Positions 1-64,000 of a stretch of DNA of 64,000 nt are shown piece by piece. Position 1 is the stretch's first letter. Each line of letters begins with the position of its first letter. The DNA lies in contig JAJEBY010000003.1 in the NCBI GenBank assembly GCA_022822305.1, positions 186,001-250,000 of the forward strand, read 5' to 3'. Under the pieces are notes generated by a model that saw only the letters and a program-made list of their open reading frames with translations, was not told the origin of the DNA and ran no database searches. The stretch is from Anaerolineae bacterium. Its GTDB lineage: Bacteria > Chloroflexota > Anaerolineae > Aggregatilineales > Phototrophicaceae. A program made the position numbers and the translations under genes.

Positions 1-19
1 TCAGATTTGACATAGAGCC

Positions 20-676
20 TTAAAGACTGTCGACCGCCCAGAGCAGGCAGCGTCGCACGAGCTCGCGCGCTTCCGGCACATCAAAATCAGCGATCACATG
101 ACCCAGCGAGCAATAGGCGATCTTGGCTTTTCCATAGCGCCGTGTCCACACCACCGGCATCACCGTGCCGTCAATCCACTCGGCATGATCGCCATTGAAG
201 GTGGTCGTCGCCAAAACCTCGTTCGACGGATCCGTATGCATGTAGTATTGTTCGGAGTGCATATCGAAGTCCCGAATCCCCGCCGTGATCGGATGTTCGT
301 GATCACGGATATTGACGCGATAATCGATGATGTTGCCCGGATGCGCCACCCATTGGCCGCCGATCATGAACTGGTATTCGGTATTGTCGCGAAAAGCATC
401 GGCCGTGCCGCCATGCCAGCCCGCGACGTTGACGCCGCCTTCGCGCGCCGCATGCAACAGCCCGGCTTCTTGCTCATCCGTGATTGAACTCATGGTATGA
501 ATCGGCGCCACCAAATCGAGCGACGACATCAAATCCTTGTCGAGGAAGCTATCCAACGATTCGGACAGCGTGACATCCAGCCCAGCCTCTTCCAACAGCC
601 CGGCGAACAAATGCGTTGTCTCTTTCGGATCGTGCCCGGGCCAGCCGCCATATACCATCAATACGCTCTTGCTCAT
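20..676 (-). CDS. ThuA-like domain protein
   Basis: A 218-residue protein with the ThuA (trehalose-utilisation-like, glutamine-amidotransferase-fold) pattern. It has an N-terminal strand with [13 protein letters not shown], a central [10 protein letters not shown] loop and a late [10 protein letters not shown] segment, all typical of the family. ThuA-like proteins are often found with sugar metabolism genes, but most have no proven reaction, so no substrate can be named. The ATG at 676 is chosen because GGAGCG lies just upstream and homologues start with this strand; the open frame extends further without support. No sugar genes are adjacent. The left window edge lies 19 bases past the stop, so operon partners on that side are unknown. 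Confidence 0.85.
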
Positions 677-808
677 TTTCGCTCCACTTTCGATTGTTGT
701 TAGCCTTCGGGCAATTATAGCGACAATTGAAGGGATGTCGAAACGAAGCCCGCCACGCGCGCCATGTTCCCGCAAGGGAGGATATCTCGCTGATTTGAGG
801 CAGCGCCG

Positions 809-2917
809 CTATTCGTCGGCGAATTTGTTCAAGAGGAAAATGCTATTGCCCGAAGCGACATATACGATGTCGTGAATCGGATAGGCGACCACGGCCGAGA
901 GCAGCTCAAATTTGTCCGGCGCGATGGCCTGATAACTGTCCATGAAGGTACCGGCTGTGGTCGTCTCGAAGACTGCGCGCGCGCCGCGACTAATCAAAAA
1001 GAAAGCCGGGGAGAAAGGGCTGTCGTTGAGATAAAAGCCCTCGGTCATCGTTTCATGCAATTCGCTGCCTTCGTTGAATCCGCTGAATAAGAAGGTCTTC
1101 TCTACGCCGGCGTTATATTTCTTCATCACGCCATCGTTGTACAGGAGATAGACATTGCCGTCGAGACTGATGGTGAAATCGACGACATTGCGCAGATTGG
1201 GACGCGCCTCCCCGGAGAAATATTCGCGCGGAGCGCTGGGATAGGTTGCGCCTGACGGATCGTATCGCCAGATCTGGTCGCCCTCGTTATCCAGCACATA
1301 CAGACGCCGGCCCCAAACCGTCAGCGCCAGCGGCTGCCGCCATTGATCCACGCCCAGCACGCGCTGTGCATTGCAGATCATGATGAACTGCGGCAAACAA
1401 CGCACCAGCGTGCCGTTCTCATCAATCAGCGCCAATTCATTCGAGACATCATCAAAGGCGATGTCAACGATGCGCCCGATGCTCAATCCATCTACCGTCG
1501 CCCCCCGCCGCATATTCGGCACCGGTTCCTGCCGCATCACCTCAGTGCCGTTGTCCGAAATCTTGATGCGATACACCAGCTGATTGGCATCGTCCAGAGC
1601 GTACATATCCGTGCCGTTTAAGCGCAAACGCGTGATCTCGGCATTTTCGAAATTGGTCAGCGCCGCGGCATAGCGCCGCTTGACATTGTTGAGCCGGTCG
1701 ACGACATCCTGCGCTTCCTGGCGAACCGCGGCAATCGCCGGATCGCCCTCGCGCATGGTCTCACAGACATCCGCCACTTGCAGCGCCGCATTCCAGGCCG
1801 ATGTCACATTGCGCCGATCGGCCGTATCCATCGAGCTGGCCAGGTTCGCCGTCTGCTGCAGGCGACTGAGACATTGCTCAAATTCTGTCGCGCCGATATG
1901 CGACACCCATGACAAGACAACCACTCCCGCCAGCACCAACGGAATCAGCAAGCCCGCCAGGGTCACCGTTCCCGCCGCGCTGCCGCGTTCCCTTCCCGGC
2001 TCCGGCAAGGGCAGGAATCGCTGGAACAGGCGGCTCAGCCTGCCGAACCCGGCGGCACAGCGCAATGCCAGCCGCGACAGTCCCCAGCGCAGTACCGCGC
2101 CCAGTTTCCCGCGGCGGCGATTATTCGACTGCAATCCCTCTCGATCGACTATTTGCCGCGCCTCCGCCAGCTTCGCATTGACTTCCGCGGTGGATTCGCC
2201 CGGCGCCGTCATTACCGGGCTTTCCGCCTCCGGAGGCACCAGCTCCACCAGCATCAATTGGCCTTGCACCTTATGCGCCTCGCGCAGCGCGTCCAACACC
2301 TTTTCGATGTCATTTTCCAGCAGGAAGCTCGTCAGCTGCGCCACAGCGAAATCCGCCAGGTTGGCATCCGCCAGGGCAAAGCGCGTGCCGGCATTCACGC
2401 CATAACGCACCATTGAGACTTCCGGCTCCGGCAAGATGCCCAAGGGCGTGCTGAAAAACTGCTCCTTGTCACTTGGATCATCGGGAAACGTCAGCGTCAA
2501 GCCGACCGTCTGCAAGACCGACATGACCGGTCCCACGCGCCCGACATACAGATCATCGCCATGCAAAACCGCGATGATGATGCTCGCTTCGAATTGCTGT
2601 TGCTCGAACTCGCTATGCTCTTCGTTGTGCTCGTGCAGATTGCGATTCAACACCTGGAAGACCGCGCGCAGCGCAATCGTCACACTGCCGCTCATGCTGA
2701 AATAACGTTCAGCGGCCAGGACCGCCAGCTGTTCATAAAAGGATGTGGGCGCGATCGTGCCGGAGGGCACAATCAAAGTGAAGAAGGTATCGCCTTCGCG
2801 ACCGCGCGCGGCAGTCGGCGGCGCCACCACCACCGACGCGCCCGGTGGATTGACATTTATCGGCCGGCCACCAACCACATATAGATGGCCTACCAAGGCT
2901 TCCAGATCAAACGCCAT
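809..2917 (-). CDS. Degenerate PP2C-like / membrane / beta-propeller protein
   Basis: A 702-residue protein in three parts. Residues about 1-240 resemble a PP2C-type phosphatase core: a helix like ALRAVFQVLNRNLHEHN, then a strand with GDDLYVGRVG. The metal-binding aspartate motifs (DGxGG and GDSR types) are missing, so it is probably inactive. A single membrane helix follows at about 316-340 (VTLAGLLIPLVLAGVVVLSW). The rest is a coiled-coil-like stretch and then repeated strands (VDGLSIGRIVDIAFDD, PLALTVWGRRLYVLDN, NVVDFTISLDGNVYLLYNDG) that read as an extracytoplasmic NHL-like propeller. The ATG at 2917 is preferred because the longer frame has low-complexity N-terminal residues. It is divergent from the gene at 3096. 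Function unknown; a signalling or sensory role is inference. Confidence 0.75.
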   Translation of the reverse strand: MAFDLEALVGHLYVVGGRPINVNPPGASVVVAPPTAARGREGDTFFTLIVPSGTIAPTSFYEQLAVLAAERYFSMSGSVTIALRAVFQVLNRNLHEHNEEHSEFEQQQFEASIIIAVLHGDDLYVGRVGPVMSVLQTVGLTLTFPDDPSDKEQFFSTPLGILPEPEVSMVRYGVNAGTRFALADANLADFAVAQLTSFLLENDIEKVLDALREAHKVQGQLMLVELVPPEAESPVMTAPGESTAEVNAKLAEARQIVDREGLQSNNRRRGKLGAVLRWGLSRLALRCAAGFGRLSRLFQRFLPLPEPGRERGSAAGTVTLAGLLIPLVLAGVVVLSWVSHIGATEFEQCLSRLQQTANLASSMDTADRRNVTSAWNAALQVADVCETMREGDPAIAAVRQEAQDVVDRLNNVKRRYAAALTNFENAEITRLRLNGTDMYALDDANQLVYRIKISDNGTEVMRQEPVPNMRRGATVDGLSIGRIVDIAFDDVSNELALIDENGTLVRCLPQFIMICNAQRVLGVDQWRQPLALTVWGRRLYVLDNEGDQIWRYDPSGATYPSAPREYFSGEARPNLRNVVDFTISLDGNVYLLYNDGVMKKYNAGVEKTFLFSGFNEGSELHETMTEGFYLNDSPFSPAFFLISRGARAVFETTTAGTFMDSYQAIAPDKFELLSAVVAYPIHDIVYVASGNSIFLLNKFADE

Positions 2918-3095
2918 CTGCAATTCATCGCATTTTTGACAGGCTAAGTTGATTGTACAGCAAGATGGTTTTCGTGCTACACTGTCGGCAACGGAGTACC
3001 GCTCCAAACTCGGAATTGTCCGCGCTGTGGGAACGCCGTGATCGCGCCGGTCGCCGTTCCCGTCCGCGCATTTCGCTTCAGGAGGACCGGCCGCC

Positions 3096-4181
3096 ATGTC
3101 CACAGCTCGAGCAGTGAAACGCCAGTTGCTTACCGTGGATGAACGACCGCGTCAGACTGATATGCCGGCGGACAATCTGCGCCTGGATTGGCTCATGGCG
3201 TTGACGTCTTGCGCCATCGTGTTTGGTCTGTATATTGACGGCTGGGCGCATAACCACGGCCGCGTGGATGACAGCTTTTTCACGCCCTGGCACGCTCTGC
3301 TCTACGGCGCCGTCGGCGTGTCTGGCCTCGTGCTAATCGTCACCCATTTTCGTAACGTCGGCATAGGATTCCGCTGGAGTAAGGCCCTGCCCGCGGGATA
3401 CGCGCTCTCTTTGATTGGCTTTTTCGCCTTTGCCCTTGGCGGCGTCGCCGATATGCTCTGGCACGAAGCATTTGGCTTTGAAGAAGGCATAGAAGCCTTG
3501 ATTAGTCCATCTCACCTCTACCTCGCGCTGACGGGCGTGCTCATCATGACCGGTACCATCCGCGCGATCTGGGGGCGAGAAAGCGACAATAGTTGGAAAC
3601 ACCTCGCTCCCGCCATACTTAGCTTCACCTGCATCGCCTCGGTATTCTCTTTTTTCAACGCCTACGCTCCGATCGGCGGCGACATGATCCTGCTGACCGG
3701 AACGCGGCCCGATTCTCATAGTTTGCACGACGTTGCCGGGATAATTCCCTTTGTCATCCAGAGCAACCTGCTGCTCGGTTCAGTGCTGATTATGACCTAT
3801 CGCTGGCGGTTGCCATTCGGGGCCATCACCTTGATTTTCCTGCTCAATTCCCTGTTGATGACCTGGTATCGGATCGGTGAGGCTGGCGAATTTATTTTTG
3901 CCATCAGCGCCACGGTGGTCGGCCTGCTCTGTGATACATACTACAGTCGCTATAGCTTGGCTGATACAAATCGACTGCGCTTCTTCGCCGCGTTTATGCC
4001 TTTCGCCTATAGTCTGGGCGCCATGATGATGATCCAGATCCTGGGCATCAACGTCTGGGAAAATGGCGGGCTCTGGTGGGAAATCCACATGTGGCTCGGC
4101 GTTCCCGTCCTGGCGGGCGCATTTGGCTACGGACTGAGCCTGCTCGCGCATCCGCCGGCCTTCCCTGAATCAGCCAGCTGA
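3096..4181 (+). CDS. Multi-pass membrane protein, His-rich loops, unknown function
   Basis: A 361-residue integral membrane protein with about eight hydrophobic segments. Several loops carry conserved-looking His/Asp/Glu residues: GWAHNHGRVDD, FTPWHALLYG, ADMLWHEAFGFEEG, SPSHLYLALTG and DSHSLHD. I do not recognise a named family. The start ATG has an AGGAGG box 13 bases upstream. It is followed after 30 bases by the copper lipoprotein gene on the same strand, so the two probably form one transcript. The His/Met-rich membrane face and this neighbour suggest a role in copper or another metal at the membrane, but that is inference. A weak promoter may lie near TACACT at 2978-2983. Confidence 0.8.
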   Translation: MSTARAVKRQLLTVDERPRQTDMPADNLRLDWLMALTSCAIVFGLYIDGWAHNHGRVDDSFFTPWHALLYGAVGVSGLVLIVTHFRNVGIGFRWSKALPAGYALSLIGFFAFALGGVADMLWHEAFGFEEGIEALISPSHLYLALTGVLIMTGTIRAIWGRESDNSWKHLAPAILSFTCIASVFSFFNAYAPIGGDMILLTGTRPDSHSLHDVAGIIPFVIQSNLLLGSVLIMTYRWRLPFGAITLIFLLNSLLMTWYRIGEAGEFIFAISATVVGLLCDTYYSRYSLADTNRLRFFAAFMPFAYSLGAMMMIQILGINVWENGGLWWEIHMWLGVPVLAGAFGYGLSLLAHPPAFPESAS

Positions 4182-4211
4182 AGCAGCCAATCACGAACGG
4201 ACACTTAATCC

Positions 4212-5456
4212 ATGCATATGACTCGACATCTGCCGATCATCATCCTGCTCATCCTGCTCACCACTGCCTGTCGACAGCAACAAATCTCCTCCAGCGACAT
4301 TACTCTCGATTTGACCGTCAGCGACATGTTGGTCGGGGACACGACATTGCTGATAACAGTCCTCGACACAGACGGCAATGTCATCCAGAACCCGGGAAAG
4401 CTCAGCCTGCGCGGCGATATGGATCACGCCGGCATGGTACCGGTGTTCGCAGAATCGGAGACATCGATCGATGGCGTATTCACCCTGCCTTTCGAATGGA
4501 CGATGGCGGGCGGATGGATTGTCGAAGCCAGTCTGAATCTCGATTCCGGCGCCGTTGTCACGCAAAGCTTTAATCTGGAAATCATGAGCGAAGCCGGCGC
4601 GGAAGCCATGGATGGCATGGACCACAGCGACATGGATCATGCGGATTCAGCCACGGACATGACCGACATGGACCACAGCGATATGGATCATGCAGATTCA
4701 GTCGCGGACATGACCGACATGGATCACAGCGATATGGATCATGCGGATTCGGCCGCGGACATGACCGACATGGACCACAGCGATATGGATCCTTCGGATT
4801 CGGTCGCGGACATGACCGACATGGACCACAGCGATATGGATCATGCGGATTCAGCCGCGGATATGACCGACATGGACCACAGCGACATGGATCATGCAGA
4901 TTCAGCCGCGGATATGACCGACATGGACCACAGCGATATGGGTCATGCAGATTCAGCCGCGGACATGACCGACATGGATCACAGCGACATGGCAGGCGCA
5001 GCCGTCTCAGGACAAACCAGCGCCGCCTACCTCCACATCGACAATCGCGGAGCAAGCGATGTGACCATCACTGCCGCGCGTTCAGCCGCCGCCATGGCGG
5101 TTGAATTCCACCAAACCATCGTCGAGAATGACATCGCCCGCATGCAACCCGTTTCGGCGCTATCGATCCCGGCGGGACAATCGCTGCACTTGCATCCTGG
5201 CGGCATGCACATCATGTTGATTGATCTGATGCGCGACCTGACCGCCGGATCCGTCATCGCCATCGAGCTCGTTCTCGAGTCGGGCGACCTGATCGCGCTA
5301 GACCTGCCGATCATGCAGATGCAAATGGATGATGATGCTGAATTCGAGTTTGGAAATCTCGTCTTCAGTCAGCTCTGGGCGCGTCCCGCCAGCGCCGGCG
5401 CCATGCGCGAGACCGAGGCTCACGAGATGTCGATGGAAGACGATTCTTCTGAGTAA
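4212..5456 (+). CDS. Copper lipoprotein: YtkA/FixH-like + MDHSDM repeats + PCuAC
   Basis: A 414-residue lipoprotein with lipobox LTTAC (Cys20). Residues about 25-125 resemble the YtkA/FixH beta-sandwich (LRGDMDHAGM, then PFEWTMAGGW). Residues 132-260 are a low-complexity linker of 17-residue repeats with core DMTDMDHSDMDHADSAA. Residues about 261-390 form a PCu(A)C copper-chaperone domain whose ligands fit the family rule H-x10-M-x21-H-x-M exactly: His300, Met311, His333 and Met335. Known PCuAC proteins bind Cu(I) outside the membrane and deliver it to the CuA site of cytochrome oxidase. MDHS-type repeats also occur in copper-resistance proteins. The three-part fusion is unusual, and the repeats could serve as a copper store or sponge (inference). 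It lies downstream of the His-rich membrane protein. Confidence 0.9.
   Translation: MHMTRHLPIIILLILLTTACRQQQISSSDITLDLTVSDMLVGDTTLLITVLDTDGNVIQNPGKLSLRGDMDHAGMVPVFAESETSIDGVFTLPFEWTMAGGWIVEASLNLDSGAVVTQSFNLEIMSEAGAEAMDGMDHSDMDHADSATDMTDMDHSDMDHADSVADMTDMDHSDMDHADSAADMTDMDHSDMDPSDSVADMTDMDHSDMDHADSAADMTDMDHSDMDHADSAADMTDMDHSDMGHADSAADMTDMDHSDMAGAAVSGQTSAAYLHIDNRGASDVTITAARSAAAMAVEFHQTIVENDIARMQPVSALSIPAGQSLHLHPGGMHIMLIDLMRDLTAGSVIAIELVLESGDLIALDLPIMQMQMDDDAEFEFGNLVFSQLWARPASAGAMRETEAHEMSMEDDSSE
4605..4991 (+). repeat. 51-bp in-frame tandem repeat (about 7.6 units)
   Basis: The first, degenerate unit occupies 4605-4655. Six full 51-bp units follow from 4656, 4707, 4758, 4809, 4860 and 4911, and a partial unit from 4962. 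Each encodes 17 residues with 3 Met, 2 His and 6 Asp. Copies differ at a few bases, mostly synonymous (gac/gat, gca/gcg). One copy changes DHAD to DPSD and another DMDH to DMGH. The near-identity suggests recent expansion, and copy number may vary between strains. Confidence 0.95.
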
Positions 5457-5469
5457 TCCCAACCGGTTA

Positions 5470-8400
5470 TCAAGCCCCGCCAATCCAGCGCCACAGCCAA
5501 AAGCCGCGCATGCCATGCGGCACCAGCGCCAGGAACGCCGCCCCCTCGTCAGCATCCAGCGGACGCAATACGAGCAACACCGCCGCATAGACCGCCAGCC
5601 CCACGATTAGCGCGACTATGCCCGGCCCCAATACCGCTTGCAGCGCCAACATGGCGGCTAAGGCGATCAACGGACGCCACAACAATCCCGGCAAATTCAC
5701 CTGCGGCAGTCGGCGTCGCAGCAAATACATGAAGGGCAAGAGCAATACCAACTCCGATGCGATGGTGGCGATAGCGGCCGCGCGAATGCCGTATTGCGGG
5801 ATGAAGATGATGTTCGCCAGGATGTTGAAAGCGACCGCCAGGATGAAAGCGCGAGTGATCAGACGCTGCAATCCCAGGGCGATCAACACGTACTGGGTCA
5901 GGCTATTCATCCAGCCGAAAGGAATGCTCCAAATCATCAGTTGCAGGGCGATGGCGCCTTGCGGCAGATACTGCGCTCCGCCCAGCAACAATGTCAAGTC
6001 TTCCGCCAGTGCCGAAAACAGCATCGCCAGCGGCAGAGTCAACGCGAATAGCATTTTGATGCCGAAGCTGTAGCTGCGCCGCAATCCCGGCAGATCGTCT
6101 CGCGCCTGCCGCGACATCACCGGGAATAGCGCCTGCGTGAAAAAAGCCGGCACGATATTAATCGCCAGCAGCCACTTGTAAGCGGTGCTGTATTGCGCCA
6201 CCGTCCCCGCGCCCTTGATCGCCTGCAATATCACGATGTCGATCTGGAAGAATATCGTCGCCAGAAAGTGATTTAGCATCAGCGGAAAACTCTCGCCCGC
6301 CATCTCACGCAGCAGCTTCCCGTCCGGTCGCCAGCGCGCCAATCGTCCGATCAGCCGCCGACCCGCCCATACCAGCACAACCAGCGTCAGCAGGTTGTTG
6401 AATATGCTCACCGCCGCCAAGCCAACGATGCCATAACCCAGCAGCAGCGCGATCACGCCAAAAACCACCTTGTTGATGGTGGTGATGGTCGCGATCGCCG
6501 CCGGGCGTTCCGCCTGCTCGTTGGCATAGAACAGCGAGGTCATGCCTTTGGACAGACTGGCCGGGAACAATCCCAGGTACAGCAATCCAATCGCCAGCAA
6601 ACCATCGGCGCTGATTGCTTCGACGCCCGAGGACTGCCACAACAGCAATACCCCCGCCAACAACGGGACGCCGGCCAGGCTCAAGACCAGGCGGAACAAT
6701 GAACTGTTATAGAGATAATGACCCGCGCGCGTCCGCTGCTGCGCCGCTTCGCGTATCAGGAAAACATCCAGCCCAAAGTTGGTGAAGATATCGAACGCGA
6801 CAAAGAGCACCACCGCGAAGCTGTAAATGCCGACCTCTTCCTGCGCTAGCAAGCGATACATCACCATGGCGAAGACCATATCAATGCCGCGATTGAAGAG
6901 GTTGAGAATGATCGGCGCCAAGCTGTTGCGCGCCACCCGCGCCACGCCGGACGATTCATCCGTGTTCATGCCGATATAAGCGCGCCAGAACCAGCTCCCC
7001 GCCAGCAGCGCCATCAATGCCACGCTGATGGCGGACACAAACATGCCCAGGTGGACGCTGGCCGGACTATAAACCAAGCGCAAGGTCCACTCGCCCGCCG
7101 GCAATTCCAGGCCCTGCAGATTCGCCAGCACCAGCCGCACCGCCAGCCCAAACTCGGCATCTTCTCCCGCTCCGCGAGGACGAGCGAAGGCGCGCCAACC
7201 CGGCGCATAGCTCTCGCTGACCACCAGCCAGCTGTCTCGCTCGGCAGTCACATCGATGAACTTTTCGCGTCCGCTGTCCCGCGTGATCGCCGCCGCCTGA
7301 TAGCGCGGCACATGCAATGCCGTCGACGGCGTCGTGAAATCGCCGAAGTGGAATCCGCCCCCCGGTTCCGCCAGCCAGCGCGCCTCCCAATCCGCTTTGT
7401 CCACGACGAATGCCCGCGGCATCACCGACAGATTCTCCCAGATCGTCACCGCCTCGTCGCCATACACCGTCCGCCAACCGACCGGCGTACTCTGCCAGTC
7501 GCGCGGCGTCAGCACATATTTGATATTCAGCAAATTAAACAGATCAGCGGACAATACCGCCTCGTATCCGCCGCCATAATTCCAATCCGGCGTCGTGTAG
7601 ACCGGCGCTATACGATTGAAATCCAGCTGATGCTGCGGCTGCAAGGCGCGCATCGTCGCCACATAACCGGCCGGGATGATGCTGTCATATCCCCGTACAT
7701 CGTCCAATCCGTGGCGCATGCCCAGATTCGGCAATAATATCGCCGGCCGCCCCGGATCACCTTCCAAACTGGTGATGCGGAAATCGCCCGGCTGCCCCCC
7801 CAAAAACTCGACGGCGGGCGGCTTGAATTCCAGCAGCAGCGGATCGCTCGCCGGATTAAATCCGTAGGTCGCCACCAGCAGATCCACGCCGGTCATCAGC
7901 AACGCGATAATCATCCAGCGACCGGTTCGCTTCCGCGCGGCCCACAAGAAGATCACGCCGCTCAACAGCATCAATATGGCCAGCGTCACCACTTGCGGCA
8001 GCTGGAAACTGTAAAACATGCGCCCGTCCGCGAAGGCGTTCTCCGCGCCGGCCAGGTTGGTTATCAACCCGTCAAACAGTGCGGCATAGCGCTCGTATTG
8101 GAAGAACGTCACGCCCGCGCCCAGGCACAGCGCCGCGCCCGCCAGCGCCAGCGCAAGTCCAAACGCCAGCTGCCAAGTCAGTGACCAGCGTGTGCGATTC
8201 AATTGATCCGAAAGTATATGCCAGCCGAGCCCCGCCAAGGCCGCCACTGCGAAACTCATGGCGAATACCCAGCGGAAAGGAGAATTCAGCTGATTCATGC
8301 CCGGCAGCTGAAATATGAGCGCATAGGTCCGCGCGCCGAACATGAACGACACTGCCAGAATCGCCAGCGCCGCGAAGAACACGATGACACCGGCGTATCC

Positions 8401-9618
8401 TCGAGCGCCTTGCCGCCGTCGCAGCCCGGCGACCAGCGCGTATCCCGCCAGGAATATCGGCAAGACGCCTACATAAAGCGCCCCTTCAACATAGTTCTTG
8501 ATGCCCCAATCGATGAAATCAAGCGTCTCGCCCGCCGCATTGCGCAGATCAGTCACTCGCTCCCCGCTGAAGACATCGACATAACCGTGATGCGCCGGCG
8601 ATCCATAGAAGTTCGGCAGCAAAAACTGCAGGGCGTCGCGCGACGGGTGAGCGTAGCCCAGCACCGTCTCCAAACTCGAGCGCTCGCTGCGCCAGTTGCC
8701 GCCCAGGAACTCAAGCATCGGGATCAGCTGCAACGCCGATAAGCCCAATCCCAGCGCGATCATCAGCCCCAGCCAAAATCCACTGAAGCCCGCCCAGCGC
8801 CAAGGAGAACGACCAGCTTCCCGCCCTCGGCGTAGCGCCTCCCCCAACAGCCGAAAGACGGCATAGGGTACGAATATCAGCAGCGTGTATATGCTGATCT
8901 CCACGTGGCCCGCCAAGATGTTGCAAGCCAGCCCAATCGCGCCAATGATCACCCAGGGAATCGCCGTGCCCCGGAAGATCCACAGCGTTCGGCCACGCAA
9001 GATGTTTTCGATCATCCACAAGATCAGCGGCAGCCACACCGCTGCCGCCACCATCATCGGGAAAACCGCGCTCGCGATCATGAATCCCGATAGCTGAAAG
9101 GCCAGCCCGGCCAGCCCCGCCCCATAGCGGTTGACGCCCAGCGCGCGCATATAACCCGCCATGAACAATCCCGCCAGCCACAGATTGAGCAAGATGAACC
9201 AGCCATAGGCGGCGCTGAGCGGCAGCAGATAATACACAATGCTCAGCGGATAAAGCGCGGAATGCTGCCCGGCCGCTAGAAATGGAACGCCCGAAAACAC
9301 GTGCGGATTCCACAAAGGTATCTCCCCCTGCGCAATCTGATCCCGTATGAAGGACTTCCATTGGTAATTCTGCAAAACCATATCCGAAAGCAAATGGTTG
9401 TGCGGAACCGGCGGCGCCTGCGCCACCTCGCGATAAGCCGAGTACGGCAAATACTGAAACAGATTTTCAGTCGGCAGCAGCGTGCGATCGCCCAAGGTCT
9501 GCTGATGAAACATCAACAAGGGAAAGATCAACAGAAAGACGATCAGGACGAGATCAGGAGATGGGCGGCGGCGAATCAGCATCAGCGTCTGTCGATCCTC
9601 TCGATATTCAGATTTCAC
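5470..9618 (-). CDS. YfhO-like membrane protein fused to Wzx-type flippase
   Basis: A 1,382-residue membrane protein. The first about 880 residues match the YfhO type: a GT-C-like multi-pass core with LWNPHVFSGVPFLA and LSGFMIASAVFP, then a large soluble domain (VLTPRDW, SYAPGWRAF). Residues about 885-1350 form a complete oligosaccharide flippase of the Wzx/MurJ-like MOP group (NLFNRGIDMVFAMVMYRLL, then ten or more helices). YfhO proteins are implicated in glycosylation of wall polymers; flippases move lipid-linked sugars across the membrane. The join at about residue 882 contains an internal ATG (6970) with no ribosome site. The start is GTG at 9618; an ATG at 9582 is an alternative. It converges on the copper lipoprotein gene. 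Confidence 0.85.
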   Translation of the reverse strand: MKSEYREDRQTLMLIRRRPSPDLVLIVFLLIFPLLMFHQQTLGDRTLLPTENLFQYLPYSAYREVAQAPPVPHNHLLSDMVLQNYQWKSFIRDQIAQGEIPLWNPHVFSGVPFLAAGQHSALYPLSIVYYLLPLSAAYGWFILLNLWLAGLFMAGYMRALGVNRYGAGLAGLAFQLSGFMIASAVFPMMVAAAVWLPLILWMIENILRGRTLWIFRGTAIPWVIIGAIGLACNILAGHVEISIYTLLIFVPYAVFRLLGEALRRGREAGRSPWRWAGFSGFWLGLMIALGLGLSALQLIPMLEFLGGNWRSERSSLETVLGYAHPSRDALQFLLPNFYGSPAHHGYVDVFSGERVTDLRNAAGETLDFIDWGIKNYVEGALYVGVLPIFLAGYALVAGLRRRQGARGYAGVIVFFAALAILAVSFMFGARTYALIFQLPGMNQLNSPFRWVFAMSFAVAALAGLGWHILSDQLNRTRWSLTWQLAFGLALALAGAALCLGAGVTFFQYERYAALFDGLITNLAGAENAFADGRMFYSFQLPQVVTLAILMLLSGVIFLWAARKRTGRWMIIALLMTGVDLLVATYGFNPASDPLLLEFKPPAVEFLGGQPGDFRITSLEGDPGRPAILLPNLGMRHGLDDVRGYDSIIPAGYVATMRALQPQHQLDFNRIAPVYTTPDWNYGGGYEAVLSADLFNLLNIKYVLTPRDWQSTPVGWRTVYGDEAVTIWENLSVMPRAFVVDKADWEARWLAEPGGGFHFGDFTTPSTALHVPRYQAAAITRDSGREKFIDVTAERDSWLVVSESYAPGWRAFARPRGAGEDAEFGLAVRLVLANLQGLELPAGEWTLRLVYSPASVHLGMFVSAISVALMALLAGSWFWRAYIGMNTDESSGVARVARNSLAPIILNLFNRGIDMVFAMVMYRLLAQEEVGIYSFAVVLFVAFDIFTNFGLDVFLIREAAQQRTRAGHYLYNSSLFRLVLSLAGVPLLAGVLLLWQSSGVEAISADGLLAIGLLYLGLFPASLSKGMTSLFYANEQAERPAAIATITTINKVVFGVIALLLGYGIVGLAAVSIFNNLLTLVVLVWAGRRLIGRLARWRPDGKLLREMAGESFPLMLNHFLATIFFQIDIVILQAIKGAGTVAQYSTAYKWLLAINIVPAFFTQALFPVMSRQARDDLPGLRRSYSFGIKMLFALTLPLAMLFSALAEDLTLLLGGAQYLPQGAIALQLMIWSIPFGWMNSLTQYVLIALGLQRLITRAFILAVAFNILANIIFIPQYGIRAAAIATIASELVLLLPFMYLLRRRLPQVNLPGLLWRPLIALAAMLALQAVLGPGIVALIVGLAVYAAVLLVLRPLDADEGAAFLALVPHGMRGFWLWRWIGGA

Positions 9619-9750
9619 GTGACCGGCATCGGAATCGTCTAGCAGGCGCCGATGGCGAATCCGACCAGCGACATCGCCGCGACCGGATCTTCGCGCACAA
9701 GACTAATACACGGATGGCAATCGTTTCGGCTAATCCGCGACCCTCGGCAG

Positions 9751-9799
9751 ATATCCCAAGTTCGTTTCATTATATCCCAAAAATATGTCCGTATATCCC
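9751..9799. promoter_or_regulatory. Three ATATCCC heptamers at exact 21-bp period, with -10 box
   Basis: ATATCCC occurs at 9751, 9772 and 9793, exactly two helical turns apart, in the 357-base gap (9619-9975) between the divergent flippase-fusion and kinase genes. The middle copy overlaps a minus-strand -10 box TATAAT (9769-9774) that would serve the fusion gene. Phased direct repeats over a promoter are a usual sign of a cooperative regulator. The rest of the gap shows no credible gene. Confidence 0.5.
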
Positions 9800-9975
9800 T
9801 TGCGCGCCCTTGAATCGACACTACAATGGGGGATGTTCACTCGAATTTGGGTACGGCATTCAAGCATATTTCGCGTCCCGGATTCTTACACGCTTTTTCC
9901 CTGCGCCAGCCTTCTGGAGACCGATAGCGAGTGACTCTACCCATTGTAAGTCTGATTTCCCAGCGGACAAATCTC

Positions 9976-12900
9976 ATGGCGGACAGCCTGTTCGACAACC
10001 GCTATCGATACAACTATATCTATCCGCGCGGCCGCTCCGGAGAGACCCTGCGCGCCACCGATACCATGAATGACGAGCGTCCGGTCGTCATCAAACGCCC
10101 CGCCCCCAACGACGCCCCGCCCATTCGCGCCGGCCAGGAAGTCAGCATCATCAACGAGCGCGAGGCGCTGACGCGTTTGGCCGGCCATCCGATTCTGACC
10201 GAATTGCTCGGGGCCGGGCAATTCTTCGTCGGCGGCATCCCCCATCAATACATCGTCATGGAGCGCGCCGAAGGCATCATCGTCGAAGAAGAGGTCGTCC
10301 GCCTGGCGGCATTGAATCAGCGCCTCCCCGAGCTGGAAATGCTGGAGATCATCGACCGGCTCATCCACCTGCTGAGCGCCGCCCACGACAAGGACATCGT
10401 CTACAACGATGTCGATGCCAAGCATCTGTTTTGGAATCGAGATACCTACACGCTCAAAGTGATCGATTGGGGCAACGCCGTCTTCCTCGAAGGCGACGAA
10501 GTGACCTCGCAAGGCATCAGCCGGCAGACCGATGTCTACCAGATCGGCGAATTGCTCTATTTCATCTTGTCCGGCGGCTACCGCGTCGATGTGCCGCGAG
10601 ACGCCGGCGCAGATTTCAGAGTCGACTTCCACCAGGATCAAGACAACGTCGAGCCACGCTTGCGCGAAATCGTCAGCAAAGCTGTCCATCCGAATCTGCG
10701 ACTTCGCTATTCATCGCTGAAGGCATTGAACGCCGATCTTTCGCATTATCGATCGCCGCTGGAACAAGTCCGGAACGCCATCGTCTCCCGCACGATCACG
10801 CGCTTGAACAATCCCAATCTCAGCCGCAATGAACTGCTCGGCTTGCAGACCCAGCTGGAATCGGCGTTGCGCCAAAACCCGGCTTATCCCGTCGCCCGCA
10901 ACACGCACAAGGAAATCGTCGATCGCCTGCGCGATCTCGAAGTCTCGGCCGATTTGGACGCAGCCGCCATCTATATGGGAAACGAAAATTGGTCGCGGGC
11001 CGGGGACCTGCTCAACGATTTGCGCGAGCGCGCCGGCAGCAAAACCTCCGGCATCATACACCTGATGCTCGATTGGTGCCTCTTGCTCATTGACGCCCAG
11101 CTCGAAAGTACGCCGGCGGCCATCACCGAGGCTATCAATCTGCTCTTCGAATACAAGCCGGACAAAGCGGCCAGCGCGCTCATGCTCGATGAAGCGGCCA
11201 GCGCCGCCCTCCATTGGCGTATGGCGGAACGCATCAGCTCTCATTTTCCCGATATCCTGCTCCTGCAACCCAATCTGAATCGGTTGGAAAACGCCGTTGA
11301 CCACATCGGCGCCGATAACATTCCGATCCACGAAGCCACGACTATCCTGCAAAGCATCAACCGCGCGCTGGATCGAACCGCCAACATGGCCAAACCCAGC
11401 GCCGCCGATCTGCGCGACATCTACGGAGAGGTCGTCGATAGCATCAGCTCGCTGAATGCCAATCTTCAAACACTCAGCTTGCAGCACGAATTCTCCGAGA
11501 GCCGGCTGCCGCTCAATGCCTTGACGCGGGCTTTGAATGCCGCTATGGCGCTTGCCGACAACATGCATGTCATCGGCAAACAAGCCGCCAACAACCCGCG
11601 CGACGCGCTCTCCGCGCTGGACGCCAGCCGCGCCATTGATCCTCGCAACCCGGTCTGGGACCAGATCGAGGATTTCCTGAGCTTGCTCTACGAAGTCTTG
11701 CAGACCAGCCAAACCTACGTGCCGGCTGTCGACGGCTCGGATCTGGCGCAATGGCTGGAGGACAAGTACGAGGAACTCGCGCCCTTTGCCAAACATCTCT
11801 TTGACGAGATGCTCATCGAAATGCTGGACAATCTGAAAAAGACCGCCGCCGCCTGGACCAGCTATCGTGAAGTTGTCGTGGCCGGCAACAAGACCGAGGC
11901 CGTGAATGCGCTGGCCCTGGCCGCCGAACGCGTCGCGACCCTCAGTCCAACGCTGTCGAGCTGGTTTAATCAGCTGCGTACAATCATCGATGGCGCCGAA
12001 TATGTCGAGCGGCACTCAGTCCCGGGGCATCTCGGGCGTACCTTGGCCGATGGCTGGTCCGCCTTTGACAACGGCCAGCTGGCCGATGCCGAGCGCCTGG
12101 GTCAGCAAGCTATGGAAATCGCCCGCGACGACAACGAAGGCGCGATCGCCGAACGCCTGTGGCGGCTCTCTCATGTGCTGCGCGAATGGGTCGAGCGCAA
12201 CGGCGTCGAGAGCGATAGCCGCACGCAGCAATCCCTGCTGGAAATTGAGAAACTATTCACCGAGGCGGAAAACAGCGCCGTCAGCAATTTCGCCGGCCAG
12301 ATGCCCAGCACCGAGACCTATCTGAAAGCGATGGGGCAAGGCTTGGTCCAAGCCTTCGGCAACAGCTGCACAGCCGCCTTGCGCATCCTCTTCGCCCAGT
12401 ATATTTTGTCCGGCGTGCTGGATGCCCACGATGGCTTGATCGACGACGCCCGCTTCTGGCGCGCCGCAGCTCTCCGCGCCCTGCCCGAAACCGCGGAGCG
12501 TCAGCCTGCCCTGGCTAAACTTGACGATTATATCGAACGACGGACTGCCCTGCTGGGCGCGCAAAATCAGCTGAACGGCGTCAATGGCAAGGTTGCGCTT
12601 GGCGCCATAGACGAGCTGGTGCGACAGCTGGAAAACAATGACCAGGAGCGCTTGCTGGCGCCGGCAGTGCATAGCCTGCGCACGCTGGAAGCCGCCGTGC
12701 AAGATTGGGCTGGCGCAGAATTCCGCGCGGCCGGCGGCAAGATTGATCAAGCCCTGCGCGCCATCACCGAAACCGAATCCAATGCCAACATCAGCTTGGC
12801 TGACTACCGCTCCTGGTTGGTGAAATTGCAGGAGGCGCTGGCGGAACTGAGCGTCAAACGCCGTAACATGCTGCAAGAAATTGACCGCCTGCCCGATGAA

Positions 12901-14310
12901 CCCCGAGAGATTATCCGCGAAGTCCTGCGCCTTCAAGTCGATGCCACCGAAGACCTGATCGGCGCGGCGCACACGCAAATGCTGGGGGTTTGGCGCGATA
13001 CCTACGAGCAGTTCCTCGAAATCTACACTTCCGACGCGCTACCAAGTCAAAAGACCGAAGCGATGAATGAGGGTTTCAAGGCGCTGTTCATCGAACGCAA
13101 TCCCGCCTATCCGCTCTTCCGCCATTGGTGGCGGCGCTTGGAGGATATGCCGGACGACGTAGTGACGAGCGCCGAATCTGCGAACGCCGGCCCCGCCGAG
13201 GAAGCCAGCGAGAGCGACGATGAACGTGAGCCCTTGAGCGATTCCGCCGCCATCCCCGCAAAACATCGCTCGCCGATGAGTCGCCTGCTCTTCCGTGTGG
13301 GCGCCTTGGTCGGTTTGATTCTGGTAATCGGCGGTCTGTTCTCGCTGGCAGCTGATGACAACTTCAGCAGCTTGTTGGCGGTCTTCGCGCCATCGCCAAC
13401 CGCCACGCCCAAACCCACGGCTACCGCGCTGCCAACCAAGTTGCCCGCGAGCGCCGATGTGGACAGCGACGACGCCGATGACGAGTCGCCCGACGCATCC
13501 GAAGCGAATCTGGCGCCGCTTGTCATTGATGCAGCCGCAGCGGATGTGAGCGAAAAACCGGAAATGGTTGAAGCGACGGTTGAGCCCGCCGCCACTGAAC
13601 CGCCGCCGCCCACAAAAACGCCCGAGCCGACCGCCACCGATCTTCCCACGCTGACGCCAACGCCCGAAGACACGCCAACGCCAACCGCTACCGCCACACC
13701 CGCTCTGCCACCGGAAGGCCTGACGGGCGAGCAGAATCTGCTCAAGCTCTATGGATCATCATTGACGGCCCCATTTTGGAATGAAAGGCAATTTCGTTCC
13801 GTGGATGGCAGCTGGCGCGTCGGCGTCAGCAGCAATACTGAGGGCGATACGATACAGGTGTCTCCGCCCGCCGACTTGCTCGAAAAAATGTATGGCAATA
13901 GCGCGCCCGGCCGCGTCAGTCGCGTCGAAGCCGATTTAACCCTGCGCAGCTTCAATCCCGCGGTCGTTTCCGGCGATGATGTTTATTTCGGCATCATCTT
14001 GCAAAGCCAGTCCGGCGACAAAAGCGCGGGCATACAAGTGCAAGCCGTCGGTCCCAACGTGATCAACCTGGCGCGCGTGCAAGATGGCGAGGCCAATTTT
14101 GTCAGTCAGCGCTCTGTCAACGCGGTGATCGTCCGTCTGCGCCTCGAATTCGACCGCGAAAACGATGTCGTCTTCGCCTACTACAACGATTCGCAGATTG
14201 GCTCAGCCGTCCCCTTGGACGCGCCCGATGACCAGGTGCTTCCCGTTATTTTTGCCAAGGATGGCGGCGTGATCATCGGCGTCTCGTCCTGGCGCATCAC
14301 TCTGGAATAA
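9976..14310 (+). CDS. Atypical Ser/Thr kinase-like receptor, Thr/Pro linker, membrane anchor
   Basis: A 1,444-residue protein. Residues about 10-260 form a protein-kinase-like fold: VVIK (Lys40), a helix Glu near 61-63, VYNDVDAKH in place of HRDLKxxN (Asp145) and DWG in place of DFG (Asp164). The Asn normally five residues after the catalytic Asp is His150, so activity is uncertain. Residues about 270-1090 are long alpha-helical, TPR-like repeats. One membrane helix lies near 1101-1128 (GALVGLILVIGGLFSL). A Thr/Pro-rich spacer (PTATPKPTATALP) then leads to an extracytoplasmic beta-rich domain of about 190 residues (GSWRVGVSSNTEGD). The ATG at 9976 is preferred over the in-frame GTG at 9931. 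A sensor kinase or scaffold is likely; its partners are unknown. Confidence 0.8.
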   Translation: MADSLFDNRYRYNYIYPRGRSGETLRATDTMNDERPVVIKRPAPNDAPPIRAGQEVSIINEREALTRLAGHPILTELLGAGQFFVGGIPHQYIVMERAEGIIVEEEVVRLAALNQRLPELEMLEIIDRLIHLLSAAHDKDIVYNDVDAKHLFWNRDTYTLKVIDWGNAVFLEGDEVTSQGISRQTDVYQIGELLYFILSGGYRVDVPRDAGADFRVDFHQDQDNVEPRLREIVSKAVHPNLRLRYSSLKALNADLSHYRSPLEQVRNAIVSRTITRLNNPNLSRNELLGLQTQLESALRQNPAYPVARNTHKEIVDRLRDLEVSADLDAAAIYMGNENWSRAGDLLNDLRERAGSKTSGIIHLMLDWCLLLIDAQLESTPAAITEAINLLFEYKPDKAASALMLDEAASAALHWRMAERISSHFPDILLLQPNLNRLENAVDHIGADNIPIHEATTILQSINRALDRTANMAKPSAADLRDIYGEVVDSISSLNANLQTLSLQHEFSESRLPLNALTRALNAAMALADNMHVIGKQAANNPRDALSALDASRAIDPRNPVWDQIEDFLSLLYEVLQTSQTYVPAVDGSDLAQWLEDKYEELAPFAKHLFDEMLIEMLDNLKKTAAAWTSYREVVVAGNKTEAVNALALAAERVATLSPTLSSWFNQLRTIIDGAEYVERHSVPGHLGRTLADGWSAFDNGQLADAERLGQQAMEIARDDNEGAIAERLWRLSHVLREWVERNGVESDSRTQQSLLEIEKLFTEAENSAVSNFAGQMPSTETYLKAMGQGLVQAFGNSCTAALRILFAQYILSGVLDAHDGLIDDARFWRAAALRALPETAERQPALAKLDDYIERRTALLGAQNQLNGVNGKVALGAIDELVRQLENNDQERLLAPAVHSLRTLEAAVQDWAGAEFRAAGGKIDQALRAITETESNANISLADYRSWLVKLQEALAELSVKRRNMLQEIDRLPDEPREIIREVLRLQVDATEDLIGAAHTQMLGVWRDTYEQFLEIYTSDALPSQKTEAMNEGFKALFIERNPAYPLFRHWWRRLEDMPDDVVTSAESANAGPAEEASESDDEREPLSDSAAIPAKHRSPMSRLLFRVGALVGLILVIGGLFSLAADDNFSSLLAVFAPSPTATPKPTATALPTKLPASADVDSDDADDESPDASEANLAPLVIDAAAADVSEKPEMVEATVEPAATEPPPPTKTPEPTATDLPTLTPTPEDTPTPTATATPALPPEGLTGEQNLLKLYGSSLTAPFWNERQFRSVDGSWRVGVSSNTEGDTIQVSPPADLLEKMYGNSAPGRVSRVEADLTLRSFNPAVVSGDDVYFGIILQSQSGDKSAGIQVQAVGPNVINLARVQDGEANFVSQRSVNAVIVRLRLEFDRENDVVFAYYNDSQIGSAVPLDAPDDQVLPVIFAKDGGVIIGVSSWRITLE

Positions 14311-14354
14311 GCTCCAAAACAAATCCCTCCCCGGGGGATTGGGGAAGGATTTTC

Positions 14355-14370
14355 GGCTGCTCTCGCAGCC
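14355..14370. repeat. Small hairpin in convergent gap, with GC-rich inverted repeats
   Basis: GGCTGC-TCTC-GCAGCC forms a perfect 6-bp stem in the 133-base gap between the convergent kinase and stomatin genes. An AATCCC/GGGATT pair (14322-14340) lies before it and GC-rich inverted runs follow it. There is no T-tract on either strand, so a rho-independent terminator is not supported. The AATCCC...GGGGATT part resembles the CCCTCTCC/GGAGAGGG elements elsewhere in the window. Confidence 0.4.
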
Positions 14371-14443
14371 AAGACAATGCAACTGCGGGCGCGGGCGCTT
14401 GTTTGATCCCGCGGGACGCCCGTCACCCCGATTGTTCCACAGC

Positions 14444-15451
14444 TCAGGCTTTGACTGCCTCCTGCGCATCTTCAATAACCGCGGCGCTCGATCCGTTGGC
14501 GCTCTCGCCATCCGCCAGCGATGCTCCCGCCGCCATTCCCATAGCGCCAGTCAGATTCTGCACCAAGCCCGTGAGCTCCATCGGCAGCACAAATTTGGTC
14601 GAGGGGCTGCTGCCCACTTTCTCCAGCGTCTCGAGATACTGCAGCGCCATCGTCTTGCTATCGACATCGCGCGCCTGCTCATATATCTCGCGCAAGGCCG
14701 CGGCGTAACCCTCCGCGCGCAGCAGCTGCGCCTGCTTGTCGGCTTGTGCCCGCAATATCTGCGACTGCTGCTGCCCCTCCGCCTCCAGGATGGCGGACTG
14801 CTTGTTGCCTTCCGCGCGGGCAATGGCCGCTTCACGCTCGCCTTCGGCTCGGGTGACCTCGGCGCGGCGATCGCGCTCGGCGCTCATCTGGCGGTTCATC
14901 GCGTCTAGAATGGCGCGCGGAGGCTCAATCTCACGGATCTCGACCGTGGTGATTTTCATGCCCCAGCGTTCGGTCGTTTCATCCAGCTTGACGCGCAGCA
15001 CATCGTTGATCTGGTCACGGCGCGATAGCACATCATCCAGCACGATGTCACCGATTACCGCGCGCAGCGTCGTCGTCGCAATCTTGCCCGTCGCCTCCAC
15101 CACGTTCTCGACTTTGGTGACGGAGAGCTCGGGATTAATGATGCGATAATAGACCAGAAAATCAATCCCGATCGACGCGTTGTCTTTGGTGATCGCCGTC
15201 TGCGAAGGAATATCAATGATATTCTCGCGCATATCAATCTTCACTGCCTGTTCGAGGAAGGGCAAAACATAGGTCAGGCCCGGGCCGCGCACGGCGCTGA
15301 AGCGCCCGATGAAAAAGATTACCAATCGTTCGTATTCCTTGACCGCGCGGATGGCGCCGCGCAAGATGCCGAAAACGATCAGCAGAACCACCATCAACAA
15401 GACCGCTTGTCCTCCGGTCGCCATCGCCTGTGCCAAACTGTCAGTATTCAT
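14444..15451 (-). CDS. SPFH/Band 7 stomatin-like protein (QmcA type)
   Basis: A 335-residue membrane-anchored SPFH protein. It has an N-terminal membrane helix (LLMVVLLIVFGILRG) and then the Band 7 domain: EYERLVIFFIGRFSAVRGPGL, DIPSQTAITKDNASI, TTLRAVIGDIVLDDVLSRRD. A charged Ala/Glu-rich coiled coil follows (RAEVTRAEGEREAAIARAEG), then a short Ala-rich tail. Such proteins oligomerise into membrane microdomain scaffolds and are commonly coded with NfeD partners, as here. The ATG at 15451 has GGAGGA upstream. It is the last gene of a three-gene minus-strand unit with the NfeD gene (54 bases away) and the 52-residue protein. Confidence 0.93.
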   Translation of the reverse strand: MNTDSLAQAMATGGQAVLLMVVLLIVFGILRGAIRAVKEYERLVIFFIGRFSAVRGPGLTYVLPFLEQAVKIDMRENIIDIPSQTAITKDNASIGIDFLVYYRIINPELSVTKVENVVEATGKIATTTLRAVIGDIVLDDVLSRRDQINDVLRVKLDETTERWGMKITTVEIREIEPPRAILDAMNRQMSAERDRRAEVTRAEGEREAAIARAEGNKQSAILEAEGQQQSQILRAQADKQAQLLRAEGYAAALREIYEQARDVDSKTMALQYLETLEKVGSSPSTKFVLPMELTGLVQNLTGAMGMAAGASLADGESANGSSAAVIEDAQEAVKA

Positions 15452-15505
15452 CTGTGTATTCCTCCAAAGTCTCTCTTGCCTAATCGTTTGCGGTTGACCA
15501 GGCGC

Positions 15506-16108
15506 CTACTCCGATGCTTCGCGCTTGGCTTTTTCGACATGCAACTCAAGTCCCTCCTGCTGCGTGACCACGATCTCGGTACCGCTTTCCAGCCGATTGC
15601 GACTGCGCGCCGTCCACAGCTCACCCTGCACCTGCACCGTCCCTCGTCCTTCAATCGCGCCCATCACACGACCACGCTCGCCGACCAAAAACTCGTCCTT
15701 TTGCGTCGACGACAACTCACGCTGCTGCCGCAGAATCGAGCGCAGGATGCCGCGGTGATACAACCAGGCCAGCAAAACTGCCAAGCCGATCAACAATGGC
15801 GACACCTGCTCAGTAGCGAAAAGCGCGAAACTGGCGACGGCTTGCAGCGCCAAACCGGCGATGGCAAAGGGCTCCCACTCCGATTTGAGCAGCGGCAACA
15901 GAAAAAACGCGCCAGCGCCCACCACCAGCGCGATCACCGCCAGCCAGTTCACCGCCAAGGTGCTGAGCAAGTACAAGGTTCCGATGAGCAGGGCCGCGCC
16001 CGCCACCTCCGCCACACCCGTGCCGGGAATATAGGTCCCGGTGGCGCTCACCCACAATCCCGCCATTAGCAGCAAATAAACCACATTTGCATCTTGCAGG
16101 AATTCCAC
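15506..16108 (-). CDS. NfeD-like membrane protein
   Basis: A 200-residue NfeD-family protein. Four to five membrane helices occupy residues about 8-120 (YLLLMAGLWVSATGTYIPGTG, WLAVIALVVGAGAFFLLPLL). A C-terminal OB-fold domain follows (GERGRVMGAIEGRGTVQVQG, then ELWTARSRNRLESGTEIVV). It lacks the ClpP-class serine protease domain of long NfeD proteins, so it is a short-form scaffold partner of the stomatin-like protein just downstream. The start is GTG at 16108 with GGAAGG about 9 bases before it. The 26-base spacing to the upstream small gene supports co-transcription. Confidence 0.9.
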   Translation of the reverse strand: MEFLQDANVVYLLLMAGLWVSATGTYIPGTGVAEVAGAALLIGTLYLLSTLAVNWLAVIALVVGAGAFFLLPLLKSEWEPFAIAGLALQAVASFALFATEQVSPLLIGLAVLLAWLYHRGILRSILRQQRELSSTQKDEFLVGERGRVMGAIEGRGTVQVQGELWTARSRNRLESGTEIVVTQQEGLELHVEKAKREASE

Positions 16109-16133
16109 TAGCTTGCCCTTCCGCTAATCCGTT

Positions 16134-16292
16134 TCACTTGATCAAGAACTCTATCAAATCCAAAATGAACCTGCCGATTCTCTCCACCGCCCCCGTGCGA
16201 ACCAGCACAATTGCTACCGTAGCCACAAGCAAGAATATTGCGATTAGCAGTTCATGGCCAATTGTGGAAGCCAGTTCTTCAAGTATTGACAT
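16134..16292 (-). CDS. 52-residue single-pass membrane protein heading the NfeD/stomatin operon
   Basis: An open frame ATG (16292) to TGA (16134) coding 52 residues. The N-terminus MSILEELASTIGHE is short and acidic. One strong membrane helix follows (LLIAIFLLVATVAIVLV), then an amphipathic tail with basic residues (RTGAVERIGRFILDLIEFLIK, ending in Lys). The topology is plausible and the composition is not that of a shadow frame. It lies 26 bases before the NfeD start, and a promoter-like -10 box is about 37 bases upstream. No strong ribosome-binding site is seen. I know no family for it. It may be a small partner of the NfeD/SPFH complex (inference). Confidence 0.6.
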   Translation of the reverse strand: MSILEELASTIGHELLIAIFLLVATVAIVLVRTGAVERIGRFILDLIEFLIK

Positions 16293-16328
16293 CGTAAAAT
16301 CTGTCTAAACCTATTTCCCTGCAACTTC

Positions 16329-16355
16329 ATTATATCCCAGTAGTACGCAGCTCAA
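16329..16355 (-). promoter_or_regulatory. Promoter of the small protein-NfeD-stomatin operon
   Basis: On the minus strand TTGAGC (16350-16355) is followed after 15 bases by a perfect TATAAT (16329-16334). Transcription would start near 16322, leaving a leader of about 30 bases before the 52-codon gene. The 14 bases around the -10 box (TGGGATATAATGAA) are identical to those at 9766-9779. The -35 part overlaps the end of the glycosyltransferase gene. Confidence 0.5.
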
Positions 16356-17815
16356 GCCCCCAAATTTCGAGGGGCAGTCTCTACGACGATGCGATACACA
16401 ACGAATCGATCGCGCTCGTAATCCACCTCGACGCCGAATCCAGCAACCCGCAGCGCATCCAGCCAGCCCTCATGCGACTGATCAACCGGCGCCACCAAAA
16501 ATCGATCGCCGATCTCGTCCAGGGACAACGCGCCAGCCGCCAATGCTTCGGCATCGGGATAATGCGCGCGCCGCTTGTCATGCCAAACACCCAAATAATA
16601 TCCCAGCTCCCAGCCCAGCCAAGGATCGTAAATCACCGTCGCCACCGGCTTCTGATTGAGATGCCGCGCCAAGTCTTCGATCCCGGTCTGCCTGCCATTA
16701 TCGCCGCCCAGCGGCAATCCAAGGTGAAGCGACCCCAACGTAGTCACTAACATGGCGACGCCGACGACCATCAATAGCCGTCCGCCATGTCGCGCGCGGC
16801 GAATCAGAGCGCTCAAATGCCCCGCCAGGGGAACCACCGCCAGCGGCAATAGCGGCAGCAAATAGCGATCGTATTGATTCAAGGCGACCAGCGAATGGAT
16901 TCCGATGAAGGCGACAAGATATCCGAAGTAGATTGTGAGCGTACCGCCATTGGAGCGCGAGCGATGCCGTCTTCCCCCGCCCCTCAGCCAATCCCATACC
17001 GCCATACCCAGCAAAATTAGCGTCAAAGCAGGCGCGGCGACCAGCCATGTCCCCAGCCGCAGCCATGCCAGCAATCTATCCAGCCATTCCCCCGGCGCCG
17101 CCAGCCAGGTTTCCGGCGTGTTATTGACCGCGCCCAGCAGGAAAACGCTCGTCTCCGGACGCGCCGCATCCCAAACCAGCAGCGGAACCAGCGCGCCCGT
17201 CAGCGCTATGCCGAAGCGCATGAGGGCTGTCTTGTCATGTCGCCGACACACCAGCAAAAACGCGAATAGTGGCGCAAGCAGCAGCGCTTGCGGTTTGCAC
17301 CAGAACGCCAATCCCAGCGCAAGTCCCGCCGCGCTATGGCGCCGCTCCTCAAGCGCCGCCAGCGCCAGCGACAGGCAAAACAGCAAGCTCATATCGCTGA
17401 AAGCGGTCGCGCCGTAGGCCAGCAGATACGGCGATAGCGCCGCCAGAAATCCCGCCAGGAGCGCAGCCAACTCATAACGACAAATCCGCCGCGTCAGCCG
17501 CATCAGCAGCGCCACCGTCAGCAGCGCCAGCATGACATTAGGCGCGCGTCCGGCGAACTCGCCGACCAACAAATCCAGCTGCAGCACGCCGCCGGCATCA
17601 GCGCGGACGCCAAAGCAGACCATGCCCGCGGCGCTTAGATAAATCGATAGCGGCGGCTTATCCAGCGCGCCCGGCAGCATCCACTCGCCCTTGACCGCGG
17701 CATCCCGCGCAAAGGTCATGAAATGCGCCTCATCGGCGTGAAATCGCCGATCAAGCCCCAACTGATGAAACTGCGTGAGACCGGCCAACAGCAGCACAAG
17801 CAACCGCGCCGCCAT
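16352..17815 (-). CDS. GT39/ArnT-like membrane glycosyltransferase
   Basis: A 487-residue multi-pass protein of the GT-C class that uses lipid-phosphate sugars. The first periplasmic loop carries the acidic pair HADEAHF (Asp28, Glu29), followed by DKPPLSIYL, both typical of the GT39 family and ArnT-like enzymes. There are about eleven hydrophobic segments and then a short C-terminal soluble region (DPWLGWELGYYLGVWHD). The acceptor is unknown: lipid, polymer or protein. The ATG at 17815 lies 44 bases after the stop of the DUF1028 gene on the same strand, and no good ribosome site is seen. It may be the second gene of a pair with DUF1028, though no functional link is known. Confidence 0.85.
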   Translation of the reverse strand: MAARLLVLLLAGLTQFHQLGLDRRFHADEAHFMTFARDAAVKGEWMLPGALDKPPLSIYLSAAGMVCFGVRADAGGVLQLDLLVGEFAGRAPNVMLALLTVALLMRLTRRICRYELAALLAGFLAALSPYLLAYGATAFSDMSLLFCLSLALAALEERRHSAAGLALGLAFWCKPQALLLAPLFAFLLVCRRHDKTALMRFGIALTGALVPLLVWDAARPETSVFLLGAVNNTPETWLAAPGEWLDRLLAWLRLGTWLVAAPALTLILLGMAVWDWLRGGGRRHRSRSNGGTLTIYFGYLVAFIGIHSLVALNQYDRYLLPLLPLAVVPLAGHLSALIRRARHGGRLLMVVGVAMLVTTLGSLHLGLPLGGDNGRQTGIEDLARHLNQKPVATVIYDPWLGWELGYYLGVWHDKRRAHYPDAEALAAGALSLDEIGDRFLVAPVDQSHEGWLDALRVAGFGVEVDYERDRFVVYRIVVETAPRNLGA

Positions 17816-17859
17816 CTGTCGTGAGGAATTGAAACGAACTCGATTACTGAGGACGGTAC

Positions 17860-18732
17860 TCAGCCGAAGCGCTCCCGAAGGTAGTTCAAAGCGATGCGAT
17901 CAATCGCGTTCGGGTTCCCTTCCAGTGACCAGCGCATTTCCAGGTTCTCGTTGCCGACCAGCAAATGAAACGCCATCTGACAGGGCTCGTCCCAGACACC
18001 GTTGATCTCGCCGGTCAGGAATCCGTGACCGATCATCATCGCCTGCAGTTCGCGGGCGACGGCATCATCGATAAGCAAGATGTCTTCGGGCTTGGCCGGC
18101 TGAAAATACAGATGATGCATCGCCACCAGCCGCGCCAGTTCCCGCACCGGTTCTTCCGCGTCATCCACCCGCAGATCCAGATAACGATCATTGTCATTGC
18201 TGTAACCGGCGTTCTCTTTCACCACCAATATCGCTGCCGACTGCTTGCCGCGTCGATCGCCACCGGCATCCTCACCCGCTTGCAGCGTCTCCACCAGACG
18301 ATCGGCCAATTCGCCCTCCGCCCGCCGGAAACCCGCCGCCATCGCCTCCAGCACCTGCGGACCCGATAGCAAGTTGCCCTGCACCGTGAATCCGTCGCCG
18401 ACCAGCTGCCCCGCCCAGCCTTGACAATCAGGACCGGTATGCGCGGCCGCCCGTCCCTCCGCATCGACCAACGCCACCTGCCGGCGGTTCGTCGTATCGA
18501 CATTCGCCAACAAGACCTCCAATGCCGCCTCGGCGCTCTTGCCGGATTCCATCAGCGCCAAGCCGTCCACGCCAAAAGTCACCCGGGTATGCGCTTGCGT
18601 GGCCACCGCGCCGACCCCGGCGCGCCCCCAAGGCACCACCGCGCCAGCCGCCGGAAACTTGCTCGCCACCGCCACGCCCCAAGATTCTTCTCCCGGCGCG
18701 TAGGCAACTATCGAAAAGGTGTTGATGTCCAT
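17860..18732 (-). CDS. DUF1028 family protein with C-terminal peptidoglycan-binding-like domain
   Basis: A 290-residue protein. Residues 1-215 are a DUF1028 domain, an Ntn-hydrolase-like fold of unknown reaction. The motifs are TFSIVAY, WGVAVASKFPAAGAVVPW, ATQAHT and QGNLLSG. Residues about 225-290 (ELQAMMIGHGFLTGEINGVW) resemble a putative peptidoglycan-binding repeat often attached to this domain. The ATG at 18732 has GAGGTG upstream. No signal peptide is seen, so it is probably cytoplasmic. Its 261-base upstream region is shared with the divergent aldo/keto reductase. Confidence 0.88.
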   Translation of the reverse strand: MDINTFSIVAYAPGEESWGVAVASKFPAAGAVVPWGRAGVGAVATQAHTRVTFGVDGLALMESGKSAEAALEVLLANVDTTNRRQVALVDAEGRAAAHTGPDCQGWAGQLVGDGFTVQGNLLSGPQVLEAMAAGFRRAEGELADRLVETLQAGEDAGGDRRGKQSAAILVVKENAGYSNDNDRYLDLRVDDAEEPVRELARLVAMHHLYFQPAKPEDILLIDDAVARELQAMMIGHGFLTGEINGVWDEPCQMAFHLLVGNENLEMRWSLEGNPNAIDRIALNYLRERFG

Positions 18733-18993
18733 GGACGTTTCACCTCGTTAACCGTTGCCCGATTATAACAAACTCTCGACCACAACCAATTCCGCCCGGC
18801 ATCCAGGCAGATTACGCGGACACCACACCCCGCTTCACCAGCCATTCTCTCCGTGCCCTCTGTGGCCATAAATCCGGTGCGTTACTCGACCAAGAACCAC
18901 TGCTGGCGAAATCACAACGCCCCGCCATCGCATTTCAAGCAGGCTTCCGCCACAATTGCCCGTGCATTGGACGCGCAATCTGCGGAGAGTGAG

Positions 18994-19932
18994 ATGGAAT
19001 ACCGTCAACTGGGACGCACTGGACTCATGGTTTCGGTCATAGGGCTCGGCGCCGGCGGACCCAGCCGCCTCGGTCAACGCGACAATTTCAACACCGAAGC
19101 GGAGTCAATTGCGTTGGTGCGGCAGGCGCTCGACGCCGGCATCAACTTTATCGATACTGCCGAAGCCTATGGCACGGAAGCCATCGTCGGTCAAGCCATC
19201 GCCGGCCGCGACCGCGAAAACGTCGTCATCTCCACCAAGAAACGCCTGGGCGGCGAGAAAGTCACGCCACAGCAACTCCGCGCCGGCCTCGAAGACAGCC
19301 TTCGAAATCTGCGGACGGATTACATCGACATCTACCATTTGCATGGCTTGCCTCTCGAACATTACCCATATTACAAAGATCAGATCCTACCCGTCATGGA
19401 AGACTTGCGCTCGCAGGGCAAGATTCGTTTCACTGGCGTCACTGAATTCTGGAGTCGTGACCTGGATCACCAGATGCTGCAACTCGCCCTGAACGACGAT
19501 CTGTTCGATGTGATTATGGTCGGTTTCAATCTGCTCAACCAGCAGGCGCGCGGAACCGTGCTGGAAGCGGCGATACGCAATGATACCGGCGTGCTGATCA
19601 TGTTCGCTATTCGCCGCGCGCTCAGCCGCCTGGACAAATTGCGCCTCGCCCTGCAGGAGTTGATTGACCTGGGCGAGCTTGATGCGGCCGATGTCGACCT
19701 GGATAATCCGCTGGGATTCTTGCTTGAGGACGGCGCCGCAAAAAGCATACCCGATGCCGCCTATCGCTTTTGCCGCGACGAACCCGGCGTACACGTCGTG
19801 CTATCGGGCACCGGCAATCCACAGCACCTCGTCAGCAACATCGCATCCCTGCAGGCGCCGCCGCTCGCGCCCAAACACATCAAACGCCTCAAGCGCATCT
19901 TCCACCAGGCGAGAAGCGTCACCGGGGAATAA
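18994..19932 (+). CDS. Aldo/keto reductase
   Basis: A 312-residue NADPH-dependent aldo/keto reductase. It has the N-terminal hairpin (YRQLGRTGLMVSVIGLGAGG) and the catalytic tetrad Asp54 and Tyr59 (FIDTAEAYG), Lys82 (ISTKKR) and His115/His117 (DIYHLHGL). The C-terminal cofactor region includes VLSGTGNPQHL. The ATG at 18994 with GGAGAG upstream matches the family start. The substrate cannot be told from sequence. It is a single gene that converges on the TPR gene with a hairpin between them. The upstream gap holds a copy of a CCGTGCCCTCTGTGGC-like dispersed motif near 18849-18865. Confidence 0.93.
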   Translation: MEYRQLGRTGLMVSVIGLGAGGPSRLGQRDNFNTEAESIALVRQALDAGINFIDTAEAYGTEAIVGQAIAGRDRENVVISTKKRLGGEKVTPQQLRAGLEDSLRNLRTDYIDIYHLHGLPLEHYPYYKDQILPVMEDLRSQGKIRFTGVTEFWSRDLDHQMLQLALNDDLFDVIMVGFNLLNQQARGTVLEAAIRNDTGVLIMFAIRRALSRLDKLRLALQELIDLGELDAADVDLDNPLGFLLEDGAAKSIPDAAYRFCRDEPGVHVVLSGTGNPQHLVSNIASLQAPPLAPKHIKRLKRIFHQARSVTGE

Positions 19933-19937
19933 AAAGA

Positions 19938-19955
19938 GCAGGTCTTTCGACCTGC
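19938..19955 (-). terminator. Hairpin terminator between convergent genes
   Basis: GCAGGTC-TTTC-GACCTGC gives a perfect 7-bp stem with a 4-base loop. On the minus strand it is followed by TCTTTTT, so it should end the TPR gene transcript. On the plus strand the tail is only CCCCTTA, giving weak termination of the reductase. Confidence 0.75.
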
Positions 19956-19983
19956 CCCTTACTTGCTCGAATGTCAGTTGGCT

Positions 19984-21699
19984 TTAGTGGCCACTACCCG
20001 GGCAACCGTAGTCGTACATGGTCGCCGGCGCCGGATCGTGCAAATCAATATCAATGTTGATATTGCCATTGGCGCCGCCCTCGGCGTGGCTGACGATCAG
20101 GACGTACTGACCGGATTCACCCAGCTTGAAGTTGTCGATGCTGGCGTCGTATTCACTGCGCGAGATATCATCGTCTCCGACCAGCGGACGATTGTCCGGG
20201 CCGATCAAGACGATCAGCGGATCGACAAATCCCGGCTCTACCGTATCAACCTCGATGTCTACCGTTTGGCCGGCTTTGGCGTTGAAGGGCAGGCTGTAGA
20301 CCCAGCCTTCGCGCATCGGCAACTGGAACTGGCTGTCGCCCTGCAATTCGCTGTGATAGAAACCACGGGTGCGATTCAACAGCGCATAACGGTAGTAGTC
20401 GGCGGCGCTGGCTTCAGCCTCGCCCATCAACTCGTAGGTAATCCCGCGCGACAAATACGGCAGCGTATAGCTGTCGTCCAGCCGCATCGCCATGCTGATG
20501 TAATTGAGCGAGGTCTCGTATTCGCCCATGTAGCGATAAGTGACGCCGGTCCAGTTCATGGCTTCGGCATCTTGGCTGTTGAGGTTCAGCGCCTTGGTGA
20601 AATTATCCAGCGCGGTGGCATAATCTTCGGACATCAGCGCGCGATAGGCAACAGTCTTGTAGTTGGCGATATCGTTGCCGATGGTTAGCGCGCCCGACAC
20701 ATCCAGGCTGACCTCGATCAGGCCCTCGGTGCTGCCGCCAGCATGCGTCAAGACGACCGCGTACTCGCCGCTTTCCGGAGCGCGGAAGCGCACATAGCTG
20801 TCCCACCATTCGCCGGTATCATCATTCGCGGTCAAGGCTTTCCCGTCCGGATCAACGATCAGCACCAGCGGATCAGCGTCAACATCGCGTTGGCTGCTGA
20901 TGGCGGTGACAACGACATCCTGCCCGGCGCTGACGGTGAAGGGGAAGAAGTAAACCGTGCCCTCCTCCATCGGAACCTCGAGGCTGTCATTCCAAGCCAG
21001 GGTGTCATTGCGAATGACGCGCTGCTTTACCCGCTTGGTCCATTCGACATAATCATCGAGCGCGTTGTCCATATCGCCCATCTTTTCGAAGACAATTCCA
21101 CGATTCAGATAGGGATAATCGGCATCCGGCACTGTCGACATCAGCTGATTGCAATCAGCCAGCGCCTGATCATGCTGGCCAATCTCGCTATAAGCCCAGC
21201 AACGATTATTCAAGGCGCCCAAATTGCTCGGGTCCAACTGCAGCACGATGCTGTAATCCTGCGCGGCAAGCGCATGTTCGTCTATCATGCTGTAGGCGTA
21301 TCCGCGGGCGGAATAGGTGTTGGGGTCCGCCTCGCCCTCGGCGATCAAGACGCTGAAGAGCGAAATCGCCGCGCGATACTCCTCGTTTGACAAATTCGAC
21401 CACGCCAGGTTCTTCACGGCGGTGACACTCAGCAAGCCACTTGGCGTCGACACCACATCCGCGGCCTCCGCCGCATCCGCCAAGGCAACTTCTTGAGCGG
21501 CGACTACGGCCTGAAGCTCCGCTATCAGCGCATCGCGATTGTCTTCGACGGGCGCAACGGGCGTCAGAAATCCGATAGTCACCACGACGGCCACCAGCAC
21601 CAACAAGCCCTCAATGATAAGAGCGCTCGGGCGCTGGCCCAAAATGCGATCTTTTAGGGAACGTCTGGGAATGTCATATTCCGGGTACTGTTTCTTCAT
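19984..21699 (-). CDS. Membrane-anchored TPR protein with two PPC-like domains
   Basis: A 571-residue protein. The cytoplasmic N-terminus MKKQYPEYDIPRRSLKDRIL precedes one membrane helix (ALIIEGLLVLVAVVVTIGFL). TPR repeats follow at about 95-215 (SNLGALNNRCWAYSEIGQHD). A PPC-like beta domain comes next (GTVYFFPFTVSAGQDVVVTA), then a second TPR block (DAEAMNWTGVTYRYMGEYE) and a second PPC-like domain (VYSLPFNAKAGQTVDIEVD). PPC-like domains usually sit on secreted proteins. The ATG at 21699 has GAGGAC upstream. Function unknown; the alternation of TPR and PPC suggests an extracytoplasmic binding scaffold. Its first 30 residues closely match the next gene's. Confidence 0.82.
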   Translation of the reverse strand: MKKQYPEYDIPRRSLKDRILGQRPSALIIEGLLVLVAVVVTIGFLTPVAPVEDNRDALIAELQAVVAAQEVALADAAEAADVVSTPSGLLSVTAVKNLAWSNLSNEEYRAAISLFSVLIAEGEADPNTYSARGYAYSMIDEHALAAQDYSIVLQLDPSNLGALNNRCWAYSEIGQHDQALADCNQLMSTVPDADYPYLNRGIVFEKMGDMDNALDDYVEWTKRVKQRVIRNDTLAWNDSLEVPMEEGTVYFFPFTVSAGQDVVVTAISSQRDVDADPLVLIVDPDGKALTANDDTGEWWDSYVRFRAPESGEYAVVLTHAGGSTEGLIEVSLDVSGALTIGNDIANYKTVAYRALMSEDYATALDNFTKALNLNSQDAEAMNWTGVTYRYMGEYETSLNYISMAMRLDDSYTLPYLSRGITYELMGEAEASAADYYRYALLNRTRGFYHSELQGDSQFQLPMREGWVYSLPFNAKAGQTVDIEVDTVEPGFVDPLIVLIGPDNRPLVGDDDISRSEYDASIDNFKLGESGQYVLIVSHAEGGANGNINIDIDLHDPAPATMYDYGCPGSGH

Positions 21700-21735
21700 A
21701 AGTAACGTCCTCGCACTAACTGACTTCGGCAAAGA

Positions 21736-21786
21736 GGTTCACCCACATGAACCTTAGTATAACACATCTGACGGCGGATTAGTCAA
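21736..21786 (-). promoter_or_regulatory. Promoter with overlapping inverted repeat
   Basis: On the minus strand TTGACT (21781-21786) and TATACT (21756-21761) are separated by 19 bases. The predicted start lies inside the inverted repeat GGTTCA-CCCACA-TGAACC (21736-21753), which could be an operator or a leader hairpin for the TPR gene. Confidence 0.45.
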
Positions 21787-21823
21787 GCTATACCGTCAGT
21801 TTAGAACCATACTAACCCGCGCC

Positions 21824-22351
21824 TCATCCAGCGCTCGACAACAATTGTGACACATCAAGATCGCTTTTGGCAAATTTTTCCTCAATTTGCTCATGCAATC
21901 GTGCCGCAGACCGCGGCAAACCGAGTGTATCGTATATGGCCATGATCTCCAAACACACCGCAGGATCTTCGCTGCCAATCTCGATCGCGCGAGCCAAATG
22001 AGTCAACATGCCGTCAAATCTGCCTTGCGTCAGCATCCGGCGACCCAACGAAACATGCGCCAGCGCGCACTCGCCACGCGCGCACTCGTCATAGGCGGTC
22101 AGTCCCGAAAATTGATATTCGCCCTGCGCGGTTTCCGGAGAATTCGCCCCCGACTCCAGTTGCACGGGCGCTTCAATCTGCGCGGCAGATGGCGAATCAA
22201 ACGGACCAAACAGGTCAAATGCATGACCGGCCGCCACACTGATCACGATCGTCATCACGATTTCGATCAGGATCGCGCTCCAGTGCTGACCCATAAACCG
22301 CTGTATGAGATTGCTGCGCGGCACATCAAATTCGGGATACTTGTCGTACAT
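21824..22351 (-). CDS. Small membrane-anchored protein, paralogous N-terminus to the TPR gene
   Basis: A 175-residue protein. Its N-terminus MYDKYPEFDVPRSNLIQRF plus GQHWSAILIE matches the TPR protein (YPEYDIPRRSLKDRI, GQRPSALIIE). One membrane helix follows (IEIVMTIVISVAAGHAFDLF). The C-terminal part has one or two TPR-like units (LTHLARAIEIGSEDPAVCLE). The ATG at 22351 has GAGGTCG upstream. It looks like a shortened relative of its downstream neighbour. No known family; role unknown. Confidence 0.75.
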   Translation of the reverse strand: MYDKYPEFDVPRSNLIQRFMGQHWSAILIEIVMTIVISVAAGHAFDLFGPFDSPSAAQIEAPVQLESGANSPETAQGEYQFSGLTAYDECARGECALAHVSLGRRMLTQGRFDGMLTHLARAIEIGSEDPAVCLEIMAIYDTLGLPRSAARLHEQIEEKFAKSDLDVSQLLSSAG

Positions 22352-22486
22352 CAGCGACCTCGTCTTGCTTCTACTTTCATTGTATCGCAATTGGAGACGA
22401 ATTCCCCACAGATTTCTCTACGCTTAGCCGACGCTTCTCCTCATTGCAAGATACGCCACATTCCTTAACAAGATAATACAATAAGT

Positions 22487-22498
22487 TGACGCGCGTCA
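22487..22498. promoter_or_regulatory. 12-bp perfect palindrome in a divergent gap
   Basis: TGACGCGCGTCA lies in the 304-base gap (22352-22655) between the small membrane protein and the divergent DinB gene, just after an AT-rich run (ATAATACAATAAG). It could be an operator. A possible -10 box TATGAT precedes the DinB gene near 22619. No gene is seen in the gap. Confidence 0.3.
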
Positions 22499-22655
22499 TC
22501 CACAGAATTGACAATTCGTCATTCGTGCCTTTTGGCGGAAGCTGACAACGGAATCGGCTTCAACTCATCCCCTCTTGCGCGCGCCCTGCGTACTGCGCTC
22601 GCCCGACTGAAGAAACGGTATGATAGTTGAGCGCTAAATTAAAGGAGGAATATAC

Positions 22656-23129
22656 ATGTCCCAATTGCAATTGCGCCGGCAACTGATCACCGCGCTGGAG
22701 AATCGGCAAGCGCATCAGCTTTTCGATGATGTCGTCAAAGACTTCCCGGCAGCGCATTACAACACGCGTCCGCCCCGCCTGCCCTACAGCTTCTGGCAGC
22801 TGCTCGAGCATCTACGCATCGCGCAATGGGACATACTCGACTATATCGAGAATCCGGACTATCAAGCCTTGCAGTTTCCCCAAGACTATTGGCCGGATCC
22901 CGATTCCCGGGCCGATGCGCAAGCCTGGCAACAAACGATCAGCCAGTTTCGCCGAGATCAGGCGGCCTTGGCCGGAATCGTCAGGGATCCCTCGCGTGAT
23001 CTCTTCGCGCAAATCGCGGGCGGACAACCGGGACACAATATCCTGCGCGAAGTCATCATCGTCGCCCAGCACAATGCCTACCATATCGGTGAATTCGGCA
23101 TCCTGCGCGCGACGCTGGACCTGTGGTAA
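22656..23129 (+). CDS. DinB-family protein
   Basis: A 157-residue four-helix-bundle protein of the DinB/YfiT type. The three metal-ligand histidines appear as HLRIAQWD (His52) and HNAYHIGEF (His139, His143). Members are putative metal-dependent, often thiol-linked enzymes; many have no known substrate. The ATG at 22656 has a perfect AGGAGG eight bases before it. The next gene on this strand (Uma2) starts about 90 bases later, so the two may share a transcript. Confidence 0.88.
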   Translation: MSQLQLRRQLITALENRQAHQLFDDVVKDFPAAHYNTRPPRLPYSFWQLLEHLRIAQWDILDYIENPDYQALQFPQDYWPDPDSRADAQAWQQTISQFRRDQAALAGIVRDPSRDLFAQIAGGQPGHNILREVIIVAQHNAYHIGEFGILRATLDLW

Positions 23130-23221
23130 GCGAGCGCATGCGCGCGCAATTTGCGAATACACTCCACTTCAGATTCACACGCGATATACTTGGAACAAGT
23201 CAATGCGATGTGGGGAACATC

Positions 23222-23797
23222 ATGGCAGTTGAAACACCCGTGCGCCTAACCGTCGACGAATATCTCGCCTGGGAAGAGAAGAACTTCGAAAAACACGAAT
23301 ACATCGATGGCGAGGTACGCTGTTTGGCTGGAGCCACTCGGACGCACAATCAAATTGCAATGAATACGGGAATCGCGATTGATGTACAGATCGCAGACAC
23401 GAATTGTACGATTCTAGGTAGCGACATGCGCGCGAGAGTGGGGAATACGCGGTACTTTTACCCCGATCTGACTGTAATCAGCGACGAAGCGCAATTCGAA
23501 CGCGAGAACGAGATGGAGCTGCTCAACCCGATTCTCGTGATTGAAGTCACATCGCCATCGTCCATTGACATCGATCGGGTCGAAAAGCGTAACGCCTACC
23601 TGGAAGTACCCTCAATTCAGGCCTACTTGATCATCGACCAGCACCGCGTCTGCGCCGAGCTTTCCCTTCGCTCCGAAACCGGCTGGCGGACGACATCATT
23701 TGAGCAGCTGGATGCGGTCGTCCCGCTTGATGTCGTGGATTGCCAGCTGCCGCTGTCGCAAGTTTACCGCGGCATAAAACTAGAAGAGCGCGCCTGA
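23222..23797 (+). CDS. Uma2-family putative PD-(D/E)xK endonuclease
   Basis: A 191-residue DUF820/Uma2 protein. It has the N-terminal LTVDEYLAWEEK, YIDGEV (Glu31), YPDLTVI (Asp82), VIEVTSPSS (Glu108) and the later Lys122 (VEKRNAYLEV). Together these are the restriction-nuclease-like active site of the family. Such genes multiply in Chloroflexi and cyanobacteria; their biological role is not established and an association with mobile DNA is often suspected. The ATG at 23222 with GGGGA upstream is preferred over the longer frame. Its stop directly meets the stop of the convergent CinA gene. Confidence 0.9.
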   Translation: MAVETPVRLTVDEYLAWEEKNFEKHEYIDGEVRCLAGATRTHNQIAMNTGIAIDVQIADTNCTILGSDMRARVGNTRYFYPDLTVISDEAQFERENEMELLNPILVIEVTSPSSIDIDRVEKRNAYLEVPSIQAYLIIDQHRVCAELSLRSETGWRTTSFEQLDAVVPLDVVDCQLPLSQVYRGIKLEERA

Positions 23798-24289
23798 TTA
23801 AGCGTTCAAAGCAGACAGCATCAGCCGCAACGCCGCCTCGACGCTCGCCGCCTTGTTCCCGATTCGATCACAATCCCAAATGTGCCGCTCGACGCGCAGC
23901 AAGTCTTGCGGTCCCGCCAGCCCGATATAGGTCAGCCCGACCGGCTTCTCGTCCGTTCCGCCGCCCGGCCCCGCGATGCCGGTGACACTCAAGGCATAAT
24001 CCGCAGCGAATAACGCGCGCGCGCCGATCGCCATTTCAGCGGCAGTCGCTTCGCTGACGGCGCCGGATTGAATCAGCGTCTCCTCACGCACCCCCAGCCG
24101 CGCCATCTTGGCCTCGTTGGAATACGTCACCAAGCCGCCCTCGACATAAGCGGAACTGCCGGAGACATCGGTCAAGGTGCTCAGGATCAGGCCGCCGGTG
24201 CAAGATTCTGCCGCGCAAATCGACAAGCCACCCTGCGCTAACAAACCACCGACCCGCCTGGACAAGTCGAGCAAGTCCGCCAATGTCAC
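23798..24289 (-). CDS. pncC: CinA C-terminal domain protein (nicotinamide-nucleotide amidase)
   Basis: A 163-residue stand-alone CinA-C domain. It carries the AESCTGGL motif (Ser29), VTYSNEAK (Tyr56, Lys61) and SVTGIAGPGGGTDEKPVG. Known members deamidate NMN to nicotinate mononucleotide in NAD recycling. The preferred start is GTG at 24289. It overlaps the TGA of the upstream VOC gene (GTGA), implying translational coupling, and gives the usual family length. A longer frame to 24349 would lie inside the VOC gene. Confidence 0.88.
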   Translation of the reverse strand: MTLADLLDLSRRVGGLLAQGGLSICAAESCTGGLILSTLTDVSGSSAYVEGGLVTYSNEAKMARLGVREETLIQSGAVSEATAAEMAIGARALFAADYALSVTGIAGPGGGTDEKPVGLTYIGLAGPQDLLRVERHIWDCDRIGNKAASVEAALRLMLSALNA

Positions 24290-24669
24290 ACCTGTATCAA
24301 TATCAAGGTATTGCCTTCGCAATCTTTCATCATCACGAAGCGGCCCCAAAACTGCGTCTCCGGCTCGCCCAGGAACTCGACGCCCCGTTCCTTATAGATG
24401 CGATAAGTTTCGTCGATATCTTCGCATTGCAGCGTCAACGATTGCGACTGCTGGAAGGTCGACCGGTAGTGCTCCCAGTTCTCATCAAACTTGTAAAGTA
24501 CGATCAAAGTCTCGGCCCCCGGCGGCGCCACCGATAGCCAGCGCGAATCGGCGCCAGGCCACAATTCATCGTCGGCATGCAGATCCATGCCCAGCGTCTC
24601 GGTATAGAATGCCTTCGCCCGGTCCTGATCTTCCACAAATATCGAAACTGTTCCCACTCTCTTGATCAT
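24286..24669 (-). CDS. VOC/glyoxalase-fold protein (copy 1)
   Basis: A 127-residue vicinal-oxygen-chelate protein: VSIFVEDQDRAKAFYTETLGM, EDIDETYRIYKERGVEF and the final EGNTLILIQV. These small members include glyoxalase-, bleomycin-resistance- and dioxygenase-like folds; no reaction can be assigned. It is clearly paralogous to the next gene upstream (24769-25155), sharing DRAKAFYTE-LGM and the GEP-Q-WG-F segment. The ATG at 24669 has GGAGGC upstream. It is coupled to the CinA gene. Confidence 0.9.
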   Translation of the reverse strand: MIKRVGTVSIFVEDQDRAKAFYTETLGMDLHADDELWPGADSRWLSVAPPGAETLIVLYKFDENWEHYRSTFQQSQSLTLQCEDIDETYRIYKERGVEFLGEPETQFWGRFVMMKDCEGNTLILIQV

Positions 24670-24699
24670 CTCTTGCCTCCACCTAAACAGACGACGTAG

Positions 24700-24720
24700 G
24701 GGCGACCTGTCAGGTCGCCC
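24700..24720. repeat. Dispersed palindrome, family A (perfect)
   Basis: GGGCGACCTG, one T, then CAGGTCGCCC: a perfect palindrome with 10-base arms in the gap between the two VOC genes. Related elements with GGGCGA ends lie at 25369, 25446, 42541, 63254 and 63300. Confidence 0.75.
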
Positions 24721-24768
24721 GTTTTCTCGCATAACATAATATTGGATGGGACGAATTGCTGCCAAGAC

Positions 24769-25155
24769 CTAGGACTGCTGACCCAGGACGATTTGATTGC
24801 CTTCGGAATCAACCAGGATCGCGAAACTGCCCCAGGCTTGTTTCTGCGGCTCGCCCAAAAACTGTACGCCTTTGCCCGTGAGTTCTTCATACGTCGCGTC
24901 GATATCATCGCAATGCAGCGTGAAGGCCTGCGGCTTGCCCATCGCCTCACGATAATGCGCCCATTGTTCGCCCATCGGGAATAGCGATATCACCGTCGTC
25001 GACCCCTTCGGCGCCACCGTGATCCAACGCATGCCGGACCCGGGAAACATCTCCGAGTCGTTGATCAGCTCCATGCCCAGCTTCTCGGTGTAAAACGCCT
25101 TTGCCCGTTCCTGATCATCTACAAAAACAGTAACGGTCGCAATTGTGGTAATCAT
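24769..25155 (-). CDS. VOC/glyoxalase-fold protein (copy 2)
   Basis: A 128-residue VOC protein (VTVFVDDQERAKAFYTEKLGM, HCDDIDATYEELTGKGVQF, EGNQIVLGQQ) and the apparent parent or sister of the downstream copy. The likely metal ligands are His (LHCDD) and Glu (DSEGNQI), but neither is proven. The start ATG at 25155 has only a weak purine-rich site (AGAAGA). The upstream 536-base gap is rich in repeats. Confidence 0.88.
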   Translation of the reverse strand: MITTIATVTVFVDDQERAKAFYTEKLGMELINDSEMFPGSGMRWITVAPKGSTTVISLFPMGEQWAHYREAMGKPQAFTLHCDDIDATYEELTGKGVQFLGEPQKQAWGSFAILVDSEGNQIVLGQQS

Positions 25156-25368
25156 GGTCTTCTTCTCTACGCTATCAGTGATTCCAACTACGTTATGACG
25201 CTTACTGAAATAATGTGAGAAATCTTGAAATCCCGGACGGTCTTGTAAGGCTTGTACGCTATTGTGACAATATCGCCAATCATCACTCGTTTCAAAAGGG
25301 ATGGAAAGCGTTGCCCAGTCTAAATCTGCATCATTCCAGCTGATTTCCGCGCTTAAGGCCGATTGTAG

Positions 25369-25389
25369 GGGCGACTCTGTGAGTCGCCC
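25369..25389. repeat. Dispersed palindrome, family A
   Basis: GGGCGACTC, TGT, GAGTCGCCC: perfect 9-base arms, preceded by TGTAG as in other copies. Confidence 0.7.
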
Positions 25390-25445
25390 GCAGGTAACAG
25401 GCTCGCAATCAACGTATATTCGTCAATTGCCGACAAGCCTTGTAA

Positions 25446-25466
25446 GGGCGAGCCGGTCGCTCGCCC
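25446..25466. repeat. Dispersed palindrome, family A
   Basis: GGGCGAGC, CGGTC, GCTCGCCC: perfect 8-base arms, preceded by TGTAA. Confidence 0.65.
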
Positions 25467-25691
25467 GGCTTTGCCATATCCAACCGCCCGACTTTTTCGC
25501 TGCCGCCGACCGGCTGTGGTTAATCATCCCGCCCACCGTTCGCGCTACCTTAGCTCCCCTTCCAAAGCTGGCTGGGGAGGCGTAGGATGAGACCTTTGCA
25601 CTCTCTAATTTGACAAACCTGCTTGCTCATGCAAGGAGCGCGGTCTCTTTCTCTGTGCTCTCTGTGCCTCGGTACCGAATAAAGAGGATCC

Positions 25692-26225
25692 CTACTTGTT
25701 CTCCACACTCTCGCTCAAAAACGCGCTGTACCCGCTCTCCGGATCATTCCGCACCACCAGCATACGCTTGCCGCCGACATGCGAGATGCCCGGCACTTCA
25801 TACGCCTTGGCCGGGTTGCCCTGGCTGTCCAGCCGATTGCACCAATAGACATGGTCATCGCGCTGCCACATATATATCACCGCCACATCGTCCACCACAA
25901 TCTCCATGCGCTTGCGGCTGAATGGCGCGAAGCGCGGCGGATGATACCACGGCACCCAGGCGCCGGCCGTCTGCTGCGTCTTCAGCGATACCGCGCTCTG
26001 TGGCAGGATCTCCTTGCTGTCGCGCGGCGATTCCTGATTCACGAACTTGATCGTTTCATCGGTCGTATTGAATACCGATGTCAATTCAGTCACTGGCATG
26101 GCCATCCTCACTGCAATTGAGCCGTCATTTATCGCCTTGCCGGTCAATCCGACGCCCTTGCCGACCACCTCGATGGTCTTGACAATGCCTTTGCCGATTT
26201 GACCCAGCAGCTTCAATCCATCCAT
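25692..26225 (-). CDS. Hypothetical protein
   Basis: A 177-residue protein I do not recognise. It begins MDGLKLLGQIGKGIVKTIEV and continues with a Gly/Lys-rich amphipathic stretch (VVGKGVGLTGKAI). The middle is beta-rich (FNTTDETIKFVNQESPRDSK), with a WVPWYHPPRFAPFSRKRME segment. The end has paired aromatic strands (VIYMWQRDDHVYWCN). No signal peptide or clear membrane helix is present. The ATG at 26225 has no clear ribosome site; an in-frame start at 26282 is possible. It may follow the DUF1801 gene on the same strand, 122 bases away. Confidence 0.65.
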   Translation of the reverse strand: MDGLKLLGQIGKGIVKTIEVVGKGVGLTGKAINDGSIAVRMAMPVTELTSVFNTTDETIKFVNQESPRDSKEILPQSAVSLKTQQTAGAWVPWYHPPRFAPFSRKRMEIVVDDVAVIYMWQRDDHVYWCNRLDSQGNPAKAYEVPGISHVGGKRMLVVRNDPESGYSAFLSESVENK

Positions 26226-26347
26226 CGCTAACGAACCAACGCTCCATGTGTCGATTGTGTTCCTATTATACACGCAGAACACCCGCTCACGGATTCTCTT
26301 GCCTATCTATACGCGCTACGGCGGAGCGCGGTTGCTGGCCGCGCCGG

Positions 26348-26776
26348 TTAATCGCCCGCGATATGATCGGCCTCGCGCATGTAAGCGACCGACTCGGCGA
26401 TTATCTCCCGCAGCACATCCAGGTCGATATCATCGAGCTTGTTGATATACAGACAAGAACTGCCGGTGCGATACTTGCCCAGCTTGGCAAAGAGCGCCTC
26501 ATGCCGCTCGTGCCCGCCCATGACATACAAGGTCAGCGCCTGTTTGCGCGGCGCGAAGCCGGTGATCATCATATCGCCCTCGCGCCCGCTCTCGTACTTG
26601 TAATGGTAACTGCCGAATCCGACGATGCTCGCGCCCCACATCGCCGGAGGCTCGCCGGTGATTTCTTCCATCATCTCCAAAACGACCAAGCTGTCCTCGC
26701 GCCGGCGTTTGTTCTGCACCGATTCCAGATATGCCAGCACATCGCCGTCGTTGCGTACGGTTTTATTGCCCGACAT
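26348..26776 (-). CDS. DUF1801 (YdhG-like) protein
   Basis: A 142-residue DUF1801 protein: VLEMMEEITGEPPAMWGASIVGFGSYHYKY, then ALTLYVMGGHERHEALFAKLGKY and LDVLREIIAES (long stretches cited only by their ends). The fold is known, the function is not. It starts 3 bases after the htpG stop, so the two are very probably in one operon. A small chaperone-linked accessory is possible but unproven. Confidence 0.88.
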   Translation of the reverse strand: MSGNKTVRNDGDVLAYLESVQNKRRREDSLVVLEMMEEITGEPPAMWGASIVGFGSYHYKYESGREGDMMITGFAPRKQALTLYVMGGHERHEALFAKLGKYRTGSSCLYINKLDDIDLDVLREIIAESVAYMREADHIAGD

Positions 26777-26779
26777 GCC

Positions 26780-28780
26780 CTACTCCTCCGCCTCTTCCAT
26801 TGCCTCTTCCACATCCACCGGATCAAGCGTGATGCCTTCAAACACTCCCGCTGCAACCGGCTCCGCAATCACCGTCTTGACCTCGGCAAAAGGCAAATCC
26901 GCGCTCGAGCTGCCCGTCGCCGCCTGCATCAGCAGCGTCAGTCTATCCGCCATGCTCGACGGATCCGGATGCAAGCCATCCTGCAGCAGCGCCGTCTCGA
27001 AGACCTGCTCCACCACAGCATCAATCAAATCAGCATCGTCGCCGTCCGCAATCAATTCGCCCAGATTATGCATCAAGGCATGACGCCGATTCAGCTCCAG
27101 CGCCCGCACCGGCAATTCATAATCTTGATCCAGCATGCGATTGATGCGGAACATATAGCGGTTGGCGCTGTCGTCCTCGCTGACCAGCCGCGCCGGGCTA
27201 TCAACCAGCGTCTTGCTCTCGCGCACATCGCTCACCCGCTCGCCCAATACCGCCTTGACCCGCGCTTGTAATGTCGAGAAAGCGTCTTCGCCCAGGGACT
27301 CTTGTGCCGTCTCCTGCTCAGCCGCCGCTTCGCCAACATCTTCCAGATCCAACGCCGCCGAATCCACGCTGACCAGTTTATGCCCCTTGAAATCGACCAT
27401 GCCCATCGGCAGCATGGCATCGACCGGATGCGTGAAATACAGCACTTCAATGCCGCGCTGGCGGAAAATATCGAGATGCGGACTGCGCGACCCGCTGCGA
27501 TAATCATCGGCGACCACATAATAGATATCGTCCTGATTCTCGGCCATGCGCTCGACATATTCATCCAGCGAATAAAACGCGCTCGGGTCATCATCGTGCG
27601 TCGTCTGGAAAAACATCAGCGGTTCCAGGTCGCTGCGATCTTCACTATCGATCACCAGCCCTTGCTTCAAATACCCGCCAAATTCGCCGAAGATCTTCAA
27701 ATAGGTATCGCGATCATTCTTCGCCATCCGCTTCAGCTCGGATAACACCCGCCGCGTCACCGTCTTCTTCAAGCTGGCCATCACCCGCGTCGCCTGGATG
27801 CTCTCGCGCGTCACGCTCAGCGGCAAGTCCTCGCTATCGACCACGCCCTGTACGAAGCCCAAATACTCCGGCAGCAAATCGCGATTGAATTCTTCAATCA
27901 AGACCTTGCGCGCATAAAGCTTCAAACCGGGCTCCTTGCGCGGACTGAACATATTGGGCTGCGCGCTGCCCGGCACAAAAAGCAAAGCGTAGAACTGCAT
28001 CGGCACATCAGCGCGCATGTGAATATGATGGCTGGCGCCGCCGAAATCCATCGTCAGCATCTTGTAGAAGCTGTCGTATTCCTCGTCCTCCACTTCAGAC
28101 GGGTTGCGCCGCCAGATCGCCTGCTGCTTGTTGGTCGGCTCATCTTCATCATCTACAAATATGGGAAAGGCGACATAATCGGAATGCCGGCGGATGATGT
28201 CCTTGATGCGGAATCCGCGCGTGAATTCATTCTCGTCATCCTTGAGGCGCACCGTGATTTCCGTGCCGCGCACATCTTTTGATGCCGTCTCCAGCGTGTA
28301 GTTTGTGCCGCCGGTCGCCGACCATCGTACCGCCTCATCCTCCGGGCGATACGAACGCGATACCACATCCACCTGCTCCGCCACCATGAACGCCGAATAG
28401 AAGCCGACGCCGAACTGCCCGATGATATCCGATATCCCGCCGTCGTCCGGCTTGTCTTTCATCGCCTCAAGGAAGGCTTTGGCGCCCGACTTGGCTATCG
28501 TGCCCAGCCCGGCGATAATCTCATCGCGATTCATGCCGATGCCGGTATCGCTGATCTTCAGCGTATTGGCGTCTTCGTCCAGCTCGATATGAATCTCCAA
28601 ATCGGCGCCGGCATCCTGCACATTGTCATTAGTCAGCATCTCGAATTGCAGCCGATTCAACGCATCCGACGCATTCGAGATCAACTCGCGCAAGAAAATC
28701 TCCTTTTCCGTGTACAGCGAATGAATCAAGATATTCAGCAGCTGCTGCGTCTCCGCCTGAAAAGTGTGTTGTTCGCTCAT
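26780..28780 (-). CDS. htpG: Chaperone HtpG (Hsp90)
   Basis: A 666-residue bacterial Hsp90. The N-terminal GHKL ATPase has Glu32 and Asn36 (FLRELISNASDALNRL), DTGIGM and GQFGVGFYSAFMVA. The middle domain has a catalytic-loop Arg (PLSVTRESIQ), followed by a C-terminal dimerisation domain ending in an acidic EEAMEEAEE tail. It acts in the cytosol on client proteins during stress. The ATG at 28780 has AGGAGG upstream. No full CIRCE heat-shock operator is present in the 222-base divergent gap, only one half-site-like TTAGCAC. Confidence 0.97.
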   Translation of the reverse strand: MSEQHTFQAETQQLLNILIHSLYTEKEIFLRELISNASDALNRLQFEMLTNDNVQDAGADLEIHIELDEDANTLKISDTGIGMNRDEIIAGLGTIAKSGAKAFLEAMKDKPDDGGISDIIGQFGVGFYSAFMVAEQVDVVSRSYRPEDEAVRWSATGGTNYTLETASKDVRGTEITVRLKDDENEFTRGFRIKDIIRRHSDYVAFPIFVDDEDEPTNKQQAIWRRNPSEVEDEEYDSFYKMLTMDFGGASHHIHMRADVPMQFYALLFVPGSAQPNMFSPRKEPGLKLYARKVLIEEFNRDLLPEYLGFVQGVVDSEDLPLSVTRESIQATRVMASLKKTVTRRVLSELKRMAKNDRDTYLKIFGEFGGYLKQGLVIDSEDRSDLEPLMFFQTTHDDDPSAFYSLDEYVERMAENQDDIYYVVADDYRSGSRSPHLDIFRQRGIEVLYFTHPVDAMLPMGMVDFKGHKLVSVDSAALDLEDVGEAAAEQETAQESLGEDAFSTLQARVKAVLGERVSDVRESKTLVDSPARLVSEDDSANRYMFRINRMLDQDYELPVRALELNRRHALMHNLGELIADGDDADLIDAVVEQVFETALLQDGLHPDPSSMADRLTLLMQAATGSSSADLPFAEVKTVIAEPVAAGVFEGITLDPVDVEEAMEEAEE

Positions 28781-28937
28781 GGCTCCTCCTGTCACCCGGC
28801 CTCGCGCCATCCCTCTCGTCAACAGCGCGAATTATCGCATCTGTTTTAGCACAGCCGCGTAAGAAATAAATATGAACTTCCCCAGACGACCGTTCTGTCG
28901 CGCCCGCGATCGCTTTTCAGAATACTTTGTCACGCTC

Positions 28938-28966
28938 ATGACCGAATGCGGCGCCCCTGCTATACT
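28938..28966 (+). promoter_or_regulatory. Promoter of the zinc-type dehydrogenase
   Basis: ATGACC (28938-28943), 17 bases, TATACT (28961-28966). The start point would be near 28973, with a leader of about 30 bases before the ATG at 29003. Confidence 0.45.
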
Positions 28967-29002
28967 CATTCGCATTCAACCCGCCATTGCCGGAGCCCGC
29001 CC

Positions 29003-29971
29003 ATGAAAGCCGTGCAAATCATCGCCCGCAGCCAACCTGTATTCGTGGACGCCCCAGTGCCCGCCTTGCGCCCCGGCCACGCCCTGATCAGAACGCTGCG
29101 CCTCTCGCTCTGCGGCAGCGATACGCGTCATCTGCACTACCTGCCGGACGAGCGCTATCCCACCCAACCCGGCGATACCGGTCACGAAATGGTCGGCGTT
29201 ATCGACGCCATCGACGCGCCCGAGAGCGACTTCAACGTCGGCGATCACGTGCTGGCGCTGGCGCCCGATCACCGCGCCATGGCCGAATACTACCTGGCGC
29301 CGGTCGAGCACTTGCTTCCCATCGATAGCGCCGTCCCGCTCGAGCACTCCGTACAGGCGCAGCAGCTGGGCACCGTGCTCTACGCCGCCCAATCCCTGCC
29401 CGATGTCCGCGGCAAGTCGGTCGCCGTCATCGGACAAGGCTCGGCCGGTCTCTATTTCAATCTCGCCCTGCGCGAGCGCGGCGCCGCCAAAATCATCGCC
29501 CTCGACTTGAAGGCATATCGCCTCGCCTACAGCCGACGCTACGGGGCCACAGATACGCTGCATAATGCCAGCGGAGTGCCACAAGATGCCATTCGCGCGC
29601 TCAACGGCGGCGCATTGCCCGATGTAGTGGTCGAAGCCGCCGGCGAAGAAGCCTCGATCGCGCTGGCGGTCGACATCGTGCGCGATAACGGCTTCATCCT
29701 CCTCTTCGGCGTGCCGCGCTTCGAGTGGGTGCGCTTCCCTTACCTGCAATTCTTCTGGAAGACGCTCAACGCCAAAGCCATCGTGCACGCCACCCGCGAT
29801 CCTGACCACGCCTGCACGCGCCAAGCCCTGGAGTGGATCCGCACAGGCAAAGTCGATGTCGCCAGCATGATCACGCATACTTTCAAATTCGATGATGTCA
29901 TGCAAGCCTATGAGCTGCATCACCTGCAAGACGAAGGCGCGGTCAAAATCGTGATAGATATGGAGGCCTGA
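29003..29971 (+). CDS. Zinc-type medium-chain alcohol dehydrogenase
   Basis: A 322-residue MDR dehydrogenase. Catalytic-zinc residues are visible: Cys in LSLCGSDTRH, and His and Glu in DTGHEMVG. The Rossmann segment VAVIGQGSAGLYFNLALR binds the nicotinamide cofactor. The four-Cys structural-zinc loop of classical ADHs is missing; the protein goes from the ALAPDHRAMAEYY region straight on. It is shorter than usual (about 340-350). The likely substrate is a polyol or secondary alcohol, unassigned. The ATG at 29003 is chosen over the longer frame because homologues start MKAVQI. Confidence 0.9.
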   Translation: MKAVQIIARSQPVFVDAPVPALRPGHALIRTLRLSLCGSDTRHLHYLPDERYPTQPGDTGHEMVGVIDAIDAPESDFNVGDHVLALAPDHRAMAEYYLAPVEHLLPIDSAVPLEHSVQAQQLGTVLYAAQSLPDVRGKSVAVIGQGSAGLYFNLALRERGAAKIIALDLKAYRLAYSRRYGATDTLHNASGVPQDAIRALNGGALPDVVVEAAGEEASIALAVDIVRDNGFILLFGVPRFEWVRFPYLQFFWKTLNAKAIVHATRDPDHACTRQALEWIRTGKVDVASMITHTFKFDDVMQAYELHHLQDEGAVKIVIDMEA

Positions 29972-30259
29972 TTGCCGCGCCCGAGATGCCGGCCGGCGCC
30001 GGCCTGCAAATACTGCGTCTTCAACCTGAGCTGGACCTCAAGACGCGTCGAGCCGCCGACATCGGCGCCGCTCACCCGCCGCCAGCAAATCCTCCACCAC
30101 GAACCCGGCGACCCGCTCCGCCACTTCCCGTCGCTGTTTGACGAGGCTGCGGTTTAGGTGGGGTCAGGATGGCAATAAAAGTGAAAAGCCAACTCGTTAT
30201 CACAACGTCGAAGCGAATTAGATGTCAGGCGAATTCTTGAAACTTCGGATCAGGTAGCA
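29972..30259. other. Gap with possible coding remnant
   Basis: A GC-rich part (29972-30157) changes abruptly near 30165 into AT-rich DNA leading to the OLD nuclease gene. A minus-strand frame with VAERVAGFVVEDLLAAGER looks protein-like but lacks a start and is soon stopped. It may be a decayed fragment. No functional gene is supported. Confidence 0.35.
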
Positions 30260-31939
30260 CTATAGGCTATCTACCGCCTTCTTGATCTCTTCAATTAGTT
30301 CGTCAATCTTGCACATTTTTATCGAATCAAGATCTGCTATTTCTATCGCTTTGTCCATTACTATAGGTTTATTGAGGCAGGTTTGGAACTCCGATTCAAG
30401 CCACTTTGCTACTCGCGAACTAAACATCATTTTGTTGGTCAATCCCGCGCTTGCCCACCATTTGTCAAATTCCTCTTTTGTGGTTTTCTCTACAGACTTT
30501 CCCAAATTGGCAAGCACTTCTGCCAACGCTTTGAAGTACAGTTCCTCAGTCACGATTCCTTCAAAATCTTTGCCGTAAGCGTGGCTGACAACTCGGACGT
30601 TCTCAAATCCGCCTTTCGACTTGATCGTATCTGCGTCGGTATCACCGTCCACCAGCACAATTGGTCGGACGTTTTGACTTGCCGCGAACTTTATCCATTT
30701 GGGGATCTCGCCAGTACCACCGGCCGAAAGCACGAAACACAGTCGCCAATGTAGCTTTAGGTCGGGACAAATTTCAGTGCGTTCGTCAATCAATCTGTCG
30801 ATGAGTCTGTTTAGTGCCAAACGCTCGGTCGGTCCTTCTACAATGATGGTGACTGCCGAAAACATCAACGAATCAGCTGGCAGAATACCAAGTTGCGCTC
30901 GAACACTCTGATAACTGGATTCTACATACGGCTTGTTGTTGATTCGCGTGGTCGCATATCCTGCTATCGTCGTGTCGCGGTATAGTAAGCGAAGACTTTT
31001 GGGGCGTGCCGGATTAATCATTGCCGGAGAATGCGTTGCGTACACCACTTGAATATTCTGGTGTTCAGCGAAATCTTCCAGTATTTTTCTGAACGCATGT
31101 TGAGCATCGGCGTGCAGCGAGTTCTCCGGTTCGTCGTACAGTAGCAGCACATTTTCCACTTCTAGGTCAATGTCCAGTAGCAATAGCATCAGGCCCATGA
31201 GCTTCTGATAGCCAGCACCTCTAAGGTGAGGAAATGCTCGGCCTCCAAATCTATCCTCCAATCCCACGGTAATCTTCAATGGCGAATGCGATTCGATCTC
31301 CAAATAGAACTCTATATCAAGAGCCTGTGGTTTTGCCCGCGATAAACTGGCGTTGATTTTCTCATTTGCATTTCTGCAGTGCAGGTTTCTATTTCTATCG
31401 TCTAGGCTCTCTAATTTGTCCCAGTGATTTGGTCCGAATGCAGATGTCAGAAGCCGATTCTCGCTGGCATTTCGTCCTTCAACTGAAATGGAAGTTCGAA
31501 TGATATCATGATTTGCCAAGTCAATGACTTTAAGCCTCCGCTTTGGCGTACTGTTCCCTACATTCTCAGGCTTTCCACGCTCGTTTCGAAGGGAAAGCAC
31601 GTGGAACTCATTCATGGTGTATCGGAGCCGCAGATCCACCTCCCAGCCGACCGGTGTACTCTGATGCAAGTACCTAGTATCCGAGGAGACAACGAACGTC
31701 GATACTGCACAAATGTCGATGTTTCGATCCCACTGCATCTCAGAAACAATTAGGAAATCTGAGTTGGCATCATCCAAACTACCTGCTACATCTGCTGAAA
31801 GTCTTCGTATAGTCTCAAGTACGGCAGACTTGCCTGCATCGTTTGCGCCTGTTAAAACTGTGACCGTAGGTTCAATGTTCAGCGTTGCGGTTTCAAAGAA
31901 TGGGCGAAATCCAGTAATTGTTAGTCGCTTCAAAATCAT
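30260..31939 (-). CDS. OLD-family ATP-dependent nuclease (AAA + TOPRIM)
   Basis: A 559-residue protein. An ABC/SMC-type ATPase has Walker A GANDAGKS (31-38), Walker B LLLYDE (Asp269, Glu270) and switch His303 (ATHSPAM). A C-terminal TOPRIM nuclease has IIVEGPTE (Glu368) and VLVDGDTD (Asp431, Asp433). OLD proteins act as phage defence or DNA-repair nucleases. Class 2 members (Gabija GajA) pair with a UvrD-like helicase, but none is beside it, so this is a solitary, class 1-like copy. Base composition is clearly lower in GC than both flanks, suggesting transfer. The ATG at 31939 has only a weak ribosome site. Confidence 0.9.
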   Translation of the reverse strand: MILKRLTITGFRPFFETATLNIEPTVTVLTGANDAGKSAVLETIRRLSADVAGSLDDANSDFLIVSEMQWDRNIDICAVSTFVVSSDTRYLHQSTPVGWEVDLRLRYTMNEFHVLSLRNERGKPENVGNSTPKRRLKVIDLANHDIIRTSISVEGRNASENRLLTSAFGPNHWDKLESLDDRNRNLHCRNANEKINASLSRAKPQALDIEFYLEIESHSPLKITVGLEDRFGGRAFPHLRGAGYQKLMGLMLLLLDIDLEVENVLLLYDEPENSLHADAQHAFRKILEDFAEHQNIQVVYATHSPAMINPARPKSLRLLYRDTTIAGYATTRINNKPYVESSYQSVRAQLGILPADSLMFSAVTIIVEGPTERLALNRLIDRLIDERTEICPDLKLHWRLCFVLSAGGTGEIPKWIKFAASQNVRPIVLVDGDTDADTIKSKGGFENVRVVSHAYGKDFEGIVTEELYFKALAEVLANLGKSVEKTTKEEFDKWWASAGLTNKMMFSSRVAKWLESEFQTCLNKPIVMDKAIEIADLDSIKMCKIDELIEEIKKAVDSL

Positions 31940-32110
31940 CCGGCGTTCCCGTCGGCGCTAAGATTAAGACCCATACATTATATGTCTTCCATTCCGGAAA
32001 TTCTATAATTTGCGCCGCTTTCACCCACAATATATTCGCTGTTTTGCGCGACCATCCACTCACCCCACCCGGCGCCATCCATGCTACCCTGCAATTCAAT
32101 GACGTTTAAG

Positions 32111-32135
32111 CCCCTCTCCCTTCATGGGAGAGGGG
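32111..32135. repeat. Dispersed hairpin, family B (perfect)
   Basis: CCCCTCTCCC, TTCAT, GGGAGAGGGG: perfect 10-base arms, followed by TTTGGGGTGAGGGCG. Related elements are at 33053-33080 and around 42765-42838, with weaker forms near 14322 and 25552. Confidence 0.7.
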
Positions 32136-32152
32136 TTTGGGGTGAGGGCGTG

Positions 32153-32208
32153 TAAAAGACTTTTATGTCCGAAAAAATATTGCCGTCGGACATAAAACGG
32201 ACACAAAA
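32153..32208. promoter_or_regulatory. Operator-like cluster upstream of the Wzz-like gene
   Basis: Three overlapping symmetries. TAAAAG-A-CTTTTA lies at 32153-32165. TTTTATGTCCG (32161-32171) pairs with CGGACATAAAA (32187-32197), perfect 11-base arms 15 bases apart. A direct near-copy CGGACACAAAA (32198-32208) sits one helical turn further. This fits a dimeric regulator bound ahead of the gene at 32249. Confidence 0.5.
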
Positions 32209-32248
32209 CCGACGCTTAATCCATTCGCGCCTATGCTAAAATGACGCC

Positions 32249-32902
32249 ATGAACCTCATCGACTACGCCACCATCCTCATCCGCCGCGGCTGGATCATGC
32301 TGCTGCTCGGCGTCATCGCCGCCGGCGCCGCCTTCTTCTTCAGCCGGGGAATGGAACCCGTCTACCGCGCCACCCAGAAGGTGCTGCTCGTGCCCAGCCG
32401 CAGCGACTTCGGCCTTACCCAAGCCGCCAAGCAGACGCTCAACAACCATGTCGCCTGGCTCGATAGCAGCTTGCGCGCCGCCGAAGTCATCGACGAATTG
32501 CAGCTGGACATGATCCCGCAAGCGCTGCGCGCCGATGTGCGCATCGCGCCCGATCTCGATAGCCTCTTGATTCAGATTGACGCCGAAAGCAAGGATGCCG
32601 ATCAAGCCGCCCGCATCGCCCAGAAATGGGGCCAGCTGCTGGTGGAATATCGCAACGACCTCAATCAGCAAGCCCGCCGCGAAGACCGCATCGAGGCGTC
32701 CCTGCAGGACGAGCCGCTGCGCGTACGCGCCCGCCCCAACATCCCCATCAATACCCTGGTCGGATTGCTCGCCGGCGTCTTCATCGGCGGCATCATCGTC
32801 TTCGTGCTCGAGTATCTGGAGAGCGCCATCGTGCGCCGCCGCGAAGATATCGAAACCGCCGCGGGCATTCCCGTGCTGGCCTCCGTCCCGCCCGGCGATT
32901 GA
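32249..32902 (+). CDS. Wzz-like polysaccharide chain-length determinant
   Basis: A 217-residue inner-membrane protein. It has an N-terminal Wzz domain with MNLIDYATILIRRGW, a first membrane helix (IMLLLGVIAAGAAFFF) and YRATQKVLLVPSRS. A coiled periplasmic part and a second helix (LVGLLAGVFIGGIIVFVLEYL) follow. The short cytoplasmic tail (RRREDIETAAGIPVLASVPPGD) stops before the tyrosine-kinase domain found in fused BY-kinases. Wzz proteins set polymer length with a Wzy polymerase, but no wzy is adjacent. It has no strong ribosome site. An operator-like cluster lies just upstream. Confidence 0.88.
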   Translation: MNLIDYATILIRRGWIMLLLGVIAAGAAFFFSRGMEPVYRATQKVLLVPSRSDFGLTQAAKQTLNNHVAWLDSSLRAAEVIDELQLDMIPQALRADVRIAPDLDSLLIQIDAESKDADQAARIAQKWGQLLVEYRNDLNQQARREDRIEASLQDEPLRVRARPNIPINTLVGLLAGVFIGGIIVFVLEYLESAIVRRREDIETAAGIPVLASVPPGD

Positions 32903-33052
32903 AATCCAATGTCACTTTGAAGGGCTTGCGCGCTACTTGTTAGCAACCGTTTGCCTCTCGTCCACTGCGTCAATCACGTGATTTCAAATGTAGGATCGAA
33001 TCCTCGGTAACTTATCTTGCTCACTTGGAATGTCAAACTCTGAGATCGCGCT

Positions 33053-33080
33053 CCCCCTCTCCGATGCTTCGGGGAGGGGG
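33053..33080. repeat. Dispersed hairpin, family B
   Basis: CCCCCTCTCCG, ATGCTT, CGGGGAGGGGG: 11-base arms with one mismatch, then CCGGGGGAGGGG. It lies in the gap (32903-33128) between the Wzz-like and PLP genes, where I see nothing else. Confidence 0.65.
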
Positions 33081-33128
33081 CCGGGGGAGGGGTTGTAGCG
33101 GTCACCATCGGATCGCCCGCCACGCGCG

Positions 33129-34079
33129 TCACCCGGCAGCCAAAATCCCCGCCAAAACCGCGCGATCGATATTGCCGCCCGATACCACACAGACCACCTT
33201 GCCGCTGCCGGCCCGTCCCGCCAGCGCCGCCGCCACAGCAGCCGCGCCCGCGCCTTCCGCGATCACGCGCTGCCGCTCCGCCAGCAGCCGTATCGCATCC
33301 TTGACCTCATCCAGCGACACCACCAGCGCGTCATCCAGCAGTTCGCGGGCCAACGGCCACATCTCCTGCAGCACGCTTGCTCCGCCGATGCCATCGACGA
33401 AGCTGGGTTGATAATCAATCGCGACCGGCCGACCGGCGCTCAGCGATGCCGACAGTGGCGCCGCCGTCTCGACCTCTACCGCATAGAGGCGCGTATCCGG
33501 TTTCAGCGCCCGCATGGCCGAGGCGATCCCGCTGCTCAAGCCGCCGCCGCCGAAAGGAATGACGACGGCATCGACATCGGGCAGGTCTTCCAGGATTTCG
33601 GGCCCGATAGTGCCGTTGCCGGCGATGACAGCACGATTGCTGACCGGGTGGATGAACAATCCCGGCGCCTCGTCGTATGCGCCGCTGATGATGATTTCCC
33701 ACCAGCGACTGAATGGCACGCTGATGATCCGTCCGCCAAGGCGTCGAATCGCAGCCAGTTTGGTTTCCGGCGCATGATCGGGCACGATCACCTGACAGGG
33801 GATGCCCAGGCGGCGCGCGTTCCAAGCCACGCCCTGCGCCATATTGCCCGCGCTGGCGGTGACGACGCCTTCAGCAAGCTTATGTGGCGACGCCAGCGCC
33901 ATCGCGTTGCCGGCGCCGCGCAATTTGAATGACCCAATCGGCTGCAAGTTCTCCAATTTGAGGAAGATGTCGCAGGGCGCGTCATCGACGCTCAAATGCA
34001 GCAACGGCGCGCGAATGGCCGAATCCGCGATGCGCCCCGCCGCCGCCCTGATCTCGTCAAGCCTGATTGGCGCAATCAT
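33129..34079 (-). CDS. Threonine/serine dehydratase-like PLP enzyme
   Basis: A 316-residue fold-type II PLP enzyme. The Schiff-base Lys is Lys52 (QPIGSFKLRGAGNA). The substrate loop is SAGNMAQG, the phosphate cradle is FGGGGLSSG, and a late VVCVVSGGN is present. This is the catalytic domain without the ACT-like regulatory part of biosynthetic IlvA, so a catabolic dehydratase or racemase of serine, threonine or hydroxyaspartate type is likely. Its ATG directly follows the TAA of the upstream gene, so translation is coupled. The pair may form a small catabolic cassette. Confidence 0.9.
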   Translation of the reverse strand: MIAPIRLDEIRAAAGRIADSAIRAPLLHLSVDDAPCDIFLKLENLQPIGSFKLRGAGNAMALASPHKLAEGVVTASAGNMAQGVAWNARRLGIPCQVIVPDHAPETKLAAIRRLGGRIISVPFSRWWEIIISGAYDEAPGLFIHPVSNRAVIAGNGTIGPEILEDLPDVDAVVIPFGGGGLSSGIASAMRALKPDTRLYAVEVETAAPLSASLSAGRPVAIDYQPSFVDGIGGASVLQEMWPLARELLDDALVVSLDEVKDAIRLLAERQRVIAEGAGAAAVAAALAGRAGSGKVVCVVSGGNIDRAVLAGILAAG

Positions 34080-35213
34080 TTAGACAGCCCGGCTGAAGCG
34101 CGCCAGCATGTCAGGATCCACATCGACGCCCAATCCCGGCGCATTTGGCACAGTGACATAGCCGTCGCTGACGCTGAAAATCGGCGCGGTCAGATTATCT
34201 CGCAAGGCATTCTCCGAGCGATCCATCTCCAGCAGCGCGTCCGGCATACGCAGCCGGCCCGGCACAATATCGAGCGTGCTGACCAGGTGCAGGCCGGCGG
34301 CAAAGGCGATGCCCGTGCCCCAACTGTGAGGGACCACGTTGGTCTGGAAGGCTTGCGCCAGCGCCGCGATCCGCTTGCACTCGCTCAGGCCGCCGGCGGC
34401 GCAGATATCCGGCTGCGCGATATCGACGCAATTGTTGCTGAGCAAATGTCGAAATCCCGCCAGCAGATACTCGCACTCGCCGCCGGCGATGGGAATAGAG
34501 GTCCGCCCCCGCAGCTCGCGATAACCTTCGTAATCCTCCGGCGTGACCGGCTCCTCAAAAAAGCGGATGCCCAGCGGCTCGATTCTCTTGGCGAACGCGA
34601 GCGCCTCGCTGCGCGAATAGGCGTGATTGGCATCGACCATCAGCTCGATTTCGTCGCCGATCGCATCGCGTATCGCACGCACGTGCCGCACATCGGTATC
34701 GACGTCCAAGCCCACCTTCATCTTCAAGGCCTGGAAACCTTGCTCCACATAGGCGCAAGCTTCCGCCGCCAGCTTGCCAGCCAGATCGTCCGTTTCAGTG
34801 AAGTACATGCCTGTGGCGTAGACCTTGACGCTTTCGCGTCTGCGGCCGCCCAGCAAGACCGAGACCGGCTGATTCAAGAGCTTGCCGCGTAGATCCCAGA
34901 TGGCAATGTCGATAGCGCTGATCGCCGCCACCAGCACGCCGCGCCGCGCGTAGTCCATGGCACGCAGATGCATCTTGCTCCAAATCGCCTCCACCTGCAG
35001 CGGATCTTCGCCCTGAACCAGCGGCGCCAGGAATTCAACGCCGGCCCGAATCACATTTGCGGGACCGTAACCCTCGCCCCAGCCGTAGGTCCCGTCCTCG
35101 GCGACGACCTTCACCAGGCAGATCTGCCGCTCATCAAATCCAAACTGAGAAAAGTAAAAGGGCGTCTCCAGCCGCTGCTCGACGACATAGCTCTCAACCT
35201 GTTTGATTCTCAA
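34080..35213 (-). CDS. Mandelate racemase-group enolase superfamily enzyme
   Basis: A 377-residue enolase-superfamily protein. The KxK motif is Lys164/Lys166 (LKMKVG), the metal ligands are Asp194 (VDANHAY), Glu220 and Glu246 (AGGECEY), and the acid/base pair is Asp269/His296 (QPDI, VVPHSWG). This pattern fits the mandelate racemase group, which includes sugar-acid dehydratases. The likely start is TTG at 35213 (then RIKQVESYVVE). Longer in-frame starts would overlap the divergent gene region and give atypical residues; no clear ribosome site is seen. The substrate is unknown. Confidence 0.88.
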   Translation of the reverse strand: MRIKQVESYVVEQRLETPFYFSQFGFDERQICLVKVVAEDGTYGWGEGYGPANVIRAGVEFLAPLVQGEDPLQVEAIWSKMHLRAMDYARRGVLVAAISAIDIAIWDLRGKLLNQPVSVLLGGRRRESVKVYATGMYFTETDDLAGKLAAEACAYVEQGFQALKMKVGLDVDTDVRHVRAIRDAIGDEIELMVDANHAYSRSEALAFAKRIEPLGIRFFEEPVTPEDYEGYRELRGRTSIPIAGGECEYLLAGFRHLLSNNCVDIAQPDICAAGGLSECKRIAALAQAFQTNVVPHSWGTGIAFAAGLHLVSTLDIVPGRLRMPDALLEMDRSENALRDNLTAPIFSVSDGYVTVPNAPGLGVDVDPDMLARFSRAV

Positions 35214-35306
35214 GGCGCATCGCTTTCGTGTTGATGTCCAGTGGGCTATAGTGTATCCGAAACCACCTGGCAAGACGATGAAGGCGGACGGCCGCCAGAC
35301 ACAGCC

Positions 35307-36074
35307 ATGCAATTTTCAACCCCTGCGAATGTGAAGCTTGTATTGGACAAGCTGGTACGAGGCATTGAGGAAATCCTGGGCGAGGGGCTGATCGGCGTCT
35401 ATCTGTATGGCTCGCTGGTCAGCGGCGATTTTGATCCCACAATCAGCGACCTTGACCTCGCTGTGATCATGACCGGGGCGTTGGACGATGAGCGATTCCG
35501 CAGGCTGCATGCGCTGCATCTGGCCGTTGTTTCCGCTCATCCGGAATGGGAAGACCGGCTTGAACTGGCTTACGTATCGCAGCGCGCTCTGAATACTTTC
35601 CGCAGCTCAGCAAGTCCAATCGGCATCATCAGTCCCGGCGAACCCTTTCATCTGGTTGACGCCGGCAGCGACTGGGTCATCAGCTGGTACCCGCTGCGCG
35701 AAACCGGCATTTCCTTGCGTGGTCCACAGATTGCCTCGGTGATCGATCCCATTGACGAAGCGGAGTATCTGCGGGGGGTGCAAGGTCATATCGAGGCATA
35801 TCGCGACGCGGTGAATGCCATCGACAGCAAATCCCAGATCTCTTACCTCATCCTGACCACAGCGCGTGGCCTGCACACGTTGAAAACGGGGAAACCGGCG
35901 TCCAAAGTCCAGTCAGCGCGCTGGGCCGCAAGAGCATTTCCGCAATGGGCGGCTCTGATAAATCGGGCGCTGCAATGGCGCGAAGACCCCAACGCGGACG
36001 CCATATGTGTCGCAGAGGCGCGCCGCCAGGCGCGAGCGTTCGTGACCGACTTGCTGGACAAGATTCCAGAGTAG
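35307..36074 (+). CDS. AadA-like nucleotidyltransferase (NTP_transf + DUF4111)
   Basis: A 255-residue nucleotidyltransferase. The catalytic motif GSLVSGDFDPTISDLDLAV places the two Asp metal ligands. The C-terminal helical domain (LTTARGLHTLKTGKPASKVQ, SARWAARAFPQW) matches the DUF4111 part of aminoglycoside adenylyltransferases such as AadA. It could modify an aminoglycoside or another small molecule; resistance is not shown. The ATG at 35307 is chosen because family members begin with TP-xxVxxVLxxL just after it; a GTG at 35241 is the alternative. A single gene. Confidence 0.85.
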   Translation: MQFSTPANVKLVLDKLVRGIEEILGEGLIGVYLYGSLVSGDFDPTISDLDLAVIMTGALDDERFRRLHALHLAVVSAHPEWEDRLELAYVSQRALNTFRSSASPIGIISPGEPFHLVDAGSDWVISWYPLRETGISLRGPQIASVIDPIDEAEYLRGVQGHIEAYRDAVNAIDSKSQISYLILTTARGLHTLKTGKPASKVQSARWAARAFPQWAALINRALQWREDPNADAICVAEARRQARAFVTDLLDKIPE

Positions 36075-36230
36075 AGCTGACGATCAGCGTGTTAATCAGT
36101 CAGACCAATCCATAATGATCTTGACTTTTGGCGCGCATTTGAAAGACGGCAGTCAAATTCCGCCATCTTGATAATACCTGTAAGCCTTGGCCAAGTAATC
36201 CGATCTCGGCGCGGTTGTATCGCCCGCGGG

Positions 36231-37904
36231 TCATCCCTTTCGTGGCGTGAAATTTGGGCAGTCTCGATGCGGAATCAGAATCTCTTGTCCAACTGACAAT
36301 CTGTCATCGTTCAGCAAGTTATTGAAGCTGGAAATTGCGTGAACTGTCAGATCGTATCGAATGGCTATGCGGAACAAATTCTCGCCCCGCTCGACCAAGT
36401 GGACACAATATTCCGGAATCTCCGGGTTTGGCGGGATTGGCGTGATTGTCGTCGTGGGCGCGACGGTCGCTGTAGCCATCGCAGTTGCGGTAGCCGGGGG
36501 CCTTGGGCTGGCCGTCGGCGTCGGCGTCGGCGGAACAGGCGTCGGCGGCGCCTCCCAAGCGCCGATTTCGCAACCAGGACCCACCGGGCGGGTCTTGCCC
36601 GGTTGGTCTTCGACCGGGCTCAGCGCATCGCAAAGCGCATCGTCAGCCGCATCCATGGCCGGGCTATTCGGGTGCAAGGGGAAATGCGGCGGCCAGCCTT
36701 CTTCCCGCAGCAGCATGATATCCAGAGTTGCGGTCGGCTGCGCTTGCTGTATCAACACCGCCTCATTCGCTGATTCTTGCTCTTGAGCGGATTGAGCTCT
36801 CAACTCCACGGTTTGCGATTCCGCGTCGTCCGCTTCTGCTTCTTCTGCCGTCGGCTCCGCTGTTGGCGTGGCGTCTGAAGATTCCGCGCCGTCATCCGTC
36901 AATAGAGGACAGGAACCATCCTGGATGATATTGCCGGTGTTTTCCGTGATTTGTTCCGGCTTTAGCCCGCTATGGCAATCGCCGCCGCTGGCGCTGTCAG
37001 ACAGGATGGTGTTTTGTATCCGCAACCCGCTTTCAGTGCCGATGAGGGCGATAGCGCCGCCCTGTTCCAAGGCGGAATTGTAAGCCCAGGTCGTGTGTAT
37101 GAGCGTAATGTCGGTGTTGAATGCGCTCATGCCGCCGCCTTCTCTGGCGGAATTGCGCCCGAAGGTGCTGTTTTCCACAATCAAGGTTGAGGAGTTGACT
37201 TCAATGGCGCCGCCTTCATCAGCGCTGTTTTCGAAAAAGCTGCTCTTGTGAATCTCGATATCGCCGCCAGAGATATAGAGGGCGCCGCCGTCCTGGCTTG
37301 CTTCGTTGCCCCGGAAGCTGCTCGAGTTGATGCGCAGGTGATGATCAAAAGTCGGGCTAATGAAATAGACGCCTCCGCCATGGCTGCGTTTGGCGCTATT
37401 GTCATTGACATTGGTTTCCTCGATGGTGATATGGCTGTCGACGGCGTAGATGCCGCCGCCGGAATCGTTGGCGACATTGTCCCGAATCGTGCTCTGATTG
37501 ATGGCGAGCGTGCTATTGTTGACATTGACTGCGCCGCCGAAGGTCGTGCTCAACGCATTCCTAAGGGTTAGATTGTTGATGACTACGGTGGCGCTTTTGA
37601 TGGAAAAGATCGGATAGCTGTCATCGCCGGAAATGTAATGACCGCTGCCATCAAACGTGATATCGGAAGTGATATCCGGCAACGCCGCCGACAGGGTTAT
37701 ATTGGCAGAGAGCGTGATGGTGTCCTCGCCGTCGCCGGCAATACAGCCAAATTGCGCGGCATCATCGTTGGCGGCGGCGATGGCGTCAGCCAGGGTGCAG
37801 GCGCTCCCGTCTACGGTGATCGCAGCGGCCTTTACCGGAGCCACGGAGAGCAACAAAGGTATCATCACAAACATGAGGGCAAGTCTGGTGTAGCGCAAAA
37901 GCAT
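36231..37904 (-). CDS. Secreted beta-helix protein with C-terminal LysM
   Basis: A 557-residue exported protein with a signal peptide (LALMFVMIPLLLSVAPVKAAA). Residues about 30-320 form a right-handed beta-helix of the CSLREA/pectate-lyase type (GSACTLADAIAAANDD, then repeats such as SNITDNSA-like NVANDSGGGIYAVDS). A Glu/Ala-rich spacer and a Pro/Thr linker (PVPPTPTPTASPRPPATAT) follow. The protein ends in a LysM domain (GENLFRIAIRYDLTVHAISS). LysM would hold it to peptidoglycan or glycan, and beta-helices of this kind act in surface adhesion or polysaccharide binding. The start ATG has GGGAG upstream. Divergent from the lipoprotein at 38168. Confidence 0.85.
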   Translation of the reverse strand: MLLRYTRLALMFVMIPLLLSVAPVKAAAITVDGSACTLADAIAAANDDAAQFGCIAGDGEDTITLSANITLSAALPDITSDITFDGSGHYISGDDSYPIFSIKSATVVINNLTLRNALSTTFGGAVNVNNSTLAINQSTIRDNVANDSGGGIYAVDSHITIEETNVNDNSAKRSHGGGVYFISPTFDHHLRINSSSFRGNEASQDGGALYISGGDIEIHKSSFFENSADEGGAIEVNSSTLIVENSTFGRNSAREGGGMSAFNTDITLIHTTWAYNSALEQGGAIALIGTESGLRIQNTILSDSASGGDCHSGLKPEQITENTGNIIQDGSCPLLTDDGAESSDATPTAEPTAEEAEADDAESQTVELRAQSAQEQESANEAVLIQQAQPTATLDIMLLREEGWPPHFPLHPNSPAMDAADDALCDALSPVEDQPGKTRPVGPGCEIGAWEAPPTPVPPTPTPTASPRPPATATAMATATVAPTTTITPIPPNPEIPEYCVHLVERGENLFRIAIRYDLTVHAISSFNNLLNDDRLSVGQEILIPHRDCPNFTPRKG

Positions 37905-38167
37905 AAAAGCTCCCTTTCAAACGGCCAGTCGGTCGGTGCAATTATTCATAGCATATCACCATTCACAGATCGCGCCAGCAGACCTAAAGGAAAATTGCCG
38001 CTGCATCCAGCCACGATTTTTGCTTGCGAGACTGTCGCGACAACCGCATAATGAAACTGCTACACGAACGTGCGCCCAAATCAGGAATTGCCCGCATAGG
38101 GAGAGCGCTTCCAAAGACAATCTCGCTTTCGCAGCCAACCACGGCAAGTCCCTCCCGAGGACAAAGC

Positions 38168-38581
38168 ATGCGCGCCCGATCACAACAATTCCTCCTGGCG
38201 GTTTTGCTCTGGTGCCTAATCAGCATCGTCTGCGCGTGCAACCTCGAGAGAATCACGCCCACGCCGATGCCAACGCCCGATCTGCCGCGCGTCGAGATTC
38301 TGCGCCCGGCCGCGAACCAACAAGTGGTCGCAGGCGCCGATTTCGATATCGATATCCTGGCGGTTGATTATTCCTACGGCATACAGCGCGTTGAATTATA
38401 TGTCGATGGCTTTTTGCTCAATGAAAGTGAACCGTCCGGGCAATTGTCAGAGTATTTGGTAACCATGAATTGGTTCGCCAACGGACTCGGCTGGCATACC
38501 TTTACCGCGCTCGCTTATCGCGCCGATGGGACCAGCAGCGCCCAGCACGAAATCAGATTGCAGGTCATCCCTGGCAGCTAG
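38168..38581 (+). CDS. Small lipoprotein with Ig-like domain
   Basis: A 137-residue lipoprotein. The signal helix FLLAVLLWCLISIVCAC gives a lipobox near VCAC, then a TPTPMPTP linker. One Ig-like/bacterial Big_9-type domain follows (VEILRPAANQQVVAGADFDI, ELYVDGFLLNESEPSG, YRADGTSSAQHEI). It resembles single domains that bind or cap surface polymers. The ATG at 38168 has GAGGACAA upstream. The 263-base gap upstream (37905-38167) holds no other gene. Confidence 0.78.
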   Translation: MRARSQQFLLAVLLWCLISIVCACNLERITPTPMPTPDLPRVEILRPAANQQVVAGADFDIDILAVDYSYGIQRVELYVDGFLLNESEPSGQLSEYLVTMNWFANGLGWHTFTALAYRADGTSSAQHEIRLQVIPGS

Positions 38582-38613
38582 CGTTGACAGATTCAGCTCA
38601 GGGCCTTGACTGA

Positions 38614-38642
38614 TTGGTCAATTCTGCAGTCTGCGATACAAT
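38614..38642 (+). promoter_or_regulatory. Promoter of the BMP/nucleoside-type importer operon
   Basis: TTGGTC (38614-38619), 17 bases, TACAAT (38637-38642). The start point would be near 38649, 36 bases before the ATG at 38685. Confidence 0.45.
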
Positions 38643-38684
38643 TAGGCACTGCAGGTCATACCGCCGCGAGCAATCGTATCCGCC

Positions 38685-40190
38685 ATGGAAATTGAACTGC
38701 GACGTATCGAAAAACACTTCGGTCCCGTGCACGCCAATCGGGACATCTCCGTCACCTTTCACGAGGGCCGCATCGTCGGCATCCTGGGGGAAAACGGCGC
38801 GGGCAAGTCGACGCTGATGAAGATACTCTCGGGCTTTCAGCCGGCGGACAGCGGCGAGATCCTGATCGACGGCCGGACGATCGATTACACCGGTCCCACG
38901 GCCGCCATCGCCAACGGCATCGGCATGCTGCAGCAGGATCCGCTTGACGTAGGCGCCTTCACCGTGCTGGAGAACTTCATTTATGGCGGCGGCGACGGCA
39001 TCACCTTGCAGCGCAAGCAAGCCGAAGCGGCGTTGCGCGAACTGACGGCGCGCTTCGGTTTTGAACTCGATCCCTATCAACCGATTGACAATCTCTTGAT
39101 CGCCGAGCGACAACAGCTTGAGATCATTCGCCTGCTGGCGCTGGGCGTGAAGACGCTGATCCTCGATGAGCCGACCACCGGCATTTCCGCCGAGCAGAAG
39201 TTGATACTGTTTCAAGCCCTGCGTCGCCTGGCGCATGACGAAGGCATGATCATTCTGTTGGTTTCGCACAAACTGGAAGATGTCATTGATTTGTGCGACG
39301 AGGTCATGGTGCTGCGGGCCGGCCTTTTGATCGGCGACATGCAGATGCCCAGCGCCGACGAAAACCTGACTAGCGCCGTGATCGCCGACGTGAAACAAGC
39401 CTTGGTGACGATGATGTTCGGCGAAGAACTGGAGGCGCAAAGTCGCGGCGAAATCGAGATGGGTAGCCCCGTCCTCGAAGTCGAGCAATTGGTCGTGCAC
39501 GACTTGCGGCTCGATATGCAGCCGATCTCGATGACCGCGCGCGCCGGCGAAGTGATAGGATTGGCCGGTTTGGGAGGCAGCGGGCAGGAGCTATTCATGC
39601 GCGCCTGCGCCCGGCTCCAGCGTGTCACCGGCGGCGCTTTGCGCTTCAATGGCGGCAACGCGCTCAGTTTAAGCTACCGTCAGCTCTTTCATCGCGGCTG
39701 CATCTTCGGGGCCGCGGGCCGGCTGGAAGAAGGCTTGATCGCTGGGCTGACCCTGACCGAGCATACCGCGCTGGTGGCGGACGACAATTTGCGCATCGAC
39801 TGGAAAGACATGCAAAAACGCACGATATCGCGCATCGATCAATATCGCGTCAAAGGCCGGGCGACGGACCAGATAGAACAGCTATCGGGCGGCAATCAGC
39901 AGCGCGTGTTGATGGGGCTGCTGCCGGACAATCCCAAACTGCTCATACTGGAGCAGCCGACGCGCGGGCTTGATGTCGATTCGGCGCGCTGGATCTGGAC
40001 ACAGCTGCTGGAGCGCTGCCAGCAAGGCACGGCTATCATCTTCAATTCGTCCGACCTGGAGGAACTGGTCACCTATAGCGACCGGATTTTTGTCTTCTAT
40101 GTCGGCAGCGTCTACGAGGTGCCGGATGCCAACGACACCAGTATCGATGAACTGGGCTTCTTGATCGGCGGCGAATTTGCGCGCGCCTGA
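38685..40190 (+). CDS. ABC transporter ATPase, nucleoside/sugar type (two ABC domains)
   Basis: A 501-residue protein with two tandem ABC modules. The first has Walker A GENGAGKST, a degenerate signature (IAERQQLEI) and Walker B LILDEPTTG. The second has a degenerate Walker A (LAGLGGSGQ), signature LSGGNQQRV and Walker B LILEQPTRG. This is the RbsA/NupO arrangement used with two permeases and a BMP-type binding lipoprotein. The permeases follow at 41415 and 42905, and a matching binding protein lies at 61941. A sulfite-oxidase-like gene sits between. Purine nucleosides or riboflavin-like bases are possible substrates (inference). Confidence 0.92.
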   Translation: MEIELRRIEKHFGPVHANRDISVTFHEGRIVGILGENGAGKSTLMKILSGFQPADSGEILIDGRTIDYTGPTAAIANGIGMLQQDPLDVGAFTVLENFIYGGGDGITLQRKQAEAALRELTARFGFELDPYQPIDNLLIAERQQLEIIRLLALGVKTLILDEPTTGISAEQKLILFQALRRLAHDEGMIILLVSHKLEDVIDLCDEVMVLRAGLLIGDMQMPSADENLTSAVIADVKQALVTMMFGEELEAQSRGEIEMGSPVLEVEQLVVHDLRLDMQPISMTARAGEVIGLAGLGGSGQELFMRACARLQRVTGGALRFNGGNALSLSYRQLFHRGCIFGAAGRLEEGLIAGLTLTEHTALVADDNLRIDWKDMQKRTISRIDQYRVKGRATDQIEQLSGGNQQRVLMGLLPDNPKLLILEQPTRGLDVDSARWIWTQLLERCQQGTAIIFNSSDLEELVTYSDRIFVFYVGSVYEVPDANDTSIDELGFLIGGEFARA

Positions 40191-40250
40191 GCGCGACGCG
40201 GGAATGCCGGACAATCCAATACAATCCATTTCCAAATCGGAGCGAAGCGA

Positions 40251-41339
40251 ATGCCACTCAGCGACAAACACGACGAGACCAAGACCTACGACGACACTCT
40301 CAACGCCGGTCCGCCGATCAGTCAACTGGCGCGCGAATATATCACGCCGACCGAGCTATTCTTTGTGCGCAATCACGCCAGCATTCCGCACGTGGATCTC
40401 GAGCGATATCGATTGCGCGTGACGGGACTGGTTTCTCGCGAACTGTCGCTGAGCCTCGACCAAATCAAAAACGATTTTGAACGCCAAACGCTGACCGCCA
40501 CCTTGCAATGCGCCGGCAACCGCCGCAAGGAGATGGTCAGTCACAAGCCGATTGACGACCAGCTCGCCTGGGGCATTGAAGCCATCGGCACGGCGCAGTG
40601 GGCCGGCGTGCGGCTGGGCGATGTGTTGAAAGCCGCCGGCATCAGCAGCGATCAAGCCGCCCATATCGCCTTTCTCGGTCTGGACGGCATCACCCACGAT
40701 GGCGAACGCTCGCCATACGGCAGTTCCATTCCGATCGAAAAAGCGCTGTCCTGCGAAGTGCTGCTGGCCTACGAAATGAACGGCGAAGATCTGCCCTTGG
40801 CGCATGGCTGTCCCTTGCGCACAGTGGTGCCCGGGTATATCGGCGCGCGCAGCGTCAAATGGCTGAGTGACATTGCCGTGCAAGAAAGCCCGTCCGACAA
40901 CTATTTTCAGCAGGTCGGTTACAAGCTCTTCCCGCCCAGCATTGATATGTACAACGTCAACTATGCTGACGGCATGCAGCTGACCAAGCTGCCGGTCAAT
41001 TCCGTAATCGTGCGGCCGGAAGATCGCAGCCTGCTGCCGGCCGGCAAGATAGCCGTCGAAGGTTATGCCATGAGCGATGGCGAGCACGAGATCACCTGGA
41101 TCAGCGTCTCAGCCGATGGCGGCGAGACCTGGCAGCGGGCCGAGTTTCTCAATGAGCCGCAGCTCTGGACCTGGCAGCTGTGGCGGACCGAGTTTGACCT
41201 GCCGCAGGGTCAGCACGAGCTGGTGGTGCGGGCTTGGGACACGGCGGCCAACTCGCAGCCGGAGACCATCGCCAGCACCTGGAATTTCAAGGGCTACGTC
41301 AACAACGCCTGGCATCGGGTGAGGATTACGTTGAAGTGA
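40251..41339 (+). CDS. Sulfite oxidase-like molybdopterin oxidoreductase
   Basis: A 362-residue cytosolic protein of the sulfite-oxidase fold without heme domain or signal peptide. The Mo-ligating Cys is Cys87 (TLQCAGNRR). The C-terminal dimerisation domain has EHEITWISVSADGGETWQRAE. Known relatives oxidise sulfite or reduce nitrate or sulfoxides; activity here is not predicted. The ATG at 40251 has GGAG upstream. It lies between the ABC ATPase and its permeases with gaps of only 60 and 75 bases, so the insertion is real gene order. A link to the transported substrate is inference. Confidence 0.9.
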   Translation: MPLSDKHDETKTYDDTLNAGPPISQLAREYITPTELFFVRNHASIPHVDLERYRLRVTGLVSRELSLSLDQIKNDFERQTLTATLQCAGNRRKEMVSHKPIDDQLAWGIEAIGTAQWAGVRLGDVLKAAGISSDQAAHIAFLGLDGITHDGERSPYGSSIPIEKALSCEVLLAYEMNGEDLPLAHGCPLRTVVPGYIGARSVKWLSDIAVQESPSDNYFQQVGYKLFPPSIDMYNVNYADGMQLTKLPVNSVIVRPEDRSLLPAGKIAVEGYAMSDGEHEITWISVSADGGETWQRAEFLNEPQLWTWQLWRTEFDLPQGQHELVVRAWDTAANSQPETIASTWNFKGYVNNAWHRVRITLK

Positions 41340-41414
41340 GCAAAGTCTTGCGCGCGACGACTGACCAAAATGATAAACTGCGACAATGATTGTGACGCAT
41401 AGCGAAGCGGATTT

Positions 41415-42491
41415 ATGAACAACCCACGCGCCCTCGCCATCAACATCATCTTCCTGCTGATCCCTATCGTGATCTCGCTGATCTTCGCCGCGCTGCTGGT
41501 CGGCGCTGTGGGACGCGACCCGCTCGAAGTTGTCGACGCCCTCTGGAAAGGCGCCTTCAAAGACTCGCGCAAGCTGGGCGGCGTGGTCAATTTCTGGATT
41601 CCGCTGACCCTGGTCAGCATCGGCCTGGTGGTGACGTTCCGCGCCGGCTTGTGGAATATCGGCGTCGAAGGACAGATGATGATGGGCGCGATCTTCGCCA
41701 GCTGGGGCGCGCAATTCATCCCCCTGGGCGAGAACTTGGCGCCGCTGCTGCAGCTGCTGCTGATCGCGATAGCGGCGCTGGGCGGCATGTTTTGGGGTTT
41801 TGTGGTCGGCGTTCTCAAGATACGGCTGGGGGTCAATGAGATTTTTGGCGGCGTGGCGCTGAACGCCCTGGTCAATGTCATTTCCATTTATTTGATTTCC
41901 GGTCCCTGGCAGCCGCGCATCGGCGGATCGGCGCAGGGCACGGAACCCTTCCCTAAAGCCGCCCTGCTGCCCGAGTTTTCCAATACGTTTCCAGTCAATA
42001 TTTTTATGATTGCGCTGGTCTTCGCCGCTTTTGCGATAGTCCTGCTCATGCTCAATGGCACACGCTGGGGCTTGAACCTCAAGGCGGTGGGGGTGAATAT
42101 GCGCTCGGCGCTGCTTCTGGGTGTGGCGATCGAGCGGACATCGATGAGCGCCTTCCTGGCTTGTGGCGCGCTGGCGGGTATCGCCGGTTCCTATCGCGTG
42201 CTATTCACCTTCGACAATTTGCGACCGCTGGCATCGGGCGGTATCGGATTTCTGGGCTTGCTGGTCGTCTTGCTTTTGAGCATCCGGCTGCTCTGGGTGC
42301 CCTTGATCACCTTCGCCTTCGCCGCCATCCTGACCGGCAGCACGCGCCTGCAGATTGCGCCCTCGCTCAAGCTGGATTCGTCGCTGGCCGGCGTCTTGCA
42401 AGGCACGCTCGTACTGGCAGTCATTCTGTTCCAGGGCGTGCACGAAGTATTCTTCCCTAATACGTTGTCCGAAGAGGACGCCGAATCATGA
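41415..42491 (+). CDS. ABC permease, BMP/nucleoside family (first)
   Basis: A 358-residue permease with about nine membrane helices. The family core includes FRAGLWNIGVEGQMMMGAIF, LGVNEIFGGVALNALVN and GGIGFLGLLVVLLLSI. It would pair with the permease at 42905 in an RbsC/NupP-type importer. The ATG at 41415 has only a weak AGCGG site. Its end contains GTLSEED-type acidic residues. The gap after it (413 bases) is unusually long for an operon. Confidence 0.9.
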   Translation: MNNPRALAINIIFLLIPIVISLIFAALLVGAVGRDPLEVVDALWKGAFKDSRKLGGVVNFWIPLTLVSIGLVVTFRAGLWNIGVEGQMMMGAIFASWGAQFIPLGENLAPLLQLLLIAIAALGGMFWGFVVGVLKIRLGVNEIFGGVALNALVNVISIYLISGPWQPRIGGSAQGTEPFPKAALLPEFSNTFPVNIFMIALVFAAFAIVLLMLNGTRWGLNLKAVGVNMRSALLLGVAIERTSMSAFLACGALAGIAGSYRVLFTFDNLRPLASGGIGFLGLLVVLLLSIRLLWVPLITFAFAAILTGSTRLQIAPSLKLDSSLAGVLQGTLVLAVILFQGVHEVFFPNTLSEEDAES

Positions 42492-42540
42492 ATGAAAGCC
42501 GCGACAGACTGTCCGACAGCGATATAATCGAATCCTGCAG

Positions 42541-42561
42541 GGGCGACTCGGCGAGACGCCC
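42541..42561. repeat. Dispersed palindrome, family A
   Basis: GGGCGACTC, GGC, GAGACGCCC: 9-base arms with one mismatch, lying between the two permease genes. Confidence 0.65.
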
Positions 42562-42796
42562 GTCGCAAGTGGCTGACAGCGCGGACGTTTCAGCGATACG
42601 CCCCTACAAGGCTGGTCCGATAATTCGCATTTTCGCGCCCGACGTTAGTCTACGCCCCTCAATCCCCCCATATGAAAGGGAGAAAGCTTGTTTCACGCTG
42701 AATCAACTGGCGTTTTCTCACGGTGAATGTGTGCATGGCCGGCGACAATGGGCGAGGTCGCGCTACCTTGGCTCCCCTTCTCCGTTGATACGGATG

Positions 42797-42818
42797 CTTC
42801 ACCATAGAGATGGTGAAG
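42797..42818. repeat. Nested hairpin within a family B element
   Basis: CTTCACCAT, AGAG, ATGGTGAAG: perfect 9-base arms, flanked by CTCCCCTTCTCC to the left and GGGGGCCGGGGG to the right, as in the family B copy at 33053. Confidence 0.6.
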
Positions 42819-42904
42819 GGGGCCGGGGGATGGGGTAGAAAAGTGCGCAAGCATGATGACTTATCGGACAAGCCTTACTAGGCCAATATAATGAACAAGT
42901 CGCG

Positions 42905-43927
42905 ATGAACGAAGAATTCCTCAACACCCTGGGCAGCATCATCGGCACCGCCACGCCATTGGTCATCGCCAGCCTGGGCGAGACCATCACCGAACGCGCC
43001 GGCGTGGTCAATCTGTCGCTGGATGGCAGCCTGGCGCTGGCGGCGGTATTGGGATTCGCCGCGGCCTGGACCGCGCAGGAAGCCGGCGTGCTCGATGTGC
43101 CGATGCAGATTGCGCTTGGCATTGCCGTGGCCATGCTGGTCGGCGCGCTGATCGCCCTGCTCGTCGCATTTTCCAGCATCAAGCTGCGGCGCGATCAAGT
43201 GGCGGTCGGCTTCGTCTTGACCCTGCTGGCCGCGGATTTGGCCCGCTTCCTCGGCGCCGATTTCACGCGGATTCCCGGTCCGCAGATCACCCGCTTCGCT
43301 ATCCCGGTGCTTGCGGATATCCCCATCCTGGGCCAAATATTTTTCCGGCAGAACTTGCTGGTCTATGTCAGCTATATTCTGATGTTCGCGATCTGGTTCT
43401 GGCTCTTCCGCACGCGCGGCGGCCTCGCCCTGCGCGCCATCGGCGAACGGCCGGAAGCGGCTTTCGCCCGCGGCGCCAAGGTGGAACGCCTGCGTTATTG
43501 GTATACCTTCCTCGGCGGCGCCCTGGTGGGCTTGGCGGGCGCGGCTTATTCGCTGAATGTCAAACCCGGCTGGTCCAGTCCGCCGGCCATGCAGGGCGAT
43601 GGCTGGATCGCGCTGGCGATCGTGATTTTCGGCGGCTGGCATCCTTTCCGCGTGGTCCTGGGCGCCTGGCTCTTCGCGGCCTTGCGAGCGGTCTCCTCGA
43701 ATATTCAGACTAACGGACTGTTCTTCTTCGGGCAGGAGATCAATTTCCCCTTTGTGCTGCTCAATACCTTGCCCTGGCTGCTGATGATCTTGACGCTGCT
43801 TGTCGTCAGCGGCGGCTTCACCGAGCGGATGCTGCAATATCTGCCGCGCGCGGTGCAGCGGCGTCTGCGGGCTTTCATGCGCTCCGACCCGCCCCGAGCG
43901 CTGGCTACACGCTTCGAACGAGAATAA
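42905..43927 (+). CDS. ABC permease, BMP/nucleoside family (second)
   Basis: A 340-residue permease with about nine helices. It has the paired-family motif TPLVIASLGETITERAGVVNLSLDG (cited by its ends: TPLVIASLG, VVNLSLDG), then AFSSIKLRRDQVAVG and LRAIGERPEAAFARGA. It forms the second half of the importer core. No obvious ribosome site precedes the ATG. The Nudix gene follows after 22 bases. Confidence 0.9.
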   Translation: MNEEFLNTLGSIIGTATPLVIASLGETITERAGVVNLSLDGSLALAAVLGFAAAWTAQEAGVLDVPMQIALGIAVAMLVGALIALLVAFSSIKLRRDQVAVGFVLTLLAADLARFLGADFTRIPGPQITRFAIPVLADIPILGQIFFRQNLLVYVSYILMFAIWFWLFRTRGGLALRAIGERPEAAFARGAKVERLRYWYTFLGGALVGLAGAAYSLNVKPGWSSPPAMQGDGWIALAIVIFGGWHPFRVVLGAWLFAALRAVSSNIQTNGLFFFGQEINFPFVLLNTLPWLLMILTLLVVSGGFTERMLQYLPRAVQRRLRAFMRSDPPRALATRFERE

Positions 43928-43949
43928 CGCTGCGCGTTCCACGCTTCCA

Positions 43950-44420
43950 ATGGGCAAGAAAAAGAAAAACAAAAAGCAACGCATCCGTCCGCTGGCGATT
44001 TGCGTGTTTCGGCGCGAAGACCAGATCTTTGTTGCGCGCGGGTATGACTCAGTAAATGGCTGCGCCTTCTACCGTCCCATCGGCGGCCGGATCGAGTTCG
44101 GCGAACGCGGGCGCGAGACGGTCACGCGCGAGGTCAAAGAAGAGATTGATGCCGAAGTGATTGATGTCCGCTATCTGGGCGCGCTGGAAAACATCTTCCA
44201 ATACGAGGGAAAGCCGGGGCACGAAATCGTGCTGGTTTACGATGGGCGCTTCGCGGACCCGGCGCTCAACCGCAATGATGCGGTCGTCCAGGGACAAGAC
44301 GACGGCGGCATCTTGTATCAAGGCGAATGGCATGCGCTCTCCGAGTTCGGCCAGCCGACGGCGCCGCCACTCTATCCCAAAGGCCTGCTGCAACTGCTGC
44401 AAGATCACGATAAACCGTAA
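43950..44420 (+). CDS. Nudix hydrolase
   Basis: A 156-residue Nudix protein beginning with a basic MGKKKKNKKQRIRP tail. The Nudix box is GGRIEFGERGRETVTREVKEEI (first and last residues visible as GGRIEFGE and REVKEEIDA), with the usual Gly replaced by Asp near its end. It would hydrolyse a nucleoside diphosphate linked to another moiety. Its position after a nucleoside-type permease could mean a role in nucleotide salvage or cleaning (inference). The ATG at 43950 follows the permease stop by 22 bases; earlier in-frame starts lie inside the permease gene. Confidence 0.9.
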   Translation: MGKKKKNKKQRIRPLAICVFRREDQIFVARGYDSVNGCAFYRPIGGRIEFGERGRETVTREVKEEIDAEVIDVRYLGALENIFQYEGKPGHEIVLVYDGRFADPALNRNDAVVQGQDDGGILYQGEWHALSEFGQPTAPPLYPKGLLQLLQDHDKP

Positions 44421-44538
44421 CAGGCGTGGACCTGCCTGAGGCGCTTCCGGGCGCTTAAGGCAATCTTAACGGACATATAGCGATTCTGGAAAAGAGGCTG
44501 TTATAATCGTCGGTGAGGATCGACAAGGGAATCCGGAC

Positions 44539-45180
44539 ATGGACATACGCGTGTCGATGCCCGCGATGCTGCGCCAAGATGTCGAAGCGGAAGAGAAGCT
44601 CTGGGCGCACATCGTTTCGCAGCTGATCAGTCCGCCCGTGGTCTGGGCGATCTGGGTACTTTTAATCGCGCTGGAGATCGGCCAGGGTCGTCCGCAAGCG
44701 CTGGTCTTCGGTTTGCTTTTCGCCTTTCTCGTCTGCGCCCTGCCTATGCTGTTCGTCGCCGCCATGGTTAAGATCGGCAAGATAGGCGATTTGCATATGC
44801 GCCGCAGCCGCGAACGCTATATCCCCTATTCAATTGCGATTGTTGCCGGAATCGCCACCGGGTCGATATTCCTGCGCTTTGACGCGCATCCCGTCTTCAT
44901 CATTTTGACGCTGGTGAGCATCGTGGAGCTGACGCTGATGCTGGTCGGTACATTTTTCTACCACATCAGCTTGCACGCGATGGCGATGGCCAGTGTCATC
45001 GCCGCCAATGCCATAATCTTCGGCTTTCAGCGCAGCCTGATCTTCATACCTGTCTTGCTGCTGGTGATCGTGGCGCGGCTGGTATTGAAGCGCCATACGC
45101 CGCTGCAGATCGTCGCCGGCGCGCTCATTGGCGCCTTGACGCCGTTTGTCGTGGTTGCCGCGCTGCCCCTCTTCATCTAG
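44539..45180 (+). CDS. PAP2-like membrane protein, degenerate
   Basis: A 213-residue membrane protein of about six helices resembling the PAP2 phosphatase fold. Three remnant motifs appear in order: KIGDLHMRRSRERYIPY (K-x6-RP-like), FYHISLHAMAM (SGH-like) and RLVLKRHTPLQIVAGALIG (R-x5-H-like with Gly in place of Asp). Activity is doubtful. A perfect -10 TATAAT (44502-44507) precedes it without a good -35. The ATG at 44539 has GGGA upstream. A single gene ending against the convergent WD40 gene. Confidence 0.7.
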   Translation: MDIRVSMPAMLRQDVEAEEKLWAHIVSQLISPPVVWAIWVLLIALEIGQGRPQALVFGLLFAFLVCALPMLFVAAMVKIGKIGDLHMRRSRERYIPYSIAIVAGIATGSIFLRFDAHPVFIILTLVSIVELTLMLVGTFFYHISLHAMAMASVIAANAIIFGFQRSLIFIPVLLLVIVARLVLKRHTPLQIVAGALIGALTPFVVVAALPLFI

Positions 45181-45199
45181 CCCAACGACAATACCCGAG

Positions 45200-46258
45200 T
45201 CATGGCGTCCAGACGAGGGCCGTGCCGTCCCAGGACCATGAGAGTATACGCGCGCCGTCGCTGCTCCATGACGCGCCTCGAACCAAGTTGCCGTGCCGGA
45301 AGCGCCGTGGCGGCGCGTCGCCGTCCCAGAGGTAGAGGTAAATGTGAGACCAGGATAGGACTCGTTCCTCCGTTTGATCCCAGCGCGCGCCGATCACCCA
45401 GTCTTCATGTCGATAGACCTGCTGCGAGCCGCCATCGCGAGCCGACCAAATATGCACCGTATCGTCGCCCGCCCACGACATGACCATCGATTCGTCGGCG
45501 GACCAAATCGCCTGACGCACGAAGCTGCGATGCCGCGCGCTGCTGACGGCTCGCCCGGCCACACCGACGCCCTCCCGCCGGTAGACGCTGACATTGCCAT
45601 CGGTGAACCAAGCCAGGACTTGAGAATCGTCCGCGTTCCAGTCCAGGCCCTGCAGCATGGCTCGATGCGGCAGCGACCAAGTCGCCACCTCGTCGCCAGT
45701 CCGCGAGTCCCAAACGACGACGCGGCCATCCTCGGACCAGGCGCGCAGTTGCGTCTCGTCCGCGCTCCATTCGGCGGCGATCACCGGGCCCGGGCGCGAG
45801 ACTCCCGCGACGACGGCGCCATCCGCGAGCGACAGAATCGAGCCCTCGCCGGCATCAGTGAAGGCCAGAACGAGCGATTCGTCGGCATTGGGCGCGAGAG
45901 TCAGCGGCAAACCATTCAGTGACCAGCTGAATATGGTCTCGCCGTCGCTCGCCGAGCTGAGGGTCACCGCGCCACTCTCATCGGCATAAAGGATCGACGC
46001 GCCATCATTCAGCCAAAGCGCATGCGTGAACGAAGTATCCGGTTGATCGAGCGACAGCAGCGCTTCGCCATCTTCGGCGGACCAAATGCGCAAGTTTCCG
46101 TTTTGCGACGCGCTGAGAATTTTGGTTTCTTCGGGGTTCCACGATGCTGTGACGACACCGCCCTCATGTTCCAGCGCCAGCGCCGCCTCGTTCGTCTGCG
46201 CCAGCGCGGAAGCAGCGATCATCAGCATCACAAACAACATCGACAATAGCTTGGTCAT
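45200..46258 (-). CDS. Secreted WD40-repeat protein
   Basis: A 352-residue exported protein. A signal peptide (LLSMLFVMLMIAASALAQ) is followed by about seven WD40-like units with regular endings LRIW, VVVW, VHIW, LYLW and ALVW. Each unit contains D(E/D)xxxLxW signatures (NADDSQVLAW, SADESMVMSW). It would fold as a seven-blade propeller outside the membrane. No enzymatic domain is attached, so a binding or assembly role is likely. The ATG at 46258 has AAGGA upstream; a GTG six bases earlier is possible. Confidence 0.85.
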   Translation of the reverse strand: MTKLLSMLFVMLMIAASALAQTNEAALALEHEGGVVTASWNPEETKILSASQNGNLRIWSAEDGEALLSLDQPDTSFTHALWLNDGASILYADESGAVTLSSASDGETIFSWSLNGLPLTLAPNADESLVLAFTDAGEGSILSLADGAVVAGVSRPGPVIAAEWSADETQLRAWSEDGRVVVWDSRTGDEVATWSLPHRAMLQGLDWNADDSQVLAWFTDGNVSVYRREGVGVAGRAVSSARHRSFVRQAIWSADESMVMSWAGDDTVHIWSARDGGSQQVYRHEDWVIGARWDQTEERVLSWSHIYLYLWDGDAPPRRFRHGNLVRGASWSSDGARILSWSWDGTALVWTP

Positions 46259-46399
46259 TGTCACGTCCTTGTCGTAGAAAGGCGTCTACTCATGGCAACA
46301 GCTTACCATATAATTCTTACACGCTGGTGACGACAAATGAACGGCGCGGAAACAACCTGGCCGCAGGGTCGCGAATTATCTCCCGCGCCTGGCAATTGC

Positions 46400-46428
46400 T
46401 TGCCACGCGTTGCGACAAGCTGTATAGT
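46400..46428 (+). promoter_or_regulatory. Promoter of the sulfatase gene
   Basis: TTGCCA (46400-46405), 17 bases, TATAGT (46423-46428). The start point would be near 46435, 30 bases before the GTG at 46465. Confidence 0.5.
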
Positions 46429-46464
46429 GAAAATAGGTCCCGTACCGCACTCAAAGGCATAGCC

Positions 46465-47799
46465 GTGTCGCGACCGAATTTCTTATTCATCATCGCTGAC
46501 GACCATCGCTATTCCGCCCTCGGGTCGCTCGGCATGGAAGCAGTGCGGACTCCGGTTCTCGATCAGCTGATGGCTGACGGCACTGCGTTCACGCAAGCCC
46601 ATATCATGGGTTCAACCTCGGGCGCGGTCTGCCTGCCCAGCCGCGGCATGCTGATGACCGGACGCAATCTTTTCGCCACGCCAGACCCCTTACCCGCCGA
46701 TGCGCCCCTCTTGCCGGAATTGCTGTGGCAGCACGGATACACGACATTTGCCACCGGCAAGTGGCACAACCGCCGCGACAGTTTCGCCCGCGCCTTCAGC
46801 GCCGGCGGCAGTATTTTCTTCGGCGGCATGTCCGATCAGTACGCCGTCCCCCTGCACGATTTTGACCCGGACGGCGCCTATGATCCCGCGTCCGCAACTA
46901 TCGCCGATGGCTATTCGACAACCATTTTCGCCGATGAGATGATCAGGTTTCTCGATGCGCGACAGCCCGATGACGATCCCTTCTTCGCCTACATCGCCCT
47001 TACCTCGCCGCATGACCCGCGCACGCCGCCGCCGCCATACGACGCCATGTACGATCCGCGCGAAATCATATTGCCGCCCAGCTTCATGCCCGCGCACCCC
47101 TTTGATATCGGCGTTTGCGACATCCGGGACGAAAAGCTGGCCGAGCATCCGCGCACGGAAGACGAGACGCGGAAGCACATCGCCGACTATTACGGCATGA
47201 TCTCGCAAATGGATGCCGAAATCGGGCGCATCCTGGCGACTTTGGATGCGCGGGGCATGCGAGAGAACACCATCGTCATCTACACCTCCGATCACGGTTT
47301 GGCGGTCGGCCAGCATGGCCTGATGGGCAAGCAAAACCTTTATGATCACAGTATGCGCGTGCCCCTGATTTTGCGAGGACCGGGCATATCCGCCGCCCAC
47401 CGCTCGAATGCGCTGGTCTATTTGCTCGATCTCTTTCCAACCTTGCTGGACCGAGCCGGCGTCGATGCGCCTGCCGACCAAGTTGGATACAGTCTCGCGC
47501 CTTTGCTCGATGGCTTGACGTACAAGCATCGCCGCTGCATTTTTTCCGCCTATCAAGGCGCCTTCGGGCATCCGCGAAGATTGCCCTACCAGCGATCGAT
47601 TAAAGACGAGCGCTTCAAACTGATTCAGTCCGCGATATCGGGAAAGATCACCTGGCAGCTGTTTGATTTGCGCGAAGATCCTCACGAGCTCGTCAATCTC
47701 TTTGGCAAAGCCGAATATAAAGGGGCAACCAAGAGAATGCTGCGGATGCTGCGCGAACGACAGACCCGCGTCCAGGATCCCTTGATGGGATTCCGCTGA
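46465..47799 (+). CDS. Type I sulfatase
   Basis: A 444-residue arylsulfatase-family enzyme. The N-terminal metal site is NFLFIIADDHR (Asp12, Asp13). The formylglycine precursor is Cys56 in CLPSR (C-x-P-x-R), followed by GMLMTGR, and a later YTSDHGLAVGQHGLMGK. Type I sulfatases need an FGE or AtsB maturase, not seen in this window. No signal peptide is present. The GTG at 46465 with AAAGG upstream is preferred over the long frame running through the divergent region. The substrate could be a sulfated glycan or aryl sulfate. Confidence 0.9.
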   Translation: MSRPNFLFIIADDHRYSALGSLGMEAVRTPVLDQLMADGTAFTQAHIMGSTSGAVCLPSRGMLMTGRNLFATPDPLPADAPLLPELLWQHGYTTFATGKWHNRRDSFARAFSAGGSIFFGGMSDQYAVPLHDFDPDGAYDPASATIADGYSTTIFADEMIRFLDARQPDDDPFFAYIALTSPHDPRTPPPPYDAMYDPREIILPPSFMPAHPFDIGVCDIRDEKLAEHPRTEDETRKHIADYYGMISQMDAEIGRILATLDARGMRENTIVIYTSDHGLAVGQHGLMGKQNLYDHSMRVPLILRGPGISAAHRSNALVYLLDLFPTLLDRAGVDAPADQVGYSLAPLLDGLTYKHRRCIFSAYQGAFGHPRRLPYQRSIKDERFKLIQSAISGKITWQLFDLREDPHELVNLFGKAEYKGATKRMLRMLRERQTRVQDPLMGFR

Positions 47800-47963
47800 A
47801 CCGGCGGTTCGACCGCGGCAGCTGGCTGGCCCGACTGAAATCCGCAGCGAACAAATGTCGCGGAATCCATGCCCGGCGCAGACCGCGCTGACACTGGACG
47901 TTTGCGGCTTCTCGTCGGACAATCGCATGAGCAATCACAAGATATTGGCGGAGGAGGAGCAAC

Positions 47964-49214
47964 ATGGTCGCGGATATTCGCATTGACGGCGCGCGCCTTT
48001 GGGACAGCATTATGGAGATGGCGACGATCGGCGCCACGCCAAATGGCGGCAGCCACCGCTTGACACTCAGCGATGAAGACAAAATCGGACGCGATCTCTT
48101 CGCCAGCTGGTGCGCGGAGGCCGGCTTGAAACTCAGCGTGGACGAGCTGGGAGATATGTTCGCGCGGCGGGCCGGCAGCGATGATGCTCAAGCGCCGCTG
48201 GGCATGGGCAGCCATCTCGATACCCAGCCCTTCGGCGGCAAATTCGATGGCGTATTCGGAGTCCTGGCCGGGCTGGAAGTCGCGCGCACGCTGAATGATC
48301 ACAATATCACCACCGTCATACCGCTGGAGGTGGTCAACTGGACCAACGAGGAAGGCGCCCGTTTTGCGCCGGCGATGTTGGCTTCTGGTGTCTATAGCGG
48401 CGCTTACGAGCTGGATTGGGCCTTGTCCCGGCGCGCCGTCGACAGCGGCGCCACGCTGGGCGAGGAGTTGGAACGCATCGGCTATCGCGGCGATTTGCCC
48501 GTGCGCGGGCATGAATTCAGCGCCTTCTTCGAATGTCACATCGAGCAAGGACCGATACTCGACCGCGAAGGCATATCCGTCGGCGTCGTCAATACGGCGC
48601 AAGGCTTCCGCTGGTACGACATTTCGCTGGAGGGCTTCGCCTCGCACACCGGCTCGACGCCGATGGTCGGCCGGCGCAATGCCCTGCTCGGCATGGCGAA
48701 GGTGGTGCAAGCCGTCGATGACATCGCGCACGAGCACGCGCCCCTGGCTCGCGGCACGGTCGGCGGCCAAGTCGAAGTCGCGCCCGGATCGCGCAATATC
48801 ATCCCCGGAAACGTCAACTTCACCGTTGATATGCGCCATCCATCCGCGGACACGCTCAGCGCCATGGATGCCGCCTTGCGCGAGACCTGCGACCAGGTCG
48901 CGGATGACATCGGCTTGGCGCTGTCGCTGGAACAGATCTCATACACGGCGCCGCTGGCATTCGACAAGAAATGCGTGGCCGCGGTCAAGGGCGCCTGCGA
49001 GCGACTGGGCGTTTCGCATCAATACATGACCTCGGGCGCCGGCCACGATGCTTGTCATGTGGCCGATATGGCGCCGACGACGATGCTGTTCGCGCCTTGC
49101 AAAGATGGCGTCAGCCATCACGAATCCGAAGAGTCGAAACCCGAAGATCTGGAAGCGGTCTGCAATGTGCTGCTGCACGCCGTGTTGGATTACGCCGGCG
49201 TCGCCTCAGCATAG
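47964..49214 (+). CDS. Zn-dependent hydrolase, carbamoylase/allantoate-type (M20)
   Basis: A 416-residue bi-metal amidohydrolase of the hydantoinase/carbamoylase group. The metal ligands are His84 (GSHLDT), Asp95 (FDG), Glu130 (NEEGARF), His192 (CHIEQGP) and His385 (GVSHHESEE). Arg292 (VDMRHPS) is the usual substrate Arg. Members include N-carbamoyl-amino-acid hydrolase, beta-ureidopropionase and allantoate amidohydrolase, which cannot be told apart here. The ATG at 47964 has GGAGGAGGAG upstream. It would fit purine or pyrimidine breakdown along with the nucleoside-type importer (inference). Confidence 0.92.
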   Translation: MVADIRIDGARLWDSIMEMATIGATPNGGSHRLTLSDEDKIGRDLFASWCAEAGLKLSVDELGDMFARRAGSDDAQAPLGMGSHLDTQPFGGKFDGVFGVLAGLEVARTLNDHNITTVIPLEVVNWTNEEGARFAPAMLASGVYSGAYELDWALSRRAVDSGATLGEELERIGYRGDLPVRGHEFSAFFECHIEQGPILDREGISVGVVNTAQGFRWYDISLEGFASHTGSTPMVGRRNALLGMAKVVQAVDDIAHEHAPLARGTVGGQVEVAPGSRNIIPGNVNFTVDMRHPSADTLSAMDAALRETCDQVADDIGLALSLEQISYTAPLAFDKKCVAAVKGACERLGVSHQYMTSGAGHDACHVADMAPTTMLFAPCKDGVSHHESEESKPEDLEAVCNVLLHAVLDYAGVASA

Positions 49215-50552
49215 CTAATCATGGAAGCGAGACAGCACTTGGTATATCTTGTCCGTGCCAAATTGCATTGATCGGACGGGAATGCGCTCGTTGGCGGCAT
49301 GCACCGTGCTCATGAAATCGAAATCTTCCGGCAGGTCCATGGGCAGGTAGCCGTAAGTCTGGATCTGCAGCCGGCTGAAGTAGCGGCCATCGGTGCCGCC
49401 GGAGACCAGAAACGGATAGGCTTGGGCATCCTGCCCGTCGAGCAGGATTTCCGCCAGCGTATCGTACAAACCCATATCGAGGTAGCCTGCGCCGACGCCG
49501 CTGCCCACCGGGTGTCGCATCAGTTCGACCTCGCCCCACTCGCCGACCAGTTCCTGGATTTCCGCCCGCGCCGCCTCCGGATCGAAACCCGGAACCAAGC
49601 GCACATCAAGTTCAATCTCGACCTGGCCGGGGACGACATTGATTTTGTCGCCGCCGCGCAAGATGTTGGGGCTGGCGGTGTTATGCAAAATGGCGTCAAA
49701 CTGGCGGCCTCTTTCGCCCATCTCGTCCAATACGGCATCGGTGAGCTCGGGGTTGAGCAACTGACGCAGCGTCTCGCCGGCGTCTCCGCCCAAGCCATCG
49801 GCCAAGGCGTTGAACATATCTTCCGCGGCCGGCGTGATATGCGCGGGAAGCCGTCGCGTATTCAGCGCCTCGAGGGCCTTGGCCAATTTGTAAGTGGCGT
49901 TGTCCACGCTGCGCCGCGGCATCGAGCCGTGCCCGGCCGGTCCGCGGAATCTGACCAGCGTCGGGCAGCTGCTCTTTTCCGAAACCTGGATAGCGAAGAA
50001 CTTCTTGCCGCCGATGTAGGTGGGGAAGCCGCCGAATTCGCCGATGGCGTATTTGACGCCGGCGAAGAGTTCCGCATGCTGCTCGACCATATAGCCGGCC
50101 CCGTTTCTGCCGCCGGCTTCTTCATCACTGAGGATGCACAGGATAACATCGCCGGGCAATGCCAGGCTTTCGGCTTTGGCGCGCAAGAAGGCCGCGGTCA
50201 TCATCGCCACGCCGCCCTTCATATCGAGCGCGCCGCGGCCCCAGATCATGCCATCCGCGATATCGCCGGAAAACGGCGGATGATCCCAATCTTGATTGGC
50301 GGTGCTGACGACATCGACATGGCCATAAAGCAAGAGCGGCGCGGCATTGCCCTGGCCCTCGATGCGCGCGACCAGATTGGGCCGATTCGCATCTTTGGCG
50401 TAAATGCCGGTCTGGATGCCGAGGCTATGGCAAAGTTCCGCGATATAGCCCACGCAAGCCGCTTCGTCGCCGGGCGGATTGGTAGTATCGAAGCGGATGA
50501 GGTTCCGCAGCAATTCATCCGGTTGCTGATATATGGCAGTGGGTTCCGACAT
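49215..50552 (-). CDS. M20 peptidase (ArgE/DapE/CPG2-like)
   Basis: A 445-residue metallopeptidase. The metal ligands are His78 (LLYGHVDVV), Asp110 (GRGALDMKGG) and Glu145 (SDEEAGG), with catalytic Glu144. The dimerisation domain contains FRGPAGHGSMPRRS and a late SGGTDGRYF. It cleaves an acyl or peptide bond; the substrate is open. The ATG at 50552 with GAGGTGAG upstream is preferred. Its TAG and the stop of the convergent hydrolase are adjacent, sharing the six-base palindrome TAGCTA (49212-49217). Confidence 0.92.
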   Translation of the reverse strand: MSEPTAIYQQPDELLRNLIRFDTTNPPGDEAACVGYIAELCHSLGIQTGIYAKDANRPNLVARIEGQGNAAPLLLYGHVDVVSTANQDWDHPPFSGDIADGMIWGRGALDMKGGVAMMTAAFLRAKAESLALPGDVILCILSDEEAGGRNGAGYMVEQHAELFAGVKYAIGEFGGFPTYIGGKKFFAIQVSEKSSCPTLVRFRGPAGHGSMPRRSVDNATYKLAKALEALNTRRLPAHITPAAEDMFNALADGLGGDAGETLRQLLNPELTDAVLDEMGERGRQFDAILHNTASPNILRGGDKINVVPGQVEIELDVRLVPGFDPEAARAEIQELVGEWGEVELMRHPVGSGVGAGYLDMGLYDTLAEILLDGQDAQAYPFLVSGGTDGRYFSRLQIQTYGYLPMDLPEDFDFMSTVHAANERIPVRSMQFGTDKIYQVLSRFHD

Positions 50553-50718
50553 AAATCTCACCTCTCTCGTTTCATTGGCTCGCTCGCCGCTCATTAGGCA
50601 AATCATAGCCTACTTGGGCTAGAGCTGTCTCGACACGATTGCCGCACCTTGTTCGATCAGCGTGATTTTAGCATAATCAGCCGCGCAGGCTGGTAACTAT
50701 CCCACGAGGCGGCATCCT

Positions 50719-51873
50719 GTGAATTGGCGCATCCTGACACTCCTGCTGGTATTCGTTGCGATAGTCATCTTCGGCTTGCGCCAGGTCGAGCCGGCGAGCG
50801 AAACCGCGCTCAACGCCTACAGTCAGCTGGAAGTACCGGCTGAAGATACCAGCGGTTACGCACGCGCAATCGAACCCTGGGATTGGCAGTTCCCGCGCGA
50901 TCATGGCGCGCATCCGCGCTTCCAAACCGAGTGGTGGTATTACACCGGAGTGCTGGCGAACGATGCGGGTCGCCGCTTCGGCTTTCAGTTCACCATATTC
51001 CGCCGCGCCTTATCTCCGATTGGGCCGACATCCGAGTCCGAATTCCGCACCAACGACATTTACATGGCGCATTTCACCCTCAGTGACATCGCCAACGAGA
51101 CCTTCTATCATGATGTACGCTACAGTCGGGGCGGTGGCGGGCTGGCCGGCGCAGTCGTCGACCCTCGCCTGCGCGTTTGGTTGGAAGAATGGCAAATCCT
51201 TGCAAAAGACGATGACGCCACCATTCAAAGCATAGCAGCCGCCAGCGCGGACTTCGCCATTGACCTGACGCTCGAGCAAGTGAAGCCGCCGGCGCTGCAG
51301 GGCGACAACGGCCTCAGCGCCAAAAGCGCGGCAATCGGCAACGCCAGCTACTATTACAGCCTGACCCGTCTGGTCACCACCGGTAGCATAAGCATCGGCG
51401 GCGATTCTTTTGCCGTGCGCGGCCATACCTGGATGGATCACGAATTCAGCACCAGCGCGCTCGGGGAAAACGCGATAGGCTGGGACTGGTTCGGCTTGAT
51501 CTTCGATAATGACAGCGAACTGATGCTTGGGCAGATACGTCAGATTGACGGGGGCATCGAACCCGCATTTGGCGGACTGCTAGTTTATCCCGATGGAAGC
51601 GCGCGCTCTCTCGATTCTGACGACTTCAGCATCCGGGTCACGGACCGTTGGCGCAGCCCCCATAGCGACGCCGTCTATCCGGCCAGCTGGGAGATGGAGA
51701 TTCTGGGCGCGAAAGGATTCACGTTTGGCGTGACGCCGCTGCAAGCGGATCAGGAATTGCACAGCTCGGACATCATCTATTGGGAAGGCGCCGTGCGTAT
51801 CAGCGGTGATGTCAGCGGCTTCGGCTATGCTGAATTGACCGGTTACGCAAGCTCGATGCAAAATCGATTTTGA
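50719..51873 (+). CDS. CrtC/AttH lipocalin-like hydratase-family protein
   Basis: A 384-residue protein. An N-terminal membrane anchor (ILTLLLVFVAIVIFGL) precedes a two-part lipocalin-like fold: HPRFQTEWWYYTGVLAND, FQFTIFRRALSP, then GHTWMDHEFST and WDWFGLIF. This is the AttH/CrtC group, which includes carotenoid 1,2-hydratases, but most members have unknown hydrophobic ligands. No carotenoid genes are nearby. The start is GTG at 50719 with AGGCGG upstream. The methyltransferase gene begins 8 bases after it, so they form an operon. Confidence 0.88.
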   Translation: MNWRILTLLLVFVAIVIFGLRQVEPASETALNAYSQLEVPAEDTSGYARAIEPWDWQFPRDHGAHPRFQTEWWYYTGVLANDAGRRFGFQFTIFRRALSPIGPTSESEFRTNDIYMAHFTLSDIANETFYHDVRYSRGGGGLAGAVVDPRLRVWLEEWQILAKDDDATIQSIAAASADFAIDLTLEQVKPPALQGDNGLSAKSAAIGNASYYYSLTRLVTTGSISIGGDSFAVRGHTWMDHEFSTSALGENAIGWDWFGLIFDNDSELMLGQIRQIDGGIEPAFGGLLVYPDGSARSLDSDDFSIRVTDRWRSPHSDAVYPASWEMEILGAKGFTFGVTPLQADQELHSSDIIYWEGAVRISGDVSGFGYAELTGYASSMQNRF

Positions 51874-51881
51874 GGCTTCGA

Positions 51882-52688
51882 ATGAAGGAAGATTCAGAAC
51901 GCCGGTATCCGCATGACGAGGTCGCCGCTCTATACGACCGCGCCCGCCCCGGCTATCCCGATGCGCTGTTTGACGACATCGCCGCCTACGCGCATCTGGG
52001 CGCGGATGCTCGCATCCTGGAGGTCGGCTGTGGCACCGGGCAAGCCACCCTGCCACTGGCCGCGCGAGGCTACGCCATCGATTGCGTCGAAATCGGCGCG
52101 CGCATGGCCGCGATCGCTCGGCGGAACCTCGCGGCGTATCCGCAAGTCAATATCATCTGCGACAAGTTCGAGACCGCTGCGCTTCCGCGAGCTCAATACG
52201 ACCTGCTGGTGTCGGCGATGGCCTTCCACTGGATCGACCCGGCGATCCGCTTTCAACTGGCGCATGACTTGCTCGCGCCCGGCGGCGTCATCGCGCTTTT
52301 TTGGCATCGCCCCGCGCAAACCGAAATCAGCCGGACCTTCGTGGAAGCGCAGCAGCAAATCTATCGACGACGGGCGCCAGAGCTGGCCGAGAGCTACCAC
52401 GCGCCGACGCGACTCGAAGACGCATCGACCGCGTACGACGCGCTTATCGCCGGCAGCAACCGGTTTGAAGATCTGACTATTCGCAGGCACTATGCGCGAA
52501 ACGCATACGACACTGAATCTTATATCGAGCTGCTGGAGTCTTTCTCCGGCCATCGATTGCTTCCGGCGGCGCAAAGGCATGCGCTGCTGACAGACATCAA
52601 GGCGCTCGTCCGGGACGAATTCGCCGGCAGCGTCATTCGAGAAACCGTGGTCTTGCTCTATCTGGCCCGGGCGATTGGACGAGCCTGA
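51882..52688 (+). CDS. Class I SAM-dependent methyltransferase
   Basis: A 268-residue methyltransferase. Motif I is ILEVGCGTGQAT (46-56), the acidic motif II is CVEIGARM, and the post-motif segment is YDLLVSAMAFHWID. The N-terminal YDRARPGYP is typical of the Methyltransf_11-like group acting on small molecules. The ATG at 51882 has GAGG upstream. Coupled with the CrtC/AttH-like gene. Substrate unknown. Confidence 0.9.
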   Translation: MKEDSERRYPHDEVAALYDRARPGYPDALFDDIAAYAHLGADARILEVGCGTGQATLPLAARGYAIDCVEIGARMAAIARRNLAAYPQVNIICDKFETAALPRAQYDLLVSAMAFHWIDPAIRFQLAHDLLAPGGVIALFWHRPAQTEISRTFVEAQQQIYRRRAPELAESYHAPTRLEDASTAYDALIAGSNRFEDLTIRRHYARNAYDTESYIELLESFSGHRLLPAAQRHALLTDIKALVRDEFAGSVIRETVVLLYLARAIGRA

Positions 52689-52745
52689 GCGGGCCGCGCC
52701 TATTGCGTGTATAATGCGCTGTTGACCCGCAGGAAAGGACTATGC

Positions 52746-53726
52746 ATGATACGCGCCCTAATCACCGGCGGCGCCGGCTTCATCGGCAGCCACTTGTCGG
52801 AGCAGCTGCTCAAGAATGGCTATCACGTCACCGCCATCGACAATCTCTCCACCGGCCGTCTGCAAAACATTGAAGGTCTCGCTAACGATCCCAACTTTCG
52901 CTACGCCATCGAAGACATCCGCAATATCCATGTCATCGACCGCCTGGTCAGCGAGTGCGATATCATCTTTCATCTGGCGGCGGCGGTAGGCGTACGCAAT
53001 ATCATCGACCGACCGATCAACACCATTGAGGTCAATATCGGCGGCACGGAAACCATCCTGAAGACGGCCAGCCGCTACCGGCGTCGCGTCTTGATCGCCT
53101 CGACATCCGAGGTTTATGGCAAAGGCGTCAGCTTCCCTTTCCGCGAAGATGACGACACGCTATCCGGTCCGACCCTCCGCAGCCGCTGGAGCTACGCCGC
53201 CTCCAAAGCCATCGACGAATTCCTGGCCTTCGCCTACCATGCCGAGATTGATTTGCCGGTCACGCTATTTCGGCTCTTCAACACGGTGGGTCCGCGGCAA
53301 GTCGGGCAATATGGCATGGTCGTGCCGCGATTTGTGCGCTGGGCGCTGGCGAACGAACCGATCCAGGTTTATGGCGACGGTCAGCAGCAGCGCTGCTTCG
53401 GCAACGTCTACGATGTCGTCGGCGCCATTCAAGGTTTGGCCGAGAGCGATTGCGCCATCGGCGAACTCTATAACATCGGCAGCAATGAGGAAGTGAGCAT
53501 TTTGGAGCTGGCGCAGCGCATCCGCGATCGCGCCGACAGCGCCTCGACAATCGAGCTCGTCCCCTACGAACAGGCATATCAGCAACCGGGCTTCGAAGAT
53601 TTCCGCCGGCGCGTGCCCAGCATCGAGAAGATCCGCGCGGCCATCGGCTGGCAGCCGACCACGCCGCTCGACGACACTATCGACCAGATCGTCGCCTACT
53701 ATCAGAACGAGATGTATCCGGCCTGA
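52746..53726 (+). CDS. NAD-dependent sugar epimerase/dehydratase
   Basis: A 326-residue extended SDR. The nucleotide motif is TGGAGFIGSH (7-16), and the catalytic pair is Tyr150 and Lys154 (SYAASK) with Ser/Thr in the IASTSEVYG segment. The late FNTVGPRQ is typical of UDP-glucose epimerase and dTDP-glucose 4,6-dehydratase relatives. The product sugar cannot be fixed. The ATG at 52746 has AGGAAAGGA upstream. A perfect -10 TATAAT lies at 52710-52715. The GT4 gene follows after 52 bases, suggesting a polysaccharide unit. Confidence 0.93.
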   Translation: MIRALITGGAGFIGSHLSEQLLKNGYHVTAIDNLSTGRLQNIEGLANDPNFRYAIEDIRNIHVIDRLVSECDIIFHLAAAVGVRNIIDRPINTIEVNIGGTETILKTASRYRRRVLIASTSEVYGKGVSFPFREDDDTLSGPTLRSRWSYAASKAIDEFLAFAYHAEIDLPVTLFRLFNTVGPRQVGQYGMVVPRFVRWALANEPIQVYGDGQQQRCFGNVYDVVGAIQGLAESDCAIGELYNIGSNEEVSILELAQRIRDRADSASTIELVPYEQAYQQPGFEDFRRRVPSIEKIRAAIGWQPTTPLDDTIDQIVAYYQNEMYPA

Positions 53727-53778
53727 CCTCGACTCAGACTGTCGCTTGGCGCGCGAGAACCGGGGCGCGAGAGACCAC

Positions 53779-54915
53779 ATGCACATCGCCATTAACGGCT
53801 GGTTCTGGGACCAACCTTCCACCGGCAGCGGTCAGTATCTGCGCAATTTGCTGGCGCACTTGCCCAAAGTCGCGCCTGATCACCAGTTCAGTCTGGTCTT
53901 GCCCCCGCATATTCAGCATCCGCCAGACATCCCGCCATCGGTGAAAGCAGTCGAAACCGGGAATCGCCGCAAAACCAGCAAACTGGGCAAAGTCATCTTC
54001 GAGCAGCGCGCGTTTCCCAACCTTGCCGGAAGCATCGACGCCGATATCGCGCATGTGCCCTATTGGGGACCGCCGCTGCGCTGTCCAGTCAAGCTGGTCA
54101 CCAGCGTCCTGGATGTCATTCCGTTGATTTATCCCGTCTACAATCAGGGCTTGTTCACCAACCTCTACACCTCACTGGTCAGCGCGGCGGCTAAGGGCAG
54201 CAATCATATCATCACCATCAGCGAAACGGCCAAACTCGATATCGAGGAGCGCCTGGAAATTGCCGATGAACAGATCACCGTCACGTATCTGGCGCCGGAC
54301 GAGCGCTTCCATCCGCAAATGGGCAGCGAGCGCGACCAAGCCGTGCGCGACAAATATGACCTGCCGGACAACTTCGTGCTCTATCTGGGCGGATTCGACT
54401 GGCGCAAGCAGGTCAATACCTTGCTGCTGGCCTACACTTACGTCGGCGAGGCGGACGGCGATACCTTTCCGCTGGTGATCGCCGGGCGCGAGCCTCAATG
54501 GGATAATCGGCTCTTCCCCGATCTGCGCGACTATGCCAGGAAGCTCGAGATCGAGGATTACCTGCGCTGGATCGGCTACGTCGACGAAGAAGACAAGCCC
54601 TCGCTGTATCGGCTGGCCGATGTCTTCGCCCTGCCCAGCATCTATGAAGGCTTCGGCTTGATGGCGCTGGAAGCGCTCGCGTCCGGCACGCCTGCCGTCA
54701 CGTCAAATGCGCTGGTATTCGAAGAAGTGCTGGAAGATGCCGTCTATATGGTGGATAATGCTCGCGAAATGGCGGGCGCCATCATCGCGCTCTTGATTCA
54801 GAAACCCCTGCGCGAGACCATGATCAATCAGGGTTTGGCTTTGGCGAGCAACTATTCCTGGCGCAAGACCGCCGCGGAAACGGTTGCCGTTTACGATAAC
54901 GTCATGCGCGGCTGA
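53779..54915 (+). CDS. GT4-family glycosyltransferase
   Basis: A 378-residue GT-B glycosyltransferase. The N-terminal domain begins MHIAINGWFWDQPSTGSGQY. The C-terminal GT4 domain has YLGGFDWRKQVNTLL and the donor-binding PSIYEGFGLMALEALASGTP. It adds a sugar to a lipid-linked or surface glycan. The ATG at 53779 has GAGAG upstream. The stop TGA overlaps the next ATG (TGATG), so the membrane protein is translationally coupled. Confidence 0.93.
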   Translation: MHIAINGWFWDQPSTGSGQYLRNLLAHLPKVAPDHQFSLVLPPHIQHPPDIPPSVKAVETGNRRKTSKLGKVIFEQRAFPNLAGSIDADIAHVPYWGPPLRCPVKLVTSVLDVIPLIYPVYNQGLFTNLYTSLVSAAAKGSNHIITISETAKLDIEERLEIADEQITVTYLAPDERFHPQMGSERDQAVRDKYDLPDNFVLYLGGFDWRKQVNTLLLAYTYVGEADGDTFPLVIAGREPQWDNRLFPDLRDYARKLEIEDYLRWIGYVDEEDKPSLYRLADVFALPSIYEGFGLMALEALASGTPAVTSNALVFEEVLEDAVYMVDNAREMAGAIIALLIQKPLRETMINQGLALASNYSWRKTAAETVAVYDNVMRG

Positions 54916-55721
54916 TGAGCGCCGAACCAGATTGCGCCCGGGACCGACCCATGTCAGAAACACCAATTGACCGACGCGAAATGAGTATCATGCAGAAGCT
55001 GTCGCGCGCGGAAGCGGCGGCTGCGCCCTGGTCAATGGCTTCGGCATTGATCAGCGCCATCGTGATGCTGGTGAGTTTGGCGGTGCTTGGCCCCGCGGCC
55101 GCATCAATATTGCTGGGCTCGCAAGAGGCCACGCCGGCCCTGCTGATGCTCGGTTGGGCAATTGGGCTGTCGGCTACCATCGCGTTTGTCACCGTCAATC
55201 GCCGCAGCAGCGCCGACAGTTGGCGGGCAATGCGATTGCAACCGGGTTACCTGCCGCTGCCCATGAGCGCGATGATCGGCGTCGCCATCGCCCTCGCCAT
55301 CGATCTGATTGTCAGCTTGGGTGGCGGCCATTTTCTGCCGGTACCCGAGATCTTCGGATTTCAGGCACAGGGTAGTGGCGGCGTACTCGGGGCGGCGCTG
55401 CTGCTGGCGCTCTTGCAGCCGATCGCCGATACCCTGGTGTTCCAGGCCGTCCTGCTGCCGTCGCTGCGCTGGCGGCTGGGGCCCTGGCGCGGTGTCATCG
55501 CCACCAGTCTGCTCTACGTGCTGATGTACGCGCTGGTATTTTTCGCGCCTTATCAAGCCCGCTATGACGCCATATGGTACGGCTTGGCCTATCCGCTGCT
55601 GCTCTGTTGGAGCTTTAGCTTGCTCAAGATATACAGCGATTCCAGCTTGACCGTTCTTGTCGCTCGCGTTAGCGCCGGGGGAGTATTCCTTTTGACCGCA
55701 TTGGCGCTTTCCGGGCCGTAA
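54915..55721 (+). CDS. CPBP-like membrane protein lacking catalytic Glu
   Basis: A 268-residue membrane protein of about six to seven helices. A segment LLQPIADTLVFQAVLLPSLR sits where CPBP/CAAX proteases have EExxFR, but here the Glu pair is replaced and Arg/Lys are absent, so protease activity is unlikely. The N-terminus (MSAEPDCARDRPMSETPID) is hydrophilic; a second ATG at 54951 (MSETPID) could be used. Coupled to the GT4 gene by TGATG. A role as an inactive scaffold is possible. Confidence 0.7.
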   Translation: MSAEPDCARDRPMSETPIDRREMSIMQKLSRAEAAAAPWSMASALISAIVMLVSLAVLGPAAASILLGSQEATPALLMLGWAIGLSATIAFVTVNRRSSADSWRAMRLQPGYLPLPMSAMIGVAIALAIDLIVSLGGGHFLPVPEIFGFQAQGSGGVLGAALLLALLQPIADTLVFQAVLLPSLRWRLGPWRGVIATSLLYVLMYALVFFAPYQARYDAIWYGLAYPLLLCWSFSLLKIYSDSSLTVLVARVSAGGVFLLTALALSGP

Positions 55722-55761
55722 CATTGCGCTTATTCCGATTCACATGAGGAGGCTTTAGTCC

Positions 55762-56583
55762 ATGACACACGCATATCCCCTTGCCATCGGCGAGATTCAA
55801 TGCGCCGTATTGCATGAAGGCAGCTCAACCGCGACCAGCGAGAACCTGGTCAATCGCTATCCCGGCCGCAGCCGGCACGAGATAGAAGCGGCGCTGGGCG
55901 GCAGCGCATTCGAAGGCAGCTTGAACCTGCTTTACGTCAAGAGCGGCGATTTCCGGATTCTGGCGGATGTCGGCTTCGGCTCGGCGGGACCGCCCGCGAT
56001 GGGCGGCGCGATGGCGGCGCTGGCCAGCATCGGCGTGGCGCCGGCGGATATCGACCTCGTCTACCTGACACATTTCCACGGGGATCATATCGCCGGTCTC
56101 TATGGCGAGGACGGCAAACCGGCCTATCCCAACGCCAGCTACGCTTGTACGCGCGCGGAATGGGACGAGTGGACGGCGCGCTGGGCCGCTTCGAATGACG
56201 AAAGCGACCAGCGTCAGTTGGAGCGATTCCAAGCCTTGCGCGACAAGTTCACCTTCTTTGGGGATGGCGACGAGATCGCGCCCGGCGTCAGCGCCGTGAA
56301 TCTCGAAGGACATACCCTGGGGCATTCGGGCTTGCTGGTGGAATCGGGGAGCGAGCGCCTGTTGCATGTCGTCGATTTGCTGCACGGCGATTTTCAGTTC
56401 GCGCATACCGATTGGCAATTCGTCTTCGACAGCGACGGCGAGCGGGCCACGGCGACGCGCCGGCAGATCTTGCGGCGTTGCGCGGAAGAAGGCCTGCTGA
56501 CGCTATTCTATCATCTGAAGTTCCCGGGCTTGGGCAAGGTCACGATCGACGGCGATGCTTTTGCCTGGCGCCCTATCGCCTGA
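55762..56583 (+). CDS. MBL-fold metallohydrolase
   Basis: A 273-residue metallo-beta-lactamase-fold protein. The zinc motif is THFHGDH (104-109, HxHxDH), followed by GHTLGHSG and a late DLLHGD. Such proteins include lactonases and hydrolases of thioesters or phosphodiesters. The ATG at 55762 has AGGAGG 11 bases before it. A single gene ahead of the peptide importer; no link is clear. Confidence 0.92.
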   Translation: MTHAYPLAIGEIQCAVLHEGSSTATSENLVNRYPGRSRHEIEAALGGSAFEGSLNLLYVKSGDFRILADVGFGSAGPPAMGGAMAALASIGVAPADIDLVYLTHFHGDHIAGLYGEDGKPAYPNASYACTRAEWDEWTARWAASNDESDQRQLERFQALRDKFTFFGDGDEIAPGVSAVNLEGHTLGHSGLLVESGSERLLHVVDLLHGDFQFAHTDWQFVFDSDGERATATRRQILRRCAEEGLLTLFYHLKFPGLGKVTIDGDAFAWRPIA

Positions 56584-56665
56584 TCAACCGGCAGCGCCAA
56601 CGCTCGCCTGTCGCTTCGGGCGCGCGTTCGAGGAGCGCGCGCCTCCCAACGCCGCCCTCGGCAGT

Positions 56666-56694
56666 TTGACACAGTCGGACGGACGGTCTATAAT
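56666..56694 (+). promoter_or_regulatory. Consensus sigma-70-type promoter of the peptide importer
   Basis: Perfect TTGACA (56666-56671), 17-base spacer, perfect TATAAT (56689-56694). Transcription would start near 56701, leaving a leader of about 65 bases before the GTG at 56766. Confidence 0.85.
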
Positions 56695-56765
56695 CGCCCT
56701 GTTGCGTCCGCTGCGACGTACTCCTGCAATAAACTTGCCGGCATTTAGCTCAAAAGACGGTCACT

Positions 56766-57707
56766 GTGAGAAAATACATTATTCGTAGATTGCTGTTGAT
56801 GATTCCGCTCGTCATCGGTGTGACGACGCTCACATTCGCGTTGATCCACCTCATCCCCGGCGATGCCGTTGAGATGATCTCCGGCGAAACGCGTCAACTG
56901 ACCGTCGAAGAAAAGGAGCGCATCCGGGAAAAGTATGGACTGAACGATCCCCTGCCCGTGCAGTACGTGCGTTATATGGTGAATCTGGCCAAGGGAGATA
57001 TGGGCATATCGATTGGCACGCGCTCTCCCGTCAAATTTGAAATCTCCCAAAGACTGCCCGACACGATCATCCTGACGATAACATCAATACTTCTGGTCCT
57101 GGTGATTTCCTTGCCGATTGGCATTATCTCCGCATTGAAGCGCGGTACCGTAATTGATACCGGCGCGATGACCTTCGCCTTGATAGGTATCTCCATGCCG
57201 GCCTTCTGGTTTGGCATTATGCTGATGCTGGTATTTGGGCTCTATCTCGATTGGCTGCCCACCGTCGGCCAAGGCAAGACGCCGCTGGAATTCGCCAAAT
57301 CGCTCATCTTGCCCTCCGTGACGCTGAGCTTGATCCTTGTGGGCTTCGTCACCCGGATCGTGCGCTCAAGCATGTTGGAAGTCTTGAGCCTGGATTATGT
57401 GCGTACCGCCCGCGCCAAGGGACTGAGCACCCGAATCGTGAACGCGCGTCACGCCTTGCCCAACGCTCTGATCCCGGTCATCACGGTAATCTCGGGCCAA
57501 TTCGCCAGTTTGCTGGGCGGCGCGGTCGTCATCGAGCAAGTCTTCGGCTGGCCCGGTCTTGGCAGGCTGACGGTGAATTCTATCTTTCGCCGTGATTACA
57601 TGGTCGTAACCGGCTGCGTGCTGGTATTTGCCTTCATGGTGATCCTGGTCAATCTCGTAACAGATATCATGTACACCTTTATCGATCCGCGCATTCGTTA
57701 TCAATAA
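56766..57707 (+). CDS. Peptide/nickel-type ABC permease (DppB/OppB family)
   Basis: A 313-residue permease with six helices. It has the N-terminal MRKYIIRRLLLMIPLVIGV and the EAA loop DYVRTARAKGLSTRIVNARHALPNAL (visible ends DYVRTARAKGL and ARHALPNAL). It forms the importer channel with the next gene. The start is GTG at 56766 behind a consensus promoter. The DppC-type gene starts 10 bases after its stop. Confidence 0.95.
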   Translation: MRKYIIRRLLLMIPLVIGVTTLTFALIHLIPGDAVEMISGETRQLTVEEKERIREKYGLNDPLPVQYVRYMVNLAKGDMGISIGTRSPVKFEISQRLPDTIILTITSILLVLVISLPIGIISALKRGTVIDTGAMTFALIGISMPAFWFGIMLMLVFGLYLDWLPTVGQGKTPLEFAKSLILPSVTLSLILVGFVTRIVRSSMLEVLSLDYVRTARAKGLSTRIVNARHALPNALIPVITVISGQFASLLGGAVVIEQVFGWPGLGRLTVNSIFRRDYMVVTGCVLVFAFMVILVNLVTDIMYTFIDPRIRYQ

Positions 57708-57717
57708 GTGAGCCCAC

Positions 57718-58617
57718 ATGGCAGAACATGTAGCCGAGCTGATTCCCGAAGCGGAAATAGCCGAGAAAATTAAGCCAAAGTCCTTTACCAGCATGGCTTG
57801 GCGCAGCTTGTCGACCAACAAGCAAGCCATTCTAGGTTCCATCGTACTAAGCATATTGGTATTTGCAGCAATTTTCGCCGGGCAGCTTACGCCATACGAG
57901 CCTTACACGACCAACTACTCTAACGTCAAGCAGCTACCCAGCGCTCAACACCTGATTGGCACTGACGAATTGGGACGGGACGGTTTCACCCGATTGCTTT
58001 ATGGCACCCGCATTTCCTTGACCATCGGCGTTTTGGTCGCGCTTTGCACGATGTCTATCGGTGTGCCCCTGGGCGCAATCGCCGGATATCTGGGTGGCGT
58101 GGTCGACATGGTCATCATGCGCGTCGTCGATGTCTTGATGGCCTTTCCCTTCCTCGTGCTCGCCATCGCCATGGTAGCGGTCGTGGGTCCCAGCCTGGTG
58201 AACATGGTGTTCGCCTTGGTCATGGTCAGCTGGATCTGGTACACGCGGCTGGTGCGCAGCATCGTGCTTTCCTTGCGCGAAACCGAATACATCGTCGCCG
58301 CGCAAGCGCTCGGCGCCTCGCAGGCTTCGATCATTTTTCGTCACATCCTGCCCAACGTCATTCCGGTGGTGGTGGTTCAAGTCTCCTTCCACGTGGCCGA
58401 GGCCATCCTGATCGCCGCCGCGCTCAGTTACCTGGGCCTGGGCGCCCAGCCGCCAACAGCCGAATGGGGCGCGATGCTGAGCAACGCCAAAGAGCTGATG
58501 CGCATTTTGCCCATGTTGTCGATTGCGCCCGGCGTCGCCATCATGATCACGGTGCTGGCGATCAATTTCATCGGCGACGCCTTGCGCGACGCCTTGGATC
58601 CGACGCTGCGGAATTAG
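57718..58617 (+). CDS. Peptide/nickel-type ABC permease (DppC/OppC family)
   Basis: A 299-residue permease with an N-terminal cytoplasmic extension (EAEIAEKIKPKSFTSMAW), the OppC-N region with LIGTDELGRDGFTRLLYGTR and the EAA loop EYIVAAQALGASQASIIFRH. It partners with the upstream permease. The ATPase genes (DppD/DppF type) normally next in order are missing here; the substrate-binding gene follows instead. Confidence 0.95.
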   Translation: MAEHVAELIPEAEIAEKIKPKSFTSMAWRSLSTNKQAILGSIVLSILVFAAIFAGQLTPYEPYTTNYSNVKQLPSAQHLIGTDELGRDGFTRLLYGTRISLTIGVLVALCTMSIGVPLGAIAGYLGGVVDMVIMRVVDVLMAFPFLVLAIAMVAVVGPSLVNMVFALVMVSWIWYTRLVRSIVLSLRETEYIVAAQALGASQASIIFRHILPNVIPVVVVQVSFHVAEAILIAAALSYLGLGAQPPTAEWGAMLSNAKELMRILPMLSIAPGVAIMITVLAINFIGDALRDALDPTLRN

Positions 58618-58772
58618 CCGTTTTCTCGACTTCAATCGCATTTGCTGTGGTCGTTTTGATACACCGGCGCAGTCATTACTCAATAATTGGCAAAAGGAGG
58701 ACACGATAAGTTAAACTAACCAAGCTGCAAACATTCTGTAAATCGCTGAAAAGTAAAAAGGAGTAATTGATC

Positions 58773-60374
58773 ATGAAGCGTAGCATTTTACTTGGCTTTA
58801 TCTTGATCCTGGTGATGGGATTGGCGCTTGCGCCGGTCTCCGCTGACGGTCACTGTCCGCAAGAAGGCGGCACCTTCACCATCGGTGTCACCAACATCTT
58901 GCCGATGGATCCGGATACGGCTGCTTCCGACTGGACCTTCTATATCATCACCAATATCCACAGCATGCTGTTCCGCATCGAATCCGGCCAGCCGGTCGCC
59001 GACCTGGCGGAATCCTGGGACATCAGCGACGACGGCACGGTCTATACCTGGCATATCCGCCCGGGCATGCAATGGCATGATGGCAATGAAGTCTTCCCTG
59101 AGGGCGAAAGCCGGGATGTGACCGCGCATGATGTGGTGTACTCGCTCTATCGCTCCTATAACAACGAAGCCTCGACCATGGCGGCGGATCTGCGCAATAT
59201 CTTTGTTTCGGCTGAGGCGGTCGATGATTACACCATGGTGCTGACCTTGAGCGCGCCCGATTCCATCATCTATGACAAGGCGCGTGGTTTGACCTGGGCC
59301 GCCATCGTGCCGCAGGAAGCGATCGAGCTCTATGGCGACGAATATGGCTTGAATCCGGTTGGCTCCGGTCCCTTCGAATTCGTTTCCTACTCGCCGGATG
59401 AAGAAGTTGTTCTGCGCGCCAACGAGGACTATTACATCGAGCCCTGTCTGGACGAGGTCATCTTCAAGGCCATGCCCGATGTGCCGGCGGCGATGATCGC
59501 TTTGGAAGCCGGCGATATCGATTGGTGGGGCGCGGTAACCCCGGGTGACGATGTCGGACGCTTCCAGGAAAACGAAGACATGACCGTCATCAACTTCGGC
59601 TGCCCGGTCGCGACTCGTCTCTATATGTCGGTTGACAAGCCGCCATTCGATGACGTCAACTTCCGCAAGGCGCTTTCCCACATGATGGACGGCGTCGCCA
59701 TCAACGCGGCCCTGCGCGGTCCCACGCACGTCAAGGGCGCGGGCACGGCTGGTCCGGGCGTGGCTGGTTATGTCGAAGGGCTGTACGACAAATATCACTA
59801 CTATGATCCCGATCTGGCCATGTCGCTGCTGGACGACTTGGGCATCGTCGATAGCGATGGCGATGGCTGGCGCGAGATGGAAGCCGGCACGAACCTGGTG
59901 CTGCCCATGCACTCCTGGAATTCCGATCCCGGTCCCGATTACGTGGCGGCGGTCGTTGACGCTGGCGCGCAGGTCGGATTGATCATTGAGCCGCAGATCG
60001 CGGATGGCGCCACCAACAACGCCAAGCGCATCGCCGGCGAATTCGGCATTTACCTTGGCCAAGGCTGGTGTGGCGAAGGCGGCACCAACTCGCTCTGGGG
60101 CCGCAATGGCTGGATCGACTCGTTGGGTTACAGAGACGAAGAGGTCTTCAGTCTGCTGGATCTGGCTGCCAGCAACCTCAACGAGGAAGAGCGCGAAGCG
60201 CAGTTGATGGCGGCCACGGAACGCATCGCCGCGCTGTATTGGGAGCCGGCTTTCAGTTTCTTCAACATCTTCACGGTCAAGAACAACTACGTGAAGGACT
60301 TCTTCGGCGGCGAGTGGACCTTGAACATCACCACCGATGATCACAACGTCTGGATTGCCGAAGACGAGAGATAG
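58773..60374 (+). CDS. Family 5 extracellular substrate-binding protein
   Basis: A 533-residue exported SBP_bac_5 protein. A signal peptide (ILLGFILILVMGLALAPVSA) without lipobox Cys is followed by GGTFTIGVTNI, then DLAESWDISDDGTVYTWHIR and VTAHDVVYSL, typical of DppA/OppA. It delivers peptides or similar oligomers to the permeases just upstream. The ATG at 58773 has AAGGAG nine bases before it, matching a strong site; a TTG at 58767 is less likely. A strong hairpin follows its stop. Confidence 0.95.
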   Translation: MKRSILLGFILILVMGLALAPVSADGHCPQEGGTFTIGVTNILPMDPDTAASDWTFYIITNIHSMLFRIESGQPVADLAESWDISDDGTVYTWHIRPGMQWHDGNEVFPEGESRDVTAHDVVYSLYRSYNNEASTMAADLRNIFVSAEAVDDYTMVLTLSAPDSIIYDKARGLTWAAIVPQEAIELYGDEYGLNPVGSGPFEFVSYSPDEEVVLRANEDYYIEPCLDEVIFKAMPDVPAAMIALEAGDIDWWGAVTPGDDVGRFQENEDMTVINFGCPVATRLYMSVDKPPFDDVNFRKALSHMMDGVAINAALRGPTHVKGAGTAGPGVAGYVEGLYDKYHYYDPDLAMSLLDDLGIVDSDGDGWREMEAGTNLVLPMHSWNSDPGPDYVAAVVDAGAQVGLIIEPQIADGATNNAKRIAGEFGIYLGQGWCGEGGTNSLWGRNGWIDSLGYRDEEVFSLLDLAASNLNEEEREAQLMAATERIAALYWEPAFSFFNIFTVKNNYVKDFFGGEWTLNITTDDHNVWIAEDER

Positions 60375-60410
60375 GCGTCTCAAAGCCGATCTTTCTCAGC
60401 TAGCTTCATT

Positions 60411-60451
60411 CGACATCCGATCAGGTTCGCAAGAGCCTGATTCGGATGTCG
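60411..60451 (+). terminator. Strong hairpin after the binding-protein gene
   Basis: CGACATCCGATCAGG and CCTGATTCGGATGTCG form a 15-bp stem with one bulged base and a loop of about 10. It is followed by only GTTTCC, so it may be a terminator, an attenuator or an mRNA 3' stabiliser. It separates the importer from the M14 gene. Confidence 0.6.
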
Positions 60452-60512
60452 TTTCCAGTATTGTGGCGACCGATCACGCATTGCATCCCCATTCAGGGCA
60501 GCGGGAGGATTC

Positions 60513-61865
60513 ATGGATCTGCGAACGATCGCGGATGATATTCCGGACTATCAGTCTTTTCTGACTGTCGATGAACTCAACGCCTCGAGCCATCAACTGG
60601 TCGAGCGATATCCTGAAATTGCCAGCATCAGACAAGTGGGCGAGACCCGTCGCGGCGATCCCATCGAGTTGCTGACCATTGGAGATGGCCATCACGACGC
60701 GTTCGTCTTCGGCGGGCCCCATCCCAACGAGCCCATAGGCTGCATGACATTGGAATACTTGTCGCAACGGCTCTGTGAAGACGAGTCGCTTCGGGACGAG
60801 CTTGGTTATACCTGGCGCTTCATCAAGTCCATCGACGCCGATGGCATGCGGCTCAACGAAGGCTGGTTCAAGGGACCGTTCACGCCCAGCAACTACGCGC
60901 GCCACTTCTATCGCCCGGCCGCTTTTGAACAGGTCGAGTGGACCTTCCCCATCGAGTACAAGAAATTGTCGTGGAACGCGCCGCTGCCCGAAACCAAAGC
61001 GCTGATGGATGTTATCGACGAAACAAAACCAACCTTGCTTTATTCCTTACATAATGCCGGCTTCGGCGGCGTCTATTATTATGTCAATCGCGCTTGCCCG
61101 CCGCTCTACGATACCTTCCACGCGCTGCCGGATTGGTTCGATCTGGCGCTGGATCTGGGCGAGCCGGAGATGACCATCGCCAAACCTTACGCGCCGGCCA
61201 TCTATCACATGCTTAGCTCGACCGATATGTACGATCACCTCGAGCGACACGGCGCTCCTGATCCGTCGGCGCTGGGTTTCAAGGCGTCCAGCGCGCAATA
61301 TGCCGAAAAGTATGGCTCCTTCTTTTTGATTGTCGAGATGCCCTATTTTGACGAGCCGCGCGTCAACGATCCATCGCCGACCGATATCCGCCGCCGCGAT
61401 GCCATCTTGCAGAGCCTCGATATGAAGATGGCGCTCGATAACTGGATATTGGAACAGATGCAGTCCGTGCAAGGGGCGCTGCGGCTGGATACACCGGTGC
61501 GGCGCGCGTTGGACGAGTTCATTACCAACTTCGCCAAATACCAGGCGGTCGATCGCAAATGGGCGCTGGAGGCTGAAGAAACCGATCGCCCGGCCACACA
61601 AGCGGAGCTATTCAGCAATCTCTATACCGGGCGCTTTTACAAGCTGCTCAACCTGGGATTATTCGCGCGCATGCTCGAGTACGAGGCCAAGCATGGCAAT
61701 GCGGATCCGAGCCTGCTGGATACGAAGGAAATCGCCGTGGCCAAACTGAACGAAGAAGGCGCCAAACTGGAGAGCGAGCTCGATTATCGAGCGATTCCAA
61801 TTCGAAGCCTGGTCGGCGTTCAAGTTTGCGCGGGGCTGGCCACCGCCGCCTATCTGAACGAGTAA
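60513..61865 (+). CDS. M14-family zinc carboxypeptidase
   Basis: A 450-residue M14 protein. The zinc ligands are His70 and Glu73 (FGGPHPNEP) and His180 (YSLHNAG). The substrate Arg113 is followed by Asn115 (DGMRLNE). The catalytic Glu275 is in FLIVEMPYF. It lacks a signal peptide, so it probably trims imported peptides in the cytosol. The C-terminal extension (about 310-450) is helical and unusual in length. The ATG at 60513 has GGGAGG upstream. Its position behind the peptide importer supports that role (inference). Confidence 0.9.
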   Translation: MDLRTIADDIPDYQSFLTVDELNASSHQLVERYPEIASIRQVGETRRGDPIELLTIGDGHHDAFVFGGPHPNEPIGCMTLEYLSQRLCEDESLRDELGYTWRFIKSIDADGMRLNEGWFKGPFTPSNYARHFYRPAAFEQVEWTFPIEYKKLSWNAPLPETKALMDVIDETKPTLLYSLHNAGFGGVYYYVNRACPPLYDTFHALPDWFDLALDLGEPEMTIAKPYAPAIYHMLSSTDMYDHLERHGAPDPSALGFKASSAQYAEKYGSFFLIVEMPYFDEPRVNDPSPTDIRRRDAILQSLDMKMALDNWILEQMQSVQGALRLDTPVRRALDEFITNFAKYQAVDRKWALEAEETDRPATQAELFSNLYTGRFYKLLNLGLFARMLEYEAKHGNADPSLLDTKEIAVAKLNEEGAKLESELDYRAIPIRSLVGVQVCAGLATAAYLNE

Positions 61866-61940
61866 AAGCACGACGATATTGGCAGTTGTAGGCGCTGATA
61901 CGTTATAAATGATTGTGGGAACATCATCTGGAGAAATCTC

Positions 61941-63137
61941 ATGAGCGCATTTGATCTTCGAATTCGCCTGTTTACATTTCTGATAGTTGTCGTATGGATT
62001 GCGGCCGGATGCAGCGAATCCGCCGATAGCAATACTGAATCGGCCAGCAGCAGCGAGCAAGAAGTTGTCGTCGATAGCCAGGTGGCGTTCATCTATCCGG
62101 AGAATGTCGAAGAATATAATTGGACCTACCTGCACGAGATCGGCCGGCAGTATCTGGACGAAAAGCTGCCGGACGTCGGTACCAAGTTTGTTGCCGAAGT
62201 ATCCGCGGATGGCGCGGAAGAAGTCTTGCGGCAGCTCGCCGACGAAGGTCACAAACTGATCTTCGCGACCGCGCCTGAGTACAGCGATGCAGTCTTGCGC
62301 GTCGCCAAGGATTTTCCTGATACCAAATTTGAAATCGCGCGCGGCATGGAGACCGCTGATAATGTCGGGACTTATGACGGCCTTATGTATCAGGCCTTTT
62401 ATGTCGCCGGCGGCTACACCGGGGAGATGACCGTCAGCGGCATCATTGGCATGATTGCCCCCGAACCCACAATTGAGGTCATTCGTCATATCAACGCCAT
62501 CGCGCAGTCTTCGCTTTTGGTGCGCACTTGTGAAGACGTTTCTCTGCACGTGCGCTGGACGGGTTCCTGGAACGATCCGGAGGCGGAACGGGCAGCCGCC
62601 CTGGAATTGGTCGAACTCGGCGCCGATGTGCTCGTGCAGCATGTCTACAGTCCCGAAGTTCAGAAAGTAGCGGAAGAAAAGAACGTGCGCTCGGTCGGCT
62701 TCGGCTTCGACATGCGCGAATTCGGTCCGACAGCCAATATGACCAGCATCGTCTGGCAATGGGGCTGGTATTACGTGCGCCAGGTCGAAGACTTGCTGGA
62801 AGACAAGTGGAAGCCGAAAGCCTATCGCGGCAAGGTCTCGACCAAGAACTACGGCAGAGGCATCATCGACATGGCGCCTTATGACTACGACCAAATCCCG
62901 CATATCATGGAAGCTCCGCCGATGAAATGGCGCGTGACCTGGAATGAAACGCGCAAAGACGCCATGGATGGCCCCATTTATTCGCAGGCCGGAGACCTGG
63001 TGCTGGCCAAGGGCGACAAATTCGAAGGCGACTATATCTATACCGATATGGATTGGTTCGTTAAAGGCATCGTGGGCGAGGCGCCGGGCGAACCTCCCGA
63101 GACGGTCGAAGGCGCCGGCGCCGACATCCGCTGCTGA
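61941..63137 (+). CDS. BMP-family substrate-binding lipoprotein
   Basis: A 398-residue lipoprotein with lipobox IAAGC (Cys24) and a Ser/Glu-rich spacer. The BMP (PnrA/Med) fold is visible in VAFIYPENVEEYNWTYLHEIGR, DKFVAEVSADGAEE-like KFVAEVSADGAEE, LADEGHKLIFATAPEY and GLMYQAFYVAGGYTG. BMP proteins bind purine nucleosides or related compounds for an RbsA/NupO-type importer. That importer's ATPase and permeases lie at 38.7-43.9 kb, without a binding protein beside them. The ATG at 61941 has GGAG upstream; a weak promoter (TTGGCA...TATAAA, 19-base spacing) may lie before it. Confidence 0.92.
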   Translation: MSAFDLRIRLFTFLIVVVWIAAGCSESADSNTESASSSEQEVVVDSQVAFIYPENVEEYNWTYLHEIGRQYLDEKLPDVGTKFVAEVSADGAEEVLRQLADEGHKLIFATAPEYSDAVLRVAKDFPDTKFEIARGMETADNVGTYDGLMYQAFYVAGGYTGEMTVSGIIGMIAPEPTIEVIRHINAIAQSSLLVRTCEDVSLHVRWTGSWNDPEAERAAALELVELGADVLVQHVYSPEVQKVAEEKNVRSVGFGFDMREFGPTANMTSIVWQWGWYYVRQVEDLLEDKWKPKAYRGKVSTKNYGRGIIDMAPYDYDQIPHIMEAPPMKWRVTWNETRKDAMDGPIYSQAGDLVLAKGDKFEGDYIYTDMDWFVKGIVGEAPGEPPETVEGAGADIRC

Positions 63138-63445
63138 TGGTCCAGATAAACGCGGGGAGCGTGCCAGTCGACCGGCGCTAAGCCAGCAGTTGCGGAAGAA
63201 GATTCGCACTACCGACACATACTTAAGTGCAAGTAAGTAGTGAGAATCTGTACGGGCGGTTCGGCGAGTCGCCCTCTGCCCAATCACTTATGCACACTTG
63301 GGCGAGCCGCCGGCTCGCCCGTACAACATTAGTGATACTCTTGCATGACTAATTTGCGCTTACGTAAGATCAATGTCACTGCCGGGCTATTGGTGACTGC
63401 CCGTCCATATCTTGATCTCCGCAGATATTGCGAAAGGATAAATAC
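63138..63445. other. Gap with paired palindromes
   Basis: 308 bases without a gene, holding two family A palindromes in opposite orientation (63254-63274 and 63300-63320). They are bounded by TGTAC on the left and GTACA on the right. After 63330 the DNA is more AT-rich up to the next gene. Confidence 0.6.
63251..63324. repeat. Composite family A element
   Basis: The left palindrome is GGGCGGTTC-GGC-GAGTCGCCC (two G:T-like mismatches). The right is perfect, GGGCGAGCCG-C-CGGCTCGCCC. The outer TAC...GTA ends make the whole 74-base block an inverted repeat, like a MITE or paired REP unit. Confidence 0.6.
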
Positions 63446-64000
63446 ATGCCGCACCCCCTGTTGACAGACCACCCGGACCTGAAGACGGCAATCGACATAT
63501 ACGATGACTGGATTCAACACACCATGCGCCGCAAGCATCAGCCCGGCCTGGCCGTCGGGCTGATTTACGACGGCGAACTGCTCTGGGGCAAGGGCTACGG
63601 TTATGGCGATGTCGCGGCGGGCACACAGGTAACGCTCGATACGCGCTTCCGAATCGCCAGCATTTCCAAGACTTTCACCGCCGTCGGCATCTTGCAGCTG
63701 CGCGACGCCGGGAAGCTCTGCCTGGACGATCCCGCTTCAAAGTATCTCGATTGGTTCGATTTGCGCTTTGAAGACGCGCCGCCAATCACCATTAGGAACT
63801 TGCTGACCCATAGCTCCGGTCTGCCGCGCGATTCCCACAACCCAATGTGGACGGACTGCGACGCGCCGGATTGGGATGAGTTTGTGGCGGAGCTGCAGAA
63901 ACGATCGGCGACGCGCGCGCCCAACGACAAATTTGCCTACAGCAATGTCGGGTATTCGCTGCTGGGCGGCATCATCGAATCCGTCTCCGTGCAATCCTGG
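63446..64000 (+). CDS. Serine beta-lactamase-family hydrolase (cut by window end)
   Basis: The first 185 residues of a class C/esterase-type serine hydrolase. The S-x-x-K motif is SISKTF (nucleophile Ser), following ARFRIA-like DTRFRIAS. The YxN motif is YSNVGYS, and the HSSGLP loop is typical of the family. No signal peptide is present. Such proteins are often D-amino-peptidases or esterases and not resistance enzymes. The ATG at 63446 has AAAGGA upstream. The C-terminal KTG-like motif lies beyond the window. Confidence 0.9.
   Translation, partial: MPHPLLTDHPDLKTAIDIYDDWIQHTMRRKHQPGLAVGLIYDGELLWGKGYGYGDVAAGTQVTLDTRFRIASISKTFTAVGILQLRDAGKLCLDDPASKYLDWFDLRFEDAPPITIRNLLTHSSGLPRDSHNPMWTDCDAPDWDEFVAELQKRSATRAPNDKFAYSNVGYSLLGGIIESVSVQSW

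What the first reader, a model, noticed from the sequence alone, without database searches (positions are those of the whole stretch)
4212..5456. Three-part copper lipoprotein with an expanded Met/His/Asp repeat
One lipoprotein joins a YtkA/FixH-like domain, 17-residue repeats (3 Met, 2 His, 6 Asp each) and a PCuAC domain with exact H-x10-M-x21-H-x-M spacing. PCuAC proteins are usually single short domains. The repeat array would add over 20 Met and about 15 His, a possible copper store or transfer arm.
Basis: partly seen in the sequence, partly recalled or inferred. Interest (0 to 1): 0.75.

Follow-up and report, generated by a model that had tools for sequence, protein, structure and literature searches.

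The report
Permuted copper chaperone with repeat arm
A predicted lipoprotein of a Chloroflexota bacterium joins a YtkA-like domain, seven near-identical Met/His/Asp repeats and a PCuAC copper-chaperone domain whose usual first-strand motif sits at the opposite end of the chain (a likely circular permutation); it would collect copper at the membrane and likely pass it to cytochrome c oxidase, but copper binding is untested.

Summary
The ORF at 4212-5456 encodes a predicted lipoprotein with a YtkA-like domain, 7.4 copies of a 17-residue Met/His/Asp repeat and a PCuAC domain with exact H-x10-M-x21-H-x-M. The architecture is not unique: all 34 genomes of the genus have exactly one PCuAC, and it is fused to YtkA in all 32 genus-like named loci read. 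The long array is local and recent: linkers are 10-140 residues (median 21) in the 117 of 121 family proteins that parsed, and near relatives have 6, 5, 2 or 0 units.

The PCuAC domain is very probably circularly permuted: its W-A-R-P strand, N-terminal in ordinary PCuACs, lies at the C-terminus. A tandem-PCuAC profile runs through the junction in 116 of 123 proteins, against 17-28 of 123 with shuffled tails; AlphaFold gives a confident strand there. In the class survey only the window's family has this form, and that family also has PCuAC-PCuAC tandems, the expected intermediate.

The gene usually follows an unnamed membrane protein with six invariant His. Each genus genome has one Sco and at least one COX2. 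Likely role: tethered copper relay for CuA assembly, the linker a low-affinity antenna. Copper binding is untested.

The parts
4212..4271 (+). signal peptide and lipobox (C20)
   Evidence: sequence; helix 6-21 in model; alternative ATG at 4218
4293..4586 (+). YtkA/CtaK-like beta domain (residues 28-125) with invariant D69, M70, H72, M75, M98
4617..4991 (+). 17-residue Met/His/Asp repeat array, seven full units and a last MDHSDM (residues 136-260), predicted disordered
   Evidence: pLDDT blocks 42-53
5001..5321 (+). PCuAC core, strands 2 to last (residues 264-370)
5109..5216 (+). copper-site motif H300-x10-M311-x21-H333-x-M335
5349..5399 (+). relocated first PCuAC strand (FGNLVFSQLWARPASAG, residues 380-396)
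   Evidence: tandem-profile test, PSSM test, AF2 strand 383-390 in a block of pLDDT 97
5400..5453 (+). Met/acid-rich C-terminal tail (residues 397-414)
   Evidence: sequence; low pLDDT
3096..4181 (+). upstream membrane protein, 361 aa, invariant H52, H54, H66, H123, H140, H331; no Pfam family; 30-base gap to the lipoprotein gene

Best explanation
This predicted lipoprotein joins a YtkA-like domain and a likely circularly permuted PCuAC domain through an expanded Met/His/Asp linker, and it would collect copper outside the membrane and pass it, likely through Sco, to the CuA centre of the genome's cytochrome c oxidase. Shown by calls: the parts, the repeats, the W-A-R-P motif at the C-terminus, one PCuAC and one Sco per genome in the genus, and a COX2 gene with a CuA pattern in the window's own genome. 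Inferred: the ordinary PCuAC chain was re-cut in the loop between strands 1 and 2, a loop that is Met/His-rich in many class members, leaving Met/acid-rich ends on both sides of the new domain; the N-side end became the linker to the YtkA domain. Predicted: the linker is a flexible, low-affinity copper antenna, the YtkA site (M70, H72, M75, M98) and the PCuAC site (H300, M311, H333, M335) are the two tighter stations, and more repeats mean more copper held near the client. The long array itself likely arose recently by tandem duplication. The upstream His-bearing membrane protein is a predicted copper partner of unknown activity.
For: Permutation: a profile of 14 ordinary PCuAC domains joined head to tail is crossed in one hit by 116 of 123 family proteins, median gain 4.3 bits; with shuffled tails 17-28 of 123 cross and the median gain is 0.2-0.6 (20 repeats). 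Moving the tail to the front raises the Pfam score from 94.1 to 98.6 and the match then starts at profile position 3; a shuffled tail gives 95.4. L383, W389 and R391 of the moved strand are invariant in 68 sequences. AF2 gives strand 383-390 in a block of pLDDT 97, while solved PCuACs match the model only up to residue 370-373 and start at chain residue 12 in 2k6w. Family f1 holds permuted forms (L210, L047, L046 and the window's genus) and also tandem PCuAC-PCuAC proteins (L190, L197, L201; L044). Copper role: exact site motif in 107 of 121; 34 of 34 genus genomes have exactly one PCuAC and one Sco, and at least one COX2 (33 have one, G033 two); own COX2 carries a CxxxCxxxHxxM pattern beside what read as other oxidase genes (NCBIfam CoxB 131.7 bits, under its cut-off of 147.7). 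CtaK (YtkA) and PCuAC are described as alternative CuA helpers of different bacteria (PMC9145763, passages). Linker: Met 13.5% against 4.8%, His 7.6% against 2.0%; other arrays with units of 5, 8 and 15 residues in linkers and 20 in one tail. Operon: of 35 fusion genes other than the window's, 31 have the membrane protein gene directly upstream (29 by the script, plus L066 and L076 where the called start overlaps that gene).
Against: No copper binding, expression or interaction data. The permutation rests on a strand of about 16 residues: gains are a few bits; 7 of 123 do not cross (four of these, P0113, P0115, P0118, P0119, end right after WARPASAG; P0086 and P0112 have unrelated-looking ends; P0109 has WSRS); among the 32 genus-like named loci 27 cross; and one ordinary single-domain protein, L031, also crosses. 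A second test is weaker: 70 of 91 against a column-shuffled mean of 32.7, but the best of 200 shuffles reached 71. The Met/His tail of C. sphaeroides PcuC did not coordinate copper in the crystal (PMC12860648). The linker varies freely in length, down to 10-11 residues, so the array is not a fixed part of the protein. Lower repeat numbers in P0001 and P0002 come from short contigs (7.1 and 2.7 kb) and could be assembly collapse; P0002 also has a foreign-looking N-terminus. The COX2 gene is about 57 kb away and Sco is on another contig, so there is no operon link to the oxidase.
Confidence: 0.6

Rival explanations
1. Neutral minisatellite: the linker is only a flexible tether between two copper domains; the array grew by replication slippage from one ancestral MDHSDM motif and its Met and His are passengers.
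For: Copy number 7, 6, 5, 2, 0 in close relatives; 92% unit identity; linker length 10-140; a protein of G008 that reads as LysM (by eye) has acidic tandem repeats without Met or His. Counting distinct variants, 5 of 10 are synonymous, not clearly above the transition-only expectation (P 0.11).
Against: Met and His stay frequent in linkers generally (116 and 113 of 117); arrays of other unit sequence in relatives are again Met/acid-rich; 0 of 21 Met codons changed (P 0.035) and 10 of 16 codon differences are synonymous (P 0.004 under transitions only; the differences are not independent events).
Confidence: 0.25
2. Oxidation shield: the exposed Met array is a sacrificial sink for reactive oxygen made by copper near the oxidase, not a copper carrier.
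For: The Met-rich tail of PcuC was proposed to help protect against oxidation and does not bind copper in the crystal (PMC12860648, passages).
Against: His (7.6% against 2.0%) and Asp (18.5% against 7.3%) are enriched in linkers about as much as Met, which a Met sink does not need.
Confidence: 0.1
3. Copper resistance: a surface copper sponge that protects the cell, like PcoE or CrdA, rather than supplying the oxidase.
Against: It is the sole PCuAC in every genus genome, alongside one Sco and at least one COX2; among the conserved neighbours listed I recognised no efflux or resistance gene (by eye; not every neighbour was annotated).
Confidence: 0.15

Closest known systems
PCuAC / PcuC (PF04314), e.g. 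Thermus TTHA1943 (2k6w), Streptomyces 3zja
   Same: core profile and fold, H-x10-M-x21-H-x-M site, extracytoplasmic; a Met/His-rich disordered extension is common in the family (PMC9145763, PMC12860648, passages)
   Different: first strand at the C-terminus, fused to YtkA, lipid anchor, array in a linker instead of a C-terminal tail
CtaK / YtkA (PF13115) of Bacillus subtilis and the YtkA domain of YcnJ
   Same: lipid-anchored extracytoplasmic domain with conserved Met/His, helper of CuA assembly in published work (PMC9145763, PMC13344008, passages)
   Different: B. subtilis has no PCuAC (PMC9145763, passage); here both helpers are one chain
Helicobacter CrdA (9ll4) and CopC-type Met-rich copper proteins
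   Same: fold of the N-terminal domain, Met-rich loop
   Different: CrdA has no His (PMC9182242, passage) and is a single short domain
PcoE, Met-rich periplasmic metal sponge
   Same: many weak Met-type sites (passage of PMC9182242)
   Different: as far as that passage tells, a separate protein and not part of a chaperone

Membership tests
PCuAC copper chaperone (PF04314) | profile match over the curated cut-off | tested here: met
   91.7 bits against 29.4
PCuAC copper chaperone (PF04314) | H-x10-M-x21-H-x-M copper motif | tested here: met
   H300, M311, H333, M335; exact in 107 of 121 family proteins
PCuAC copper chaperone (PF04314) | ordinary strand order, W-x-R strand first | tested here: not met
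   profile match starts at 12 of 109; strand motif found at the C-terminus; sheet register not seen. Filed as a permuted variant, not an ordinary member
PCuAC copper chaperone (PF04314) | binds Cu(I) and loads CuA | not testable with these tools
   needs protein or mutants
YtkA/CtaK (PF13115) | profile match over the curated cut-off | tested here: inconclusive
   window protein 18.5 bits, cut-off 25.9; 46 of 68 family members at E <= 0.001; distant fusion L047 35.5 bits
YtkA/CtaK (PF13115) | CuA assembly factor | not testable with these tools
   published for B. subtilis in the papers seen
CrdA/CopC-type Met-rich copper protein | fold match | tested here: met

The most novel reading that the evidence does not exclude
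A new kind of CuA-loading machine: PCuAC was re-cut inside its Met/His loop, the opened loop became a copper-holding arm that ties it to a CtaK-type domain on one lipid anchor, and a six-His membrane protein encoded just upstream feeds it copper; repeat number tunes the copper store and changes quickly between strains.
Probability: 0.3. Interest if true: 0.78.

Novelty: new variant of a known kind. Interest (0 to 1): 0.6.

Why it matters
Natural circular permutation of a metallochaperone would show that the PCuAC copper site tolerates re-cutting and gives a natural set (permuted, ordinary and tandem relatives in one family) to test how chaperone topology and a Met/His arm affect copper delivery. 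It also joins, in one chain, two factors described as alternatives for CuA assembly (PCuAC and CtaK), and points to an uncharacterised membrane protein likely to work with them. Reports differ on whether the disordered Met/His extensions of PCuACs carry copper (PMC12860648, passages); a series of natural arrays with 0 to 7 units makes that directly testable.

Tried and rejected

Rows dropped: linker counts use the 117 of 121 proteins that parsed, and the pooled linker composition leaves out the window, P0001 and P0002. Of 140 relatives found among 7997 scored candidates only 120 were listed; alignment A1 holds the window and 67 of those 120. The profile of 14 ordinary domains leaves out the degenerate first domain of L044. 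Of 24 class-survey ORFs called 'other' I read the N-terminal strand by eye as ordinary in 23; L211 is a fragment. Of 104 relatives in the genome scan 80 were kept.

Full report
Observation. The ORF at 4212-5456 (+) is real and has the three parts named. The array is 7.4 units of 51 bases at 92% match, window 4616-4992, the only tandem repeat of score 60 or more in the window. The seven full units show 16 codon differences from the majority codon, 10 of them silent; no Met codon and one His codon differ. PCuAC scores 91.7 bits; YtkA is under its cut-off for this protein, but 46 of 68 family members match YtkA at E <= 0.001.

Family. A protein search gave 140 relatives among 7997 scored candidates, 120 listed. 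Among these 120 plus the window, 107 keep the exact H-x10-M-x21-H-x-M spacing and 103 a lipobox-like pattern. In 68 aligned sequences M311, H333 and M335 are invariant and H300 is at 90% or more; D69, M70, H72, M75 and M98 of the YtkA part are invariant. Named relatives are metagenome assemblies labelled Anaerolineae, Chloroflexi or Chloroflexota. All 34 genomes of the genus have one PCuAC match each, in frames of 235-606 residues (the 235-residue one, G032, with stops inside the match), and no match covers the first four profile positions. In the 32 genus-like named loci (L051-L082) every PCuAC ORF also matches the YtkA profile, and 27 of 32 cross the tandem-profile junction.

Repeat history. 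Full repeat units: window 7, P0001 6 (the Pro-containing unit is absent), P0002 5, P0003 2, P0004 none. Linkers run 10-140 residues, median 21, in the 117 that parsed; Met in 116, His in 113. Other arrays with units of 5, 8 and 15 residues (P0111, P0011, P0083) and a 20-residue unit in the C-terminal tail of P0092 suggest that Met/acid arrays arose several times; P0009 and P0085 gave weaker calls. In G033, the genome with the 606-residue frame, a thioredoxin-like lipoprotein whose best NCBIfam match is TlpA (27.2 bits, far under its cut-off of 230) also carries a Met/Asp/Ser array. As a caution, a protein of G008 that reads as LysM has acidic repeats with no Met or His, so this genus may expand acidic repeats in general.

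Circular permutation. Pfam matches the PCuAC part from profile position 12 on. Ordinary PCuACs of the order begin with a strand carrying a W-x-R motif (sequences); in this family that motif is C-terminal: 111 of 121 have W-[AGS]-[RS]-[AP] only in the last fifth, and some of the rest carry variants (WART, WLRP, WMRP, WSRS) near the C-terminus. A profile of 14 ordinary PCuAC domains joined to itself is crossed by 116 of 123 proteins against 17-28 of 123 with shuffled tails; among ordinary single-domain proteins read the same way one, L031, also crosses. A tail matrix scanned over 91 ordinary-order proteins finds its best place just ahead of strand 2 in 70, against 24.8 by uniform placement and a column-shuffled mean of 32.7, though the best of 200 shuffles reached 71. 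AlphaFold2 on 68 sequences predicts both domains with confidence, the linker as disordered and a strand at 383-390 in a block of pLDDT 97. Solved PCuACs align to model residues 264-373 at most and leave unmatched the residues ahead of their core (11 in 2k6w), where their first strand lies (recalled). The sheet register of the moved strand was not visible because coordinates are not returned.

Distribution and route. In 150 genomes of the class, 70 have PCuAC at E <= 0.001. Of 76 ORFs classified in 78 fetched loci (the window's own not among them), 48 are ordinary by profile, 24 'other' (read by eye as ordinary in 23, one a fragment), 3 tandem and 1 permuted. The permuted one (L210, genome G079) and the three tandems are in the window's own family f1, as are L047 (YtkA-PCuAC, permuted), L046 (ZnuA-PCuAC, permuted) and L044 (tandem). 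Tandem PCuACs are not confined to f1: L087, L091, L112, L116, L124 and L125 have two domains as well. Tandem duplication followed by loss of the outer pieces is the textbook route to a permutation (recalled). A single origin is not rejected. In 19 of 44 listed loops between strands 1 and 2 of ordinary class members there are three or more Met plus His, which suggests that the chain was re-cut there and that linker and tail are the two halves of that loop (inference).

Context. Of 35 fusion genes other than the window's, 31 have the membrane protein gene directly upstream: 29 counted by the script, with gaps from a 4-base overlap to 57 bases and two of 161 and 201, plus L066 and L076 where the called start overlaps that gene. 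It is missing in L047, L074 and L089, and L067 starts at a contig end. It has six invariant His in 42 sequences, no family and a confident helical model with no clear solved relative. The own genome has one Sco, one COX2 with a CxxxCxxxHxxM pattern among what read as other oxidase genes about 57 kb upstream on the same contig (CoxB 131.7 bits, cut-off 147.7), and no second PCuAC. Genus-wide, 34 of 34 have one Sco and at least one COX2, the COX2 matches being weak but over the cut-off. In 36 of the 80 loci there is a membrane protein that I read as NapH/NosR-like, and in some, genes that I read as nos genes (names recalled, not searched).

Mechanism. PCuAC and Sco load CuA in several bacteria and B. 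subtilis has CtaK (YtkA) instead of a PCuAC (PMC9145763, passages); a YtkA domain inside YcnJ partly backs up CtaK (PMC13344008, abstract and passages). A protein that holds both on one lipid anchor is best read as a copper relay for CuA. The Met/His/Asp arm would be a weak, many-site store. Published data on PcuC tails disagree (PMC12860648, passages), so the arm's role is the least certain step.

Verdict. A real, unusual variant: known chemistry parts, new order. The most surprising claim is the natural permutation; the most testable is the repeat series.

Noticed in passing
window 3096-4181: Membrane protein family with six invariant His; 866 relatives among 8000 scored candidates, no Pfam name; conserved partner gene of the lipoprotein.
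   Followed up: partly
window 5470-9618 (-): 1382-residue protein joining a YfhO-like and a polysaccharide-flippase-like part; its family lies near the lipoprotein gene in 31 of the 80 loci.
   Followed up: no
window 9931-14310 (+): 1459-residue protein with a weak N-terminal kinase match below cut-off; its family is found in 28 of the 80 loci.
   Followed up: no
L046:2779-4329: ZnuA metal-binding protein fused to a PCuAC with the same moved strand; L183 has the reverse order, ordinary PCuAC followed by what reads as ZnuA.
   Followed up: partly
L205:566-2848: 761-residue protein that reads as CopC, CopD, a YtkA-like part and an ordinary-order PCuAC, resembling YcnJ with a PCuAC added; in the window's own family (by eye).
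   Followed up: no
L214:1244-2281: TlpA-like lipoprotein with its own Met/Asp/Ser repeat array in G033, the genome with the 606-residue relative.
   Followed up: partly
L188:827-2118: In G079, which also has a permuted fusion (L210), an ordinary PCuAC gene is followed by what reads as a Sco gene.
   Followed up: no
P0002: N-terminal 68 residues unlike the window's, while the rest matches P0001 apart from one unit fewer, on a 2.7 kb contig; possible assembly chimera.
   Followed up: no
L095, L099, L101, L110, L111, L124: YtkA genes in loci with genes that read as nitrous oxide reductase (nos) cluster members, hinting at another CuA client in other lineages (by eye).
   Followed up: no
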